A stretch of DNA of 55,157 bases from Isosphaeraceae bacterium. GTDB taxonomy: Bacteria > Planctomycetota > Planctomycetia > Isosphaerales > Isosphaeraceae. A program made the position numbers and the translations under genes. The notes beneath the pieces are model-generated. The model had not been told where the DNA came from, did not search any database, and was given only the letters and a program-made list of their open reading frames with translations. The stretch is taken from assembly GCA_025356475.1 (NCBI GenBank), contig JANXSX010000074.1:1-55157 (forward strand), in the 5' to 3' direction. Shown here piece by piece: positions 1 through 55,157 of the stretch. Each line of letters begins with the position of its first letter. Positions within the stretch are counted from its first letter, which is position 1.

Positions 1-356
1 TGCACTGGCAGATTCGCCATCCTCGACCGTTTCCGCTGACGCGGAAGAGGCCCCGGTTGCCTCGCCGCTCTTATAGATTTTGCCCGCAGGCTCTTTGACA
101 ATTCGGAAGATCGTTGACGGCGTGAGGCCGTTTTGGGGCAATGCTGCGCGCCAGGTCCAGCGGATCGACAGGGGGTCTCCAACATCGCCGCTGGCACACC
201 TCCGGTATGCTTCTCATTGCGTTGCACGACCGGTGGTATCGCTCGTTCCTCGCTCGACCACCGGCTTATAGCTGGCATCCCTGCGGGATGAAATTCCCAT
301 GGTCCGAGGAGGGTCGCACTTTGAAACCCACCTGCGACGGCCAATTCACGAGATCC
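1..356. other. Gene-free left edge with hairpins, possible dispersed repeat
   Basis: No complete gene is supported here. Two hairpins are visible on the plus strand: CCGGTGGT at 230-237 pairs with ACCACCGG at 257-264, and CATCCC at 276-281 pairs with GGGATG at 285-290. On the minus strand one frame is open from 213 to the window edge and gives a plausible peptide (GDPLSIRWTWRAALPQNG, then an Ala/Ser/Glu-rich tail). It has no ATG or GTG start and no convincing ribosome site. It could be the start of a gene cut by the edge, a decayed gene, or part of a dispersed non-coding repeat. The hairpins and absence of a start favour the repeat; this is inference. Confidence 0.35.
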
Positions 357-1370
357 TCAATTTCGGGCCCGAAGCCTCTGGTTAAAGGCAACTGCAAGTA
401 CCACGACCGTGCCCAGCACCAGCCCTTCGATCTGTGTACTATCGATCCCAACCGGGGCCACAAGACCCGTGCCACGAATCACAGCCTGGATCAGAATCAG
501 CCCTATCACAGTGCCACGGATTGAGCCCACCCCTCCCGAAAGACTACAACCGCCGACGACTGCGGCAGTGATCGCGTAAAGTTCGTACGAGTTCCCCATC
601 GTACTGGTCCCCTGGCCGCTCTGACCTGTGAACATGATTCCACAGACTGCGGCCAGCATACCCGACAGGCCGTATGCGTACGTCTTCAGTCGTTGGGTCG
701 GTAGCCCTGAGAGTCGCGCGGCGGCTTCGTTGCCCCCAAGGGCGTAGAGATGTCTCCCCAGGATGGTCCAGCCCATCACGATGCTGGCGGTAACCGCCAG
801 GAAGACGAACAAGGTCACTGTGTAATAGGGGTCATTACCCCACTGTCGGAATGTGCTAAAGGAGACGTTGATCGACTTATTCTTACTCAGCAAGCTCGCC
901 AGACTTCGAAGCCCAGCCATTGTCGCCAAGGTGGCGATGAAGGGCGGAAGTCGGATGAAGTTGATCAGGACCGAGTGGAGTAAGCCGACCGAGAGGCCCA
1001 TCAGAATAGTCAACACCATCGCCGCCGCCACAACCCATGGGGATGGACTCGTGGCTGAGCCTGAAGTCACCGCACCCGGCAGCCACTCGGTGATCAGTTT
1101 GGCGACAACGACCGAGGAAAGTGCAACCACCGCACCAACGGACAGGTCGATACCTCCCGCGATGATGACAACGGCAGCTCCAATTGCCAGCACACCCAGC
1201 CTCGCCACTTGCAACATCAGAAATTTCTGAGTGTTGAGTGTGAAGAATGCTTTGCGACTGTCGAGTACGAAGATCAGTAACAAGATCACGATCAGGCCGG
1301 CAACGAGCCCCCATTCGGGGGCTTTGAAGAATGACCGTAAGCGGCCTGCGAAGGTAGAATCACGACTCAT
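357..1370 (-). CDS. Ribose-type sugar ABC transporter permease
   Basis: This inner-membrane permease of the RbsC family (BPD_transp_2) forms the channel for sugar-type substrates delivered by a periplasmic binding protein. The protein is about 337 residues and very hydrophobic, with repeated membrane segments. It carries the family motif GGIDLSVGAVVALSS near residues 75-90 and a Gly-rich GGCSLSGGVGSIRGT stretch near the C-terminus. The start is placed at the ATG at 1370, which overlaps the TGA of the upstream binding-protein gene as ATGA and so implies translational coupling. An in-frame start ten codons upstream is less likely. The substrate cannot be told from sequence. No ATP-binding subunit follows in the window. 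Confidence 0.9.
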   Translation of the reverse strand: MSRDSTFAGRLRSFFKAPEWGLVAGLIVILLLIFVLDSRKAFFTLNTQKFLMLQVARLGVLAIGAAVVIIAGGIDLSVGAVVALSSVVVAKLITEWLPGAVTSGSATSPSPWVVAAAMVLTILMGLSVGLLHSVLINFIRLPPFIATLATMAGLRSLASLLSKNKSINVSFSTFRQWGNDPYYTVTLFVFLAVTASIVMGWTILGRHLYALGGNEAAARLSGLPTQRLKTYAYGLSGMLAAVCGIMFTGQSGQGTSTMGNSYELYAITAAVVGGCSLSGGVGSIRGTVIGLILIQAVIRGTGLVAPVGIDSTQIEGLVLGTVVVLAVAFNQRLRARN

Positions 1371-2443
1371 GACGACTTCAAGCCTTTGGTCTCGAGCCAC
1401 TTCTTCATTTCTTCGATGGTGATCACGTTTTCACCTTTGATGGGTGAATCAGCCTTAGGCACAATGATCCGTACGCCGGTTTCGATCGTGGTCGCACCGT
1501 TGGGGAGCATCTCGTCGATCGTCTTTTGATCCTTCTCAACGAGTGCCCTCAGAAGGCGGACTCCTTTGAAGCCCATGTCGTAAGGATTCTGACAGACCGA
1601 TGCGTCGATCGATCCGTGTTCGAGGTGACCGACGGAGAGCTCGTCGAGGTCGAACGTAACGACCGTGACTCTCTTCCGCAGCTCGGCGGAGTTCGCGACT
1701 TCTTCGGCGATCCGAGGGGCGTTATAGGACCACAGTCCCAGCAAGATACCGACATCAGGATATTTGGTGACGGCGGTCTGGACATTCGTCGTCACCCGAG
1801 CGAAGTCATTGCCATCTTCAAAGAGTTCTGCACGAATGAATTTTGGCCCTGCCCCTTCGAAGAAGCCGCCCGAGCGTTCGATGGCGTTGGCCGCCGCTCC
1901 GGTGCCGACGAAAATCGCGGTCTTGCCCCCTTGAGGACGGAGAATCGCGGCAGCCTTGCCAGCGGCAGCTCCTGCCTTGCGATTGTCGGTCCCGATATAA
2001 GCTTGCCGGGCACCCGCCGCACTGGTAGCGATATCGGAGTCGATTGCGATGACTGCCTTACCCGCCTTGCGGAGGTTGTTCATGGCATCGGCAACCCCAG
2101 GAGACTCCGCCTCAATGACCGAGACGGCAACCCCTTTCACATCGTCCTGCGAGAGGACGTCCTCGAGCAGACGGATCTGTCCGGTCGAGCCGGAGTTGTT
2201 CCGCTTGAGTTCGACCGGGCAACCGAAGTTTTTCCCTCCGTCGGTCATCCCTTTTTCGACGGCGTTCCACCAGTCGGCGTTGCTGTTCGTCACGAAGACC
2301 AGTCGTGGTCCGGTGGGGTTCTTGGCGTTCGATCCCGTGGACGAAACCGAACCGCCGGATGGTGAGGCGTCGGGGGCCGACTCGCCACAGCCGGCGGCGG
2401 CGAGGAGGCAAGCTCCCCAGAGAACTGGATTGACAAAACGCAC
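1367..2443 (-). CDS. Sugar-type ABC transporter substrate-binding lipoprotein
   Basis: This is a periplasmic binding protein of the Peripla_BP_4/RbsB type that should capture a sugar-like ligand for the adjacent permease. A hydrophobic leader ends in a lipobox (LLAAAGC), so the mature protein is probably lipid-anchored at the cysteine. The fold begins with LVFVTNSNADWWNAVEKGM and later shows VAVSVIEAESPGVADAM and AIDSDIATSAAGARQAYIGTDN, typical of the hinge and ligand-contact strands. The GTG at 2443 is preferred because GGAGG lies five bases upstream; the ATG eleven codons earlier has no such site. Its stop overlaps the permease start (ATGA). The ligand is not predictable. Confidence 0.9.
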   Translation of the reverse strand: MRFVNPVLWGACLLAAAGCGESAPDASPSGGSVSSTGSNAKNPTGPRLVFVTNSNADWWNAVEKGMTDGGKNFGCPVELKRNNSGSTGQIRLLEDVLSQDDVKGVAVSVIEAESPGVADAMNNLRKAGKAVIAIDSDIATSAAGARQAYIGTDNRKAGAAAGKAAAILRPQGGKTAIFVGTGAAANAIERSGGFFEGAGPKFIRAELFEDGNDFARVTTNVQTAVTKYPDVGILLGLWSYNAPRIAEEVANSAELRKRVTVVTFDLDELSVGHLEHGSIDASVCQNPYDMGFKGVRLLRALVEKDQKTIDEMLPNGATTIETGVRIIVPKADSPIKGENVITIEEMKKWLETKGLKSS

Positions 2444-2644
2444 GAAAACCTCCACGGCACGCCAAGGGCAGGGCACAGACTTCGGCGACTAAACTCAGAA
2501 ATGATCGCCGACCCGTCCCGATCTTAACGACCGGGGCGACACGTTGGAACGGCCACCCCTTGAATTCCCGAGCTTTGCCAACCATGATCAGTGAGGTTCG
2601 AGCTTTGCGGTGGTTTTGAAACAGATGGTTCAGGAGCGCACCGG

Positions 2645-3544
2645 ATGAGATGGACGGACCGGGTGTACGGCGACGTGGCAATTGACGACCCGGAGATCCT
2701 CAAACTCATCGCGACGCCGACCTTTGCTCGCCTGCGTGGAATTCGCCAGGCCGGCCCTTCCGCGTTGGCGTTCCCGTTCAAGACCGTAACTCGCCACGAG
2801 CACAGCCTTGGCGTTTACCTACTGCTGACCCGCCTAGGGGCGGGGCTCCGCGAGCGAGTCGCTGGCTTGCTCCACGATATCTCGCATACCGCATTCTCAC
2901 ACGCCGTTGACTTCGTGATCTCCTCAGCCGAGCAAGATCACCACGAAGGGCTCAAGCCCGTCTTCCTTCGTCAACCGGATATCGTCTGTGCATTAAAACG
3001 CCTGGGCTTCGACCCAGAGGAGTTCTTCGACGACTCGATCTACCCACTTCTTGAGCGACCACTCCCATGGCTGTGCGCTGATCGGATCGATTACTTCTTG
3101 CGCGATGGGCTCACCTGCGGGGTAGTCAGTCTTGAAGATATCGAGACCTGCTCCAACGCGCTCGTCGTATTCGATAAGAGGATCGCCTTTAACGATGTGG
3201 CGGTGGCCCGATTCGCAGTCGATAAGTTCGCATCCATGAATCGGAACTGGTGGGCGAGCCCTGTCGAGTCCTTTATCTATAACGAGTTCGCCGACGCACT
3301 CCGCGAGGGTTTCAAGTCGGGAACGCTCCGAGAGAACGACCTCCTGGGAGACGATTCCCACGTCCTCAGTTGCCTCAAAGCCGCCCGAAACGAGCGGATC
3401 GAGCACTCACTCCGAAAGATTTACAAGTTTCAACCGGCAATGTTGATCGACTACGTTCCCAGAGTCCCGCCCAAGGAACGATGGTTGGACCCGCCCGTAC
3501 TGGTCAATGGCTCGCTTCGACGTCTCTCCGAGATCGGGGTGTAG
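2645..3544 (+). CDS. HD-domain phosphohydrolase
   Basis: This is a predicted metal-dependent HD-superfamily phosphohydrolase resembling the COG1078 group, which is related to dNTP triphosphohydrolases. The ligands are visible: RHEHSLGVY supplies the first histidine, GLLHDISHTAFSH the HD pair, and CADRIDYFLRD the distal aspartate. FARLRGIRQAGPSALAFPF just before the first histidine is also typical of this group. The protein is 299 residues. The ATG at 2645 is chosen because AGGAG lies upstream; an in-frame ATG 18 codons earlier gives a non-conserved leader. The gene is divergent from the ABC genes and convergent with alaS, 20 bases away. The substrate is unknown. Confidence 0.85.
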   Translation: MRWTDRVYGDVAIDDPEILKLIATPTFARLRGIRQAGPSALAFPFKTVTRHEHSLGVYLLLTRLGAGLRERVAGLLHDISHTAFSHAVDFVISSAEQDHHEGLKPVFLRQPDIVCALKRLGFDPEEFFDDSIYPLLERPLPWLCADRIDYFLRDGLTCGVVSLEDIETCSNALVVFDKRIAFNDVAVARFAVDKFASMNRNWWASPVESFIYNEFADALREGFKSGTLRENDLLGDDSHVLSCLKAARNERIEHSLRKIYKFQPAMLIDYVPRVPPKERWLDPPVLVNGSLRRLSEIGV

Positions 3545-3564
3545 ATCAACTGGAGTGGTTGACC

Positions 3565-6192
3565 TCAGGACGATGAACCGCCGAGCAGATCTTTGGCCAC
3601 GGACAATGCCTTCTCGAGCGCCTCGGCAACTTTGGCTGGCTCTTTGCCCCCGGCCTGGGCGAAATCGGGCCGACCGCCACCGCCTCCCCCGACGAGTGGT
3701 GCCACGGCCTTCAACCAGTTACCGGCATGCATGCCGAGAGGAATCACGTCGAGGGTCGCACCGGCGGCGAGCAAGACTTTGCCATCAACGACCGATGTCA
3801 GGAGGACGGCTAACTTCTGCCCCTCCGCCCTGCGACGGAGTACGTCGATCGACTGGCGAAGGTCGTCTCCTGAGACGCCCTCAAGGCCGGAGACGATGAC
3901 TCGGACGCCTGCAACTTCGATCGCAGTCGCGAGCAGATCCTCGGCGGAGGTCTTGGGAACAGCCTCGATCTTACGCTGACCCGCCTGCTTCTTGAGTGTT
4001 TTCAGTTCGTCGAGGAGGACGTTGACCCGCTCCCCAACGGCGGAGGTTGCGACCTTAAGAGCGGTGGCGACTTCGGAGAGGACCGCTTCCTCCTGTCTGA
4101 TAAGTTCACGGGCTCCCTTGCCAGTCAGCGCGGTGATCCGGCGCGTTCCAGAGGCCACCGATTCTTCAGCCACAATCTTGAAGAGGCCGACCTGGGCGAC
4201 GTTCGACAAGTGGGTTCCGCCACAGAGCTCGCGTGAGAACTCGCCCATCCGGACAACCCGAACGATTTCGGGGTACTTCTCACCGAACAATGCCATCGCG
4301 CCCAGTTTTCGAGCCTCAGCGATGGGCATGGTCGACCAATCGATCGAGTCCCCTTCAAGGATCTGGCTGTTCACTGTGTCTTCAATCAGCCGGAGGCGTT
4401 CGCGGCCCACAGCCTCGGGGTTCGAAAAATCGAATCGGAGCTTGTCCGGTTCGACCTTGCTGCCCGCCTGCTGGGCATGCTTCCCAAGGTGGATATGGAG
4501 GGCATGATGCAGGACGTGCGTGGCCGAGTGAGCGCGACGGATGGCTTGACGTCGTTCGATATCGACTTCGGTCACAACGGTCGTATTCAGGACCACTGAC
4601 CCTTCAATGACATGCCCGACATGTAGCGTGAAATCATTCTCTTTCTTGGTATCGCTCACTTCAAACCGGAATCCAGGAGCCGTGATGATACCGATGTCGC
4701 CGACCTGTCCGCCGCTCTCTCCATAAAACGGAGTCTGGTCAAGAATTAACGCAATTGGTGGTCCCGAGAGATCAACGCCGGCCTGTTCCGCCAGATGTTT
4801 CTGAGCGAGGATGCCGATCACCTTACCCTCAGCGGACGTCCGTTCGTAGCCTAGGAACGTGTTGCCGTGACGAAATCCTTCTTTCAAGGTGTCGAGTGGG
4901 CCAACTTCAAAGACAGCAGCCGCCTCGGTCGAGCCCCGCGACTTACGGGAGTGGTCGGCCAGCTCCTTTTCAAATCCAGCTTGATCCATACGCAAGTTCT
5001 GATCGATCGCCAGGCTCTCAACGACCTCGACGGGAATCCCGTACGTGGCATGGAGCTTGAAGGCGTTTGCCCCTGAGATCGTGTCGGAACCAGCAGCTTT
5101 GGTCTGGCGGAAAGTATCGTTGAGCAGCGAGAGACCGCTCTCGAGATTGCCGAGGAATTGTTTCTCCTCTTCACGAATGACCGTTTGGATGCGCTGGATG
5201 CTCTCGGCGAGTTCAGGGTAGGGCCGCCTCATCACTTCGGCAACGGTCGGCACAATCTCAAAGAGGAATGGGTCGCGTCGGCCCATTTGATAAGCGTCAA
5301 GAACGGCGCGGCGCAAGAGTCGCCGAATGACATACCCCTGCTTCTCAGCAGATGGGCGCACATTCTCATGGATGCAAAAGGTGAGAGCGCGAACATGATC
5401 GGACATTCGGCGAATTCGGATACCATCAGGTGAGGTGGCATCATAGAAGACACCGAGTTGATCCGCAACCGAGGCGACGATCGGCTTGAAGATATCGGTA
5501 GCAAACACGGAGTTCGCCCCTTGCATACAGGCTGCTGCCCGCTCAAGGCCCATGCCGGTATCGATATTCTTCTTGGGAAGGGGCTCAAGCTGGTTCGGGC
5601 CAACACGATTAAACTGCGTGAAGACAAGGTTCCAAATTTCGACTTCCTTGGGCCCATTACCATGGAAGAAGATTTCGGAGCAGGGGCCACAGACCCCATT
5701 CGGGCCTTGGGTCGGGGCACCCGCCGGCCAGAAATTGTCGTCTTCCCCTAGCCTGCTAATGCGGTTCGTTGGAACCTTGATCTCGTTATGCCAGATATTG
5801 AAAGCTTCGTCGTCGTCAAGGTAAACGGTGATCGTCAGCCGATCTTTATCGATCTTGAGGACACCGGTAAGGAACTCCCAGGCCCAGTGGATCGCTTCAC
5901 GCTTGAAGTAATCACCGAACGAGAAGTTGCCGAGCATCTCGAAGAATGTCTCATGAAATGAGGTCCGACCGACATTCTCAATGTCGCCAGTTCGGATGCA
6001 TTTCTGGCAAGTTGTGGCCTTGGTGAAGTCGGGGTCGCCTAGACCCATGAACTCCCGCTTGAACTGATTCATGCCTGCCGGTGTGAAGAGCACGGTCGGA
6101 TCATTCGGAACAAGAACGTCGCTTGGCCGACGCACGCACCCTTTGGAAGCGAAGAAGTCGAGGAAAGCATCGCGAAGGTCGTCGGTCTTCAT
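3565..6192 (-). CDS. alaS: Alanyl-tRNA synthetase
   Basis: This cytoplasmic class II aminoacyl-tRNA synthetase charges tRNA-Ala and edits mischarged serine or glycine. The 875-residue length is normal for the family. The N-terminal catalytic core shows the family opening (DAFLDFFASKGC), TPAGMNQFK and GRTSFHETFFEMLGNFSFGDY. The editing domain has the metal-binding HSATHVLHH near residue 560 and CGGTH near 660. The C-terminal DHHA1 domain carries a glycine-rich GGGGGGRPDFAQAGG stretch. The gene stands alone and is convergent with the HD gene. No T-box or other regulator was seen upstream, only about 200 bases without a clear promoter. Confidence 0.98.
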   Translation of the reverse strand: MKTDDLRDAFLDFFASKGCVRRPSDVLVPNDPTVLFTPAGMNQFKREFMGLGDPDFTKATTCQKCIRTGDIENVGRTSFHETFFEMLGNFSFGDYFKREAIHWAWEFLTGVLKIDKDRLTITVYLDDDEAFNIWHNEIKVPTNRISRLGEDDNFWPAGAPTQGPNGVCGPCSEIFFHGNGPKEVEIWNLVFTQFNRVGPNQLEPLPKKNIDTGMGLERAAACMQGANSVFATDIFKPIVASVADQLGVFYDATSPDGIRIRRMSDHVRALTFCIHENVRPSAEKQGYVIRRLLRRAVLDAYQMGRRDPFLFEIVPTVAEVMRRPYPELAESIQRIQTVIREEEKQFLGNLESGLSLLNDTFRQTKAAGSDTISGANAFKLHATYGIPVEVVESLAIDQNLRMDQAGFEKELADHSRKSRGSTEAAAVFEVGPLDTLKEGFRHGNTFLGYERTSAEGKVIGILAQKHLAEQAGVDLSGPPIALILDQTPFYGESGGQVGDIGIITAPGFRFEVSDTKKENDFTLHVGHVIEGSVVLNTTVVTEVDIERRQAIRRAHSATHVLHHALHIHLGKHAQQAGSKVEPDKLRFDFSNPEAVGRERLRLIEDTVNSQILEGDSIDWSTMPIAEARKLGAMALFGEKYPEIVRVVRMGEFSRELCGGTHLSNVAQVGLFKIVAEESVASGTRRITALTGKGARELIRQEEAVLSEVATALKVATSAVGERVNVLLDELKTLKKQAGQRKIEAVPKTSAEDLLATAIEVAGVRVIVSGLEGVSGDDLRQSIDVLRRRAEGQKLAVLLTSVVDGKVLLAAGATLDVIPLGMHAGNWLKAVAPLVGGGGGGRPDFAQAGGKEPAKVAEALEKALSVAKDLLGGSSS

Positions 6193-6388
6193 AAGTCATT
6201 CAGGGGGCAAAGGGCCAGCAGCGGCGTGGGTCGGAGTCTGTCCGCGACACTCCTTGGACCAAGACTAAGAGTTTAGCGGATATCAGCGAGGATGTCTTCA
6301 GACGATCCAGTTAACGCTTGGCCGCTGGAGCTCAAGATCGTGGTCTATCGATTTAGGGAGAAAAGTCGCAAGCTCAGCCATCCTGCCA

Positions 6389-6805
6389 TTAGCAATAGGA
6401 CTGCCATTCGAAAAGAGCATCAGCGAATATTGGCCTCCTCCAGCTCATCATTCCCCTCCTCGAGCGACGATTGACGTCCAATCCGTCGAGAGCATCGGGC
6501 GAGGCGGTAGGTCTACCCTGGCATCTCGCATCAGCCCAGAGTTGAGCTGCGTAATGCATCACTTCGGTCGTTATGGGGGAGTAGTCAAGGCTCGTCCTGA
6601 GGCGATCGAGTCGAGCTAGACCCTTACGCTTTCCTCCTCGGAGAAGTTCTCGTCGGATCTCGTAATCGGCAATTTCAGGATCAAATACCGCTGCGAGTGA
6701 TGCGAGCATGTCTTGAACCCATCGACGACACGAGTCAGCCTCGCGTGAGCTAGCCGGGTTTGTGATCAGGCCAAGCGGAGAAGAATCAAGAAAGATGATC
6801 CTCAT
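6389..6805 (-). CDS. PIN-domain (VapC-like) toxin with altered C-terminus
   Basis: The first 105 or so residues look like a PIN-domain ribonuclease of a type II toxin-antitoxin pair. FLDSSPLGLITNP carries the first catalytic Asp, and EIADYEIRRELLRGG and the GRPTASPDALDG stretch carry further acidic positions. In PIN toxins of this kind ALDG is usually followed by a DVI-type strand and a late Asn/His motif. Here the tail reads LDVNRRSRRGMMSW instead, with no recognisable PIN ending, so the final acidic site appears to be lost. The ATG at 6805 overlaps the ancestral antitoxin stop as ATGA. The toxin is probably inactive; this is inference from a recalled family pattern. Confidence 0.6.
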   Translation of the reverse strand: MRIIFLDSSPLGLITNPASSREADSCRRWVQDMLASLAAVFDPEIADYEIRRELLRGGKRKGLARLDRLRTSLDYSPITTEVMHYAAQLWADARCQGRPTASPDALDGLDVNRRSRRGMMSWRRPIFADALFEWQSYC

Positions 6806-7025
6806 GATGAAAATCGATCGCGGCCGGAGAGACGGTCCTCGTTGATCGCGTGACTAAGGAAAGCGAGGGTTTCCGCTGTTCCTCCTCGGTCCCCATCACC
6901 AGGATGTCGTCGAGGGCTCGGATCCCCTCCTCAGCTTTGAGGCGAGCTTCCTCCTCCGTTCTGCGAATTAAGTGCCCATGAGGATCGACGGATGAAACGA
7001 TCGTTTGCCCCGTACTCAGTGGCAT
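6802..7025 (-). pseudogene. Frameshifted antitoxin partner of the PIN toxin
   Basis: This short gene sits directly upstream of the PIN gene, where an antitoxin belongs. The frame from 7025 reads TEEEARLKAEEGIRALDDIL and then MGTEEEQR. After that it changes to a Pro/Ser/Thr-rich tail and overruns into the PIN gene to 6786. Restoring one base near 6873, so that CGGAAA becomes CGGGAAA, continues the frame as ETLAFLSHAINEDRLSGRDR and stops at 6802. That stop overlaps the toxin start as ATGA, the coupling normally seen in such pairs. The coupling makes the restored frame convincing. A one-base deletion in a G run is either true decay or a sequencing error. Confidence 0.65.
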
Positions 7026-7072
7026 CTCCTGTTCATGGATGGGAGTTCATGATTCGATTTGGATGACAACGT

Positions 7073-8491
7073 TCATGGTCTTCGGGGGGGTATCGGTACT
7101 GGGGCCTCAATGGTGATTTCACCTTGGTCGGTGACAAGGGTGGCAGGCCCTGTCAGGTTTTCGACGGCCTTCGCGAACTGGTCGGGCGTTTTCGTAGACG
7201 TCTCGCCGACCATGCGGATGAAGAGGCCACGCTTCATGTTTGCCAGATCGGCGGGTGAGCCCGGGACAACGTCGATGACGGCAACACCTCCCTTGGCCAT
7301 GAACTCGGGGCGACCGTTCATGCCTCCTGTCAGGACACTTGAGTAGTCGACTCGGAGGCCACGCCACGGGATTGAGCGATTGGTCGATATGCCGCCGGTC
7401 TCTGGGTATTTCGCCAAGACGATGGTCTTCTCGATAATCCTTTCCCCCCGCCTGAGTTTGATGGGTACTGGCCTACCGACCGGTAGCGTATTGACGGCCA
7501 GCACCAGCGTTTCGCTATCGACCACAGGCTGATCGCCAACCATCAGGATCACGTCGTCTTTAAGAACTCCCCCTTCACCCGCAGGACTCCCGAGGTGAGC
7601 CTCCCCGACCACGTTTCGACCTTCCTTATCAAGACTAATCCCCAAGAAACCAAATTCCGCCTCCCGACCCTCTCGGAGCGAATTGACAACACGTCGGGTA
7701 AGGGGGTCCATCGGAATGGCGTATCCCGCTTGCACATCAAACCCAACAACATTCGCCGATGAGGTCGTGATACCAACCAGCTCCCCTTTGAGATTCACGA
7801 CGGCTCCGCCGCTCATTCCAACGTTAAGCTTGGAGTCGAGCTGGAGCAGGGTTGGAAAGTATTGGAGCAATCGATCACGCTTCGACTCACCGATGGGGGG
7901 ATCGATCTTCCGCCGGTTGTTCGAAAGAATACCCCAGGCCGCCGATGCGGTCCCGTCATTTGCCGCGTTGTAGGGATTTCCCAAGGCGATCAGGAACGCC
8001 CCTTTGCGAAGCTTCGATGCGTCACCAAGCGCGATCGGCACGAGGATCGGAGGGGCGACGTTCGGAATTCTTCGAGGAGCGATGACTGCGAGATCACTCC
8101 GCGGATCGGCAGCAATGATCTCTGCTTCAAAGGCGACCTTACCTGGCGCGCGAACCCTGATGCGATTCGCGCCTCGGATGGCATGAAACGTCGTGAGGAT
8201 CGCCTGTTCTGGGCCAATAACGACACCCGACGCGTAGTCGAACGAGACCTCTTCGCCCCCCCCGAGCCTGGCCGGGTCAAACGCATCAAGTAGGGGAGGT
8301 TGATCAGGCTCACCGCGAATCGCCGTTGTCCGATCACTCGCGGTTTCGCTCATCCTGATCCGCCAGATGGCAACAACCGACCGCTCCGCCTTGGCGATAG
8401 CGTCGGCAACGGCAGTCTCGATGGCCTCAACCGGGGACGGAGTATCAGCCTGGCCGAGGAGCGCGAGCGAGAGGAACAGGGTGAGGGACAT
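7073..8491 (-). CDS. Exported HtrA-like trypsin-family protease with PDZ domains
   Basis: This is a predicted periplasmic or exported serine protease of the DegP/HtrA type, 472 residues long. A short hydrophobic N-terminus (SLTLFLSLALLG) fits a signal peptide. The trypsin-like domain carries the triad: His in TTFHAI, Asp in RSDLAVIAP, and Ser in NVGMSGGAVV. The usual GNSGGP is changed to GMSGGA, but the nucleophile is kept. Two PDZ-like regions follow, near residues 280-350 (GFLGISLDKEG, GGVLKDDVILMVG) and 375-460 (WRGLRVDY, GSPADLANMKRG). The start has GAGGT five bases upstream. It lies 117 bases downstream of recA and is probably transcribed separately. Substrates are unknown. Confidence 0.88.
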   Translation of the reverse strand: MSLTLFLSLALLGQADTPSPVEAIETAVADAIAKAERSVVAIWRIRMSETASDRTTAIRGEPDQPPLLDAFDPARLGGGEEVSFDYASGVVIGPEQAILTTFHAIRGANRIRVRAPGKVAFEAEIIAADPRSDLAVIAPRRIPNVAPPILVPIALGDASKLRKGAFLIALGNPYNAANDGTASAAWGILSNNRRKIDPPIGESKRDRLLQYFPTLLQLDSKLNVGMSGGAVVNLKGELVGITTSSANVVGFDVQAGYAIPMDPLTRRVVNSLREGREAEFGFLGISLDKEGRNVVGEAHLGSPAGEGGVLKDDVILMVGDQPVVDSETLVLAVNTLPVGRPVPIKLRRGERIIEKTIVLAKYPETGGISTNRSIPWRGLRVDYSSVLTGGMNGRPEFMAKGGVAVIDVVPGSPADLANMKRGLFIRMVGETSTKTPDQFAKAVENLTGPATLVTDQGEITIEAPVPIPPRRP

Positions 8492-8608
8492 GCGTTACCT
8501 CGCGGTCGAGAGCGACGGGCAGAACATCTCCGATTATCCCCGTCAACGCCCGAGTCGGCAATCGCTAAGGGATCTTCAGGTGCCACACAAACAGCAACAC
8601 CTTGGGGT

Positions 8609-9691
8609 TTACGCCTCTTCCGCCTCGTCATCGTCCACCTCTCCGGGGGGCGCAACCCCGGCGGGTCCGATGTGCCGAGCGGCGAAGATCCTTTGAACCA
8701 GCTCTTCGACCATTGCCGGATTGTCGCGGAGGAACTGCTTGGAGTTCTCACGACCCTGCCCGAGGCGTTGGCTCCCGTAGTTGAACCAGGAGCCCGATTT
8801 TTCGATGAATTTCTCGGCCAACCCAAGGTCGATCAGGTCCCCCTCCCGCGAGATCCCGCCGCTGTACATCATGTCAAATTCGCAGACCTGGAAGGGGGGT
8901 GCAACCTTGTTCTTGACCACCTTCACTTTGATCCGACTACCGACAATATCCTCACCCTCCTTGACGGGTCCGATCCGGCGGACATCGATCCGGCAGGAGC
9001 TATAGAATTTGAGTGCGCGGCCCCCTGGAGTGGTCTCGGGACTGCCAAACATCACGCCGATCTTCTCTCGAAGCTGGTTGATAAAGATCAGCACGCATTT
9101 CGATTTCGAGACGCCACCGGTCAGCTTGCGGAGAGCCTGACTCATGAGCCGAGCCTGGAGACCGACATGAGTGTCCCCCATGTCGCCCTCGACCTCAGCC
9201 CTGGGGACGAGCGCCGCGACGGAGTCGACCACGATGATGTCGATCGCATTGGAGAGGACCAGCATTTCCGCGATCTGGAGCGCCTCTTCAGCACTACTAG
9301 GCTGGCTGACCAGCAGGGCCTCAATATCCACACCAAGCTTCTTGCACCACGACGGATCGAGGGCATGTTCGACATCGATAAACGCGGCAACCCCCCCAGT
9401 TTTCTGGGCATTTGCAACCGCATGAAGGGCAATCGTCGTCTTCCCGCTCGACTCTGGACCGAACAGCTCGATGATCCGGCCACGTGGCAAACCTTTGCCA
9501 CCAAGGGCGAGGTCAAGCGAGATCGCACCCGTGCTGATCCCCTCAACTTCAAGTGAGCTTCCCTCACCGAGCTTCATGATCGCACCGGCACCGAAGGCTT
9601 TTTCAATCTGGCTGATCGTGTTGTTCAAGGCTTTTTGCTCGGCTGTCGTTGCCGTCGCCTTTGCTTCCGATGCTGCCTTCGCCTTCGCCAC
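8609..9691 (-). CDS. recA: RecA recombinase
   Basis: RecA forms ATP-dependent filaments on single-stranded DNA, drives strand exchange and triggers LexA self-cleavage. The Walker A motif GPESSGKT is at about residues 78-85. [24 protein letters not shown], the L1 stretch around [18 protein letters not shown] and the L2 stretch [19 protein letters not shown] are all present. The tail is acidic (VDDDEAEEA), as usual. The protein is 360 residues from the GTG at 9691, which has AAGGAG six bases upstream; a TTG five codons earlier overlaps that site and is rejected. A promoter lies at 9742-9770 and a palindrome, a possible LexA operator, at 9714-9729. Confidence 0.98.
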
Positions 9692-9713
9692 GCCGTGCTC
9701 CTTCAAAAGATCG

Positions 9714-9729
9714 GTTCACAAATGTGTAC
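9714..9729 (-). promoter_or_regulatory. Candidate LexA-type operator upstream of recA
   Basis: The 16-base imperfect palindrome GTACACATTTGTGAAC (minus strand) matches its own reverse complement at 12 of 16 positions. It begins 12 bases downstream of the recA -10 box and ends 22 bases before the GTG start, so a repressor bound there would block initiation or early elongation. The position suits SOS control of recA. The motif does not match the E. coli box, and binding by LexA is inference. Confidence 0.45.
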
Positions 9730-9741
9730 GGAAGATCAGTA

Positions 9742-9770
9742 ATCCTAGGAGGCTTGGCATCCCGCGTCAA
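9742..9770 (-). promoter_or_regulatory. Predicted recA promoter
   Basis: On the minus strand, TTGACG (9765-9770) is followed after 17 bases by TAGGAT (9742-9747). Spacing and sequence fit a sigma70-type promoter. The start of transcription would fall near 9735, just before the palindrome at 9714-9729. Confidence 0.55.
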
Positions 9771-9868
9771 GAGGGATTCGTCACTCGCGAGCCTCGTTAG
9801 CGGGACGCGGTTTCGTCGATCCAATCCGTTACCCCGACCGTTGCTCTATTCAATGGAATCCGCCCGGT

Positions 9869-10453
9869 CTACCTGGTCATGCCAAGTAAAGGCGCTGTCG
9901 CGAATGCCGTGTGGACGGAGACTTCGGCGGCTAGCTCAGAGCCGAACGTGACCACTTCTGAGACCTCGAAAAGGCCTCCGTTCCAGGTCTGAAAGTGTCG
10001 TAACAAGGGAGAGAGATCGACCTCCGCATCGTTCTTCAATTTAATCCGGCCGAGGGTCAAGTGCGCCTGAAACTTAGGCTCTGGCGCATAGCCGACTTCC
10101 ACCATGGCCGCGCAGATCGCCTGGCGGAGTTGGTAAAGCGGTTCGAGGCCCTCTCCCTCCAGGCCCGCCCAGAGAACACGAGGCTTCGACAGGTCCGGAA
10201 AGACGCCGAGCCCCATGATCGATAAGTCGAAGGGGTCGAAACCCTGGGCGACTTCGGCGACTGCGTTGCAAACTTCGGTCAAATCTCGCTCGTCAACATC
10301 ACCTAGGAATGCGAGTGTGAGGTGAAATTGCTCAAATGGGGTCCAACGCGCAGTCGGAACCTCAGGAGCGATCAACGTCTGCAATCGCTGCAACTTGATC
10401 GCCCGAGCCTTAGGGACGGTGATGCCGATAAATGTCCGACTGGTCCGTGGCAT
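9869..10453 (-). CDS. thpR: RNA 2',3'-cyclic phosphodiesterase (2H family)
   Basis: This is a 2H-phosphoesterase of the ThpR/LigT group, which opens 2',3'-cyclic phosphates on RNA ends and was first described as a 2'-5' RNA ligase. Both catalytic HxTx motifs are present, FHLTLAFLG in the first half and AHLTLGRIK in the second, in a 194-residue protein of normal length. The start TSRTFIGITVPK also fits the family. It lies 52 bases downstream of the PfkB-type kinase gene on the same strand and is probably the last gene of a gltX operon. The physiological RNA substrate is not known from sequence. Confidence 0.9.
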   Translation of the reverse strand: MPRTSRTFIGITVPKARAIKLQRLQTLIAPEVPTARWTPFEQFHLTLAFLGDVDERDLTEVCNAVAEVAQGFDPFDLSIMGLGVFPDLSKPRVLWAGLEGEGLEPLYQLRQAICAAMVEVGYAPEPKFQAHLTLGRIKLKNDAEVDLSPLLRHFQTWNGGLFEVSEVVTFGSELAAEVSVHTAFATAPLLGMTR

Positions 10454-10505
10454 CAGCTCTCAACATGTCAGGGATCGTTTGAGCACTTGGATGGGTTTGA
10501 CGGCG

Positions 10506-11408
10506 TTAGAAACTCATCATCGACCGATAGGTATCGAGACGACGGTCGATCTCAGCTCGGTCGGTGCGCTGGAAGCGACGGAGGCTGAAGTCCTGAACGT
10601 TAAAGCTTGCGACGACTGTCCCGTAGGCCATCGCCTTTTTGAGCGAGGTTGGATCGGTGCTCCCCACCGAGGCGAGATATCCCATGAATCCACCGGCAAA
10701 GCTATCGCCGGCCCCGGTGGGATCGACGACATCCGCCAACGGAAACGCGGGCATCACGAAGGTCTCTTCGCGACTGAGGAACATTGCGCCATGCTCCCCT
10801 TTCTTGATGATCACGAAGGAGGGGCCCATATCCAGCACTTTCTGACCGGCTGATACGAGGTTGATCTCCTGGGTGAGCATTCGTGCCTCGCCGTCGTTTA
10901 GGACCAAGCCATCCACCTCACGGATCAGCTCGACCAACTCGTCACGCTGAATCTCGATCCAGAGGTTCATGGTGTCGGCAACCACGAGTTTACGCGTTTT
11001 CGTCTGTTTGAGAACCTTACGCTGCATGGCAGGGCTGCCGTTGGCAAGGAAGACGAAAGGAGTGTCGGTGAAGCTCGCGGGGAGTTCGGGATCGAACGTA
11101 CCGAGAACGTTGAGGTGGACTTCTAAAGTGTCGGCGGAGTTCATATCCCCTTCATACTTGCCGCTCCACCGAAAGGTCGAGCCCCCTTTTTCAACGACGA
11201 GGCCTGACGTGTCGATCCCTCGTGAGTTCAGCAGTTCGCGATGAGCGACCGGGAAATCTTCGCCAACCACGCCGACAAGTCGGACCGGGCAGAAGTAGCT
11301 GGCCGCGTATGAGAAATACGTCGCCGAGCCACCAAGAGCATCGGTGACAACACCGTGGGGGGTCTGAACTGAGTCCAACGCGATCGAGCCAACAACCAGA
11401 AGCGACAT
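10506..11408 (-). CDS. PfkB-family sugar/nucleoside kinase
   Basis: This is a predicted ATP-dependent ribokinase-like kinase of 300 residues. The signature DPTGAGDSFAGGF near residue 230 supplies the anion hole and catalytic Asp. The N-terminus (LLVVGSIALDSVQTPHG, then GGSATYFSYAA) is the substrate-binding strand with its glycine pair. FVIIKKGEHGAMF and LVLNDGEARML are also typical. The substrate could be a sugar or a nucleoside. Because the phosphofructokinase, adenosine kinase and ribokinase subgroups share these motifs, no gene name is given. It follows gltX by 39 bases and precedes thpR, so the three genes are probably cotranscribed. Confidence 0.9.
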   Translation of the reverse strand: MSLLVVGSIALDSVQTPHGVVTDALGGSATYFSYAASYFCPVRLVGVVGEDFPVAHRELLNSRGIDTSGLVVEKGGSTFRWSGKYEGDMNSADTLEVHLNVLGTFDPELPASFTDTPFVFLANGSPAMQRKVLKQTKTRKLVVADTMNLWIEIQRDELVELIREVDGLVLNDGEARMLTQEINLVSAGQKVLDMGPSFVIIKKGEHGAMFLSREETFVMPAFPLADVVDPTGAGDSFAGGFMGYLASVGSTDPTSLKKAMAYGTVVASFNVQDFSLRRFQRTDRAEIDRRLDTYRSMMSF

Positions 11409-11447
11409 GCGAAACCCATCCTCGATCTAAGAACGAGACAATTCGAA

Positions 11448-12974
11448 TTAAGACGGTTGTGAGAGCATCACCAAGGCCTGGTCGATCCGCTTCAATGAGC
11501 GGTCCCGGCCCAGAATCGCCAGGCAATCGTACAAGCCCGGGCCGACCGCTTGACCGGTCGTAGCCACCCGCAAGGCATTGACGACCAGCCCCATATGGCT
11601 TGAAGTCTGTTCCGCATAGGTGTGAACCGCAGCTTCCAAAGTTGGAACGTCGAAGGGTTCGACTTCGACAAAGATCTTACGAAGGCTCGTCAGGATTTCG
11701 ACGACGCCCTCTTTCCGGAGTCGCTTCTTGACCGCGTCTGGGTCGAAATGGACATCCTCGGTAAAGAAGTAACTTCCCAGTTTAATGATGTCGCAGAAGG
11801 TCTTGAGCCGGTCGCCCAAGGCCTCGATCACTGCCGCCAACTGGGGAGGGGGCGGTTCGGTCGAGGGTGTCTTCAAGAACGGAAGGACCCCTTCGGAACG
11901 GAAGTCTGGAAGCTTCCGGCGCGAGTTCCAGTCGATCCATGCCTGCATATTCGCGACATAAGGGGCGGTTTTTTCGACTTTTTCCTCAATGGTCAAGGTC
12001 TTCATCCACTCGCCTTGAAGCCAGAAGAGCTTGTCGGGGTCGTGGCTCGCCGGAGAGCTATTGACCTTGTCGAGTGAGAACTTCTCGATCAGATCGGCTC
12101 GCGAGAAGACCTCGGTGCTCGCGTCGTAACTCCAGCCGATCTTCGCGAGATAGTTCATCATCGCAACCGGCAGGTATCCCTCGTTAATGAACTCATCAAG
12201 ACCGACCGCTCCATCGCGTTTCGAGAGCTTCTTCTTCGACCCGGGCGCAGCAACGTAGGGTACGTGAGCAAACGTCGGCAGTGGATAGCCAAGTGCTTCG
12301 AACACGAGGAGCTGTGAGAAGGTGTTGGCTAGGTGCTCTTCGGCCCGGACGACATGGGTGATCTGCATATCGGCGTCGTCAACGACACTCGCAAAGTTGT
12401 AAAGCGGCGACCCATCGGGCCGAACAATCACAAAGTCGCCAAGTTCATCCGTGCGTTGCTCAACAGGGCCCTTGATCGCGTCTTGGAGAATCAGGGCCCG
12501 GCCCAGCGGGACCCGGAATCGGAGTGCATACGTACGACCCTCCGCATCATAGGCTGCAATCTCTTCCTCGGAATTGACCTTGCCTCGGAACCGGAAGGCC
12601 CGCTTCTGGTACTCGGCTTCCTTCTTGTCGGCAGCGCGTTCGGCTTCGTTGGAGTAGTCGCGATAGACGTGGCCCGATGCGACCAGGGCGTCGGCGGCCT
12701 CTTTATATCGATCCCCCCGCTTGGACTGATAATAAGGAGCGTGTGGCCCACCGACTTTGGGGCCTTCGTCCCAATCCATCCCCATCCACTCGAATCCTTC
12801 GAGGATGAGTCCGACCGCGTCTTCCACATGGCGTTGCTGGTCGGTGTCGTCGATTCGAAGGATGAACTGACCGCCGTCGCGCCTCGAGAGCAGCCAGTTA
12901 AACAAAGCAGTCCGCACCCCACCGATATGGAGGAATCCGGTAGGACTGGGGGCGAATCGGGTACGAACGCTCAT
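11448..12974 (-). CDS. gltX: Glutamyl-tRNA synthetase
   Basis: This class I synthetase attaches glutamate to tRNA-Glu in the cytoplasm. The nucleotide-binding motif is FLHIGGVRTALFNWL near residue 15 (the HIGH element), and the KMSKS element appears as KKKLSKRDG near residue 250. The active-site region RFAPSPTG and ILRIDDTDQQRH are also diagnostic. At 508 residues the length is normal. In many bacteria GltX also charges tRNA-Gln for later amidation; whether that happens here cannot be seen. A consensus-like promoter lies about 70 bases upstream, and PfkB and thpR genes follow closely on the same strand. Confidence 0.97.
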   Translation of the reverse strand: MSVRTRFAPSPTGFLHIGGVRTALFNWLLSRRDGGQFILRIDDTDQQRHVEDAVGLILEGFEWMGMDWDEGPKVGGPHAPYYQSKRGDRYKEAADALVASGHVYRDYSNEAERAADKKEAEYQKRAFRFRGKVNSEEEIAAYDAEGRTYALRFRVPLGRALILQDAIKGPVEQRTDELGDFVIVRPDGSPLYNFASVVDDADMQITHVVRAEEHLANTFSQLLVFEALGYPLPTFAHVPYVAAPGSKKKLSKRDGAVGLDEFINEGYLPVAMMNYLAKIGWSYDASTEVFSRADLIEKFSLDKVNSSPASHDPDKLFWLQGEWMKTLTIEEKVEKTAPYVANMQAWIDWNSRRKLPDFRSEGVLPFLKTPSTEPPPPQLAAVIEALGDRLKTFCDIIKLGSYFFTEDVHFDPDAVKKRLRKEGVVEILTSLRKIFVEVEPFDVPTLEAAVHTYAEQTSSHMGLVVNALRVATTGQAVGPGLYDCLAILGRDRSLKRIDQALVMLSQPS

Positions 12975-13045
12975 GCGAGTTCAGTCGATCGGTTCAGGGG
13001 GACAGGCAAACCCGGCACCAGTCCGGGCACACTTCTTGTCCCAAG

Positions 13046-13075
13046 ACGATAGGCGTTCCTCGTATCCGCTGTCAA
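13046..13075 (-). promoter_or_regulatory. Predicted gltX promoter
   Basis: On the minus strand a perfect -35 box TTGACA (13070-13075) is followed after 18 bases by TATCGT (13046-13051). The -10 box lies about 70 bases before the gltX start. This is among the best sigma70-like matches in the window. Confidence 0.55.
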
Positions 13076-13213
13076 CGGAAGCCAAAGAACCCAGCAAGCT
13101 GGTAAGCCATGACGGCTTCCCGGAAAATCTGGAAGATCGACTTTCAATGTGAATACGTCCCAAATCCGACTCATGAGACGGGATGGAAATAGATTCTCTC
13201 TTCTTGAGTCAAT

Positions 13214-13256
13214 GTGCTAATAGCACTCGTTCCCCCGGTCCTCCGTGAGAACGAGT
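13214..13256. repeat. Two adjacent inverted repeats in the gltX upstream gap
   Basis: GTGCTA and TAGCAC (13214-13226) form a 6-base-pair palindrome around one base. It overlaps a second inverted repeat in which ACTCGTTC (13225-13232) pairs with GAACGAGT (13249-13256). The pair lies in a gap of about 480 bases (12975-13454) with no other recognised feature except the gltX promoter. It may end transcription from the minus-strand gene at 13455-13796, but there is no T-rich tail. Confidence 0.4.
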
Positions 13257-13454
13257 CTTGGTGGGTGATCGGCCAGCGAGAGTGATCGGTGAGTCTATCA
13301 GTGGTCGACAATTTATTTCCGTCCCGCACCTGCATGGGGGAGAATCTGAGTGTCGAAGACGTTTCACTCCGAGAGTGCCACCGCAGAGTTCACACCTCCT
13401 TGATCGACCGAGATGGCTTACCCATTCGAGACCTCGCTACACGCACGCAATTCT

Positions 13455-13796
13455 TCAACCCGTTTGGCTCACGAGCATTGTGGAGGATGGCTTCTCATAG
13501 CCAAGCTTCGTAAAGACTTCGAGGACTTCGCTCCAGGTTGGAAACATGCGACCGCTACTCTTCTTGTAGTCCTGGATGGCTTGCATGAACTCGAGTTCAG
13601 CCTCGTTGTATTCTCGTTCGCAGGTTGTGGGGTCGACGAATCTGCGTCTGCCGCTGACCGCTCGCGCCGTTGCGGCTCGGACGGCCTGGGCATGGGCTCT
13701 TTTATTAAGGAGCATCTCTGAGGTTGTGTGGTCGGTCGCGGAGAACGGAGGAGCCGCGTCCGGAGATGCGGGCTGCCGAGACGGCACCTGGTCCAT
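13455..13796 (-). CDS. Conserved hypothetical protein, planctomycete-type
   Basis: This small protein of 113 residues has a disordered, Ala/Pro-rich N-terminal part. The ordered C-terminal half contains [18 protein letters not shown], then [20 protein letters not shown] and [14 protein letters not shown] recall very similar C-terminal blocks in unannotated planctomycete proteins, so the gene is likely real and conserved, but this is memory and not a search. No catalytic motif, membrane segment or signal peptide is seen. The ATG at 13796 has GGAG about ten bases upstream. The downstream gap has inverted repeats. No function is proposed. Confidence 0.65.
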
Positions 13797-13967
13797 CGTT
13801 TTCTTGCTCCAACCGCGCCGAATGAACGAGGTTCATGATCGGCTCGGATCGTGGTTGAGGAGGCGTCGATCGGCATGATGCCAATCGTTCTTACTCAACC
13901 TAAGGCGCACGAGGTGATCAAGCACCTTAGAGGTCGAAGTTTCGCTGAGATCGTTACGATCCTGTTA

Positions 13968-15014
13968 TTAGACAGGCTCGGCAGCGACCGGAGCCGGGCG
14001 GTTTGAAAACACCACCCAGCGAGACATTGTGAAGCTAATACCGGTCGCCAGTACGATCCCGACCACCGCAGCCGCAAGCTTGTGGTCTGCGAAGAACCCA
14101 ACCCGCTCAGGGAGTGTGATCCCAACGGTGAAACTGAGAGCCACCCCTAACGCATTACTTAAGCAATAGGTCATGAATTGGCGGACGATCGACCCATTCC
14201 GCGCATAATTAAAGGTAAGGCGTCGATTTAAGGAGAAATTCCAGCAGAGAGCGAAGGCAATGGCCAACGCTCGCGCCACGGCCAGGTCTCCAGGCCCACC
14301 CATGACTGGCATCCGGGACTCGCTCAACGAGGTCGACGCTAAAAGCTTCTGGAAGAGGACGTAACAGGTGAGGTCCACCACCATCCCCGAGGCTCCGACC
14401 ACACAGAACTGGAAGAGCCGGGAGATGTTGCCGAAACGAATGTCTGCCAGCCGTTTGAACTCGCGAATATCATTGAAGCCAAACGAAAGGCGACGGGTGT
14501 CCCGCTTTGTTGTCACTGCGACATCCAACCAACGGCCCGCCTTTGTTCCAAGCAGAGGCCAAAGGAGCTTCGAGCCGACAGGGTTCAGACCGCCCACAAC
14601 CTCATCGCGAAAGGCGCTCGAAAGCCCAAAGAGGCCGGAAAGCGGGTCCGATGTGCCGAGTGTTGTACGCAGCAGCCGACCGGCAAGTGGCAGGCTCCGT
14701 GTCGCAACGACGACGTCGGCCTGGTCGCGGACCAGTGCGTTGACGACATGGATGACATCCTCGGCATCGTAACCCATTGATGGATCGGCAACGACCACAA
14801 TGTCGCCCACGGTCCTTCGCAGGCCATGCGTAGCAGCCTGCGCTAGACCAATTCCTACTCGGGATGACACGTTGCTTTTATCGGAATCCTTCGGAGGCAG
14901 GAGCAGTTCGACGTCGTGACCCAATCCTTCGAGTTGGAGCCGAGCCTGTGTCGCGAACGAGTTCAGCTCGGTGTCAGCGACTGAAGGAGCGAGGACGAGG
15001 CTGATCTGGACCAT
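13968..15014 (-). CDS. GT2-like domain fused to a GtrA membrane domain
   Basis: The first 200 or so residues resemble a dolichol-phosphate-sugar-synthase-like GT2 domain. The usual metal-binding DxD segment is replaced by VVVADPSMGYDAEDV, so the expected D-A-D is not seen. The C-terminal part is a GtrA domain with about four membrane segments: FQFCVVGASGMVVDLTCYVLF, then ALCWNFSLNRRLTFN, a typical GtrA stretch, and a final VVGIVLATGISFTMSRWVVF. Such proteins handle lipid-linked sugars for surface glycans. The ATG at 15014 is preferred over a TTG eleven codons earlier. A promoter lies at 15091-15119. Loss of DxD suggests a changed or inactive transferase domain. Confidence 0.8.
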   Translation of the reverse strand: MVQISLVLAPSVADTELNSFATQARLQLEGLGHDVELLLPPKDSDKSNVSSRVGIGLAQAATHGLRRTVGDIVVVADPSMGYDAEDVIHVVNALVRDQADVVVATRSLPLAGRLLRTTLGTSDPLSGLFGLSSAFRDEVVGGLNPVGSKLLWPLLGTKAGRWLDVAVTTKRDTRRLSFGFNDIREFKRLADIRFGNISRLFQFCVVGASGMVVDLTCYVLFQKLLASTSLSESRMPVMGGPGDLAVARALAIAFALCWNFSLNRRLTFNYARNGSIVRQFMTYCLSNALGVALSFTVGITLPERVGFFADHKLAAAVVGIVLATGISFTMSRWVVFSNRPAPVAAEPV

Positions 15015-15090
15015 AAGAAGCCGGACTCCAAACGAAGGAAACCTCAAGAAGTCGCGGCGCGGGTGAGGCCGATTCCTTCTTGCGGAATCA

Positions 15091-15119
15091 TTTATAACAA
15101 GCTAGGCAAAATCGCTCAA
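15091..15119 (-). promoter_or_regulatory. Predicted promoter of the GT2-GtrA gene
   Basis: On the minus strand TTGAGC (15114-15119) is followed after 17 bases by TATAAA (15091-15096). A small hairpin (GATTCC and GGAATC) lies between it and the gene, in the untranslated leader. Confidence 0.5.
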
Positions 15120-15163
15120 CTTGACGTTTCGTTTCGCAAACACCAAGTGGGTCGGTTACAATG

Positions 15164-16234
15164 TCAATCGAGCGAGCGCTCGATCCAACCGCCGCCAATG
15201 ACGACTTCACCATCATAAAGCGTAACGACCTGACCAGGTGTGACCGCAGGTTGCGGAACATCAAATCGAACGACCACCTCTGCTCCGACCGCTTCAATCC
15301 TGGCTGGAACGGCTTTGTGCTGGGCTCGAATCTGCGCGAGACAGGGAGCCGGTACGCTGGGAATCTCGACGTGCCAGTTGAATCGAGTCGCGACCAGGGC
15401 CGACTTTGAAAGCGAGGCCCGAGGTCCGATCGTCACGACATTGGTTGCCGGCTCAATTCCGACGACGTAACGTGGCTCACCAAGTGCGATGCCCAGCCCC
15501 TTTCGCTGGCCGATCGTGAATCCTTCGATCCCGTCATGATCTTTGAGTTTGACACCCGACTCATCGACCATCACCCCAGCAGTCTCCCGTTCAGGGCGTT
15601 TCTCGCGGATGAATCGCAAGTAATTATCGTCGGGGATGAAGCAAATCTCTTGGCTATCGACCTTGTCATGAACGGGAAGGCCAAGTGAACGGGCCAGGTC
15701 ACGAATTTCGGACTTGGTGAATCCACCGACAGGTAACAGCACATTGTTGAGAAGCTCGCGCCTCAGCCCGAACAGGACGTAGGACTGGTCCTTGTGGAGA
15801 TCGCGAGCTCGAGCCACCCGGCTCAAGCCGTGCTCATCCTTGACGATCCGGGCGTAGTGTCCCGTCGCTACGAAATCCGCGCCGATCTGCTTGCCATAGG
15901 ACCAGAGCTTGCCGAACTTGAGCCAGATGTTGCACATGACGCAAGGGTTCGGGGTTCGCCCCGCGAGGTACTCGTCGGCGAAGTTCTCGATAATTCGCTC
16001 AAAGTCCAACTCAAAGTCGAGTGCATAGAACGGGATATCAAGGCGGTCGGCGACGGCTTGAGCATCAACGGCGTCGGTTGCACTACAGCAGGTCTTGGTG
16101 CGACGTTCGAGATTATCGCCGTGCGCTCCTGTGCGCATGAATAGGCCGATCACGTCGTGCCCTTGTTCTTTGAGCAGGTGGGCTGCCACCGAGCTATCGA
16201 CGCCACCACTCATTGCGAGAACAACACGGGCCAT
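15164..16234 (-). CDS. mnmA: tRNA-specific 2-thiouridylase MnmA
   Basis: MnmA installs the 2-thio group on the wobble uridine (U34) of tRNAs for Lys, Glu and Gln, using ATP and sulfur relayed from a cysteine desulfurase. The PP-loop SGGVDSS is at about residues 9-15. The two catalytic cysteines are visible in NPCVMCN and QEICFIPDD. FTIGQRKGLGIALGEPRYVVG in the C-terminal part is also characteristic. At 356 residues the length is normal. The gene is monocistronic, with a promoter at 16280-16309. With gltX and alaS nearby the region is rich in translation genes, though they are not one operon. Confidence 0.97.
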   Translation of the reverse strand: MARVVLAMSGGVDSSVAAHLLKEQGHDVIGLFMRTGAHGDNLERRTKTCCSATDAVDAQAVADRLDIPFYALDFELDFERIIENFADEYLAGRTPNPCVMCNIWLKFGKLWSYGKQIGADFVATGHYARIVKDEHGLSRVARARDLHKDQSYVLFGLRRELLNNVLLPVGGFTKSEIRDLARSLGLPVHDKVDSQEICFIPDDNYLRFIREKRPERETAGVMVDESGVKLKDHDGIEGFTIGQRKGLGIALGEPRYVVGIEPATNVVTIGPRASLSKSALVATRFNWHVEIPSVPAPCLAQIRAQHKAVPARIEAVGAEVVVRFDVPQPAVTPGQVVTLYDGEVVIGGGWIERSLD

Positions 16235-16279
16235 CGGCAGAACTCTTCGAGAGTCGAAAACGTGGAGAATCTGTCCTTG

Positions 16280-16309
16280 ATCTTAGTCCCTATCACCTCT
16301 CACGGGCAA
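16280..16309 (-). promoter_or_regulatory. Predicted mnmA promoter
   Basis: On the minus strand TTGCCC (16304-16309) is followed after 18 bases by TAAGAT (16280-16285), about 46 bases before the mnmA start. Confidence 0.45.
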
Positions 16310-16388
16310 GGGAATCGAAAACGCGGTGACCAATCCCAGCTAAGAGGATCGGCCAGCGCGTCAGCACTCGCGTCCTTGAAATCGCTCG

Positions 16389-17495
16389 TCAGAAGTCGTT
16401 TGGAAGGATGGCGAGGTGCTCGCTCGAACCCGGTTTCATGGTCGGTTGGAGAGGAACTCGGAGAATCTGCGGAGGACCTTGAGCTCGGTCTGCCAGGCAC
16501 GCGAGCCAACGGTGGTCTTCAGAGATCGCTGGGATCGAGGGGACACAACCCTCCACGAGCAATCGGGCCTCCGAGGTCTTGAGGTCACACATGCTCCCGT
16601 CCGATTCTTCACCATTCAGAGGGATTGCCCAAGCCCTCCAGGCCTTAGCGTTCTCGGAGCGTGAAATCAACAAAAGGGAGAGTTCCCCCGGACCGGTCGC
16701 GATTACGGCGGGACACCGGAGGTTGCAATTCTCGAACAGCCCATCGTCCATCACGAACGGGACGGCATCGACGACTGCCGTGGCGGACGCATTGAGCTCG
16801 ATCCACCAGGGACGCGGGCGAAGGAAACGGGTGCGATTGATGGGGTCGGGCAGGGCGATCATGGCGATCAATTTACCGTGGAATTCGGGCTCACGAGGCC
16901 AGGCCAATTCGTTGACCGAGAAGTTTTGGCCTTCGAGCGAATCGACGTTCCACTGGAGCAGGCGAGGCTGGTCTGTAGTTCCATCCTGAGTCGACTCGTC
17001 CCCGAAACTCGTGACGTAGAGCTGACCATCGCCAGCGGGAAAAATCACTCGAAGAGTTGTCCCTGGAAACCAGCACGGAGGTCCTACGGGCAGGATATCC
17101 GTGTGAATTCGATCCAAGAGAGCCCCGTCCGGAAATGAGTACCGAGCCAGCCCACGACCCTCCGGGGTTGTGGGGCTTTCCCCGACGCTCGCCCAACGGC
17201 CCACCATTTGGGATTGACCGCGATCGTCACGCCAGGGGGAGAGGCTGGCATGGTCCAACTTTTCGTCGAGCGGGATTGGGAGAGTGGAAATCGTTCCGGT
17301 TGAAGCGTCAATGAGGCGACCTCTTCCCTCTCGGGTGGGTAGGAAGTAACCGTTGATCGTGGTCAGTGATGTTGAACATGCAATGCGCTGAGTGGTCGGC
17401 CTAGTGATGATCTTGCTGACCCCAATCGCGGCTGCGTTCGCCACGACGGCCACGAGAACGAACAAACGAACCATTGTCGATAACGAAAGGCTCAT
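16389..17495 (-). CDS. Hypothetical membrane-anchored or exported protein
   Basis: I do not recognise this 368-residue protein. It begins with a hydrophobic segment (MVRLFVLVAVVANAAAIGV) that could be a signal peptide or a single anchor, so most of it should lie outside the cytoplasm. The rest is rich in beta-type segments with repeated Trp and Pro, for example LDHASLSPWRDDRGQSQMVG, LARYSFPDGALLDR and SEDHRWLACLADRAQGPPQI, which could be blades of a beta-propeller. No catalytic motif is seen. The ATG at 17495 has GGAG seven bases upstream. The gap upstream holds a purine-rich tract. It is not obviously in an operon with mnmA. Confidence 0.6.
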   Translation of the reverse strand: MSLSLSTMVRLFVLVAVVANAAAIGVSKIITRPTTQRIACSTSLTTINGYFLPTREGRGRLIDASTGTISTLPIPLDEKLDHASLSPWRDDRGQSQMVGRWASVGESPTTPEGRGLARYSFPDGALLDRIHTDILPVGPPCWFPGTTLRVIFPAGDGQLYVTSFGDESTQDGTTDQPRLLQWNVDSLEGQNFSVNELAWPREPEFHGKLIAMIALPDPINRTRFLRPRPWWIELNASATAVVDAVPFVMDDGLFENCNLRCPAVIATGPGELSLLLISRSENAKAWRAWAIPLNGEESDGSMCDLKTSEARLLVEGCVPSIPAISEDHRWLACLADRAQGPPQILRVPLQPTMKPGSSEHLAILPNDF

Positions 17496-18218
17496 GGAAA
17501 TTCTCCAACAGATGCGTTCCAGCCTGGCTGCTTCGCCAGGTCCACCTCTTTGAGATGAACATGAAGCCGGTTACGCACATGCTCAGGTCAAATATCGCAA
17601 GTGCACGCCAGGAGAAGTTGAGAGTCCGAAGAATCAAAGGGGGAGGGTTGAGTCAGTGGGGGAGGTTGAGAGGAGGGAGTTCGAAGTCGAAAAGATTCAT
17701 GGTGAGGTCAAGGTCACTGAAGCTCGGAGAGAGCAACTCGGCGGGGAGAGGCGGCGGGGGAAATCTGAGAGAGCATAAAAAAGTAGCTGTCTTCTTAAAT
17801 TCTGCACAAAACCTTATCACCTCCATCTTAATCATCGGGCACAGGATCCAACACCTTCCGTGGAGCATGATCGCATTCTCCGGGCCAAAGTCAAGAGAAA
17901 CAGCCTTCCGGACGAAGGGAACTGCGATAAACGCTGAATTCCTTGGTCTAACGACGTCTGATTGTGATGGGGTTCAAAAATCACCTAAGAAACCAAATGC
18001 CTCATTAAATAGCAAGTAGTGCTCATAATAATTGCGTCAGGTTCGCCTTAAGTCCCTGGCCTCCGTGCGTGTGACGATCTCGCCGATTGTGTCTGCGATT
18101 GAGTTGAAACCGGTCGAGTCTCTGCTTTACAATCCGTTATACTTTGCGAGTCATCTTCAGCCCCTCAGCGTCCGTCCTCTCTCTACTCGATCCGATCCTT
18201 GCCCTCCACGGAGTTCGC
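17496..18218. other. Long intergenic gap with a polypurine tract
   Basis: No gene is supported in these 720 or so bases between two divergent genes. A purine-rich, G-run-containing tract is visible at about 17638-17690 on the plus strand (GGGGGAGGG, GGGGGAGG, GAGAGGAGGGAG), with more G runs to about 17760. It might form a G-quadruplex or triplex, or simply be a low-complexity leader of the minus-strand gene. The right end holds the promoter of the MoxR operon. Codons in the open frames here look random. Confidence 0.5.
18104..18133 (+). promoter_or_regulatory. Predicted promoter of the MoxR operon
   Basis: TTGAAA (18104-18109) is followed after 18 bases by TACAAT (18128-18133), about 85 bases before the MoxR start. 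It is the only good match upstream of the five-gene operon. Confidence 0.5.
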
Positions 18219-19250
18219 ATGTCCAGCGCTAGCGATCGGATCACACAGCTACTTGATGAATTCCGCCACTCTCGCGACATCATGACCACCGAGTTAAGTA
18301 AGGTCGTTGTCGGCCAGCACGAAGTGATCGAACAGATTCTCGCGGCGATATTTACACGTGGGCATGTGCTTTTAGTCGGTGTTCCCGGGCTGGCCAAGAC
18401 CCTGATGGTCAGTTCTCTGGCACGAATCCTCGACGTCGGCTTCAAGCGGATCCAGTTCACCCCGGACTTGATGCCCTCGGACATCACGGGCACCAACGTC
18501 CTTGAAGAGCCGGAAGCGGGTCGGCGAGAGTTCCGATTCGTCCCCGGCCCGATCTTCTCGAACATTATCTTGGCCGACGAAATTAACCGAACCCCGCCCA
18601 AGACTCAGGCGGCTTTGCTCCAGGCAATGCAGGAACGAGAAGTCACGGTCGGCCAGGAGACCTTGCAACTTCCCGATCCGTTCTTTGTGATTGCGACCCA
18701 GAATCCGATCGAGCAGGAAGGGACTTATCCCTTGCCCGAAGCCCAGCTCGACCGCTTCATGTTTGATATCCGGGTCGGTTACCCGAGTTTGGAAGAGGAG
18801 AAGAAGATCCTCTCCTCGACAACGAGGGGGGACTCGGTTGAACTCAAGAAAGTCCTCTCCAGCCGATCGATCGTCAACCTACAAAAGCTTGTGACCTCGG
18901 TGCCGATCTCGGATTACGCGGTTGAGTACGTCGCCCGACTCGTGCGGGCCACCCGTCCTGGAGATGAGAAATCGCCTGGCTTCATCAAGGAGTTGATCGA
19001 TTATGGCGCGGGTCCTCGGGCCGGCCAGAACTTGATCCTGGGGGGCAAGGCGATGGCCGCGATGGATGGTCGCTTCAGTGTCTCGCTCGACGACATCCGC
19101 AAGGTCGCGATCCCGGTCCTCCGGCACCGGATCAGCCCCAATTTTCAAGCCCAGGCTGAAGGGCAAACGACCGAGAGCATCATTAAGCGACTTGTCGCGG
19201 AGATCCGTGAACCTGACGTCCCCAAGTACGAGAAACGTGGCGGTGCCTGA
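18219..19250 (+). CDS. MoxR-family AAA+ ATPase
   Basis: MoxR ATPases are AAA+ chaperones that act on protein complexes, usually with von Willebrand A partners encoded next to them. The Walker A motif is [11 protein letters not shown] near residue 50, and Walker B is [40 protein letters not shown] is the family's sensor 1 region, followed by AQLDRF. The protein is 343 residues, a normal length. The ATG at 18219 is chosen because GGAG lies five bases upstream; an earlier in-frame ATG adds 25 residues not typical of the family. It is the first gene of an operon with DUF58 and two vWA membrane proteins. Confidence 0.95.
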
Positions 19251-19302
19251 GCTTCGTCCCCAGAGGAATGATCGGAAACGCCGGTCTTTTGGAGTCTAAG
19301 CC

Positions 19303-20202
19303 TTGGCCAATTCCGCCGAGAAATATCTGCGCCCTGAGGTGATCCGCCAGGTCTCCCGGCTCGATCTTCGCGCCAAGTTCATCATTGAAGGCTTCATCTC
19401 GGGACTTCATGCGAGCCCCTTCCACGGGTTCTCGGTGGAGTTCTCCGAGCACAGGAAGTATTCGCCGGGCGATAATATTTCGGACATCGACTGGAATGTG
19501 TATGCCAAGACCGACCGCTACTACATCAAGAAATTCCAGGCTGAGACCAATCTCAACGGCTACCTGGTGATGGATCTGTCCGGGTCGATGGGTTACACCT
19601 ATCGGCAAGAACTCACGAAGTTCGAGTACAGCGTGAGTCTGGCGGCGGCCCTGGGATACCTGATGATCCATCAGCAGGACCCGGTCGGGATGATCGCGTT
19701 TGACCAGAAGGTCCGGCAAAGTTTACCCCCTCGGAGCAAACGATCTCAACTCGGCAACATTCTCTCGATGCTGGCGAACCTGAAGCCCTCGGGTGAGACT
19801 GCGATCGCGGCGAGCCTCCACCAGGTCGCGAGTATGATCCGCCATCGGAGCCTTGTGATCGTCTTCTCCGACCTCCTGGGCGATCGCGAATCGATCCAGA
19901 AGGCATTCCATCGACTTCGACACTCGGGGCACGACCTGATCGTATTCCACATCCTTGATGAGGCTGAGGCGCTCTTTCCGTTTGATGGAATGGTCGAGCT
20001 GGAAGACAACGAGACCCACGAGAAGCTGCTCGTGGATGCCGACGGGATTCGAGCCGACTATCTCGAAGAAGTTGCGGCGTTCCGAGGTTTCTATCAGAAG
20101 GAATGTCGAAGCGCCCGGACGGATTATGTTCCAATCCATACTGGGATGCCGTTCGACAAGGCCCTGATGAGCTACCTCTTGAGTCGACAGGCCCGAGGTT
20201 AA
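19303..20202 (+). CDS. DUF58 domain protein with vWA-like fold
   Basis: DUF58 proteins are partners of MoxR ATPases and contain a von Willebrand A-like domain. The diagnostic block is EFSEHRKYSPGDNISDIDW followed by NVYAKTDRYYIKKF. A metal-site (MIDAS) motif is seen in VMDLSGSMGYTYR, with the later Thr in SGETAIAAS and Asp in VIVFSDLLGD, so divalent-metal binding is plausible. The 299-residue protein has no membrane segment and is probably cytoplasmic. The start is a TTG at 19303 with GGAG eight bases upstream. It follows the MoxR gene by 52 bases and precedes the BatA-like gene by 33. Confidence 0.93.
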   Translation: MANSAEKYLRPEVIRQVSRLDLRAKFIIEGFISGLHASPFHGFSVEFSEHRKYSPGDNISDIDWNVYAKTDRYYIKKFQAETNLNGYLVMDLSGSMGYTYRQELTKFEYSVSLAAALGYLMIHQQDPVGMIAFDQKVRQSLPPRSKRSQLGNILSMLANLKPSGETAIAASLHQVASMIRHRSLVIVFSDLLGDRESIQKAFHRLRHSGHDLIVFHILDEAEALFPFDGMVELEDNETHEKLLVDADGIRADYLEEVAAFRGFYQKECRSARTDYVPIHTGMPFDKALMSYLLSRQARG

Positions 20203-20235
20203 TCCTGATCCCTCACTAGGGGAGTTTGGCCCGTC

Positions 20236-22389
20236 ATGGAATCGATCTTCATCAACGTCGGGCTCTTGGCCGGAGTCGCGCTCGGCGCGCTTCCGATCAT
20301 TATGCACTTATTCATGCGCCCGACTCCGAAGAAGATCATCTTCCCCGCCCTTCAGCTCGTTCGTGAGCGACACAAGCGTGCCAAGAGGTCGCTTAAGATC
20401 AAGAACTGGCTCCTTTTAATTGCTAGGATCGCGTTACTTGTCTTGATGGCTCTGGCGCTTGCTCGACCTCGGTTTTATTCGGCGGTACCGCTCGGTGATG
20501 AAAACATCCCGAAGGCCATCGCATTTGTCATCGATACCAGTCTGTCGATGCAGTTCACCGAAAAAGGGAAGGATCGACTCGCTGAGGCGAAGGAGCGGGC
20601 GATCGACGTCCTCGCTCGTGCTTCCGACACCAGTCAGGTCTTTGTGATTGATAGCGCTGATCCCGGGGTCCCGGTTGCGCTCAGTCCCGCCGGTGCCCGC
20701 AAACAACTCAACGCGCTCAATCTCCGGCCTGCGAATCGACAGTTGAACACATCCGTGGGACTCGGCTATACCGCAGTCCTCGCCAGCGACCGACTCCGCA
20801 AAGAGGTCTACGTTCTCACCGACCTGACCGCGAGCGCCTGGGATCTGGCCCACCCGGTCGAGGGACTCGAAAAGACCAAGGATGCCAAGACTCCGGTCAG
20901 TACGTTCGTCTTGAGGCTTGCCCCCAAGGATCTCAAGGATGTCGCGATCGTCGAGGCGGCGTCCTCGGCTGGCGATTCCACCGAGGTTCAAGTGAAAGTG
21001 CGCAATCAGGGTCCCAAGACGACCCGAGTGGTCGAGTTCAAGCTCGATGGCCAGGTGCGGGACAAGAAGACGCTCGACCTTCCGGAAGATAGCGAGGTCC
21101 CGGTCAAGTTCAACACCCCGCGCCTGGATCCAGGTCTGCACCGGGCTGAGATCCATCTGAGCGGAGGGACCGACCCTATGGAGTTCAATGATCTCCGGGT
21201 GCTGACGTTCCAGGTCGCAGCCTCGGCAAAAGTGCTGATTCTCTCCGACCTTGATGAAGATGGAGACTTCATTGCGACCGCGCTTGATGCCGATCCCTCG
21301 GCTGCCGTTGCCGATCCCACCCGACCGTTCTTGGTCGATCGCGGACGGGTCACTGAATTGACCAACAAGACCGCGGAGGGGCTCAGGTCCTATGCCACAA
21401 TCTTCCTTAACAATGTCGCCCGTCTGAGTGATGCTGATTGGCAGAAGCTTGGAGCATACGTCCGGGAAGGGGGCGGGGTGGTGATCGGTCTGGGGAACAG
21501 GGTCCAGATCGATTCCTACAATAGTGACACAGCGGCTGCGATCTTGCCGGGCCGGCTCGACAAGGTTATTACCTTCAAGGAGCCCACCACATTTGGTCAG
21601 ATCACAGTTGATCATTCGCTGTTTACACGGTACACGAAGGACCTGGCCACGGATCTGGGGGGCGTACCCGTCTTCAAGGCCTGGGGCGTTACTCCCGGAC
21701 CTGCGACAAGGTCGGTGGTGACTCTTACCGAAGGAGGCCCCGGACTTCTCGAACGGACATTCAAGGGAACGAAGACCGGGCGAGTTCTCTTGTGGACGAC
21801 CCCTCTGTCTCGACGAGGCCAAGGCGATGATCCAGCGGCATGGAACGAGCTTCCGCTGTTTTTCTCGTTCTGGTACCTCGTCAAGCAGACTGTGCCTTAT
21901 CTCTCAGGGATTGAAGGGGCCAAGCTCAATTACGACGCGGGTGAGGATGTGATCTTGCCCCTCGACCCTTCACGGCGTCTGACGAATTATGTCGTCCAGG
22001 GGCCGGACCAGAAGACGGCGGATCGCCAATCGCCCTCTGCGACCACGACGACTCTTATCCTGAGCGCTCCGCCCCAACTTGGTCAGTGGAATGTGACCGG
22101 GAGTGGGCTCAATGGTGCGACCGCAACTCTGGGATTTAGCGTCAATGCCCCGGAAAGCGAGAGTCGGCTCCGGTTACTCAAGACCGAAGAACTCGACCAG
22201 CTCTTTGGCAAGGACAACTACGGGCTCGCCGAGACAACCGAGGGGTTAAAAGGTGAGATCGACAAAAAGGTATATGGACGAGAGTTGTTTCCCTGGGTGA
22301 TGCTCTTGATCTTGATCCTACTCACCGCCGAAAATCTGTTGGCGAACAAGTTTCATCGCGAGACGGGTCCTCGTCCGTCCGTCGCCTAG
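20236..22389 (+). CDS. BatA-like membrane protein with vWA domain
   Basis: This 717-residue protein opens with two membrane segments: residues 5-25, and about 57-77 around WLLLIARIALLVLMALALARP. The stretch LPIIMHLFMRPTPKKIIFPAL is the recognisable BatA N-terminal region. A vWA domain follows with an intact DxSxS metal motif (FVIDTSLSMQF) and a later Asp in VYVLTDLTASAW. The middle holds an Ig-like domain and a region resembling the glutamine-amidotransferase-like fold (SAKVLILSDLDEDGD, VREGGGVVIGLGNRVQ). A C-terminal membrane segment (WVMLLILILLTAENLLANKF) anchors the end. It probably scaffolds an envelope complex with the MoxR ATPase. The exact function is unknown. Confidence 0.88.
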   Translation: MESIFINVGLLAGVALGALPIIMHLFMRPTPKKIIFPALQLVRERHKRAKRSLKIKNWLLLIARIALLVLMALALARPRFYSAVPLGDENIPKAIAFVIDTSLSMQFTEKGKDRLAEAKERAIDVLARASDTSQVFVIDSADPGVPVALSPAGARKQLNALNLRPANRQLNTSVGLGYTAVLASDRLRKEVYVLTDLTASAWDLAHPVEGLEKTKDAKTPVSTFVLRLAPKDLKDVAIVEAASSAGDSTEVQVKVRNQGPKTTRVVEFKLDGQVRDKKTLDLPEDSEVPVKFNTPRLDPGLHRAEIHLSGGTDPMEFNDLRVLTFQVAASAKVLILSDLDEDGDFIATALDADPSAAVADPTRPFLVDRGRVTELTNKTAEGLRSYATIFLNNVARLSDADWQKLGAYVREGGGVVIGLGNRVQIDSYNSDTAAAILPGRLDKVITFKEPTTFGQITVDHSLFTRYTKDLATDLGGVPVFKAWGVTPGPATRSVVTLTEGGPGLLERTFKGTKTGRVLLWTTPLSRRGQGDDPAAWNELPLFFSFWYLVKQTVPYLSGIEGAKLNYDAGEDVILPLDPSRRLTNYVVQGPDQKTADRQSPSATTTTLILSAPPQLGQWNVTGSGLNGATATLGFSVNAPESESRLRLLKTEELDQLFGKDNYGLAETTEGLKGEIDKKVYGRELFPWVMLLILILLTAENLLANKFHRETGPRPSVA

Positions 22390-22412
22390 CTTTCAGGCGT
22401 GGAGTCTCGCTG

Positions 22413-24614
22413 ATGTCGTTAAGTTTCAGTCCGATCGGTCCTTGGATCGCCGTCTCGACAGTCGCGATCCTCGTGATGGGGATAACCGTGTGGGCTTACC
22501 TCCAACGTCTCCGAGGAAGCACCGGCAGGTGGCGTTGGTTTGCCCTTGGTTTGCGGCTCTTTGCGGTGATTCTCTGTCTGCTCGCCGCACTCAGGCCGAG
22601 CGTCATCGTCTCTGAGAAGAAGAAGCAAACCGCCTCATTGGTGGTGTTGCTTGACCGTTCCAAGAGCATGGGGATGAGCGACGAACGCGCCGGTCAGCGG
22701 CGCTGGAATGCCGAACTCAAGGTCGCCGAGGAGATCCGCGAGGCTGTCAAGGATCTGCCTCCCGACCTTGATGTCAAATTTTACCGCTATGACTCCGAAC
22801 TTCATGACGACAAGCCGGAGGACACCGAACCGACCGGGGGTGCCACGGCGATCGGTGACATCTTGACCGAAGCGCAGAAGCGTCAAGGGGGCAAACGTGT
22901 CGCCCAGTTCCTGCTCCTCGGCGACGGAGGCTCGAATAAGGGCCTCTCTCCATTGATCGTGGCTGAGCGTTTCAAAACATTGCAAATTCCGATCGTTACG
23001 GTGGGGTTCGGCTCGGAGACGGCGGGGGCCAGTTCTCGCGACCTCGCTGCTAAGGATCTGGTCGCTGGCCCAACGGGTTTCGTCAAAAACCAGTTGCAAG
23101 TTCGCGGTACGATCGGGGTCCGTGGATTCCCCAACCAACCGATTGATGTTGAACTCCTTGTCGAAGGCGAATCTAAGCCGGTTGCCTCGATCAAGATCAC
23201 GGCCAAGCAAGGGGTCGATGTCATCCCCGTCACTGGTTTGACCTATACGCCCACCACTCCCGGAGAGAAGAAGCTCACACTCAGGGTCGTCCCTAAGGAC
23301 GGAGAGCTCGTCTCAACCAACAACGAAATCAGCACGTTTGTGACGATTTTGAAGGGGGGCTTGAGCGTTCTTTACGTTCAGGGCAAGAACTTCTCGTATG
23401 ACCCGAAGTACCTGGACCGGGCACTCGATAGCTCGCCTGATATTGAAGTGAAGTTCATTGCAGCTCGTCGCCCCGCCCAGGGGGGTGTCTCACTGATCGA
23501 CGACACCGAGTTCGACTCAAAGCACGATGTCTACATTCTCGGCGATGTACCAGCAAGCCACTTGAGTCGGAATCAGCAGAAGCTACTGGCGAATGCCGTC
23601 GAGAAGGGGGCCGGGCTGATGATGCTCGGCGGGTACGATAGTTTCGGGGCAGGAGGTTGGAGCGGAACCGAAGTCGCCCGAGTTCTTCCGGTTGAGATCC
23701 ATCCAGGAGATGGTCAAAACGAGCCGAAAGCGGGCTTGAAGGTCATCCCCAACGCCACGGCAATCGATAGCTACATCATGCAGCTTAGCGCAAACAAGGC
23801 GGAGTCGAAACGGATCTGGGAAGATCTCCCGCCGATCACGGGTGCCAACCGATTTGGGAAGCCGGCCCTAGCTGCCACGGTGCTCGCACAAACCCCGAAT
23901 CGGGAACCGATTCTGGTCGGCATGGACGTCGGTCGAGGTCGGTCGCTCGCGTTCGGTGGCGAAACATGGCCATGGGCGAGGACCACCGAAGAGGGTAGGC
24001 TAGCCCACCGTAAGTTCTGGCGACAAGCGGTCCTCTGGTTGGCGAAGAAAGAGAACGACGGGGAAAATCAGGTCAAGATTACACTCGACCGGAGGCGGAT
24101 CTCGGTCGGTCAGAAGTTGGATGTGAGCATCACCGCCCGCGACGCCAAGTCCGAGCCAATCACCGATGTGACCTTCGAAACCACCGTCGCTCGCGAAGGG
24201 GCAGGGGCCCCGGCTCCCGAACGGGTCGAGGTCTTCAACCAAGGTGGTGACGGTAAGGGAAGCTACTACGCCACTTCGACCGCTGGCGACTACAAAATGT
24301 CCGTAATCGCCAAGCGAAACGGCCAAGAAGTCGGCAGAGACTCCGCGCGTTTCTTGGTCTATGAAGACGACCGCGAACTCGAAAACCCCGCCGCCGACCT
24401 CGCCCTCTTGCGCCAGATGGCGGAATTAACAGGGGGCGTCTCACTCCCTGCGGAATCGATCACCAAACATATCCGTGAGATGAAGACCGACGAGTTTACC
24501 GAATATACCAGCCAGGTTGAGCATCGCATCTGGGATAACTGGCCGTTCTTGTTGCTCTTCGTCACTGCTCTTCTCCTGGAGTGGTTCCTTCGAAAGCGGC
24601 ACGGCTGGGTCTGA
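22413..24614 (+). CDS. Membrane vWA/glutamine-amidotransferase-like protein
   Basis: This second vWA membrane protein has 733 residues. Two membrane segments lie at about 10-28 and 42-62, and a last one near the C-terminus (PFLLLFVTALLLEWFL). The vWA domain follows the second segment, with DRSKSMGMSDE, TGGATAIGDIL and LLLGDGGSNKG as MIDAS positions. The middle contains an Ig-like region, then a glutamine-amidotransferase-like domain (GLSVLYVQGKNFSYDPKYL, AGLMMLGGYDSFGAGGWSG) and a further Ig-like part. It begins 24 bases after the BatA-like gene. It is not a simple duplicate of that gene, as the two differ in domain detail. Confidence 0.86.
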   Translation: MSLSFSPIGPWIAVSTVAILVMGITVWAYLQRLRGSTGRWRWFALGLRLFAVILCLLAALRPSVIVSEKKKQTASLVVLLDRSKSMGMSDERAGQRRWNAELKVAEEIREAVKDLPPDLDVKFYRYDSELHDDKPEDTEPTGGATAIGDILTEAQKRQGGKRVAQFLLLGDGGSNKGLSPLIVAERFKTLQIPIVTVGFGSETAGASSRDLAAKDLVAGPTGFVKNQLQVRGTIGVRGFPNQPIDVELLVEGESKPVASIKITAKQGVDVIPVTGLTYTPTTPGEKKLTLRVVPKDGELVSTNNEISTFVTILKGGLSVLYVQGKNFSYDPKYLDRALDSSPDIEVKFIAARRPAQGGVSLIDDTEFDSKHDVYILGDVPASHLSRNQQKLLANAVEKGAGLMMLGGYDSFGAGGWSGTEVARVLPVEIHPGDGQNEPKAGLKVIPNATAIDSYIMQLSANKAESKRIWEDLPPITGANRFGKPALAATVLAQTPNREPILVGMDVGRGRSLAFGGETWPWARTTEEGRLAHRKFWRQAVLWLAKKENDGENQVKITLDRRRISVGQKLDVSITARDAKSEPITDVTFETTVAREGAGAPAPERVEVFNQGGDGKGSYYATSTAGDYKMSVIAKRNGQEVGRDSARFLVYEDDRELENPAADLALLRQMAELTGGVSLPAESITKHIREMKTDEFTEYTSQVEHRIWDNWPFLLLFVTALLLEWFLRKRHGWV

Positions 24615-24641
24615 GGCTGTGCGGTATCAAACACGTAGTGC

Positions 24642-24647
24642 TACAAT
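24642..24647 (+). promoter_or_regulatory. Possible internal extended -10 promoter
   Basis: TGCTACAAT, an extended -10-like box, lies 43 bases before the toroid-DUF4159 gene. No good -35 box is present 17 bases upstream, so this is weak. It would let the last gene of the MoxR operon be made on its own. Confidence 0.25.
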
Positions 24648-24689
24648 AGTCGTAGATCACGATGGTTCGTCCTGAGGGAGTGGCACGCC

Positions 24690-26981
24690 ATGCTTCGACG
24701 CAAACGCTGGATTCCAGTCGGCCTTGTTGTGTCGATATTGGCCGGAGCGACTGTCGAAGCGGCAGTCTCTCGCGAACAAGTTGAGAAAGGCATCAAACTC
24801 GGAGTTAGGTTTCTCAAGCAGAAACAACGCGCGGATGGGTCTTGGCTCGAACTTCAGGACGACGCCAAGACCGGCCAGACGAGCTTGATCACCCTAGCCT
24901 TGCTGACAGCGGGTGAGCCTGCGGACTCCCCAGAAATGAGCAAAGCGTTAAGTTATCTGGGCAAGTTCACGCCAGATCAACTGGACAGTACCTACTCGGT
25001 CGCGCTCCAGACCATGGTCTTCGCCGCTGCCGATCCCAAGCGATTCAATGTCAAGATCACCGACAATGTGAACTGGTTGGAGCAAGCCCAATTGAAGCCC
25101 GGCGAGCGGTTCGGACCACCAGGAGCCTGGGCCTATAAACGAAGCCACACTCAACAGGGCGACAACTCGAATAGTCAGTACGCCCTACTCGGACTGAACG
25201 CTGCCAGCGAGGTTGGAGTTGCAGTTAACAAGAATACCTGGGAGCTGGCGCGAAAATACTGGGAGATCGGCCAACACCTGGATGGGAGCTGGGCTTACCA
25301 CCAGGACTCGATGGGCAATTCGAGCGGAAGCATGTCGTGTGCAGGGATCAGTAGCCTGATCATTACCGGCCTGAAGCGATTCCAAGGGCTTGAGGCCATT
25401 GAAGGCGACCATGTGATCAATTGCGGTAAGGGTGGGATTAATCCGCGACTTCAGCGTGCGGTCGACTGGATGGCCGCTAACTTCCGGGTTGGTGATAACA
25501 TCGGCCAGGGATCGAATTGGAAGTTCTACTACCTATATGGATTAGAACGAGCAGGCCGATTAACGGGCCAACGGTTCTTTGGTGGTCACGACTGGTACCG
25601 CGAAGGGGCGGAAGAGCTGATCTCCATCCAGGACCCGCTTCAGGGGAGTTGGCGAGGTCAGAACTATGTGGAAGGTGACCCGCTGATTGCGACCAGTTTC
25701 GCCCTGTTGTTCCTAGCCAAGGGACGTTCGCCGGTCCTGATCAACAAGCTTCGGCACGGGCCTGGCAACGACTGGAGCAACGACCCCGACGATATCCGGA
25801 ACCTCGTCTCCGTGGTCTCGACGGATTGGAAGCACTTGCTGACCTGGCAGGTTGTCGATCCCAACTTCGCGACCGTCGAGGACCTGCTCCAAGCGCCAAT
25901 CCTCTACTTCAATGGGCATGAGGCTCCGGTCTTCACCAATCGCGGCAAGGAAAACCTGCGAGAATACGTCGAGCAAGGGGGCTTCATCTTCGCTGAGGCC
26001 TGTTGCGGAAAAGCCAATTTCGATACCGGCTTCAAGGCACTGATGAAAGAGCTCTTCCCCGAGCCCGAGTATGACCTTCACCCCTTGGCCGACGACCACG
26101 CAATCTGGCGAGCTCGCCATCCACTGACACCTGATGTCCATCCCCTCTGGGGAATCGAACACGGCTGTCGAACAGTCGTGATTTATTCGCCTGGCGACCT
26201 GTCCTGCTACTGGAACCTGATGGAGTCGAACCCCGGTAACGCGATGGTCGTCAAGGCCCAACGAGTCGGTCAAAACGTCGTTGACTATGCGACCGGACGC
26301 GAGTTGCCAGCCGATAAGCTCACGGTTCGAGAGGTCAAGAACTTCAAGTCGGAGCCTCCCAAGCGGGGTGCCCTCCGCATCGCCAAGCTCAAGCACGCCG
26401 GCGATTGGAACGTGGCCCCGCTGGCCATTCCCAACCTGACCGCGACCCTGAAGGAGAAGCTTCAGTTTGACGTGGTCATCAACCACTACGAGCTCGTTCC
26501 CAAAGATCCGAACCTGATCAATTACCCGTTAATCTACATTCACGGGAGGGCGGCTCTCTCGTTCACTGACGAGGACAAACAGATCCTCCGCCGTCATCTC
26601 GAGCCAGGCGGTGGAACTCTGTTCGCCGATGCAGCGTGCGGCAGTCCCGCCTTCGATGCCGCGTTCCGCAAATTCTGTGCGGAACTCGCACCCGACAGCG
26701 CACTCGTGCCGATCCCAAAGGAGGATGTCATCTACACCAAGAAAGTCGGATTCGACCTCGCAAATTGCCGGCTCGGCAAAGCCGCAGGTGGGGGTGAGGA
26801 TTTCCCCCAACTCGAAGGGGTCAAGATCGACGGGCGTTGGGCAGTGATCTACTCGAAATTCGACATTGGTTGTGCGCTGGAACGGCACTCCGGGTTGGAT
26901 TGTAAGGGGTATACCTATGAGAGCGCCATGCGTATCGCCGCGAACATTGTGCTGTATGCGACCCTTCCCGGCGGAAACTAG
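24690..26981 (+). CDS. Exported alpha/alpha-toroid protein with two DUF4159 modules
   Basis: The 763-residue protein starts with a signal-peptide-like RRKRWIPVGLVVSILAGATVEA. Residues about 30-330 form a prenyltransferase/squalene-cyclase-like alpha/alpha toroid with repeated motifs such as VRFLKQKQRADGSWLE, WEIGQHLDGSWAY and ISIQDPLQGSWRG. Two related modules follow, each like DUF4159: LREYVEQGGFIFAEACCGK (about 430) and LRRHLEPGGGTLFADAACG (about 635). The strands VVIYSPGDLSCYW and AVIYSKFDIGCALE also match each other, pointing to internal duplication. It is the last gene of the MoxR operon, 75 bases after the vWA gene. Its substrate is unknown; a cyclase reaction is not implied by the fold. 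Confidence 0.88.
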   Translation: MLRRKRWIPVGLVVSILAGATVEAAVSREQVEKGIKLGVRFLKQKQRADGSWLELQDDAKTGQTSLITLALLTAGEPADSPEMSKALSYLGKFTPDQLDSTYSVALQTMVFAAADPKRFNVKITDNVNWLEQAQLKPGERFGPPGAWAYKRSHTQQGDNSNSQYALLGLNAASEVGVAVNKNTWELARKYWEIGQHLDGSWAYHQDSMGNSSGSMSCAGISSLIITGLKRFQGLEAIEGDHVINCGKGGINPRLQRAVDWMAANFRVGDNIGQGSNWKFYYLYGLERAGRLTGQRFFGGHDWYREGAEELISIQDPLQGSWRGQNYVEGDPLIATSFALLFLAKGRSPVLINKLRHGPGNDWSNDPDDIRNLVSVVSTDWKHLLTWQVVDPNFATVEDLLQAPILYFNGHEAPVFTNRGKENLREYVEQGGFIFAEACCGKANFDTGFKALMKELFPEPEYDLHPLADDHAIWRARHPLTPDVHPLWGIEHGCRTVVIYSPGDLSCYWNLMESNPGNAMVVKAQRVGQNVVDYATGRELPADKLTVREVKNFKSEPPKRGALRIAKLKHAGDWNVAPLAIPNLTATLKEKLQFDVVINHYELVPKDPNLINYPLIYIHGRAALSFTDEDKQILRRHLEPGGGTLFADAACGSPAFDAAFRKFCAELAPDSALVPIPKEDVIYTKKVGFDLANCRLGKAAGGGEDFPQLEGVKIDGRWAVIYSKFDIGCALERHSGLDCKGYTYESAMRIAANIVLYATLPGGN

Positions 26982-26991
26982 CTTGGCTCGC

Positions 26992-27021
26992 TTGGCGATG
27001 TTGGGCCCCGCCGGTTAGAAT
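26992..27021 (+). promoter_or_regulatory. Predicted promoter of the Ser/Thr kinase gene
   Basis: TTGGCG (26992-26997) is followed after 18 bases by TAGAAT (27016-27021), about 54 bases before the kinase start. It separates the kinase module from the MoxR operon in transcription. Confidence 0.5.
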
Positions 27022-27074
27022 TGTTGAAGATCCTTTGTTCGAAGTAGCGTGTAGTCAGACTCGGGAATCAAGCC

Positions 27075-28823
27075 ATGGCCGATCCGGCTCCGGGGGGGAA
27101 CGAGACTGGCCAGTGGAGCAGCTCTGACGCCATGACGCCGATTCGTGACCTCACGGGTGTCACACTCGGTGATTTCGAGATTGAGCGGATCCTCGGTCGC
27201 GGCGGGATGGGTGAGGTTTACCTCGCCCGCCAGTTGAGTCTTAATCGCCAGATTGCTTTTAAGATCCTTCGACCCGACTTGGTGAAGAATCCGACTTATA
27301 TCAGCCGGTTCGATGCTGAGGCATGGGCGGTCGCCAAGCTCAACCATCCCAACATCGTTCATATCTATAGTATTGGCACACTCGATGGCATGAAGTATAT
27401 TGCCATGGAGTATGTCCAAGGCACGAATCTCAAAGAGTATCTGAACAAGAAGGGTCCGCTCGACCTGGCGCTTGGATTGTCGATTTTCAAGCAAACCGCC
27501 CAAGCGATCGGGGCAGCGGGCGAGATCGGCTTGGTCCACCGCGACATCAAGCCCGAGAACCTGCTCCTCACCAAAAAAGGGCAGGTCAAGGTCACCGACT
27601 TCGGACTCTGCCGCGATACGGAAGGCGGGGACCTCCACCTCACTCAGCCTGGGGTGACGATGGGCACCCCGATGTATATGAGTCCAGAGCAAGTCCAAGG
27701 GCATGTCGTCGACCACCGGAGCGACCTCTACTCCTTGGGAGTGACAGCTTATCATATCTTTACAGGCTCGCCACCGTTTAAGGCCGACACTCCGTTCGCG
27801 ATCGCCCTGAAACATCTCAAGGATACGCCAGTCAGCCCCCGGGTCCTTCGGCCCGAGATGCCGGCCGATCTCGATCGGATTGTCTTGAAGCTGATAGAGA
27901 AGCACGCTGAGGATCGTTACCAGTCTGCGGCCGAGCTGCTTCGGGACCTGGCGAAGCTCAAGGAAACGATGCAGACTCAGCCGATCGCTCAATCGGCCCT
28001 TCTCTTGGATGCGAAACCAAAAACATCCGTGTCGTTGACCTCGACCGCGAACCTGCCTGCCGGCTCGTCATTTTTTGAGTCAATGGCGAAGATACCCCGG
28101 CCCCAGTTTGGGGTCAGCAAGTCAATGCTGGCATTGTTCTTCGCGCTCTCCCTCGCCGGTGGAGCTGCACTCGGCTGGTCGCGTCGCCCTTCTGACCTTC
28201 TCGGCGCAGGCGTTCCTGATGTGGTGGAGTCAGCGCCTGCACTCTGGATGGCCCAAGCGTGGACCCAGATTGAACGGCTCAACTCTCCCGAGAGCCAGTA
28301 CCGTTTTGCCCAGTCCAAGGCGACTGAAGATCAGCGTGAGGCTTCATGGATCGCGGTTCCAGGCTATTTTCCGACAGCGCACGAGTGGGGTATGAAAGCC
28401 TACACTCAGTTCGGAAGACACTTGTTTCGCAATCGTGATGGGGAACGTTTGGAATTTCTCGCCAAAGAGTTGGTCAAGGAAAAAGATCGATCCACCAATC
28501 TGATGCTTGCCCAGGTCTGTCGAGGAGGCGTGGCCGCGCTTCGACATGACTATCAGGGCGTCCTCAACGAATTTGGCAAGCTCAACGACGTCCTCGACCC
28601 TGGTGTTCTGGAGTTGAGCCTAGAAATTCTGAAACAGGCTTTACGCTCCTCCAAACTTGAGACTATGCCCTCTGTGGAAGAAGCCCTCCAAACACACTAT
28701 GTTCGACTCCTGGGGAACCTCCTTCGCATCGAGTCGAGAGACTACCCCGATCACGCAGCACGGGCGATCCAGCCTTCCTCCAAGGTCCAACCTCGACGGA
28801 GTTCGGTGGCATGGCGTTCTTGA
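27075..28823 (+). CDS. Membrane Ser/Thr protein kinase (PknB-like)
   Basis: This is a Hanks-type kinase of 582 residues. The glycine loop is ILGRGGMGEVYLAR near residue 40, the ATP-anchoring lysine is in IAFKIL, the catalytic loop is HRDIKPENLLL, the magnesium loop is DFGLC, and the activation segment ends in MGTPMYMSPEQ. A single membrane segment (SMLALFFALSLAGGAALGW) lies near residues 348-368, which places the kinase domain in the cytoplasm and about 200 residues outside. That C-terminal part is mostly helical and has no recognised sensor fold. Its end overlaps the following FHA gene by 13 bases. All key residues are present, so the kinase should be active. Confidence 0.93.
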   Translation: MADPAPGGNETGQWSSSDAMTPIRDLTGVTLGDFEIERILGRGGMGEVYLARQLSLNRQIAFKILRPDLVKNPTYISRFDAEAWAVAKLNHPNIVHIYSIGTLDGMKYIAMEYVQGTNLKEYLNKKGPLDLALGLSIFKQTAQAIGAAGEIGLVHRDIKPENLLLTKKGQVKVTDFGLCRDTEGGDLHLTQPGVTMGTPMYMSPEQVQGHVVDHRSDLYSLGVTAYHIFTGSPPFKADTPFAIALKHLKDTPVSPRVLRPEMPADLDRIVLKLIEKHAEDRYQSAAELLRDLAKLKETMQTQPIAQSALLLDAKPKTSVSLTSTANLPAGSSFFESMAKIPRPQFGVSKSMLALFFALSLAGGAALGWSRRPSDLLGAGVPDVVESAPALWMAQAWTQIERLNSPESQYRFAQSKATEDQREASWIAVPGYFPTAHEWGMKAYTQFGRHLFRNRDGERLEFLAKELVKEKDRSTNLMLAQVCRGGVAALRHDYQGVLNEFGKLNDVLDPGVLELSLEILKQALRSSKLETMPSVEEALQTHYVRLLGNLLRIESRDYPDHAARAIQPSSKVQPRRSSVAWRS

Positions 28824-29101
28824 AACGGATCGGCGCGGAATCCGGTCAAGGGCTGATGAAATTGACCGAGGGTGGGCTGGTGATTGGTCGCTCGCCCAAC
28901 TCAGACCTGTTCGTCCAAGAGCGGCACGTGGCCCACCGTCATGCTGAGATTCGCGAACATCGTACAGGATTCGACGATCCCTACTTCCTGAGTCCTGGAG
29001 ATCGGATCGGGTTTGTCCCAATCGAGCTTGTTGATCCGACTGAGAAGCCGGATCTGGAAGTTCACGCTTCTTCCACAGACAAGACTGGCACGCAATCCTG
29101 A
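28811..29101 (+). CDS. Small FHA-like protein lacking the FHA core
   Basis: This 96-residue protein starts like an FHA domain (GGLVIGRSPNSDLFVQ, then HVAHRHAEIREH) and ends like one (YFLSPGDRIGFVPIELVDP). The middle strands with the Ser-Arg-Asn and VN positions that bind phosphothreonine are absent, an in-frame loss of roughly 25 residues. The related gene at 29206 retains this part as FFVADLRSRNKTKVNN. The start overlaps the kinase end by 13 bases, so the genes are coupled. The protein likely cannot bind phosphopeptides. It may be a decayed copy of the neighbouring FHA domain, or a product with another role. Confidence 0.6.
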   Translation: MAFLKRIGAESGQGLMKLTEGGLVIGRSPNSDLFVQERHVAHRHAEIREHRTGFDDPYFLSPGDRIGFVPIELVDPTEKPDLEVHASSTDKTGTQS

Positions 29102-29205
29102 TTCGCCTTAGCCTCATTGGGAGCTTTGGCGTTAAGATGGTCCCTGCCCGCAACTTTCGCTACGGTTAGACCACTCGTAAGCACAGAATCCTCGGAGTTC
29201 CTGGC

Positions 29206-30900
29206 ATGGCGATCCTGAAAAAAATTGCACCCGAGCCGGCCGGGCAAATTACCGAACTCACAAACGACTGGATCTTGATTGGGCGTGCGCCCGAGTGCCA
29301 GCTCATCCTCACCGAGACTGGTGTGAGCCGTCGCCATGTCGAGATTCGCAAACAAGGCTCCGAGTTTTTCGTAGCCGACCTTCGATCTCGCAACAAGACG
29401 AAGGTCAATAATGTGTTCCTCGAACCCGAGGTCCAGCATCGACTGAAGTCGGGCGACAAGCTGACGATCTGCGAGGTCGAGTTCATCTTCTTCCTCCACA
29501 CGCCCAAAGATACGGACGGCGGTGGTCAGTTCATGACCATCGATGAGTCGGCTGAGGGGGCTACGGTTCACACCCTCGACGCGTCGCGCTCGAGCACCAT
29601 GGCGAGCGTTGTTCGACCCGAAGCGAAACTCAAGGCGATTCTGGATATCACCCGCAGCTTATCGAGCGAGTTGAAGATCGAGACGGTCGCCCCCAAGATC
29701 CTCGATAGCCTGATGGAGCTTTTCCCCCAGGCGGAACGACTCTTCTTGATCCTTCAAGAAGGCGAGTCCAAGCGGTTGGTTCGCAAAGCCTTTAAGGCCC
29801 GGACCCCGCGCAGCAGGCCTCTCTTCGGCGTGACCACTCCCGCAGACGAAGTACCGATGTCGATCAGCCGGACAATCGTCAACCACGTCCTCGGCCAGAA
29901 AAAAGCGCTTCTCAGTCAGGACGCGGGAGCGGAGGCTGACCTTCCCACAACCGCCTCGATCGCTGACCTCAAGATTCGATCGGTCATGTGCGCCCCACTT
30001 CTGACCCCCGACGGACAGGCGCTTGGGATTATTCAGCTCGATACGTCCGATCGAAAGCAGTTTAGCCAAGACGACCTGGATGTTCTGACCGCCGTCTGTA
30101 GTCAGGCAGCCATTTCAATCCAAAACGCTCAGATGCACGAGACCCTGATCGCTCGCGAACGGCTCGACCGTGACCTGAAACTCGCCGAACAAGTCCAGAA
30201 GCGGTTCTTACCCGCCTCCGTACCAAAACTGCCCGGGTACGAGTTCTTCGCGCACTATAACCCGACATATGAGGTTGGGGGCGACTCCTACGACTTCGTC
30301 CAGCTCTCAAACGGTCGGACTGCAATCACTCTGGGCGACGTCTCAGGCAAAGGGGTTGCTGCAGCGTTGTTGATGGCCAAGTTCTCGGGAGATACGCGTT
30401 ACTGCATGCTGACCGAGGACGGGCCGGCAAAAGCGGCTGATGCCCTTAATGACCTCCTGTGTGCAGCCGGGATTGAAGAGAAATTTATCACGATGAGCTT
30501 GAATCTGCTCGATCCAGCCACTCATGAATTGACCCTAGCTTCGGCGGGTCACCCACCCTTGTTCATTCGCCACCTTGATGGCACGGTCAGCGAGGTCGGT
30601 GAGGATGTGACAGGGTTCCCACTAGGCATCCTACCTGGAACCACATATGAGCAGATGAAGGTCACTCTGAAGCCCGGTGACGTGGTTGTGGTTTACTCAG
30701 ACGGTTGTACCGATCCTCGCAACCCCGCTGAGGAGCTGTTCGACTCGAAGGACAACCGCCGCCTCTATAAGCGAGTGCTTGAGTCACCCGGCGGGCCCGA
30801 AGCGGTCGGCAAGTCGATCATCCAAGCGATTCGAGAGTTCTCAGCAGGGCACGCCCAGACCGACGACATTACCTTGATCTGCTTCGGACCCGTCGATTAA
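29206..30900 (+). CDS. FHA-GAF-SpoIIE (PP2C) phosphatase
   Basis: This 564-residue regulator combines three domains. An FHA domain at about 1-100 (ILIGRAPECQL, VSRRHVEIRKQ, DLRSRNKTKVNN) can bind phosphothreonine. A GAF domain at about 135-300 shows VMCAPLLTPDGQALGIIQLD. A SpoIIE/RsbU phosphatase domain at about 325-563 carries all metal-binding Asp positions: VGGDSYDF, LGDVSGKGVAAALLMA, VVYSDGCTDPRN and QTDDITLICFG. The likely role is dephosphorylating phospho-Ser/Thr proteins in answer to a GAF signal, in partnership with the kinase upstream. The ATG has GGAG eight bases upstream. No membrane segment is seen, so it should be cytoplasmic. Confidence 0.93.
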   Translation: MAILKKIAPEPAGQITELTNDWILIGRAPECQLILTETGVSRRHVEIRKQGSEFFVADLRSRNKTKVNNVFLEPEVQHRLKSGDKLTICEVEFIFFLHTPKDTDGGGQFMTIDESAEGATVHTLDASRSSTMASVVRPEAKLKAILDITRSLSSELKIETVAPKILDSLMELFPQAERLFLILQEGESKRLVRKAFKARTPRSRPLFGVTTPADEVPMSISRTIVNHVLGQKKALLSQDAGAEADLPTTASIADLKIRSVMCAPLLTPDGQALGIIQLDTSDRKQFSQDDLDVLTAVCSQAAISIQNAQMHETLIARERLDRDLKLAEQVQKRFLPASVPKLPGYEFFAHYNPTYEVGGDSYDFVQLSNGRTAITLGDVSGKGVAAALLMAKFSGDTRYCMLTEDGPAKAADALNDLLCAAGIEEKFITMSLNLLDPATHELTLASAGHPPLFIRHLDGTVSEVGEDVTGFPLGILPGTTYEQMKVTLKPGDVVVVYSDGCTDPRNPAEELFDSKDNRRLYKRVLESPGGPEAVGKSIIQAIREFSAGHAQTDDITLICFGPVD

Positions 30901-30957
30901 TCGAATCTGATGTTTCACAAAGGTCGAACACCAGTCGAGAATGTTCACGAGTATCCC

Positions 30958-32553
30958 ATGTTCCTCAAAATCGTGAATCTCCGGCTCGAACTTGGTCAGG
31001 CGGAGGAAGAATTGCCGCTTCGGATCGCCGAGCGGCTTCAAATCCCCGTCGCATCGATTACGCGTCATCGGATCCTTCGGAAAAGCCTAGACGCCCGCAG
31101 TCACGGCGATATCCATTTCGTCTACGCTGCGGAAGTCGAACTCCCGCCCGGTGAACGGATCTCGACCAATCTGACCAGCGTCGAGCCCGCCGTCCGAAGC
31201 GACTTCCCTTGGCCGGAACCGGGGCTCAAGCCGCTGGAAACTCGCCCGGTCGTGATCGGTGCGGGGCCCGCCGGCCTGTTTGCGGCGTATCTTCTCGCCC
31301 TCGACGGCTATCAGCCCCTCGTGCTTGAGCGGGGCCATGAGGTGAAGGATCGTGTCGCGGATGTCCGAACATTCGACAAGGGAGGAGCCCTCGATCCCGA
31401 GAGCAATTACCTCTTCGGGGAAGGGGGGGCCGGCACGTTCTCGGATGGCAAGCTCACGTCGCGAAGCACTGGGCCCGACGTCCAGCGCGTCCTGGAAATC
31501 CTCGCCGACTGCCACGGCAAGCCCTCCATCGTCTACGAGCAGCGTCCCCACCTGGGCTCAAACCGGCTACCCCTGATCATCCGGACCTTACGCAGGAAGC
31601 TGGAAGAACTCGGTGGAGAGGTCAAGTTCTCCTGTCGGGTCGAGGATGTCGAGATCCGCGACGGGCAACTCGTCGGTTTGATGACCTCATCAGGGTACAT
31701 TGCCACCACGCTCGCGGTGTTGGCCATCGGCCATAGTGCCCGTGATACGTATCATATGCTCCTGCGCCGGGGGGTTCCGCTCGAAGCTAAGGCGTTCCAA
31801 CTCGGTGTACGGATCGAGCAACCTCAGGCGCACGTCGACCTCGCCCGTTATGGGGCACACGCAGGACATCCTGCGCTCGGGGCTGCCGATTACAACCTCG
31901 TCGCGCGTGCTGGCCAACGCGACTTGTTCACATTCTGTATGTGTGCCGGCGGTTATGTCATGCCCAGCGTGAGCGAGCCTGGTTACTTCTGCACGAACGG
32001 AATGAGTGAGTCCCGGCACGACTCCCCTTTCGCGAATAGTGGCCTGGTCGTCACAGTGACCCCCCAAGACACGGGGAGCACTCATCCGTTGGCTGGCGTC
32101 CACTTCCAGCAGCGGGCGGAGCGAGCTGCCTATATCGCCGGTGGACGCGACTACTCCGCACCGATCCAGTGGGCGAGCGACTTCCTGGCAGGGCGTGCCA
32201 GCCGGGGTAAGCTCCCTTCGAGTTACCCCCGAACCACTAAGCCCATGGATCTGGCGACGATCCTCCCGCCGATCGTCATGGAAACCGTCGCACGAGGGCT
32301 CCCCGTGATGGACCGTCGGTTCAGCCAGCGGTTTCTTTGGGATGCCACACTCACTGGACCCGAGGCTCGGGGCTCTTCGCCGGTTCGCATTCCTCGCGAT
32401 GATACGAGTCGAGAGAGCACGACGGTTGCGGGCTTATACCCTTGTGGGGAAGGCGCGGGTTATGCCGGGGGTATTATCAGCGCCGCCGTCGACGGGGTTC
32501 GGACCGCTCGTGCGATCGTCGGTCGCTATGCTCCACTTCAGCGGAGAGGTTAA
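30958..32553 (+). CDS. FAD-dependent oxidoreductase (COG2509-like)
   Basis: This protein resembles the uncharacterised FAD-dependent dehydrogenase group COG2509. The N-terminal extension begins FLKIVNLRLELGQ and includes RKSLDARSHGDIHFVYAAEV, a family trait. The FAD-binding VVIGAGPAGLFAAYLLALDG follows near residue 100. FGEGGAGTFSDGKLTSR and YPCGEGAGYAGGIISAAVDG supply the other cofactor contacts. With the start at 30958 it has about 531 residues. Earlier in-frame ATGs are possible but give a non-family leader. The gene follows the phosphatase and precedes the Nudix gene by two bases. The reaction is unknown. Confidence 0.87.
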   Translation: MFLKIVNLRLELGQAEEELPLRIAERLQIPVASITRHRILRKSLDARSHGDIHFVYAAEVELPPGERISTNLTSVEPAVRSDFPWPEPGLKPLETRPVVIGAGPAGLFAAYLLALDGYQPLVLERGHEVKDRVADVRTFDKGGALDPESNYLFGEGGAGTFSDGKLTSRSTGPDVQRVLEILADCHGKPSIVYEQRPHLGSNRLPLIIRTLRRKLEELGGEVKFSCRVEDVEIRDGQLVGLMTSSGYIATTLAVLAIGHSARDTYHMLLRRGVPLEAKAFQLGVRIEQPQAHVDLARYGAHAGHPALGAADYNLVARAGQRDLFTFCMCAGGYVMPSVSEPGYFCTNGMSESRHDSPFANSGLVVTVTPQDTGSTHPLAGVHFQQRAERAAYIAGGRDYSAPIQWASDFLAGRASRGKLPSSYPRTTKPMDLATILPPIVMETVARGLPVMDRRFSQRFLWDATLTGPEARGSSPVRIPRDDTSRESTTVAGLYPCGEGAGYAGGIISAAVDGVRTARAIVGRYAPLQRRG

Positions 32554-32555
32554 TC

Positions 32556-33212
32556 ATGGCCGAGGCTCAACCAATCGAGAAGCCATTCCGTTACGAATTC
32601 CCCCGAGCCGCCCTGACGGTCGATGTCGTGGCGTTCGCCCATATCGATAAGACGATTCGTATCCTGTTAATTCGCAGGAAGAACGCTCCGTTTGCGGACC
32701 ATTGGGCACTCCCGGGCGGTTTTCTCGAAGAGAATGAACCCATCGAAGAGGGTGCCCTCCGCGAACTCAAGGAGGAGACCCAGCTTGTCCCTCGAGGCAA
32801 GCTGACCCACGTGGGGGCGTTTGGGAACCCAGGCCGCGACCCGCGCGGTTGGACCATCAGCCTTGCCTACCTGGGATTGATCGGCCCGCCAGTCCCCGAC
32901 ATCAAAGGTTCCGATGATGCGACCGAGGCCAAGTGGTTTGACCTGAAATCACTCCCGCCTCTCGCATTCGATCATGCCGAGATCCTAGGGCGGGCAAGGA
33001 TACGTTTCCTCACAGCCTTGAATCTTGGTGATCTCGGATTGGAGCTTTTGCCGAACCAATTCACATTCGCAGACATGAAACGACTCATGGACGCCATCGG
33101 AGAGGCCGATGACGAGGCCGAAAACTGGCAGGAATTCTTGCTCAGTGTGGGCCGGATCGAGAATGTACCGGGATCTCGAACGAAGTTTCGAGCGGTTGAA
33201 GAGACCGTTTAG
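32556..33212 (+). CDS. Nudix hydrolase, ADP-ribose-pyrophosphatase-like
   Basis: This is a predicted hydrolase of nucleoside-diphosphate-linked compounds. The Nudix box GGFLEENEPIEEGALRELKE followed by ET fits the Gx5Ex7REUxEExGU pattern and supplies the metal-binding glutamates. The family's start DVVAFAHIDKTIRILLIRR is present, and GNPGRDPRGWTISLAYLGL resembles ADP-ribose pyrophosphatases. The protein is 218 residues. The ATG at 32556 has a GGAGAGG ribosome site and lies two bases after the oxidoreductase stop, so these two are cotranscribed. It ends convergently with rlmN, with a four-base overlap of the stops (TTAG). The substrate is not certain. Confidence 0.9.
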   Translation: MAEAQPIEKPFRYEFPRAALTVDVVAFAHIDKTIRILLIRRKNAPFADHWALPGGFLEENEPIEEGALRELKEETQLVPRGKLTHVGAFGNPGRDPRGWTISLAYLGLIGPPVPDIKGSDDATEAKWFDLKSLPPLAFDHAEILGRARIRFLTALNLGDLGLELLPNQFTFADMKRLMDAIGEADDEAENWQEFLLSVGRIENVPGSRTKFRAVEETV

Positions 33213-34243
33213 AGAGCCCCTGCAAGTGTGCCACACGCGGCTTGGATGTCCTTGCCACCCGAGTACCGGCGCACAACCGGCTGGCCGACATAACGAGTCA
33301 GTGCGTCTCGAAAAACTCGCATCTCTTCATCACTCGGTGGTGAAAATCGACCTGTCGGATCGGTAACGTCGATCAGGTCAAGCCGAACCGGCGTCGAGCC
33401 GATCAGTTCACCCAGAGCCTGGGCGTCGTCTTCGCCGACATTGCATCCAGAGATGCACACATAAGATAACATAACCCGATCGTGTCGTGAGGTCGCAAAC
33501 TCTCGTGCGGCGTCCATGACCTCGGCCAGGGGAGCCCGCGCTGCGATGGGGACCAGGATTGCTCGCTTCGCATCGGTGGCGGCACCGAGACTAATCGAGA
33601 GCCGGAAGCGATGGTTCTCGCGAGTGAAGCGGCGAATCTCGGGGACCAGGCCGACCGTACTGATCGTAATGGCCTTGGAGGTGATCTGGGCTCCGAACGA
33701 ACAGCGGAACAGCTCGGACGCCGCGATCACCGCATCGTAGTTCAGGAAGGGCTCACCCATCCCCATGAACACCACCCCAGTCACACGTCGACCTTGCTCA
33801 CGCGCGATCGCCCGAGCCTGGGCAAACTGGTCGATGATCTCCCAGGTGGCCAGGTTGCGCCGCTTGGTCATTCGGGCCGTGGCACAGAAGACGCAGCCCA
33901 TGACACACCCAACCTGCGACGACAGGCAGAGGCTGACGGCTCCCGGCTTCTCGAGGGGAATCAGGACAGTTTCGATCGCAAGTTGATCGGCAGTCAGAAA
34001 TCGGAGCTTCTGGAAACCGTCGGTCGGTGAAGTCACATGGGCATCGAGTTTGAGGCGTGGGAGAGGCTCAACGAGCGAACTGAGTCGCTTGGGAACCTGG
34101 TACTTCTGACCCCAGGTCTCGACGGAGTAGCAGTCGTGAGCAAGAACAGCCCCGATCAGTCGTCGACCCGCTTCTGAAGTGATCCCATACTCGGGCAGGG
34201 TTGCGAGGAACTCATCCGGAGACTGGTCTCTAGGGTCGAGCAC
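33209..34243 (-). CDS. rlmN: 23S rRNA/tRNA adenine-C2 methyltransferase RlmN-like
   Basis: RlmN is a radical-SAM methyltransferase that methylates C2 of A2503 in 23S rRNA and A37 of some tRNAs. The radical-SAM cluster CxxxCxxC is in SQVGCVMGCVFCAT. The two catalytic cysteines are in VSLCLSSQ and, near the C-terminus, IQAACGTLAG. VFMGMGEPFLNYDAV is also diagnostic. The start is placed at the GTG at 34243, which has GAGG six bases upstream and gives 344 residues. The longer frame runs into the divergent kinase gene and is not family-like. Other RlmN-like methyltransferases share these motifs, so the exact substrate should be regarded as probable. Confidence 0.9.
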   Translation of the reverse strand: MLDPRDQSPDEFLATLPEYGITSEAGRRLIGAVLAHDCYSVETWGQKYQVPKRLSSLVEPLPRLKLDAHVTSPTDGFQKLRFLTADQLAIETVLIPLEKPGAVSLCLSSQVGCVMGCVFCATARMTKRRNLATWEIIDQFAQARAIAREQGRRVTGVVFMGMGEPFLNYDAVIAASELFRCSFGAQITSKAITISTVGLVPEIRRFTRENHRFRLSISLGAATDAKRAILVPIAARAPLAEVMDAAREFATSRHDRVMLSYVCISGCNVGEDDAQALGELIGSTPVRLDLIDVTDPTGRFSPPSDEEMRVFRDALTRYVGQPVVRRYSGGKDIQAACGTLAGAL

Positions 34244-34388
34244 TCGAATCCTCAAATTTCTCAGCCGGGAGAATCCACTGGACGAGGCACCGAATATACT
34301 TACGTTACACCTAGGAATTGCAACCTGACTAGGTGCAAATGTGAAGTCTTGGTATGAATTCGATCCATTCCTCGTCAGGGTATTCTCC

Positions 34389-35985
34389 GTGGATGAGACG
34401 ACCGATCCCAAACAGGCCCAGTCGTTCTCTGCGACTTCGAATGGCTTGACGAGTCCCCCCTCGCCGGGCAAAGCGACTCCCAACGAAGACGAGACCACCG
34501 ACCTCGCCGCGTCTGAAATCCGTGCAAGCGGTGATCCCGACTCAGCTTTTCCGGGATGGGAAGGCGACCCTCATTCGATTGGCCGCTATCGCGTGATCCG
34601 GCGGCTTGGCCAGGGGGGGTTTGGGCGGGTTTACCTGGCGCACGACGAGGAACTCGACCGCCCGGTCGCCGTCAGGGTGCCGAACCAGGAGCGGGTCTTG
34701 AAGAGGCCGGAGGATATTGAGGCCTATCTGGCGGAGGCGAGGACGCTCGCTCGACTTGACCACCCCCACATCGTCTCGGTCTATGATGTTGGGCGGACCG
34801 ATGATGGGCTGGCTCTACTACGTCGTCTCAAATTACGTCGAGGGGAGCGACCTGGCCGAGCGGATTCAAAAAGGGCGGCTCGCGTTCCGGGATTCGGCGG
34901 AGTTGGTGGCGACCGTCGCTGAGGAGCTCCATCATGCCCATACCCGAGGGCTGGTCCACCGCGACATCAAGCCGGCCAACATCCTCATTGATGTCACGGG
35001 CAAGCCGAGTGTCGCCGACTTTGGCCTGGCGCTAAGGGACGAGGACTACGGCAAGGGAGCCCGGCTCGCCGGAACGCCCGCCTATATGAGCCCAGACCAG
35101 GCGCGAGGCGAGGGGCACCGGGTCGATGGCCGATCCGACGTCTTCAGCCTTGGCGTGGTGTTCTACGAACTGCTGACCGGGCGCAAGCCATTCCGGGGCG
35201 CGACGCCAACGGAGGTCATGGACGAAATCACCCGGTCCGATGAGCGCCCTCCCCGACAGGTCGACGACGCGATTCCTCGCGAGCTGGAACGCATCTGCCA
35301 GAAGATGCTCGCCAAGCGCGCCTCCGAGCGATTCAGCACGGCCCGCGACCTCGCCGACGACCTGCGCCACTTCCTATGCTCCGACATCTCGGTCGGAATC
35401 CCGGCGGCCACCCTTCGGCCCTCGGTTCCAGCCCCCGGCCCCCGCGACCGCGCCGGCCTGCCCGACTCGCTGCGGTTCTGGAAGACCCGGATCGAGACGA
35501 CCGACCCTGACGCTGCCTTCAAGGTTGGCCTGATCTACGGCCCATCGGGCTGCGGCAAGTCATCGTTGGTCAAGGCGGGGTTGCTGCCTCGACTCGAGAA
35601 GCACGTCCTGGCGATCTACATTGAAGCGACGCCCGATGACACCGAGAGTCGGCTCTTGAGGGGTCTGCGTAAGGTCTGCCCCGACCTGTCTCCCGAGCTT
35701 GGGCTTGTCGACACGCTCACGGCGCTCCGGCGGGGCAAATCGCTCCGATCCGGCCAAAAAGTTCTGCTCGTGCTCGACCAATTTGAACAGTGGCTGTTCG
35801 CCAAGCGGGGCGAGACCGACACCGAATTGGTCGCCGCGCTCCGGCATTGCGACGGAGTGCATCTCCAGGCCGTCGTGATGGTCCGCGACGACTTCTGGCT
35901 CGCCGCAAGCCGCTTCATGCGTGACCTGGAGATCCGGCTCGTTGAGGGGGAAAACAGCGCCCTGACCGACCTCTTCGACCCATAG
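34389..35985 (+). pseudogene. Frameshifted Ser/Thr kinase-NTPase, truncated
   Basis: The first part encodes a kinase N-lobe (RLGQGGFGRVYLAHDEELDRPVAV, then RVPNQERV), with the invariant VAIK lysine as Arg. At 34806-34808 an extra G shifts the frame: removing it gives VGRTDDGWLYYVVSNYVEGS. The rest continues with HRDIKPANILI, DFGLAL and a full C-lobe. An NTPase follows (IYGPSGCGKSSLVKAG, VLLVLDQFEQWL), and the frame ends at 35985 just after TDLFDP. Genes of this type usually continue into WD40 or other repeats, which are missing. The stop lies inside a palindrome. The exact start is uncertain; an in-frame ATG lies at 34341. This looks like decay, but a sequencing error at the G run is possible. 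Confidence 0.8.
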
Positions 35986-36022
35986 GGGTAGGGAGAGCCT
36001 CGCGGCTCCACCTACCCCTATG
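35981..36022. repeat. Perfect-stem palindrome at the kinase truncation point
   Basis: The 42-base sequence has arms CATAGGGGTAGG (35981-35992) and CCTACCCCTATG (36011-36022), 12 base pairs without mismatch. After a two-base mismatch a further GAGCC/GGCTC stem of five pairs closes a TCGC loop. It begins two bases after the Asp codon of DLFDP and supplies the stop. No T-run follows, so it is not a normal terminator. It may be a REP-like or miniature mobile element that ended the upstream gene. Confidence 0.6.
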
Positions 36023-36147
36023 AGTCTCGTGAGCAGATCGGCTCAAAAAGAGGGAGGTTATTTCGTCAGCGTTCCCCGGCATCCTCAAAAACTGACGAAC
36101 GCTTACGGGTTTTTCGTCGAAAATTGTGACAACCCCTGCGCAAACCT

Positions 36148-36176
36148 TTCGACCGGCTCTATCGTAAGACTATAAG
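36148..36176 (+). promoter_or_regulatory. Predicted promoter of the second HtrA gene
   Basis: TTCGAC (36148-36153) is followed after 17 bases by TATAAG (36171-36176), about 85 bases before the ATG at 36261. The -35 box is only a partial match. Confidence 0.4.
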
Positions 36177-36260
36177 TAGTCCGAGGCGACCTGGTCGCAG
36201 GTTCTCGTCGTTGAGTGATCCGACCTTGATGTTCCCCTTGGGCCTGGAGGAAGTGCATCG

Positions 36261-37850
36261 ATGAAACGTAATATCGTCGCCTGGGCGGCGCTTGTGGTTT
36301 CGACCGCCGCCCTGATCAGCTCCCAAGGTGTGACTCGACCGATCCCGGCCGCCACACCCGACATTGCGGGCGAGGGCCAAAAGGCAGCCCAAAATCTGTC
36401 CGAAGCTTTTGAGGCAGTCGCCGACTTCGTTCGCCCATCGGTCGTCCAGATCAGTACCCAGCGCAAGGCTAGTCCTCGAACGGCAACGCGTCGGGCTCCA
36501 GACGGTAACCCTGCTAATCCTGATGACCCCCACGGCGATATCACGCCGGACCAGATGCAGGAGATGCTCAAGAAGTTCTTCGGGCCAGGGTTCAAGCCCG
36601 AGAAGAATCAGTTCGGAATCGCCCAAGGGACTGGTTCCGGCTTCGTTTACGACGAACTCGGTCACATCTTGACCAATAATCATGTCGTGGAGGATGCCGA
36701 TCGGATCACGGTGACCTTTTATGACGGTACGGAACTACCTGCCAAGGTCGTGGGCCGAGACAAGGATACCGACGTCGCTGTGATCAAGGTCGAATCGACC
36801 GAGTTCCGACCGATGAAGACCGGCAAAAGCGCAAAGCTTCGGGTCGGAGAGTGGGTCCTTGCTGTAGGTGCCCCATTCGGGCTCAGCCAGACAGTGACAG
36901 CCGGGATCATCTCGGCCACCGAGCGTGCTGAGACAGGGATCACCAACTTTGGCGCGTTCATCCAGACTGATGCTGCGATCAATCCAGGAAACTCGGGTGG
37001 ACCGCTCGTTGATATGAACGGACGGGTCGTGGGTATCAACACCGCGATCGTTACGGGCGACTCGGCCATGGGTGCCCGAAGTGGAAATGCCGGCGTTGGC
37101 TTCTCGATCCCTATCGATCTAGCGGCAAATCTGGCCGACAAATTGATCAAGGATGGTAAGGTTAACGTCGCCCGACTCGGCATCGGCATGGACAATGTGA
37201 CCCCGCGATTCCTCAAGGAATTGGGCCTCGACACCAAACTTAAAGGGGTGATCGTGACCCAGATCCTCAAAGGAAGCCCTGCGGAAAAAGCGGGGCTCAA
37301 GGTTGACGACATCTTGACCAAGTTCGCCGGTGATCCGATCCCCAACCGAGGCAGTTTCCGAGTGCGAGTCGCCACCAGCGACATCGGCAAGCCGATCGAG
37401 CTGACCTTGCTCCGTGACGGAAAGTCGCAAACCCTGAGCGTTACCCTGGGGTCGAAGGCCGACGTCGTTTTCGAACAGGAACGCGAACGGCCTACACCGG
37501 TTGTCGAGAAGCCGGCAGTTGCCAAGGTTGAATTTGATGACTTCGGCCTCGAACTCCAGCCTGCGACTCCCGCACTTGCCAAGCAGTTTGGCTACCCGAC
37601 CGACTCGTCCGGCTTGATCGTGAGCGGAGTCAAGGCAGGAAGCGTCGCTGAAAGCGTGGGAGTTCGTGAGGGAAGTTTGATCTCGAAGGTCGTTGATAAT
37701 CAGCGGATCCGTCCGATCAAGAGTCTCGACGAGTTCCAGGCACTGGCCACAAAGAAGGACGAACTTGCGATCTTTGTCCAGACGCCCGCCATTGGTGGCC
37801 AGCTCTCGCCAGGTCAATATCTGACCCTAGCCAAACCGAAAAAGGATTGA
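36261..37850 (+). CDS. DegP/HtrA-family serine protease
   Basis: This exported protease of 529 residues has a signal or anchor segment (AWAALVVSTAALIS). The triad is complete: His in LTNNHVVED, Asp in KDTDVAVIKVE, and Ser in AAINPGNSGGPLVDMNG. Two PDZ domains follow, at about 300-395 (GLDTKLKGVIVTQILKGSPA) and 430-520 (SGLIVSGVKAGSVAESVGV). It should degrade or refold damaged envelope proteins. It differs from the HtrA-like protein at 7073-8491 in having the normal GNSGGP motif. The ATG is used because family length and leader match. A promoter precedes it and a strong hairpin terminator follows. Confidence 0.95.
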   Translation: MKRNIVAWAALVVSTAALISSQGVTRPIPAATPDIAGEGQKAAQNLSEAFEAVADFVRPSVVQISTQRKASPRTATRRAPDGNPANPDDPHGDITPDQMQEMLKKFFGPGFKPEKNQFGIAQGTGSGFVYDELGHILTNNHVVEDADRITVTFYDGTELPAKVVGRDKDTDVAVIKVESTEFRPMKTGKSAKLRVGEWVLAVGAPFGLSQTVTAGIISATERAETGITNFGAFIQTDAAINPGNSGGPLVDMNGRVVGINTAIVTGDSAMGARSGNAGVGFSIPIDLAANLADKLIKDGKVNVARLGIGMDNVTPRFLKELGLDTKLKGVIVTQILKGSPAEKAGLKVDDILTKFAGDPIPNRGSFRVRVATSDIGKPIELTLLRDGKSQTLSVTLGSKADVVFEQERERPTPVVEKPAVAKVEFDDFGLELQPATPALAKQFGYPTDSSGLIVSGVKAGSVAESVGVREGSLISKVVDNQRIRPIKSLDEFQALATKKDELAIFVQTPAIGGQLSPGQYLTLAKPKKD

Positions 37851-37878
37851 GAATCTGCGAGGAGACTCGATTCAACCC

Positions 37879-37908
37879 AAGAGCCCGAGGCAACCGCCTC
37901 GGGCTCTT
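37879..37908 (+). terminator. Hairpin terminator of the htrA gene
   Basis: A perfect 13-base-pair stem, AAGAGCCCGAGGC with GCCTCGGGCTCTT, encloses an AACC loop. It begins 29 bases after the HtrA stop. The tail (GATGTTG) has few Ts, so it may work with another factor, or in both directions. Confidence 0.7.
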
Positions 37909-37942
37909 GATGTTGAAATCAGGGCTGTTCTATTGTCGTTTC

Positions 37943-38064
37943 GCCTTCGAATCGGGGACTGGCTCCGGGGGTACTCCACCGGTGCCTGTCCCCGATTCGA
38001 AGGCAAGCTGGGCTGAGCAAGGGGGACAGGCACAACGCGAGTACGCGTCGAGCCAGTCCCCGAT
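37943..38064. repeat. Large nested palindromic intergenic element
   Basis: Several perfect inverted repeats nest in 122 bases. ATCGGGGACTGGCTC (37951-37965) pairs with 38050-38064 over 15 bases. Inside it GTACTC (37971-37976) pairs with GAGTAC (38039-38044), and GTGCCTGTCCCC (37982-37993) pairs with 38022-38033. An alternative fold pairs the 17 bases at 37943-37959 with 37988-38004. It lies between the htrA terminator and the lipoprotein gene. It looks like a miniature mobile or REP-type element. No open frame in it is convincing. Confidence 0.65.
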
Positions 38065-38180
38065 GCCAGCCCGACTGAAAAGGAAACAGCCCGGGTGTTG
38101 ATACCGATCGAGATTGACCGATTGGACCTGGTGGGATACCCTTCGCGGAGTTCTCGACTGGGTTCGAGACTGGGGGTGAT

Positions 38181-38903
38181 ATGCCGCGAATGGTTCTTGT
38201 CCTAACTCTCGTATTGTCCATGATCTGGGGCTGTGGCACTGTCAAACAGTCCGGCACGAGTCGGACTGGCACGGAGCAGCTCCTGCTCACGAACGCCTGG
38301 GATTCCGCGCTCCAGAAAGTCGACTTCCGGGCATTGACAGGGGTCCCCGTTTTCCTGGACGTGACGAATGTCGCGGCGGTCGACCAGGGTTGGGTTGTGT
38401 CGAGCCTCCGGCAATCGATGCTTACCCAGGGTGTTCTGATCCGCCAGAAGCCCGAACAGGCGCAGTGGATCGTTGAGGCTCGGGTCGGGGCGTATGGCAC
38501 GGATAGCTACAACTGGCTACTGGGCATCCAGCAAACGAACATCCCTCCCACGTTGACGGGAATCCCCAGCGGAACGATTCCTGAGATCCCGATCATCAAG
38601 AAGAGCGATCAAAGCGGAGTCGTCAAGCTGGCGCTTTTCGCCTACGACCGCACGAGTGGCCAACTTGTCTGGAACTCAGGGACCCAGCTCTCAACTTCGA
38701 GTGCCAAGGATCTCTATGTGGGCGGGATCGGCCCAATCCAGAGTGGGACGATCCGAGGTGGCACGGAGTTTGTCGGAGTCCGCTTGCCGCTGACTTCAGA
38801 AGAAACGCCTAACGCCGCCGATGCCAAGGTCGGGGTTCCGTTCTCGAAGTCTCCATCCTCAATCCCTGCTGCCAAGACCGACCGCCAGCAGTTCGAGCCT
38901 TGA
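38181..38903 (+). CDS. Putative lipoprotein, DUF6655-like
   Basis: The leader MVLVLTLVLSMIWGC ends in a lipobox-like WGC, so the mature protein is probably lipid-anchored. The rest includes TGTEQLLLTNAWDSALQKVD, SSLRQSMLTQGVLI, WIVEARVGAYGTDSYN and VKLALFAYDRTSGQLVWNSG. I recall similar proteins in planctomycetes labelled DUF6655, but this is memory. The alternation of short strands suggests a curli CsgG-like or related outer-membrane-associated fold, which is inference. The 240-residue protein lies 89 bases before apt on the same strand. Function is unknown. Confidence 0.75.
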   Translation: MPRMVLVLTLVLSMIWGCGTVKQSGTSRTGTEQLLLTNAWDSALQKVDFRALTGVPVFLDVTNVAAVDQGWVVSSLRQSMLTQGVLIRQKPEQAQWIVEARVGAYGTDSYNWLLGIQQTNIPPTLTGIPSGTIPEIPIIKKSDQSGVVKLALFAYDRTSGQLVWNSGTQLSTSSAKDLYVGGIGPIQSGTIRGGTEFVGVRLPLTSEETPNAADAKVGVPFSKSPSSIPAAKTDRQQFEP

Positions 38904-38992
38904 TCTACAGGAAAGTCAGGCCGTGACAGATCGACTCCGGCGTGGGATGATTTCGACCTTGAGAACATCCTGGCTGGGTTTCTGGAGCGATC

Positions 38993-39520
38993 ATGTCGAC
39001 TTCTTTGGACTTGCGTAACTTCATCCGCGATATCCCCGACTTCCCCAAGCCGGGCATCCTCTTCAAGGACATCACGCCGCTCCTGTCGAACCCGATCGTA
39101 TTCCAGAACGTGATTGATCGCTTGGCCTTAGAATTCTCCGACCGAGGAATCGACACCATCGCAGCGGCTGAAGCACGAGGATTTCTGTTCGGAACCCCGC
39201 TCGCCCTGGCCCTCAACCTAGCATTCGTGCCGATCCGCAAGCCTGGCAAACTCCCTTACAAGACCATCGCTCAAGAATACCAACTCGAGTACGGAACCGA
39301 CCGGCTTGAGATGCACCAAGATGCGATCGGGCCGGGTCGAAGGGTCTTATTACTCGACGACGTGCTTGCGACCGGAGGCACGATCCGGGCCTGCCGAAAG
39401 CTGGTCGCCCAGACCGGTGCCGAGGTCGTCGCCTGCGCATTCGTCGTGGAGCTGGGCTTCCTCGGAGGTCGGCAAACCCTGGAGCCCACGGAGGTGTTCA
39501 GCGTCGTGATCTACCCTTGA
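38993..39520 (+). CDS. apt: Adenine phosphoribosyltransferase
   Basis: Apt salvages adenine by joining it to PRPP to give AMP in the cytoplasm. The PRPP-binding motif is RRVLLLDDVLATGGTIRACR near residues 120-137. The N-terminal part (IRDIPDFPKPGILFKDITPL) and IAAAEARGFLFGTPLA are family hallmarks. The length of 175 residues is normal. The ATG has GGAG five bases upstream. It lies 89 bases downstream of the lipoprotein gene and before an AT-rich gap of 350 bases. Confidence 0.96.
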   Translation: MSTSLDLRNFIRDIPDFPKPGILFKDITPLLSNPIVFQNVIDRLALEFSDRGIDTIAAAEARGFLFGTPLALALNLAFVPIRKPGKLPYKTIAQEYQLEYGTDRLEMHQDAIGPGRRVLLLDDVLATGGTIRACRKLVAQTGAEVVACAFVVELGFLGGRQTLEPTEVFSVVIYP

Positions 39521-39870
39521 ATCATCTTACAGAGAGTAAAAACCTCTCATATGTGAGTCGCACAGTAAATCTAAATTTTCACAAATTCTAATATGATCAA
39601 AAATGATCAGATTATCCTAAGATGGCCCGAATCATGACTGAGCAAGGATAATCATAGACCCGTCGGATTGAGGCCACCAACCCGACGGAGACTCGCAAAA
39701 GCAAACTTTCACGATCGCTTATCAGGGCGTTTGACCATACGAAAATGGTGCGGAGTGATCGCGCATCGGTGGTTCTTCCCTGGTCGCTTAGCGATAATTC
39801 CGAATGAGGCTACCGGCAGATCTGTTTCGGACAATTCCTGCGTTCAACCCGAATCGTTGAGGCATCGCCT
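39521..39870. other. AT-rich intergenic gap with palindromic dyad
   Basis: No gene is seen in these 350 bases. The stretch 39530-39620 is much more AT-rich than the neighbourhood. Within it TGATCA (39594-39599) and TGATCA (39604-39609), each a palindrome, flank four As, a dyad like a regulator-binding site. Further on CCGTCGG and CCGACGG form a short inverted repeat. This region probably carries control elements of the cytochrome gene, but no promoter could be assigned with confidence. Confidence 0.4.
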
Positions 39871-40338
39871 GTGGAGAATCCCGATCATGTGCCAATTGAG
39901 AGTTTCGGGATCGATCCGGTCGCGTCGAGGCGGATCTTCTTGGGGATGATGGCTCTGGCTCTTGGTGGAATTGTGGCGTTTTACGGCCTTCGGCAACCGG
40001 TTGTTCCCCCGTCCCACGAAGTTGCAGCCGACCCCCTGCTACTTGAGGGGCGAGATGTGTATCTTGGACGTTGCGTCAGTTGCCACGGTACGCTCGGCAA
40101 GGGCGACGGACCTTTGGCGAAGTCGATTACGGGTCCCTCTGTCGGTGACCTGACGATTGCCAAGTGGAAGCATGGCGACTCCCCCGACGAGGTTCTGACG
40201 GTGATCTCCCTGGGTGTGGCGAAGTCGCAGATGCCTGGCTGGAAGTCGGCTATCGGGCCGTTGGGAGTGAAGGCTGTCGCTGCGTATGTGTATCACCTTG
40301 CAGGTCGTGAGGTTCCCCAAGCGTTACGGGCTCAATGA
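39871..40338 (+). CDS. Membrane-anchored cytochrome c domain protein
   Basis: This 155-residue protein has one membrane segment (about 23-40, [17 protein letters not shown]) and a mono-heme cytochrome c domain outside the membrane. The heme motif CVSCH is at residues 68-72 and the distal Met is in KSQMPGW at about 121. [20 protein letters not shown] is a common entry to such domains. The start is GTG at 39871 with GAGG eight bases upstream. It should carry electrons in the periplasm; the partner oxidase or dehydrogenase is not in the window. The stop overlaps a possible downstream ATG (ATGA), so the FKBP gene is probably in the same operon. Confidence 0.88.
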
Positions 40339-40376
40339 CTTGCAACCTTTCCCTCTCTCCAAGAGTTACCTCCAGA

Positions 40377-40709
40377 ATGGCTGATTTCAACACCAAAGTT
40401 GTGGACATGCGTGCTGGCACCGGTGCCGAAGCCAAAAAAGGGGACCTCGTCTCGGTTCATTACACCGGCACGTTGGAAGACGGCACCAAATTCGATAGCT
40501 CGCGAGACCGGGGCCAGCCGTTCCAGTTCCCCCTCGGCGCGGGTCGGGTCATCCAAGGCTGGGACTTCGGAGTTGCCGGCATGAAGGTCGGCGGCCAGCG
40601 CAAGCTGACAATCCCTCCCGAAGAGGGTTACGGAGCCCGAGGTGCAGGCGCCGCGATTCCTCCGAACGCGACCCTTCACTTTGACGTCGAACTCATCAAG
40701 ATCGGATGA
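40377..40709 (+). CDS. FKBP-type peptidyl-prolyl isomerase
   Basis: FKBP isomerases catalyse cis-trans isomerisation of prolyl bonds. The 110-residue protein is a single FKBP domain: [20 protein letters not shown], then [40 protein letters not shown] and HFDVELIKI. No signal peptide is seen, so it is probably cytoplasmic. The ATG at 40377 gives the family start ADFNTKVVD; an ATG at 40335 that overlaps the cytochrome stop as ATGA is also possible and would add a 14-residue leader. The end overlaps the next gene as ATGA. Confidence 0.93.
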
Positions 40710-41101
40710 CCGATGTAGAGCGGCTCAAGAACCTTGCTGCCGATTTCCAAGCGGTCGCGGCGGGGGTTTGGCGTCGAGATGGCGACCAGCTCGTTCAGGT
40801 CTGCTTCGTGGCCGGTCCTTCACTCGCAACCGAGGTGGGATCGGCTTTCGCCAATGCGACCAAGGTCGTGCCGTTGACCAACCGGGAGCTGGGAATCGTC
40901 AAGGCCGTCATCTATGGGGAGGTAGCCCTCTCGTTGGCAGCCGACCTTGATCCCGAAGTCGGTTCTGGTTTCTGGCTGAGAGAGTTTGGAGCCGCCTGTT
41001 CCGTGGCTGTGTCGGTCGCGGTGGGCGTTGTCTCGTTGGCCCTGGTCGAAGTCCCTGCGGACCTCGCGGAACTGGTCCGTCGGGTCCGCAAGGATTGGTA
41101 G
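40706..41101 (+). CDS. Hypothetical protein, possibly GAF-like
   Basis: I do not recognise this 131-residue protein. It starts with [20 protein letters not shown] and has alternating strands in [20 protein letters not shown], then [20 protein letters not shown]. This pattern can fit a small GAF-type sensory domain, but no ligand-binding residue can be assigned. There is no signal peptide. The start overlaps the FKBP stop by four bases (ATGA), which makes the frame reliable. It is the last of three coupled genes with a cytochrome c and an FKBP isomerase, and its role is unknown. Confidence 0.75.
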
Positions 41102-41117
41102 GGCAGCACGATCCAAA

Positions 41118-42440
41118 CTAACGCGGGCCTAGGTCGTAGAGATCTCTCGGAGTGTCATGAAGGATCTGCTGGAGGATCGGCGGCAGCTCATGCTCTTCGT
41201 GGAACCCTAGCTCAACGAGATGAGCAAGGGCGGACGACATCGCCTTCTTGACGACGGCGAGTTTCCCATAAGTCCACTCGGCGTAGTAGGCGTCGCATAG
41301 GAAGCCACCGATCTTCGTCATCGGGGCAACCTGGAGCCGCAAGCCGATGATTTTCTCGATCGTGGCGGGGAAGAAGTTGTGCCACCAGTAGCCCGACGCA
41401 TAAATGTTCGGGAACTGCCGAGTCAGTACGGCGACCTCGTGCGTCAAGACGTCGGAGGCCATCATCAGGTCGAATCGGGCGTTGCCGAAATGATGAAACG
41501 AGCGAGCCATCTCGCTCGTCCAGTTCTGCTGGAACCGGGGGATGCTCTTCCCGTCGCAGATAAAGTATTCGGCACCAACCGCGATCTGGAACGCCTTCTT
41601 CTGTTCGTGATGCCACTCGAGCACTTTCCACGAGACAAATCGACTCAACGCATCAAGGTCCGCTTCGACCAGCGGAGTGCTCTTGGTACGGCTGAGAATT
41701 CGATCCACCTGCGCGATGTCGGGAGGTTCGAACCGCTGTTCGATCGGAATAAACGTGTTCGAGAACCGAACTCGCCCGGAGATCGTCAGGTCCAGCCAGT
41801 TGAAGACCTGCCGTTCCAAGCGTTCTGCACTCGCGGGTCGCTCGCCGGCAAAGAGCTTTGTGAGGGCGTCCAGATACTCGGACTTGGTATGCCGGCCCGC
41901 GAAGAAAGGTTCCAGGTCGGTCGCGACACCTGGGCAGAAGAGATAGTGGGCGTCGAGCATGTAGAGGAAGTGATCGGGCGAGTCGTTGATATTCGCCGGG
42001 GCGTTGCCCAGGGAGGTCACGACCGTCTTAATATTACAACGGTCTTTGAGGACATAGTCCGCCCAAGCAGGGTCGGCACCGGTCTTGGCGACTTTGTCGA
42101 AAAGGTCTTTATAGTTCGACTCAGTGAGGTCGTAATCGGTGAAGTCGTAGAGGTCGCGGAAGATCCGGAACAGGCACCAGGCCATCGCCGTATTGCGCAT
42201 CCGCTTCAGGTAGGGGATCGACCTACGAACCCGTTCATCCGCAGGCAAAGCCAGGTCGAAATCGGTCGCAGGCATGCCGACCGACTTGAGTTCGGTTTGA
42301 ACCCAGTGGTAACTCATCAGCGACGCGAGATCGGGGGCTTGGGGCCTCGCGGCGTTGAGGTGGGTGTGGGGGTCGATGAGCGGCGTCGCGCTGATCATGC
42401 GTTCGATGCGCTGGGGGAGGGTGGGTTCACTGGTGAACAT
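41118..42440 (-). CDS. Uronate-isomerase-like amidohydrolase-superfamily protein
   Basis: The sequence resembles glucuronate (uronate) isomerase of the amidohydrolase superfamily, which interconverts uronic and keto acids. PLIDPHTHLNAARPQAPDL supplies the HxH metal pair of the first strand, and the motifs WKVLEWHHEQKKAFQIAVG and ASGYWWHNFFPATIEKIIGL fit later strands of the barrel. The identity to the classical enzyme looks low, so the substrate may be different. The start at 42440 (about 440 residues) is chosen because the frame before it is not family-like. In-frame starts up to 42527 are possible, and no clear ribosome site decides. It is convergent with the gene at 40706 and divergent from the UVR gene. 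Confidence 0.75.
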   Translation of the reverse strand: MFTSEPTLPQRIERMISATPLIDPHTHLNAARPQAPDLASLMSYHWVQTELKSVGMPATDFDLALPADERVRRSIPYLKRMRNTAMAWCLFRIFRDLYDFTDYDLTESNYKDLFDKVAKTGADPAWADYVLKDRCNIKTVVTSLGNAPANINDSPDHFLYMLDAHYLFCPGVATDLEPFFAGRHTKSEYLDALTKLFAGERPASAERLERQVFNWLDLTISGRVRFSNTFIPIEQRFEPPDIAQVDRILSRTKSTPLVEADLDALSRFVSWKVLEWHHEQKKAFQIAVGAEYFICDGKSIPRFQQNWTSEMARSFHHFGNARFDLMMASDVLTHEVAVLTRQFPNIYASGYWWHNFFPATIEKIIGLRLQVAPMTKIGGFLCDAYYAEWTYGKLAVVKKAMSSALAHLVELGFHEEHELPPILQQILHDTPRDLYDLGPR

Positions 42441-42551
42441 CGCGGCAATGCCATCGGGACAGAGGATCAGATTGATCGAAGATTTTTCGTGAGTGCCCAT
42501 CATCAGAATGTCCGCCAATGATGTCAATCCGCCCTGATTCGACTCTGTTTG

Positions 42552-42580
42552 TTGGCTAGGGTCCCAAGGTTGGATACAAT
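42552..42580 (+). promoter_or_regulatory. Predicted promoter of the UVR-motif gene
   Basis: TTGGCT (42552-42557) is followed after 17 bases by TACAAT (42575-42580), about 46 bases before the ATG at 42626. Confidence 0.5.
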
Positions 42581-42625
42581 CAGATAGTCAGTCCCAAGCG
42601 GTGATCTTGCGGGAGTGAATCAGCG

Positions 42626-43378
42626 ATGCGTCGCGATATCGACGAGGTCTTGCAAAATTGGCCGTTCGAACCTTCACCAGGCGAACTCCTCGCGCGAGAG
42701 ATCCGTTGCCGCGACGGTCGAATGGTTCTTCAGGTTCGGGTCGAGTTGGGCATCATGCAAATGGAGTCTGAAGGACGACCTGACGGTGTCAAGCCGCACG
42801 GGTTTGCCAGCTACCTCGACTTCATGAGGCACCGCGCAGCCGGTCGCAACGCCAAGGGGCCGTCGTGGGCGATGTCTCAAGAGCATCATGCCGAGGCGGA
42901 TCGCGAATTTATTCAGTTCTACCATCGCCGCGTGGCCTGGCTCTCACTCCAAAAGTACGAACGGGCCCTGACCGACTCTGATCACACGCTCGCTCTCATG
43001 GATTTTGTGCTCCGCCACGGCGGCGATGAAGAGTACATTTCCTCCCACGAACGCTTCCGGGGTCTCGTTCTGGTCCATCGTGCTCAGGCTTCCGCCGCCC
43101 TGGCGTTGGAACGGCGTAAGCCTGAAGAAGCGATCGACGCTGTTCGCGAAGGGGTCGAGCACCTCAAAGCCCACAAAGCCGCTTTTTCAGAAGACGAAGA
43201 GGAAGAGACCCCTCACGATCACCTGATCGAACAGCTTCACATCTTCGAGCACGACATCCGAAAGAACTTCGACGTGTCGAAGACTCTCCGTGAACAGCTT
43301 GATGAGGCTGTGGAACACGAAGACTACGAGAAAGCCGCCAGGCTCAGGGACCAGATCAAAGCGAGGGCGCGTTCCTAA
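42626..43378 (+). CDS. UvrB/UvrC-motif protein
   Basis: This 250-residue protein has a helical body and a C-terminal UVR motif (LREQLDEAVEHEDYEKAARL, then RDQI), the helical hairpin by which UvrB and UvrC bind each other. The motif also occurs in regulators and chaperone partners such as McsA, so DNA repair is not implied. The body includes a glutamate/lysine-rich helix (RRKPEEAIDAVREGVEHLKA) that resembles TPR-like repeats. The N-terminus GRMVLQVRVELGIMQMESEG is conserved-looking but unknown. A promoter and a GGAG site precede it. It converges with pyrK, ten bases away. Function is not proposed. Confidence 0.82.
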   Translation: MRRDIDEVLQNWPFEPSPGELLAREIRCRDGRMVLQVRVELGIMQMESEGRPDGVKPHGFASYLDFMRHRAAGRNAKGPSWAMSQEHHAEADREFIQFYHRRVAWLSLQKYERALTDSDHTLALMDFVLRHGGDEEYISSHERFRGLVLVHRAQASAALALERRKPEEAIDAVREGVEHLKAHKAAFSEDEEEETPHDHLIEQLHIFEHDIRKNFDVSKTLREQLDEAVEHEDYEKAARLRDQIKARARS

Positions 43379-43388
43379 CGCGAAGTTG

Positions 43389-44270
43389 TCAGCTCCAGAC
43401 GACATCGTGAGCGGCGAAGATTGGCCCCTCGACACAGACACGCTTCAAATCTGTCGATCCGTCACTCTGGCGGATCGGCGCGACGCAACTGAAGCAAACG
43501 CCAAAGCCGCAGGCCATGTGGTTTTCTAACGAGAGGTCGCAAGGTACGTCGTACTCTGCGACCAACTTCGAGAGCGCCGCAAGCATCGCAGGGGGTCCGC
43601 AACCGACGACCTTGGCGGGCCGTTCGTTGCGTGCAAGTCGAGCCCGAAGTAGGTCGGTGACATAACCGTGGTGGCCAATCGAGCCGTCGTCGGTCGCGAG
43701 TTCGACGTTGATCCCAGCCGCTTTGAAGTCGCTTAGCCCCGCTGCCATCTCGGCGGAACGAATTCCATAGAGGAGTGTCGCCGATCTCGCAGGCTGTTGA
43801 ACCTGAATCCCACCGTATTCGCTGCGGCCCAACCACCAACGCCCGAGCGCCAGGAAAGGGGTCTGCCCGATCCCTCCGGCAACGAAGAGGACTTCGCCTT
43901 CTATAGGAGGAAGCCCAAACGGATGGCCGAGCGGCCCCCAGATGCTGAGTTCATCCCCTTGCCGACACCTCGATAGGGCTGAGGTTCCTTTACCGACTAC
44001 GGTATAGACCACGGAAATCCCAGTTGGGACCCCTTTATCGTCACGCTCGACTTCATAGAGCGCAAATGGCCGTCCGAGCAGGGGGTCACTCCCCCCTGGC
44101 GGACGGACCATTAAGAATTGCCCTGGAAGCATCGACGCCGCCATCGCCGGGTCGTCGACCGTGAGCTGAAAGGTTTCGTGGGCAACCTGATGGTTGGCCA
44201 CGACCTTCACAACACGTTGGAACGCACAGGCGGGGGCGACCGCGAAGCCTCCAGGATGATCCATACTCAT
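43389..44270 (-). CDS. pyrK: Dihydroorotate dehydrogenase electron-transfer subunit
   Basis: PyrK carries FAD and a [2Fe-2S] cluster and passes electrons from dihydroorotate dehydrogenase (PyrD) to NAD+ in pyrimidine synthesis. GRPFALYEVERDDKG near residue 68 is the FAD-binding motif, and LFVAGGIGQTPFLALGRWWL the NAD-binding loop. The cluster cysteines are in MACGFGVCFSCVAP and RVCVEGP. The length, 293 residues, is somewhat above average. No pyrD gene is adjacent, so the partner lies elsewhere. A closely related family, such as sulfhydrogenase flavoproteins, is possible but less likely. It is alone on its strand, next to the pseudouridine synthase. Confidence 0.9.
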   Translation of the reverse strand: MSMDHPGGFAVAPACAFQRVVKVVANHQVAHETFQLTVDDPAMAASMLPGQFLMVRPPGGSDPLLGRPFALYEVERDDKGVPTGISVVYTVVGKGTSALSRCRQGDELSIWGPLGHPFGLPPIEGEVLFVAGGIGQTPFLALGRWWLGRSEYGGIQVQQPARSATLLYGIRSAEMAAGLSDFKAAGINVELATDDGSIGHHGYVTDLLRARLARNERPAKVVGCGPPAMLAALSKLVAEYDVPCDLSLENHMACGFGVCFSCVAPIRQSDGSTDLKRVCVEGPIFAAHDVVWS

Positions 44271-44303
44271 ATCAACGATTGTCTCTCGTCGTTAGCCGAA
44301 CAA

Positions 44304-46628
44304 TCAATCGTTACCCTTGCGCCTCGGCTTAGTGATCGGCTTGGGACGGCGTTTGAGGTTAGGGCGAGGACCTTCGTTATCACCTTCCGACTGAAGGCCA
44401 ATGATCTTTCGACCAGGGGGTTCGGTCGAAAAGGGACGGCTTGGTCGTCTGGGGGTGTTGGACATGCCGCCGCCAGGACGCGCTGGCCGACCGGGACCGC
44501 CACTTCCCCCCTGACGCTGCGAAGGAGGCAGGCCATCCGGAAGAGGAATCCGAGCACCAGGGCTGGGAGCGTCCCCCTTCATCGGCCTGACGGTTCGACC
44601 GGGCCGGGGAGTCGTTGGACCATCACTCATGGGAGGTCGTCCTTCGCCGGGAGGCCGGGGGGGGCTCGATCGATCCGACATCATCGGAGGACGATTGTCT
44701 GAACGGGGAGGCCGGGGGCCATTGTTCATCGGAGGACGACCACCGCCACCGTCACGAGGCGGTCCGCCTTGGAAACGGGGGGCAAAACCACCAGGGCGAG
44801 GGCCATCCTGATAACGGGGGCCAGAGCCACCATCGCGAGGAGGACGAGGGCCATCATTCATCGGTGGACGACCACCGCCATCGCGAGGCGGACCACCCTG
44901 GAAACGCGGGCCAGAGCCGCCGGGACGAGGGCCATCCTGATAACGGGGGCCAGGGCCACCATCGCGAGGAGGGCGAGGGCCATCATTCATCGGTGGACGA
45001 CCACCGCCATCACGCGGCGGACCACCCTGGAAACGCGGGCCAGAGCCGCCGGGACGAGGGCCATCCTGATAGCGGGGGCCAGGACCACCGTCTCGGGGGG
45101 GGCGAGGCCCATCATTCATCGGCGGACGACCACCACCATCGCGCGGCGGCCCACCTTGGAAACGCGGGCCAGAGCCGCCGGGCCGTGGGCCATCCTGATA
45201 ACGGGGGCCAGGGCCACCATCGCGGGGGGGGCGAGGCCCGTCGTTCATCGGCGGACGACCACCGGATCGGGGGGGGCCATCCTGGAAGCGAGCGGGGCCT
45301 CCACCAACGGGTCGTCGGCCGGGGAATGTCCCCTCCGAGGAGGGTCGGGAAGGTCGCGGGTAGCCAGGACCATCGGGTCGGGGGCCGGACATCATCGGTC
45401 GTCGATCGCGTTCCGCAGACGGTCCACCCAGGTGGGGAGCTGCCCCCGCGCCACCGATGCCGGTCCGTGCTTCGCCGCGTCGAGGAGCTCTAGGAGCAAT
45501 CGGTCTATCAGCCATCATCCACGGCATCGACACCGGGATTCCGGCAGCGACCTTCTGGAGTAATTCAACTTCGTAAGAGGTCAACGCTCGCCACTGTCCG
45601 AACTTCAGCCCTTTCAAGGTCACAGGCCCAACCGCAACGCGGGTCAGGCTCATCACCTTGTGGCCGAACTTGGCAAGCATCCGGCGAACCTCGCGGTTCT
45701 TGCCTTCAGCCAGTACCATTTCCAGAATCGTTGCTTCACCTTGGTGACCGACGACCCGGACGCGCTTCGCCCGAACCTTACCCTCGGCCAGCCAGATTCC
45801 TTCGGTGAGCTGGGTAATCACCTCTTGCGAGGGGTTCCCGGCCACCACAACTCGATAGAGCTTCTCAACACCGTATTTGGGGTGGGTCAGCTTGTTGGCG
45901 AGTTCGCCATCATTGGTCAGAAGGATCAAGCCCACCGACATCTCATCGAGCCGACCGACGGTATAAACACGTTCCGGAAGCTCGGGCATCAGGTCGATGA
46001 CTCGCGGACGCCCTGACGGGTCTGCGTTTGTCGATACATAGCCCTTGGGCTTATTGACCGCGTAGTAAACAGGCTTCTCAACCTTTACTGTCTGGCCGTC
46101 GACCTGAATGTTGCACTTGCGGGGATCGACCTTGGTACCAAGCTCACGGACAACAACACGATCGACAGTCACGCGACCTTGAAGGATCAATTCTTCACAG
46201 GCCCGACGCGATCCAAGACCTGCATGAGCAAGGATCTTCTGAATTCGATCTTCATCCGCACTGCTCGTCGACTTGGGAGTTCGCGAGCGGTCCTGGGCTG
46301 GCTTACGGATCGCGCCCGAGGCGGAGGCACCAGTGCCAGGACGAGGTCGGCGAGCGTCACCTGAAGCGGAAGAACCGGTGCCAGGGCGAGGCCGGCGAGC
46401 GTCACCTGAAGCGAAAGAGCCGGTGCCGGGACGAGGCCTACGAGCCTCGCCCGAAGGAGAAGAACCAGTGCCGGGACGAGGTCGGCGAGCGTCACCCGAA
46501 GCGAAAGAGCCGGTGCCGGGACGAGGTCGGCGCGGACCCGACGCGAATTTGGGTCTGTTACTGGAAGGGGGCCCATTCGGGCGTCTGGGTGACTGTCCCT
46601 CCCGACGAGGGGGGCGGCGGTCGGCCAT
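44304..46628 (-). CDS. RsuA/RluB-family pseudouridine synthase with repeat arms
   Basis: The core modifies uridine to pseudouridine in rRNA. An S4 domain (RIQKILAHAGLGSRRACEEL) starts near residue 127, and the catalytic Asp is at 228 in GRLDEMSVGLILLTNDG. The enzyme should be about 250 residues, but the protein is about 774. The N-terminal arm contains five 15-residue copies of RRPRPGTGSxxSGxA. The C-terminal arm has about four and a half copies of a 43-residue Arg/Gly/Pro-rich unit (RFQGGPPRDGGGRPPMNDGP, then RPPRDGGPGPRYQDGPRPGG). These arms are positively charged and disordered, and probably bind RNA. The ATG at 46628 is preferred; the frame extends to 46730. Confidence 0.92.
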   Translation of the reverse strand: MADRRPPRREGQSPRRPNGPPSSNRPKFASGPRRPRPGTGSFASGDARRPRPGTGSSPSGEARRPRPGTGSFASGDARRPRPGTGSSASGDARRPRPGTGASASGAIRKPAQDRSRTPKSTSSADEDRIQKILAHAGLGSRRACEELILQGRVTVDRVVVRELGTKVDPRKCNIQVDGQTVKVEKPVYYAVNKPKGYVSTNADPSGRPRVIDLMPELPERVYTVGRLDEMSVGLILLTNDGELANKLTHPKYGVEKLYRVVVAGNPSQEVITQLTEGIWLAEGKVRAKRVRVVGHQGEATILEMVLAEGKNREVRRMLAKFGHKVMSLTRVAVGPVTLKGLKFGQWRALTSYEVELLQKVAAGIPVSMPWMMADRPIAPRAPRRGEARTGIGGAGAAPHLGGPSAERDRRPMMSGPRPDGPGYPRPSRPSSEGTFPGRRPVGGGPARFQDGPPRSGGRPPMNDGPRPPRDGGPGPRYQDGPRPGGSGPRFQGGPPRDGGGRPPMNDGPRPPRDGGPGPRYQDGPRPGGSGPRFQGGPPRDGGGRPPMNDGPRPPRDGGPGPRYQDGPRPGGSGPRFQGGPPRDGGGRPPMNDGPRPPRDGGSGPRYQDGPRPGGFAPRFQGGPPRDGGGGRPPMNNGPRPPRSDNRPPMMSDRSSPPRPPGEGRPPMSDGPTTPRPGRTVRPMKGDAPSPGARIPLPDGLPPSQRQGGSGGPGRPARPGGGMSNTPRRPSRPFSTEPPGRKIIGLQSEGDNEGPRPNLKRRPKPITKPRRKGND
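44707..45290 (-). repeat. 129-base tandem repeats in the C-terminal arm
   Basis: The DNA unit is 129 bases (43 codons), repeated about four and a half times with few changes. For example the phrase GGAAACGCGGGCCAGAGCC recurs at about 44900, 45029 and 45158. Near-identical DNA as well as protein suggests recent expansion or gene conversion. Long antisense frames arise here only because of the repeats. Confidence 0.85.
46308..46532 (-). repeat. 45-base tandem repeats in the N-terminal arm
   Basis: Five copies of a 45-base unit encode RRPRPGTGSFASGDA and close variants. The unit differs from the C-terminal one in length and sequence, so the two arms were made by separate expansions in one gene. 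Confidence 0.85.
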
Positions 46629-46739
46629 AAGTCGGTCCAATCTCAATCGATCAGCGATCAATTTGTCTGACAATTCTTGATTTACGATTCTGTAGTGTAC
46701 GGCTTTGAGCGGCGTTTTGTCCACGAACATTACGCCAGG

Positions 46740-47831
46740 TCACGCCGGCTGCTGCTGCGTAAGGCAGTGGATCGTCCCCAAGCCCCAGACGAGATCGACT
46801 GCGTGAATGCCCACCACTTCCCGATCTCGGAACGCTTCCGCTAAGAGATTCAACGCAATGCGGTCGGCGGGGTCGTTGAACGTCGGCACCAAAACGACCG
46901 AATTCCCAATGTAAAAATTTGCATAACTCGCGGGGAGACGCTGTCCTTCAAAAACCACAGGCCTTGGCATCGGCAGCTCAATCACATCGAAACTCTTACC
47001 ATCTTGATCCCGCGCCTGGGCAATCCGCTTCCGGTTCGCTGCGAGCGGCTCATGGTTCAGATCATTCGGGTCCGGCTCAACGACAATCGCAATGGTACTT
47101 GGCCCAACGAAACGCGCAATGTCGTCGACATGTCCATGGGTATCGTCGCCATCAATCCCCTTGTCGAGCCAAATCACGTGGCGCGTACCAAGGTAATCGT
47201 GGAGCGCCCGTTCGATTTGCTCGCGAGTCAGGCTTGGGTTTCGAGCTTGAACGTCCGAGAGCAAACACTCTTCGGTGGTTAGCACGGTCCCCTGGCCATT
47301 GACCTCAATCGAACCCCCTTCTAACACGACTCGGATCATCTCGCCCTCGCTGGTACTGGCACGGGCCTTCCAGCGTGGTAATTCGAGGGCTTTGGCGATC
47401 TTGCGCGGAAGTTTATCGTCCTGAAGGTGATTGTCGTACTTGGCCCAGCCGTTAAACTTCCAGTCGACACAACCCAACCGCAACTCGGGTGCTTCTCCAT
47501 CTCTCACGACGAAGGTCGGGGCCGTGTCGCGCGTCCAGACGCGATCCGTCCGCATCTTGTGGAAGGTCACCTTGTCGAGGTCAACCCCAGCCAAATCCAG
47601 CCTTTCGCTCGCTTGCCGCCGTGCGCACCCATCATTAATGAGAATATGCACATGCTCAGAGCGAGTGAGATTGCGAACGATCTCGGTGTAGACCCATGGG
47701 ATCGGCCCGAACTTGCCGGGCCAATCTTCGCGCTGGTGGGGCCAGGCGATCCAGGTTGCCGAGTGGAGTTCCCACTCAGCGGGCATCCGGTAACCAAGGG
47801 ACAATGGTGTTTCAAGGGACATGGAGGTCAT
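46740..47831 (-). CDS. aguA: Agmatine deiminase
   Basis: Agmatine deiminase converts agmatine to N-carbamoylputrescine plus ammonia. It belongs to the guanidino-modifying (PAD-like) family. The active-site cysteine is in GTIHCLTQQQPA near the C-terminus, the catalytic His in GDDTHGHVDDIARF, and RVWTRDTAPTFVV provides Arg/Asp positions. LEGGSIEVNGQGTVLTTEEC is a family hallmark. The protein is 363 residues. The ATG overlaps the stop of the upstream aguB-like gene as ATGA, so the two are coupled. With the next step encoded upstream, this supplies putrescine from arginine-derived agmatine; an agmatine-forming decarboxylase is not in the window. Confidence 0.95.
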   Translation of the reverse strand: MTSMSLETPLSLGYRMPAEWELHSATWIAWPHQREDWPGKFGPIPWVYTEIVRNLTRSEHVHILINDGCARRQASERLDLAGVDLDKVTFHKMRTDRVWTRDTAPTFVVRDGEAPELRLGCVDWKFNGWAKYDNHLQDDKLPRKIAKALELPRWKARASTSEGEMIRVVLEGGSIEVNGQGTVLTTEECLLSDVQARNPSLTREQIERALHDYLGTRHVIWLDKGIDGDDTHGHVDDIARFVGPSTIAIVVEPDPNDLNHEPLAANRKRIAQARDQDGKSFDVIELPMPRPVVFEGQRLPASYANFYIGNSVVLVPTFNDPADRIALNLLAEAFRDREVVGIHAVDLVWGLGTIHCLTQQQPA

Positions 47832-48733
47832 GCTCGGGGGAGGGGTTCATCAAGATAGCGACGCGTGAGCCCACCATAGGCATCAATCCGCCGATCACGC
47901 AGGAATGGCCAATTTCGGCGGGTTTCTTCGATCAGGGCAGTGTCGCAGTCGACAATCAGGACCGTCTCATCCGTGTGGTTGGCTTCGGCCAGGACTCGAC
48001 CATAAGGATCGGCAACGAAGGACCCGCCCCAGAATTCGAGACCGGCGTCGGCTGAGCCTTCATGACCCACCCGGTTCACCGCCGCAACGTACAGCCCGTT
48101 CGCAATGGCGTGGGCTCGTTGCATGGTCTTCCAGGCGTCGGCCTGCGCCTCGCCGAACTCCGCCTTCTCACGAGGGTGCCAACCAATGGCCGTCGGGTAG
48201 AAAAGGACTTCCGCCCCTTGTAGGGCGGTCATCCGAGCGGCCTCCGGATACCACTGATCCCAACACACGAGGGTGCCAATCTTGGCCTTCGAGGTCGGGA
48301 TCGCCTGAAAACCAAGGTCACCCGGCGTAAAGTAATACTTCTCGTAGAACAAGGGATCGTCGGGGATGTGCATCTTGCGATAGACCCCGGCTCTCGTTCC
48401 ATCCCCATCGAAGACGACGGCGGTGTTGTGATAGATTCCTGCCGTCCTGCGCTCAAAAATCGAGCCCACAACCACCATCTTGGTGAATTTGGCCACTTCA
48501 GATAAGGCTTGAGCGGTCGGTCCATCAAGCGGCTCGGCCAGATCGAAGATCGACGGGTCCTGGACCTGGCAGAAATAGTGAGTCTTGAACAGCTCTGGGA
48601 GGCAGGCGATATCCGCGCCCTGGTCGGCCGCTTCGTAAAGCCGATCGCATGCTTTGCGAAGGTTGGCGACGGGATCAGGTCCAACCTGCATCTGGATCAA
48701 AGCAATTTTGAAGCGTCGGGCCGAGGTGCGCAT
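47828..48733 (-). CDS. aguB: N-carbamoylputrescine amidase
   Basis: This nitrilase-superfamily enzyme hydrolyses N-carbamoylputrescine to putrescine, CO2 and ammonia. The catalytic triad is visible: Glu in CLPELFKTHYF, Lys in VYRKMHIPDDP, and Cys in LVCWDQWYPEAAR. FYEKYYFTPGDLGF is characteristic of this subgroup. At 301 residues the length is normal. It is the first gene of a two-gene operon with agmatine deiminase, which confirms the assignment. It starts from ATG at 48733. No clear promoter was found. Confidence 0.95.
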   Translation of the reverse strand: MRTSARRFKIALIQMQVGPDPVANLRKACDRLYEAADQGADIACLPELFKTHYFCQVQDPSIFDLAEPLDGPTAQALSEVAKFTKMVVVGSIFERRTAGIYHNTAVVFDGDGTRAGVYRKMHIPDDPLFYEKYYFTPGDLGFQAIPTSKAKIGTLVCWDQWYPEAARMTALQGAEVLFYPTAIGWHPREKAEFGEAQADAWKTMQRAHAIANGLYVAAVNRVGHEGSADAGLEFWGGSFVADPYGRVLAEANHTDETVLIVDCDTALIEETRRNWPFLRDRRIDAYGGLTRRYLDEPLPRA

Positions 48734-48968
48734 CGAAGGCTCGATCCAACAAAGGTGGCGGCGAATCCGAATCTCAGAGAAATAACTATAGCGTAACCGT
48801 CAAGACTTCGGGAGATGGATCGCGTCCTGTTGGTGTGTCCGGTTGTCGAGTGGCAGGTCGAGTCAACGAACGACGTTAGGAGGTGCTCGGTGATTGATTT
48901 CTCTGTTGGATGCGGCTACGCTCCAGCCTTGATTAGGGTCTCTCTCTCGTTCGACCAAGGACTGTCCC

Positions 48969-49430
48969 ATGGGTGCCGAAGCGAAAATTGCCGAGCTGAA
49001 GCTGGAACTTCCCCCGGCCCCCAAGCCGATTGCTACTTATCTCCCTGCGGTCAAAATTGGCAACCTACTCTATGTCTCTGGGCATGGGCCCTTAAACTCA
49101 GACGGCTCAATGCACTTCGGTCGCCTTGGCGCGGGCTTGGAAATCCCAGCCGGACAAGCTGCCGCACGGCAGACCGGCCTGGCCATCCTCGCAACTGTCA
49201 GGAACACGCTCGGCTCACTCGATAAAGTGGTCCGACTGATCAAGGTACTCGGAATGGTAAATTGCACCCCCGAATTCGTGGATCAACCCAAGGTCATCAA
49301 TGGATTCTCCGACCTGATGGTCGAGGTCTTCGGCGATTCCGGTAAAGGGGCCCGAAGCGCAATCGGTATGGTCTCGTTGCCGAACAATATCGCGGTTGAG
49401 ATCGAGGCAATCTTCGAAATTAAGGATTGA
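48969..49430 (+). CDS. RidA/YjgF-family protein
   Basis: RidA proteins deaminate reactive enamine/imine intermediates, but many relatives have other or unknown roles. This 153-residue protein is of the longer YjgF-like subgroup: PAVKIGNLLYVSGHGPLNSD, AARQTGLAILATVRNTLGSL, VVRLIKVLGMVNCTPEFVD and the end RSAIGMVSLPNNIAVEIEAI. The usual catalytic Arg is probably that in GARSAIG. The ATG has AAGGA seven bases upstream. It is the first gene of an operon with an SDR and an SIS protein, the spacing being 5 and 1 bases. Confidence 0.88.
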   Translation: MGAEAKIAELKLELPPAPKPIATYLPAVKIGNLLYVSGHGPLNSDGSMHFGRLGAGLEIPAGQAAARQTGLAILATVRNTLGSLDKVVRLIKVLGMVNCTPEFVDQPKVINGFSDLMVEVFGDSGKGARSAIGMVSLPNNIAVEIEAIFEIKD

Positions 49431-49435
49431 CCAAA

Positions 49436-50242
49436 GTGGCGAGGCTCGACGGCCAGACGGCGCTGATCGTAGGAGGAACGGGCGGAATTGGCCTCGCCGC
49501 CGCCCGTCGATTTCTGGACGAGGGGGCTCGCGTCTGCATTACCGGCGTCGATCAAACCTCAACCGACTACGCCGCGCGGATTCTTGATCGCCCCGGTGAG
49601 GTTTCCACCTGCACTCTTGACGTTCTCCAACCCGATGACGTTGAAGCAATGACTCAGGCCGCGATCGAGTTCGGTCGCGGTCGCCTGGACATTCTCCTCC
49701 ACGTCGCTGGCCTGAGCGGTCGGCGGTTCGGTGACGGTACTCTGGAAAGTTGCACTTCGGAGGGTTGGGACCTCGTCATGGACGTCAACGCCAAAGGGGT
49801 CTTCCTGACGAATCAAGTGATGGTCCGACAGATGCTAACTCAAGAACTGGACGCTTTTGGCCTGCGAGGCTCGATCGTCAACGTTGGCTCAGTCCTTGCC
49901 GCACACCCGTCACCAACGCACTTTGGCACGATCGCTTACTCCGCAAGCAAAGGGGCTGTCCGGGCGATGACTTTGACCTCGGCATCGCGGTACGCTCAGC
50001 ACCGAATCCGATTCAACTTGCTCTGCCCGGGGCTGATTGACACGCCTATGTCGGAACGGGCGATCAAAGACGTCAAGATCCAAGCCTACCTTCAGACGAA
50101 ACAGCCAATGACCAATGGCCCTGGTTCGACCGCTGACGTTGCCGAGGCAGCCCTGTTCCTCTGCGAGCCCTCCTCGCGATTTGTCACCGGCGTCGTTCTG
50201 AACGTCGACGGAGGATGGTCGATCTCGGAAGGAAACGTCTGA
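49436..50242 (+). CDS. SDR-family oxidoreductase
   Basis: This is a short-chain dehydrogenase/reductase of about 268 residues. The NAD(P)-binding motif is LIVGGTGGIGLAAARRF, the catalytic serine is in IVNVGSVLAAH, and YSASKGAVRAM holds the Tyr/Lys pair. LLCPGLIDTPM and VTGVVLNVDGGWS are also typical. The start is GTG at 49436, with AAGGA nine bases upstream; a TTG at 49427 overlapping the RidA stop is less likely. It is followed by the SIS gene after one base. The substrate is not known; the SIS neighbour makes a sugar or sugar-acid possible. Confidence 0.9.
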   Translation: MARLDGQTALIVGGTGGIGLAAARRFLDEGARVCITGVDQTSTDYAARILDRPGEVSTCTLDVLQPDDVEAMTQAAIEFGRGRLDILLHVAGLSGRRFGDGTLESCTSEGWDLVMDVNAKGVFLTNQVMVRQMLTQELDAFGLRGSIVNVGSVLAAHPSPTHFGTIAYSASKGAVRAMTLTSASRYAQHRIRFNLLCPGLIDTPMSERAIKDVKIQAYLQTKQPMTNGPGSTADVAEAALFLCEPSSRFVTGVVLNVDGGWSISEGNV

Positions 50243-50243
50243 C

Positions 50244-51020
50244 ATGGCCGATGATGTCCTATCGCAGTATCTCTCGGCGGCCCGAGCGGCTCTGACGGAA
50301 ATCGAGAACAAAGGCCTTTCCGCGATCCGCATTGCTGCCGCTCGATTCGCTCAATGCATTCTCGAAAATCGCTTAGTCCATGTGTTCGGGACCGGCCATT
50401 CCCGCATGGCGGTTGAGGAAATGTTCCCCCGTTACGGATCATTCCCCGGCTTCCACCCGATCGTTGAACTATCGATGACGTTCCATAACCCCGTCGTGGG
50501 GGCCAACGGTCAACGGCAAGCGATGTTTCTCGAGAACGTCCAGGGCTTCGGCCCCGTCTTGTGGCGCAACTTTGCCACGTCCCCCCAGGATTGCTTGCTG
50601 GCAATTTCGACGAGCGGCTGCAACGCCGTCACGATAGACGTCGCGCTAGAGGCCAAGCGGCTCGGTCTGTACGTAGTGGCGTTGACCTCGGTCGCACACA
50701 GCAAGGTCTCGGCATCTCGGCATGAGTCAGGGCAGAAGCTCTCCGAAGTCGCCGACGTGACTCTTGATCATTTCTCACCGCCCGGCGACTCGGTGGTCTG
50801 GATCGATGGGTTGGAATCGCCAGTCTCGCCAATCTCCAGCATCTCCGGATGTACGGTTGTCAACCTTGTCAAGGCCGAGGTCGCCAGGCGTTTGACCGAG
50901 GCTGGCAAGCCGCCCTACGTCCTCACTGCAGCTTGCCACGTCGGGTCAGAGCGGTCGAAAGAACTCTTCGACCTGACCTATGATGATTATCGAAAGAGGG
51001 TCGGCGTTCTTTATCAGTAG
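50244..51020 (+). CDS. SIS-domain sugar-isomerase-like protein
   Basis: SIS domains bind phosphosugars in isomerases and regulators. LVHVFGTGHSRMAVEEMFPR near residue 43 and LLAISTSGCNAVTIDVALEA near 125 hold the phosphosugar-binding serines and the GTGHS loop. The protein is 258 residues, of the UPF0309-like type. Single SIS domains normally dimerise. It is the third gene of the RidA-SDR-SIS operon, one base after the SDR. No kinase or transporter follows. It converges with the aminotransferase gene. The role is probably in amino- or phosphosugar use, as inference. Confidence 0.88.
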   Translation: MADDVLSQYLSAARAALTEIENKGLSAIRIAAARFAQCILENRLVHVFGTGHSRMAVEEMFPRYGSFPGFHPIVELSMTFHNPVVGANGQRQAMFLENVQGFGPVLWRNFATSPQDCLLAISTSGCNAVTIDVALEAKRLGLYVVALTSVAHSKVSASRHESGQKLSEVADVTLDHFSPPGDSVVWIDGLESPVSPISSISGCTVVNLVKAEVARRLTEAGKPPYVLTAACHVGSERSKELFDLTYDDYRKRVGVLYQ

Positions 51021-51027
51021 GAAGATG

Positions 51028-52302
51028 TTAGGAGTTTAGATATCGATCTTTGAGTTGGTATTTCGGGTTGGATTCGAGATAAGTCTTGATGCGATCGACC
51101 CGGTGAATCGCGTTGGGAAGGAATGCCAGAGCCTGTTCAATCCGTTCGTCGGGTTCTGCGCAGCTAAACCGCAAGAATCCCGCCCCTGCTTCGCCAAACG
51201 ACTCCCCGCCGAGGCAGGCCACGCCGAAGCTGTCGTCTGCCGCTTCGAGGAGGAACATCGCCAGCCCATGCGATGTGATTCCCAAGCGATTGCAGATGGA
51301 ACCCACCCAAGGGAAAACATAAAAAGTGCCGGTCGGTGGGCAAACCTCGAACCCATCAATCTTGGCGAGCCCTGCGCTCAAGGTCTCGACCTTCTTCCGG
51401 AACCGTGCCATATATTCATCGCGCGTTGCGTGGTCAAGTTCGAGCGCCGCCTTCGCTGCCCATTGCGCGAGCGGGGGGCTACACGAGGCCGTGGTGTTAA
51501 TCAGCTTGCCGATCGTCTGTACAATCTCGGGACACGCCACGGCGAAGCCGATCCGCCAACCGCTCATGCTGTATGACTTGCTGAACGTGTAAGCACTGAC
51601 CACATGGTCGAACATTCCGGGCTGGGCAAGGATCGACTCATGCTTTCCTCCCCAGACCATGTGGCAATAGGGTTCATCCGAAAACACAACCAGGTCGGTT
51701 CCACGAACGACATCCGCGATCTCGCCGAGATCTTGTCGGGTGGCCACGCCACCAGTTGGGTTGTGGGGCGAATTCAGGAAGATCGCGCGCGGTTTGATGT
51801 CGGTTTTCAGGAAACGCTCGACAGCTTCTGCCGTGGGTCTGAACTGATTGTCCGGCTTGAGCGGCTCGAGGACCGCCCTGGCGCGGCACCGCTGCAAGTT
51901 GGGAACATAGGTTGGAAAATGCGGGCTGAAGATCAGAACCCCGTCGTCGGGGTCGAGTAGAGCCTCGGCAAAATACTGCTCGAACGGCTTGGCCCCGGAT
52001 GCGACCACAACGTTGTCAGCCGTCGCCTCAATTCCAAACTCTTCTTGGACGAATTTCGCAGCAGAAGCCCGAAAATCCGCGAGTCCAAGGCTAGGACAGT
52101 ACCCCGTCTGGTTCGCTTCAATCGCAGCGATCCCCGCCGCCTTAGCGTGTGGGGTGCTCGGGAACGGGCTATCGCCGATTTCCAATTCGACAACATCCTT
52201 ACCGAGCCCCTTGAGACGACGCGCGACGGCCAGAACCGTGAACGCCGTCTCCGACGAGAGATTCGTCGCAAGTTGACTAATGCGAGGCATGGCTGTTTTC
52301 AC
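51028..52302 (-). CDS. Class I/II PLP-dependent aminotransferase
   Basis: This fold-type-I aminotransferase of 424 residues should exchange an amino group using pyridoxal phosphate. The PLP lysine is in TFSKSYSMSGWRIGFAVACP. LNSPHNPTGGVATRQDLGEI and VFSDEPYCHMVWGGKH are the Asn and Asp/Tyr cofactor contacts, and FLRFSCAEPDERIEQAL the Arg that binds the substrate carboxylate. The pattern resembles aspartate- or aromatic-type enzymes; the substrate is open. The start is GTG at 52302; an ATG four codons later (MPRISQLATNL) is also plausible. It is alone on the minus strand. Confidence 0.92.
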   Translation of the reverse strand: MKTAMPRISQLATNLSSETAFTVLAVARRLKGLGKDVVELEIGDSPFPSTPHAKAAGIAAIEANQTGYCPSLGLADFRASAAKFVQEEFGIEATADNVVVASGAKPFEQYFAEALLDPDDGVLIFSPHFPTYVPNLQRCRARAVLEPLKPDNQFRPTAEAVERFLKTDIKPRAIFLNSPHNPTGGVATRQDLGEIADVVRGTDLVVFSDEPYCHMVWGGKHESILAQPGMFDHVVSAYTFSKSYSMSGWRIGFAVACPEIVQTIGKLINTTASCSPPLAQWAAKAALELDHATRDEYMARFRKKVETLSAGLAKIDGFEVCPPTGTFYVFPWVGSICNRLGITSHGLAMFLLEAADDSFGVACLGGESFGEAGAGFLRFSCAEPDERIEQALAFLPNAIHRVDRIKTYLESNPKYQLKDRYLNS

Positions 52303-52593
52303 TCATTCCCGAGAAGTCTTGATGGATTGAGGTTAACACACCCGAACGCTTCTCGCCCAGAAGTCGCTGACGAAGCCCGCCCGACGATCGTCTTGGACTC
52401 ATCAAGGAACGCTGCCACAAGATGATTCCGAGACATACCTTGGCCCTGAAGAAGCGAGTGAGCAAACTGTCAAGGTTCCTCTCACCATAAACCCACTCAT
52501 CTTCAAGTCCGTGAAAGTCATTCGGCATGCCGATTGCTCACTCGATTCACGTCTCAAGAAATCCCGATGACTTCTCACACAGGAGTGACCCTG

Positions 52594-52734
52594 ATGAATT
52601 CCATCGACCTCACGCTTTATGCCGTCTCTGCCTGGCGTTATTCGGCTGCCTATATGCTTTGCGGCGGTGGCGTCCTTGGTGCCGTTGGCGTTTTCGTAGG
52701 CGCAAAGATTCTAGGTGCGGGAAGAAATCGGTAA
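52594..52734 (+). CDS. Very small membrane protein
   Basis: This 46-residue frame starts with ATG at 52594, with GGAG eight bases upstream. The sequence NSIDLTLYAVSAWRYSAAYM is followed by a glycine-rich membrane segment (LCGGGVLGAVGVFVGAKIL) and a basic end (GAGRNR), so the C-terminus probably faces the cytoplasm. It could be a regulatory or stabilising microprotein. In-frame starts at 52534 and 52567 would lengthen it. The flanking 290 bases upstream (52303-52593) show nothing else. The ribosome site and composition support coding, but length makes it uncertain. Confidence 0.5.
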   Translation: MNSIDLTLYAVSAWRYSAAYMLCGGGVLGAVGVFVGAKILGAGRNR

Positions 52735-52786
52735 TGTGTCTATCTGATTCTTCATTGTGAGCAATAAGCGGAGCGATGAGGAATCT

Positions 52787-54166
52787 TTAACGTGGCGGTT
52801 GTCGAACCGCTGGCAGTGGAAACACCACCAAACTTCGATGGCCTTTGTCGTCGATCGAGCGGATACCGAAGTAAAGGTCATCCTTCGAGAGACCGGGCAA
52901 GGTCACCTTGTTGACATTGCCGACGTCGAGAGCGTGTTCCCAACGGGCTGCTGTCGTATCGCGCCAGACCACTTCGAACCCCGCGAGGTCGAGGTCTTTT
53001 GGCGAGGTCCAAGCGAGTGTCGTATCATATTCCAGTTTGCGGGTCTCGATCGTGGCATCCGTGGGAGGTGCCGGAGCCAGGGCAAGCGAGGCTGCGACAG
53101 CTCCGTTCACCCTGGCGACATTGGCGACATACTCGAAATCAACCTTTGCGACGACATCACCGTAATCAACACCTGCTTCGGTCCGCACATTTTGATGTTG
53201 GCGTGTGTAGTTCTCCGCCGGCTCGGTCAAGCGAACGGCGCGATAACCGCGCTGGGAGAACGGAGTGTGATCCCCGCCGCGAAGATAGCGGTCATTACGG
53301 AAAATCATTCGAACGTGAAAGCTGGGAACATAGAGGTCGGCGGTCTCTTGGATGTAGCGAGCGAACTGACGCGAAGGGCCATCGCTCTCGCCCCCAACCA
53401 TTTTCAGCCGAGCCGCTAATGGCGAGTCGAGCGCTGGCATCCCTTCGGAAAAGACACGAAGGGTCCGATTCTCGCGCCGACCATCGCCTCCTTCTGTATT
53501 TCCAACGATGTCGTTGGTGATCATCGCCTCAATGTTCTTGCCGGCTGCACGAGCCGCTTCTGCAAAATGCGTTGAGCCGAGAAGACCTTGCTCTTCGCCG
53601 GCGAACGCCGCGAACACAAGTGTCGCGTCCCAATCGCGTGTTGAGCAAACTTCTGCCAATTCCATGATCACAGCGGTTCCGCTCGCGTCGTCGTTCGCGC
53701 CTGGCGCATCAATAGTCGCGTCGGTCTCATCGCCACGAATCGTAGGGATTGAATCATAATGACCACCGAGCAGAATAATCCGATCCGCCGACTCGGTTCG
53801 CTTTCCTTTGATTGTGGCGATGACGTTGACAATCTCGGTTGCCTTACCGACGCGCCGGGTTGGCTCTTGCACATAAGAGTCGTATTCGACAGTGAGTCTT
53901 CCATCACTCTTAGCAGCAATCTGATCAAACTCCAACTTGATCCACCGTCGAGCGGCTCCGATTCCTCGGACATCGCTCGTCGTATCAGAGAGCGTATGAC
54001 GAGTCCCGAAGCTCGCGAGCTTCTCAATACGTGCTTTGATGCGAGGGACCGAGATCTCCGCGAGAGCCTTTTCGATTTCGGGGTCACGGCTTGAGGCTCC
54101 CCCAGCCAAGGCCGTCGAGACTGTCACCAAGGTCGCAACCACAAGCGTGAACCATGTGCGGATCAT
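52787..54166 (-). CDS. Exported M28-family metallopeptidase
   Basis: This exported peptidase of 459 residues starts with a signal peptide (FTLVVATLVTVSTALAGGA). The two-zinc site of M28 peptidases is complete: His/Asp in LLGGHYDSIPT, Asp in PGANDDASGTAVI, Glu-Glu in FAGEEQGLLGS, Asp in MITNDIVGNT, and His in YTRQHQNVRTEA. About 80 C-terminal residues form a fibronectin-III-like domain (LAWTSPKDLDLAGFEVVWRD). It probably cleaves N-terminal residues from extracellular peptides, but the specificity is unknown. The start is the ATG at 54166. It is followed by no obvious partner. Confidence 0.93.
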   Translation of the reverse strand: MIRTWFTLVVATLVTVSTALAGGASSRDPEIEKALAEISVPRIKARIEKLASFGTRHTLSDTTSDVRGIGAARRWIKLEFDQIAAKSDGRLTVEYDSYVQEPTRRVGKATEIVNVIATIKGKRTESADRIILLGGHYDSIPTIRGDETDATIDAPGANDDASGTAVIMELAEVCSTRDWDATLVFAAFAGEEQGLLGSTHFAEAARAAGKNIEAMITNDIVGNTEGGDGRRENRTLRVFSEGMPALDSPLAARLKMVGGESDGPSRQFARYIQETADLYVPSFHVRMIFRNDRYLRGGDHTPFSQRGYRAVRLTEPAENYTRQHQNVRTEAGVDYGDVVAKVDFEYVANVARVNGAVAASLALAPAPPTDATIETRKLEYDTTLAWTSPKDLDLAGFEVVWRDTTAARWEHALDVGNVNKVTLPGLSKDDLYFGIRSIDDKGHRSLVVFPLPAVRQPPR

Positions 54167-54238
54167 GAATGATTCCAGGTGGGAATCGTCGGACGAAGCT
54201 TCGTGTTACAAGATTTTGGCAGTATCAGCCTGAATGCT

Positions 54239-54679
54239 TCAAGGCTTTTCACGCTGATAGGTGACAAGGAAAAGTTTGGTCTCCCTCATCGTCTTGAACT
54301 CGGTCGGCCGGGCTTTGCCACTGAGGTCGTAGCAGATGCGCAAGGTATCGTCCGAGTTCTCGTAAATGGCGAGAAACGTCTTTCCCAGGTTTGGCCCTTC
54401 GGTGCCTGTGATGTCCATCGTCATGGGTTTCTTTGACCGGTCTAACTTCACGGTACCCCGGTCGGGTTGCCCACCGACTGTAACCGTGTACTTGCCGTCG
54501 CCAATCACCAATTTCATAATCTTGCGAATTTCGTCGGGGAACTTCTCGCCCCCGAGTTCAGCCTCCGCAGGAAGCCATGTCCCATCAATCGACTTTACGT
54601 CGTCTGGCGCGTCGGAGCCTAGGAAAAGGCTTGAGCAGGACACTGCCAGCAACAGGATAACGCCGAATGAACGGGTCAT
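54239..54679 (-). CDS. TIGR03067-like exported protein
   Basis: The 146-residue protein resembles the TIGR03067 family common in planctomycetes: SIDGTWLPAEAELGGEKFPD, LVIGDGKYTVTVGGQPDRGT and TLRICYDLSGKARPTEF fit the pattern. The leader ILLLAVSCSS carries a lipobox-like LAVSC, so it is probably lipid-anchored. The role of the family is unknown. The ATG at 54679 has AAGGAG seven bases upstream. A longer frame from 54754 is rejected because it runs through the promoter. It lies 72 bases upstream of the M28 peptidase on the same strand and could be in one operon with it. Confidence 0.85.
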   Translation of the reverse strand: MTRSFGVILLLAVSCSSLFLGSDAPDDVKSIDGTWLPAEAELGGEKFPDEIRKIMKLVIGDGKYTVTVGGQPDRGTVKLDRSKKPMTMDITGTEGPNLGKTFLAIYENSDDTLRICYDLSGKARPTEFKTMRETKLFLVTYQREKP

Positions 54680-54726
54680 GGTTTGTCTCCTTGGAGGCAC
54701 TCGAAGTTCAACAGAGTCAAGATCGA

Positions 54727-54754
54727 ATACTACTCTATTGACAGGAAACTTCAA
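54727..54754 (-). promoter_or_regulatory. Predicted promoter of the TIGR03067-like gene
   Basis: On the minus strand TTGAAG (54749-54754) is followed after 16 bases by TAGTAT (54727-54732), about 48 bases before the ATG at 54679. Confidence 0.35.
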
Positions 54755-55032
54755 CGATTATTCCTAACCTTTGAGAAGGCACAAAGGGATTGGAGGTAAT
54801 CAACAAGCTCAAAATGACGTCACCGCCAAAATTCAACGCCTGTGCACATCCATCGATCGAAATCAATGGAAATATCCCTGGCGCTCGCCAGTTGGTGCGC
54901 GACAAAAGGTGGAGTACGTAGAATAGGCAAGATGCTTCCGGGTAATTCCGTTCAAGAGGTAGCGACTTTGGGACCCGCTCGATCATAAAGTACGCACGAT
55001 GGATCCCCATAATTGCACTATGGAGACACACC
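54755..55032. other. Intergenic gap near the right edge
   Basis: Nothing is supported here. A minus-strand frame of about 130 codons (54735-55136) crosses it, but it has irregular codon use and no ribosome site, and it overlaps the TIGR03067 promoter. The gap most likely holds only upstream sequences of the flanking divergent genes. Confidence 0.35.
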
Positions 55033-55157
55033 GTGCGCACCACCGACGGCCTTGAGACTACCATTTCGTTCAGCCCCGTCAACAGGATTGACCAGACGCT
55101 CTCGCTCGAGCTGACACTGGGGATGTCCTTGCCCATGCCACACCAGGACGAGCACCT
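55033..55157 (+). CDS. Possible start of a gene cut by the window edge
   Basis: A frame starts at GTG 55033 with GGAG seven bases upstream and stays open to the edge. It gives RTTDGLETTISFSPVNRIDQ, then TLSLELTLGM and more, with a coding-like third-base pattern. No family is recognised. It is only 41 codons long and the opposite strand also has an open frame here, so this is tentative. Confidence 0.3.
   Translation, partial: MRTTDGLETTISFSPVNRIDQTLSLELTLGMSLPMPHQDEH

Follow-up and report, generated by a model that had tools for sequence, protein, structure and literature searches.

Repeat-built arms under purifying selection and a conserved tail motif in an RluB-type pseudouridine synthase of the Isosphaeraceae

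Introduction

The nearest described system to the enzyme reported here is RluB of Escherichia coli. Excerpts of the report on its structure (PMC3919597) present its 40-residue C-terminal tail as predicted to be disordered, poorly conserved and removed for crystallisation, and place Glu135, the residue in contact with A2602, in a bulge-binding loop. The chain of RluB bound to an assembly intermediate (PDB 9cl9) comprises 283 residues, or 278 by Foldseek count, and this length indicates that part of the tail is probably ordered there. In the open-access literature we found, among the matches listed, no description of a tail motif or of disordered arms in planctomycete pseudouridine synthases. 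Here we analyse a gene with two long repeat-built arms in 55,157 nucleotides (the window) of a genome of the Isosphaeraceae (contig JANXSX010000074.1, assembly GCA_025356475.1). The genus of the source genome consists of this single genome.

Results

An RluB/RsuA-type core between two repeat-built arms

By its domains and motifs, the gene encodes a stand-alone member of the RluB/RsuA family of rRNA pseudouridine synthases (Table 1). The initial annotation had read the core as a pseudouridine synthase, and both sequence and fold matches bear this out: PF00849 (78.6 bits) and PF01479 (36.9 bits) score above cut-off, TIGR00093 (RsuA/RluB/RluE/RluF) is passed with 159.5 bits against a cut-off of 109.3, E. 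coli RluB is the best solved relative of the core (1.4e-40), and the top Foldseek matches are chains of 4lgt, an RluB-RNA complex. The protein carries GRLDEMSVG, with the catalytic Asp, and KYGVEKLY, with the conserved Tyr; across a 36-row alignment (A2) the G and R of GRLD are invariant, and L and D are present at 90% or more. The NCBIfam RluB model is the best of the four equivalogs matched, though at 156.6 bits it remains far under its cut-off of 290. At the column of RluB Glu135 the protein has Gly (KYGVEK), which leaves U2605 a putative target; Gly is also found there in most homologues readable by pattern, with 36 loci giving no pattern match. A 23S gene was sought in this assembly and none was found.

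Table 1 Features of the locus and its neighbours (positions in the window)
Feature	Position	Strand	Remarks
PyrK-like neighbour (dihydroorotate dehydrogenase electron transfer subunit-like)	43389..44270	minus	best NCBIfam model below cut-off
Armed pseudouridine synthase gene, RluB/RsuA type	44304..46628	minus	likely 774 aa, start 46628
C-terminal basic block LKRRPKPITKPRRKGND, second half of tail module	44307..44357	minus	alignment A1
Conserved tail motif GRKIIGL	44394..44414	minus	approximately R-[RK]-[IV]-[IL]-G-[LM]
C-arm repeat array, four full 43-residue (129-base) units	44742..45257	minus	partial fifth to about 44703
PseudoU_synth_2 catalytic domain	45669..46067	minus	PF00849, residues 222-354 of 808-aa ORF
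Catalytic Asp of GRLD	45945-45947	minus	codon checked
S4 RNA-binding domain	46122..46247	minus	PF01479, residues 162-203 of 808-aa ORF
N-arm repeat array, five 15-residue units (RRPRPGTGSFASGDA type)	46308..46532	minus	TRF and protein-level units
Alternative in-frame ATG	46730	minus	+34 aa relative to start 46628
Agmatine deiminase-like neighbour	46740..47831	minus	PF04371; TIGR03380 266 bits, below cut-off 381.8
N-carbamoylputrescine amidase-like neighbour	47828..48733	minus	TIGR03381 294.4 bits, below cut-off 410.25

The longest open reading frame at the locus (44304..46730, minus strand) encodes 808 aa, but the start at 46628, which gives MADRRPPRREG..., is better supported, since similar N-termini (M-x-(R)-PPR-like) are found in 15 of 33 complete orthologues. 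The PyrK-like neighbour was matched by tblastn at 50 of the 69 loci compared. Antisense genes on the plus strand (44615-45493 and others) were considered and rejected, as repeat units differ from one another almost exclusively at third codon positions in the minus-strand frame.

TRF detects two arrays in the whole window, both inside this gene (46315-46532, period 45, 4.8 copies; 44707-45264, period 129, 4.3 copies), and the architecture first proposed, with five 15-residue units in one arm and four 43-residue units plus a partial fifth in the other, was recovered. Counted from the start at 46628, the arms span 120 and 408 aa and are jointly longer than the core of 246 aa, again as first described. 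They are rich in Arg, Gly and Pro, net positive (+0.11 per residue) and predicted to be disordered: AlphaFold models the core with confidence (block means 89-98 over residues 131-360), and nearly all of the 464 residues scoring below 50 lie within the arms. Since one antisense frame of the arms equals the coding frame in R/G/P richness, composition alone is no proof of function. GC content as the source of the arms was rejected, because another family of the class (f3) has a similar median flank GC (0.63, versus 0.65 in Isosphaeraceae) and is mostly without long arms, its C arms having a median length of 26 aa (from 11 uncut loci, part of them selected for long frames) against 262 aa in Isosphaeraceae. 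Long arms are not a general habit of this genome either, because the open reading frames that hold its five further PF00849 matches are 200-335 aa long and the C arm, searched against the rest of the genome, has no other match at E 0.001.

Polycationic, disordered arms of this kind could bring the enzyme into condensates with RNA or with precursors of the ribosome in the manner of RGG domains, with Arg and the Tyr and Phe of the units as stickers. Each C-arm unit contains RYQDG and RFQGG, and aromatics constitute 3.4% of arm residues. A bacterial precedent is provided by Bacteroides Rho, for which excerpts of the report (PMC13269538) describe RNA-driven condensation through short charged motifs in a disordered region. 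However, the RGG likeness suggested by the initial annotation did not survive counting: in the 562 arm residues (from the first ATG) RGG does not occur and RG occurs once, and the family medians are 0 RGG and 4 RG. Within the family, the aromatic share of the arms ranges over 0.4-4.9%, so the relatives do not have aromatic stickers in common, although charge-driven coacervation with RNA may still occur. Nor would condensation need the conserved hydrophobic tail motif described below. We regard condensation as an unlikely role for the arms.

Purifying selection acts on the repeat protein

Units 1-3 of the C arm are identical in all 43 amino acids, while their DNA shows 10-12 synonymous differences at third positions (dS 0.34-0.43, dN 0; pS 0.27-0.33). 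The near-identity that had been ascribed to the DNA of the 129-base units is thus a property of the protein, the DNA being only 81-92% identical. Omega is 0.037 for the 43-aa units (34 synonymous and 3 non-synonymous changes) and 0.24 for the 15-aa units. Over 21 Isosphaeraceae arrays we counted 249 synonymous versus 84 non-synonymous changes, where about 70% would be expected to be non-synonymous; median omega is 0.20, and binomial P is below 0.05 in 16 of the 21, these values being approximate because adjacent-unit comparisons have units in common. Five arrays are non-significant, including the N arm of L027 (omega 1.7). Between close species, pN/pS is 0.22 for the N arm, 0.28 for the C arm and 0.08 for the core. 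The repeat protein is therefore under purifying selection.

Species of the same genus differ by a pS of 0.23-0.60 in the core (six pairs) and 0.32-0.71 in the C arm. The pS between units 1-3 falls inside the core range and does not exceed the lowest part of the C-arm range; these comparable values put the age of the C array close to that of the splits between species of a genus, and the expansion, initially taken to be recent, is not very recent.

A tail motif persists behind changing repeats

Both arms are present in all 33 complete Isosphaeraceae orthologues examined, with N arms of 37-309 aa (from the first ATG), C arms of 173-408 aa and a net charge of +0.08 to +0.16 per residue. Arm lengths vary inside genera, and the repeat units are unlike between most lineages and genera of the family. 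The tail motif, by contrast, is found in 30 of the 33 (shuffle mean 0.35, maximum 4 in 2000 shuffles), and a stricter pattern in 23 of the 33 (shuffle mean 0.26, maximum 3), both patterns having been composed after the sequences had been seen. It lies 33-90 residues before the C-terminus and is followed by a basic block in most orthologues; in each of the 23 cases with C-arm arrays of TRF score 80 or above, it is distal to all of them. The three orthologues without it (L036, L083, L084) belong to one genus. It was also found in the tail fragments G016, G020 and G021, which lie on separate contigs.

A profile of the tail module recovers this gene at 1.4e-6. The notion that the motif is common to other proteins of the same genome was rejected, as the next profile match has E 0.189 and a pattern scan gave 12 matches versus 11 in a reversed control. 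In 45 family genomes the profile yields 27 matches, 21 of them in this orthologue, 3 on tail contigs and the remaining three weak or not placed (L213, L214, L215), with no match in 19 genomes. Folding of the motif back onto the core was likewise rejected: AlphaFold places it on no fold, with a block pLDDT of 37-44, in a model of the single protein that cannot test a partner in trans.

Related motifs also occur outside the Isosphaeraceae: among 48 tails of other families in the class, 11 have one. Forms of x-[IV]-I-G-[GADY] occur in f5, f11, f17 and f18, and in three f5 members they stand at the very C-terminus. On the class tree the motif requires 12 changes versus a shuffle mean of 35.9, and starred branches force 7 or more of the 12; the number of changes can be inflated by four cut-contig Isosphaeraceae rows scored as motif-less. 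In two of these rows (L029, L032) a tail with the motif lies on another contig.

These data bear on whether the arrays are functionless in-frame tandem duplications, gathered by slippage at a tolerant terminus in GC-rich DNA. The exchange of units between genera, the variable lengths within them and the equally R/G/P-rich antisense frame would all be expected of neutral expansion, and one f3 array (L136) has an omega of about 3.0. Yet such expansion is disfavoured by the substitution pattern (identical protein in units 1-3 despite their synonymous divergence, and low omega in the C array and over the 21 arrays), by the family-wide presence of the arms, and by the tail motif; the family of similar GC, moreover, mostly lacks long arms. 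We consider neutral expansion very unlikely.

Discussion

The retention of the motif while the adjacent repeats change suggests, at the level of sequence comparison, that the arms are working tethers rather than genetic junk. We consider it somewhat probable that they form a polycationic tether on rRNA or a 50S precursor, which presents a docking motif to a partner. In this model, non-specific electrostatic contacts of the arms would keep the enzyme bound to 23S rRNA or to the 50S precursor, and the repeat array would serve as a length-tolerant linker for the tail motif, whose putative partner may be a ribosomal protein, an rRNA fold or an assembly factor. The target would lie in the domain V stem-loop around 2604/2605, which is the weakest part of the model. 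A broader proposal, which we put forward tentatively, is that an undescribed short motif in RluB-type enzymes of the Planctomycetia docks on a specific 50S-assembly partner, and that selection maintains the arrays as linkers, with amino-acid units that are kept inside each genome but replaced from one lineage to the next.

Alternatively, the arms may serve other RNA or DNA (mRNA, a degradation complex or the nucleoid) or turnover, with RRIIGL as a non-ribosomal docking site or a chaperone or protease site. A hydrophobic patch between arginines suits generic peptide-binding sites. Pseudouridine synthases can have targets other than rRNA, as excerpts on E. coli RluA report it to be the major mRNA pseudouridine synthase there (PMC11421799). 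However, no such partner was found, and the neighbouring genes look metabolic (PyrK-like and agmatine pathway-like), and we hold a non-ribosomal role to be quite unlikely.

For E. coli, excerpts of PMC11194073 describe near-normal growth of a strain without any rRNA pseudouridines, and re-expression of RluB without relief of the growth and assembly defect in a ten-enzyme deletion strain. Both observations count against a tether explanation.

Three separate signs of function thus come together in the tail: purifying selection in the repeats, family-wide charge and composition, and a motif behind replaced spacers. What began as a low-complexity oddity becomes a specific question, namely what the RRIIGL tail binds. 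The comparison of synonymous with non-synonymous change between tandem units also offers a within-genome test that can tell selected from neutral protein repeats.

Compared with known systems, the enzyme shares with E. coli RluB (PDB 4lab, 4lgt, 9cl9) the S4 and catalytic core and the positions of the catalytic Asp and Tyr, but differs in having Gly in place of Glu135, an N arm, and a C arm of 408 aa with repeats instead of a tail of 40 residues. RluB-like cores with polycationic, partly repeat-built arms are also found in Alphaproteobacteria, with N and C arms in Shinella and Sinorhizobium, a C arm in Paracoccus and Sphingomonas (a CDS annotated 'pseudouridine synthase', WP_347091255.1), and a short tail only in Pseudorhodobacter; the S. 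meliloti enzyme has 573 aa with arms of about 48 and 296 aa. Their repeat units and motif differ from those of Isosphaeraceae, and the two sets of arms look convergent; the C arms of the four Rhizobiaceae loci read all contain the hydrophobic sequence SNVWMAPGARP. A Bacteroidia homologue (L072) likewise has a repeat-built basic arm of 257 aa, but at the N-terminus only and with Lys/Phe/Asp-rich units (FGDKPAFKRR). RGG/GAR domains resemble the arms in Arg and Gly richness, positive charge and disorder (predicted here), whereas RGG tripeptides are absent here and proline, with 101 of 408 residues, is the most frequent amino acid of the C arm.

The closest parallel in working logic, though not in kinship, is SSB. 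Its tip is acidic and binds partner proteins. Excerpts on SSB (PMC12143593) describe a disordered linker ending in a conserved tip, and a sequence-variable, predicted-disordered linker with a conserved distal motif is likewise what we find in the Isosphaeraceae enzyme; SSB differs in its unrelated fold and its binding of DNA, whereas the enzyme described here combines a polycationic linker with a basic-aliphatic motif.

Gene architecture and family assignment

In the armed pseudouridine synthase (see table), two low-complexity arms flank an S4 domain and a PseudoU_synth_2 domain. TRF detected only two tandem arrays in the whole 55-kb window, both inside this gene, and reading the protein bore out the repeat architecture noted in the initial annotation: the N arm contains five units of 15 residues, the C arm four complete units of 43 residues and an incomplete fifth. 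The downstream start is preferred because a similar M-x-(R)-PPR start is present in 15/33 orthologues. In the AlphaFold model (36 sequences), block means reach 89-98 over residues 131-360; 219 residues score at least 90, and 464 fall under 50, nearly all of them in the arms.

The best solved relative of the core is RluB (4lab, 1.4e-40), the top structural match of the model is 4lgt (E 2.5e-26, 38% identity), and the catalytic GRLD and conserved Tyr are retained. Since the score against the NCBIfam RluB model (156.6 bits) is below the cut-off of 290, and Gly replaces Glu135, a residue described as RluB-typical in an excerpt of PMC3919597, we classify the protein as an RluB-type member of TIGR00093, without claiming U2605 specificity. 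Gly also occupies this position in most pattern-readable homologues (36 loci gave no pattern match). A search of the assembly for a 23S gene found none.

Features of the synthase locus
Feature	Coordinates	Strand	Remarks
ORF	41118-42527	minus	469 aa; no Pfam match at E 0.001; overlaps an opposite-strand 380-aa ORF
PyrK-like gene	43389-44270		adjoins the armed synthase
Armed pseudouridine synthase ORF	44304-46730	minus	808 aa, or 774 aa from the likely start at 46628
Agmatine deiminase-like (PF04371, peptidyl-arginine deiminase family) and N-carbamoylputrescine amidase-like genes	46740-48733		directly upstream of the armed synthase

The PyrK-like gene gave a tblastn match in 50/69 loci searched, mostly from Planctomycetia (36 more, L154-L189, lay outside the search, and some contigs are short), so that its association with the armed synthase represents deep synteny. 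Both agmatine-type proteins fall under the NCBIfam equivalog cut-offs, and the pair recurs at six loci (L038, L039, L046 and L087-L089, with L046 and L088 being one place). Most likely the pair serves an ordinary agmatine pathway; arginine deimination of the arms would be speculative.

Arms are present throughout the Isosphaeraceae orthologues

The same gene was found in 38/45 whole genomes of the GTDB family (E <= 1e-40), where the window genome is the sole representative of its genus. At class level, 248 genomes with a completeness of 90% or more were taken from a larger group, and 242 of them have a homologue at 1e-35. Loci were obtained from 37 of the 38 family genomes with the gene (all but G019), and 33 complete, distinct orthologues retained, four loci that end inside the C arm (L016, L029, L031, L032) being dropped. 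All 33 possess both arms, the N arm spanning 37-309 aa (an upper bound, as it is measured from the first ATG) and the C arm 173-408 aa, with a median R+G+P content of 57% and a net charge of +0.08 to +0.16 per residue. The repeat units are unlike between most genera and common to some same-genus pairs. The five other PF00849 matches of the window genome are open frames of 200-335 aa, and a search of the rest of that genome for C-arm resemblance returned none at E 0.001.

One antisense frame of the arms equals the coding frame in R/G/P-richness. Base composition as the sole cause of the arms is nevertheless ruled out, because family f3, with a similar median flank GC (0.63 vs 0.65 in Isosphaeraceae), shows C arms with a median length of 26 aa (11 uncut loci, some of them chosen for long frames). 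Separately, a contig binned as Bacteroidales (L047) carries a planctomycete-type homologue (59% identity) that clusters with f3 in the tree, and is probably misbinned.

Repeat units evolve under constraint

Units 1-3 of the window C arm encode identical 43 residues, and their DNA differs at 10-12 positions, all third and all synonymous (Nei-Gojobori dS 0.34-0.43, dN 0); unit 4 is farther off (dS 0.49-1.09, dN 0.033). Between adjacent units, omega is 0.037 in the C array (34 synonymous, 3 non-synonymous changes; P 2.6e-15) and 0.24 in the N array (14 and 7; P 1.3e-3), these binomial P values being approximate as neighbouring comparisons have units in common. We extended the comparison to arrays whose period is a multiple of three and no shorter than 24 bases, with at least 75% identity between neighbouring units and at least five changed codons. 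Across 21 such arrays in 14 Isosphaeraceae orthologues, including the window's two, there are 249 synonymous to 84 non-synonymous changes, against an expectation of about 70% non-synonymous; omega has a median of 0.20, with P under 0.05 in 16/21. The test is able to return neutrality, since omega is 1.7 for the L027 array and 3.0 for one of two non-family arrays.

Among six same-genus pairs, pN/pS is 0.22 in the N arm and 0.28 in the C arm vs 0.08 in the core; the arms thus evolve faster than the core yet are constrained. Indel columns occur in the C arm in five of these pairs. A recent expansion of the 129-base units, as initially proposed, does not fit their divergence: pS among units 1-3 (0.27-0.33) lies inside the same-genus core range (0.23-0.60) and reaches no further than the lower edge of the C-arm range (0.32-0.71), which makes the divergence of the units neither very recent nor ancient.

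A conserved motif distal to the repeats

Beyond the repeats, a short aliphatic stretch interrupts sequence otherwise poor in I, L, V and M, reading GRKIIGL in the window and RRIIGLD, RRVIGME, RKILGLE or similar in other orthologues. This tail motif is present in 30/33 orthologues (mean 0.35, maximum 4 in 2000 arm shuffles) by a regular expression composed after viewing the sequences, which biases the count in its favour, and in 23/33 by a stricter pattern (shuffle mean 0.26, maximum 3). It lies 33-90 residues from the C-terminus, distal to every C-arm array (TRF score at least 80) in all 23 orthologues with both, and a second basic block follows it (alignment A1). Three members of one genus (L036, L083, L084) lack the motif and keep the arms and terminal basic block, while their congener L085 retains it, which is a natural motif-minus comparison.

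A profile of the tail module, comprising the motif and following basic block, matched 26 of the 45 family genomes, leaving 19 without a match. The 27 matches comprise 21 in the armed orthologue, three on contigs from the assemblies of three relatives (G016, G020, G021) that start within the arm and carry the motif on a separate tail fragment, two of uncertain assignment (L213, L214), and a weak one (G030:C79, E 0.004, internal stop) that is probably spurious. In other class families, a related motif, its pattern also composed after the tails were read, occurs in 11/48 uncut tails that are 40 aa or longer (76 loci read; shuffle mean 0.20, maximum 3), forming the extreme C-terminal end in three f5 members (GSIIGGD, GPIIGGD). 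In family f15, 5/5 tails read (L115, L116, L164, L172, L178) end in a common GKAS[ST]WR stretch, a further motif at the tail end; in L115 and L116, GRPGSGRPGSG or GAGRPTGAGRPV units are in addition repeated over long stretches.

Proposed function and comparison with known systems

Long, polycationic arms with predicted disorder would suit loose, mobile binding of rRNA. A conserved motif at the tip of a variable linker matches the arrangement in SSB, whose C-terminal tip is conserved (excerpt of PMC12143593). AlphaFold leaves the motif unplaced; any binding partner is more likely to be another molecule than its own protein. The 40-residue tail of E. coli RluB is predicted to be disordered and was removed for crystallography (excerpt of PMC3919597); in 9cl9, whose title describes an intermediate fraction with RluB bound, the RluB chain has 283 residues, a length suggesting that this tail may order on the precursor. 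According to an excerpt of PMC11194073, RluB occurs in precursor particles accumulating without RlmE, and re-expressed RluB rescued neither growth nor assembly of a ten-deletion strain, which by analogy would speak against a strong role.

Among the matches listed from the open-access literature, we found none that describes the tail motif of Planctomycetia or selection acting inside these arrays. Basic arms likewise flank RluB-type enzymes on both sides in Shinella and Sinorhizobium, on the C side in Paracoccus and Sphingomonas (the annotated Sphingomonas CDS begins at the core, and the Paracoccus start is uncertain) and on the N side in a Bacteroidia MAG (L072), all with units unlike the window's; a Pseudorhodobacter homologue has a short tail only. 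All four Rhizobiaceae RluB-like loci read (L216, L217, L218, L222) carry another hydrophobic stretch, SNVWMAPGARP, within a C arm that is basic and variable; this stretch may parallel the tail motif of the planctomycetes. Repeat-built basic arms are thus not peculiar to the RluB-type enzymes of the window's lineage.
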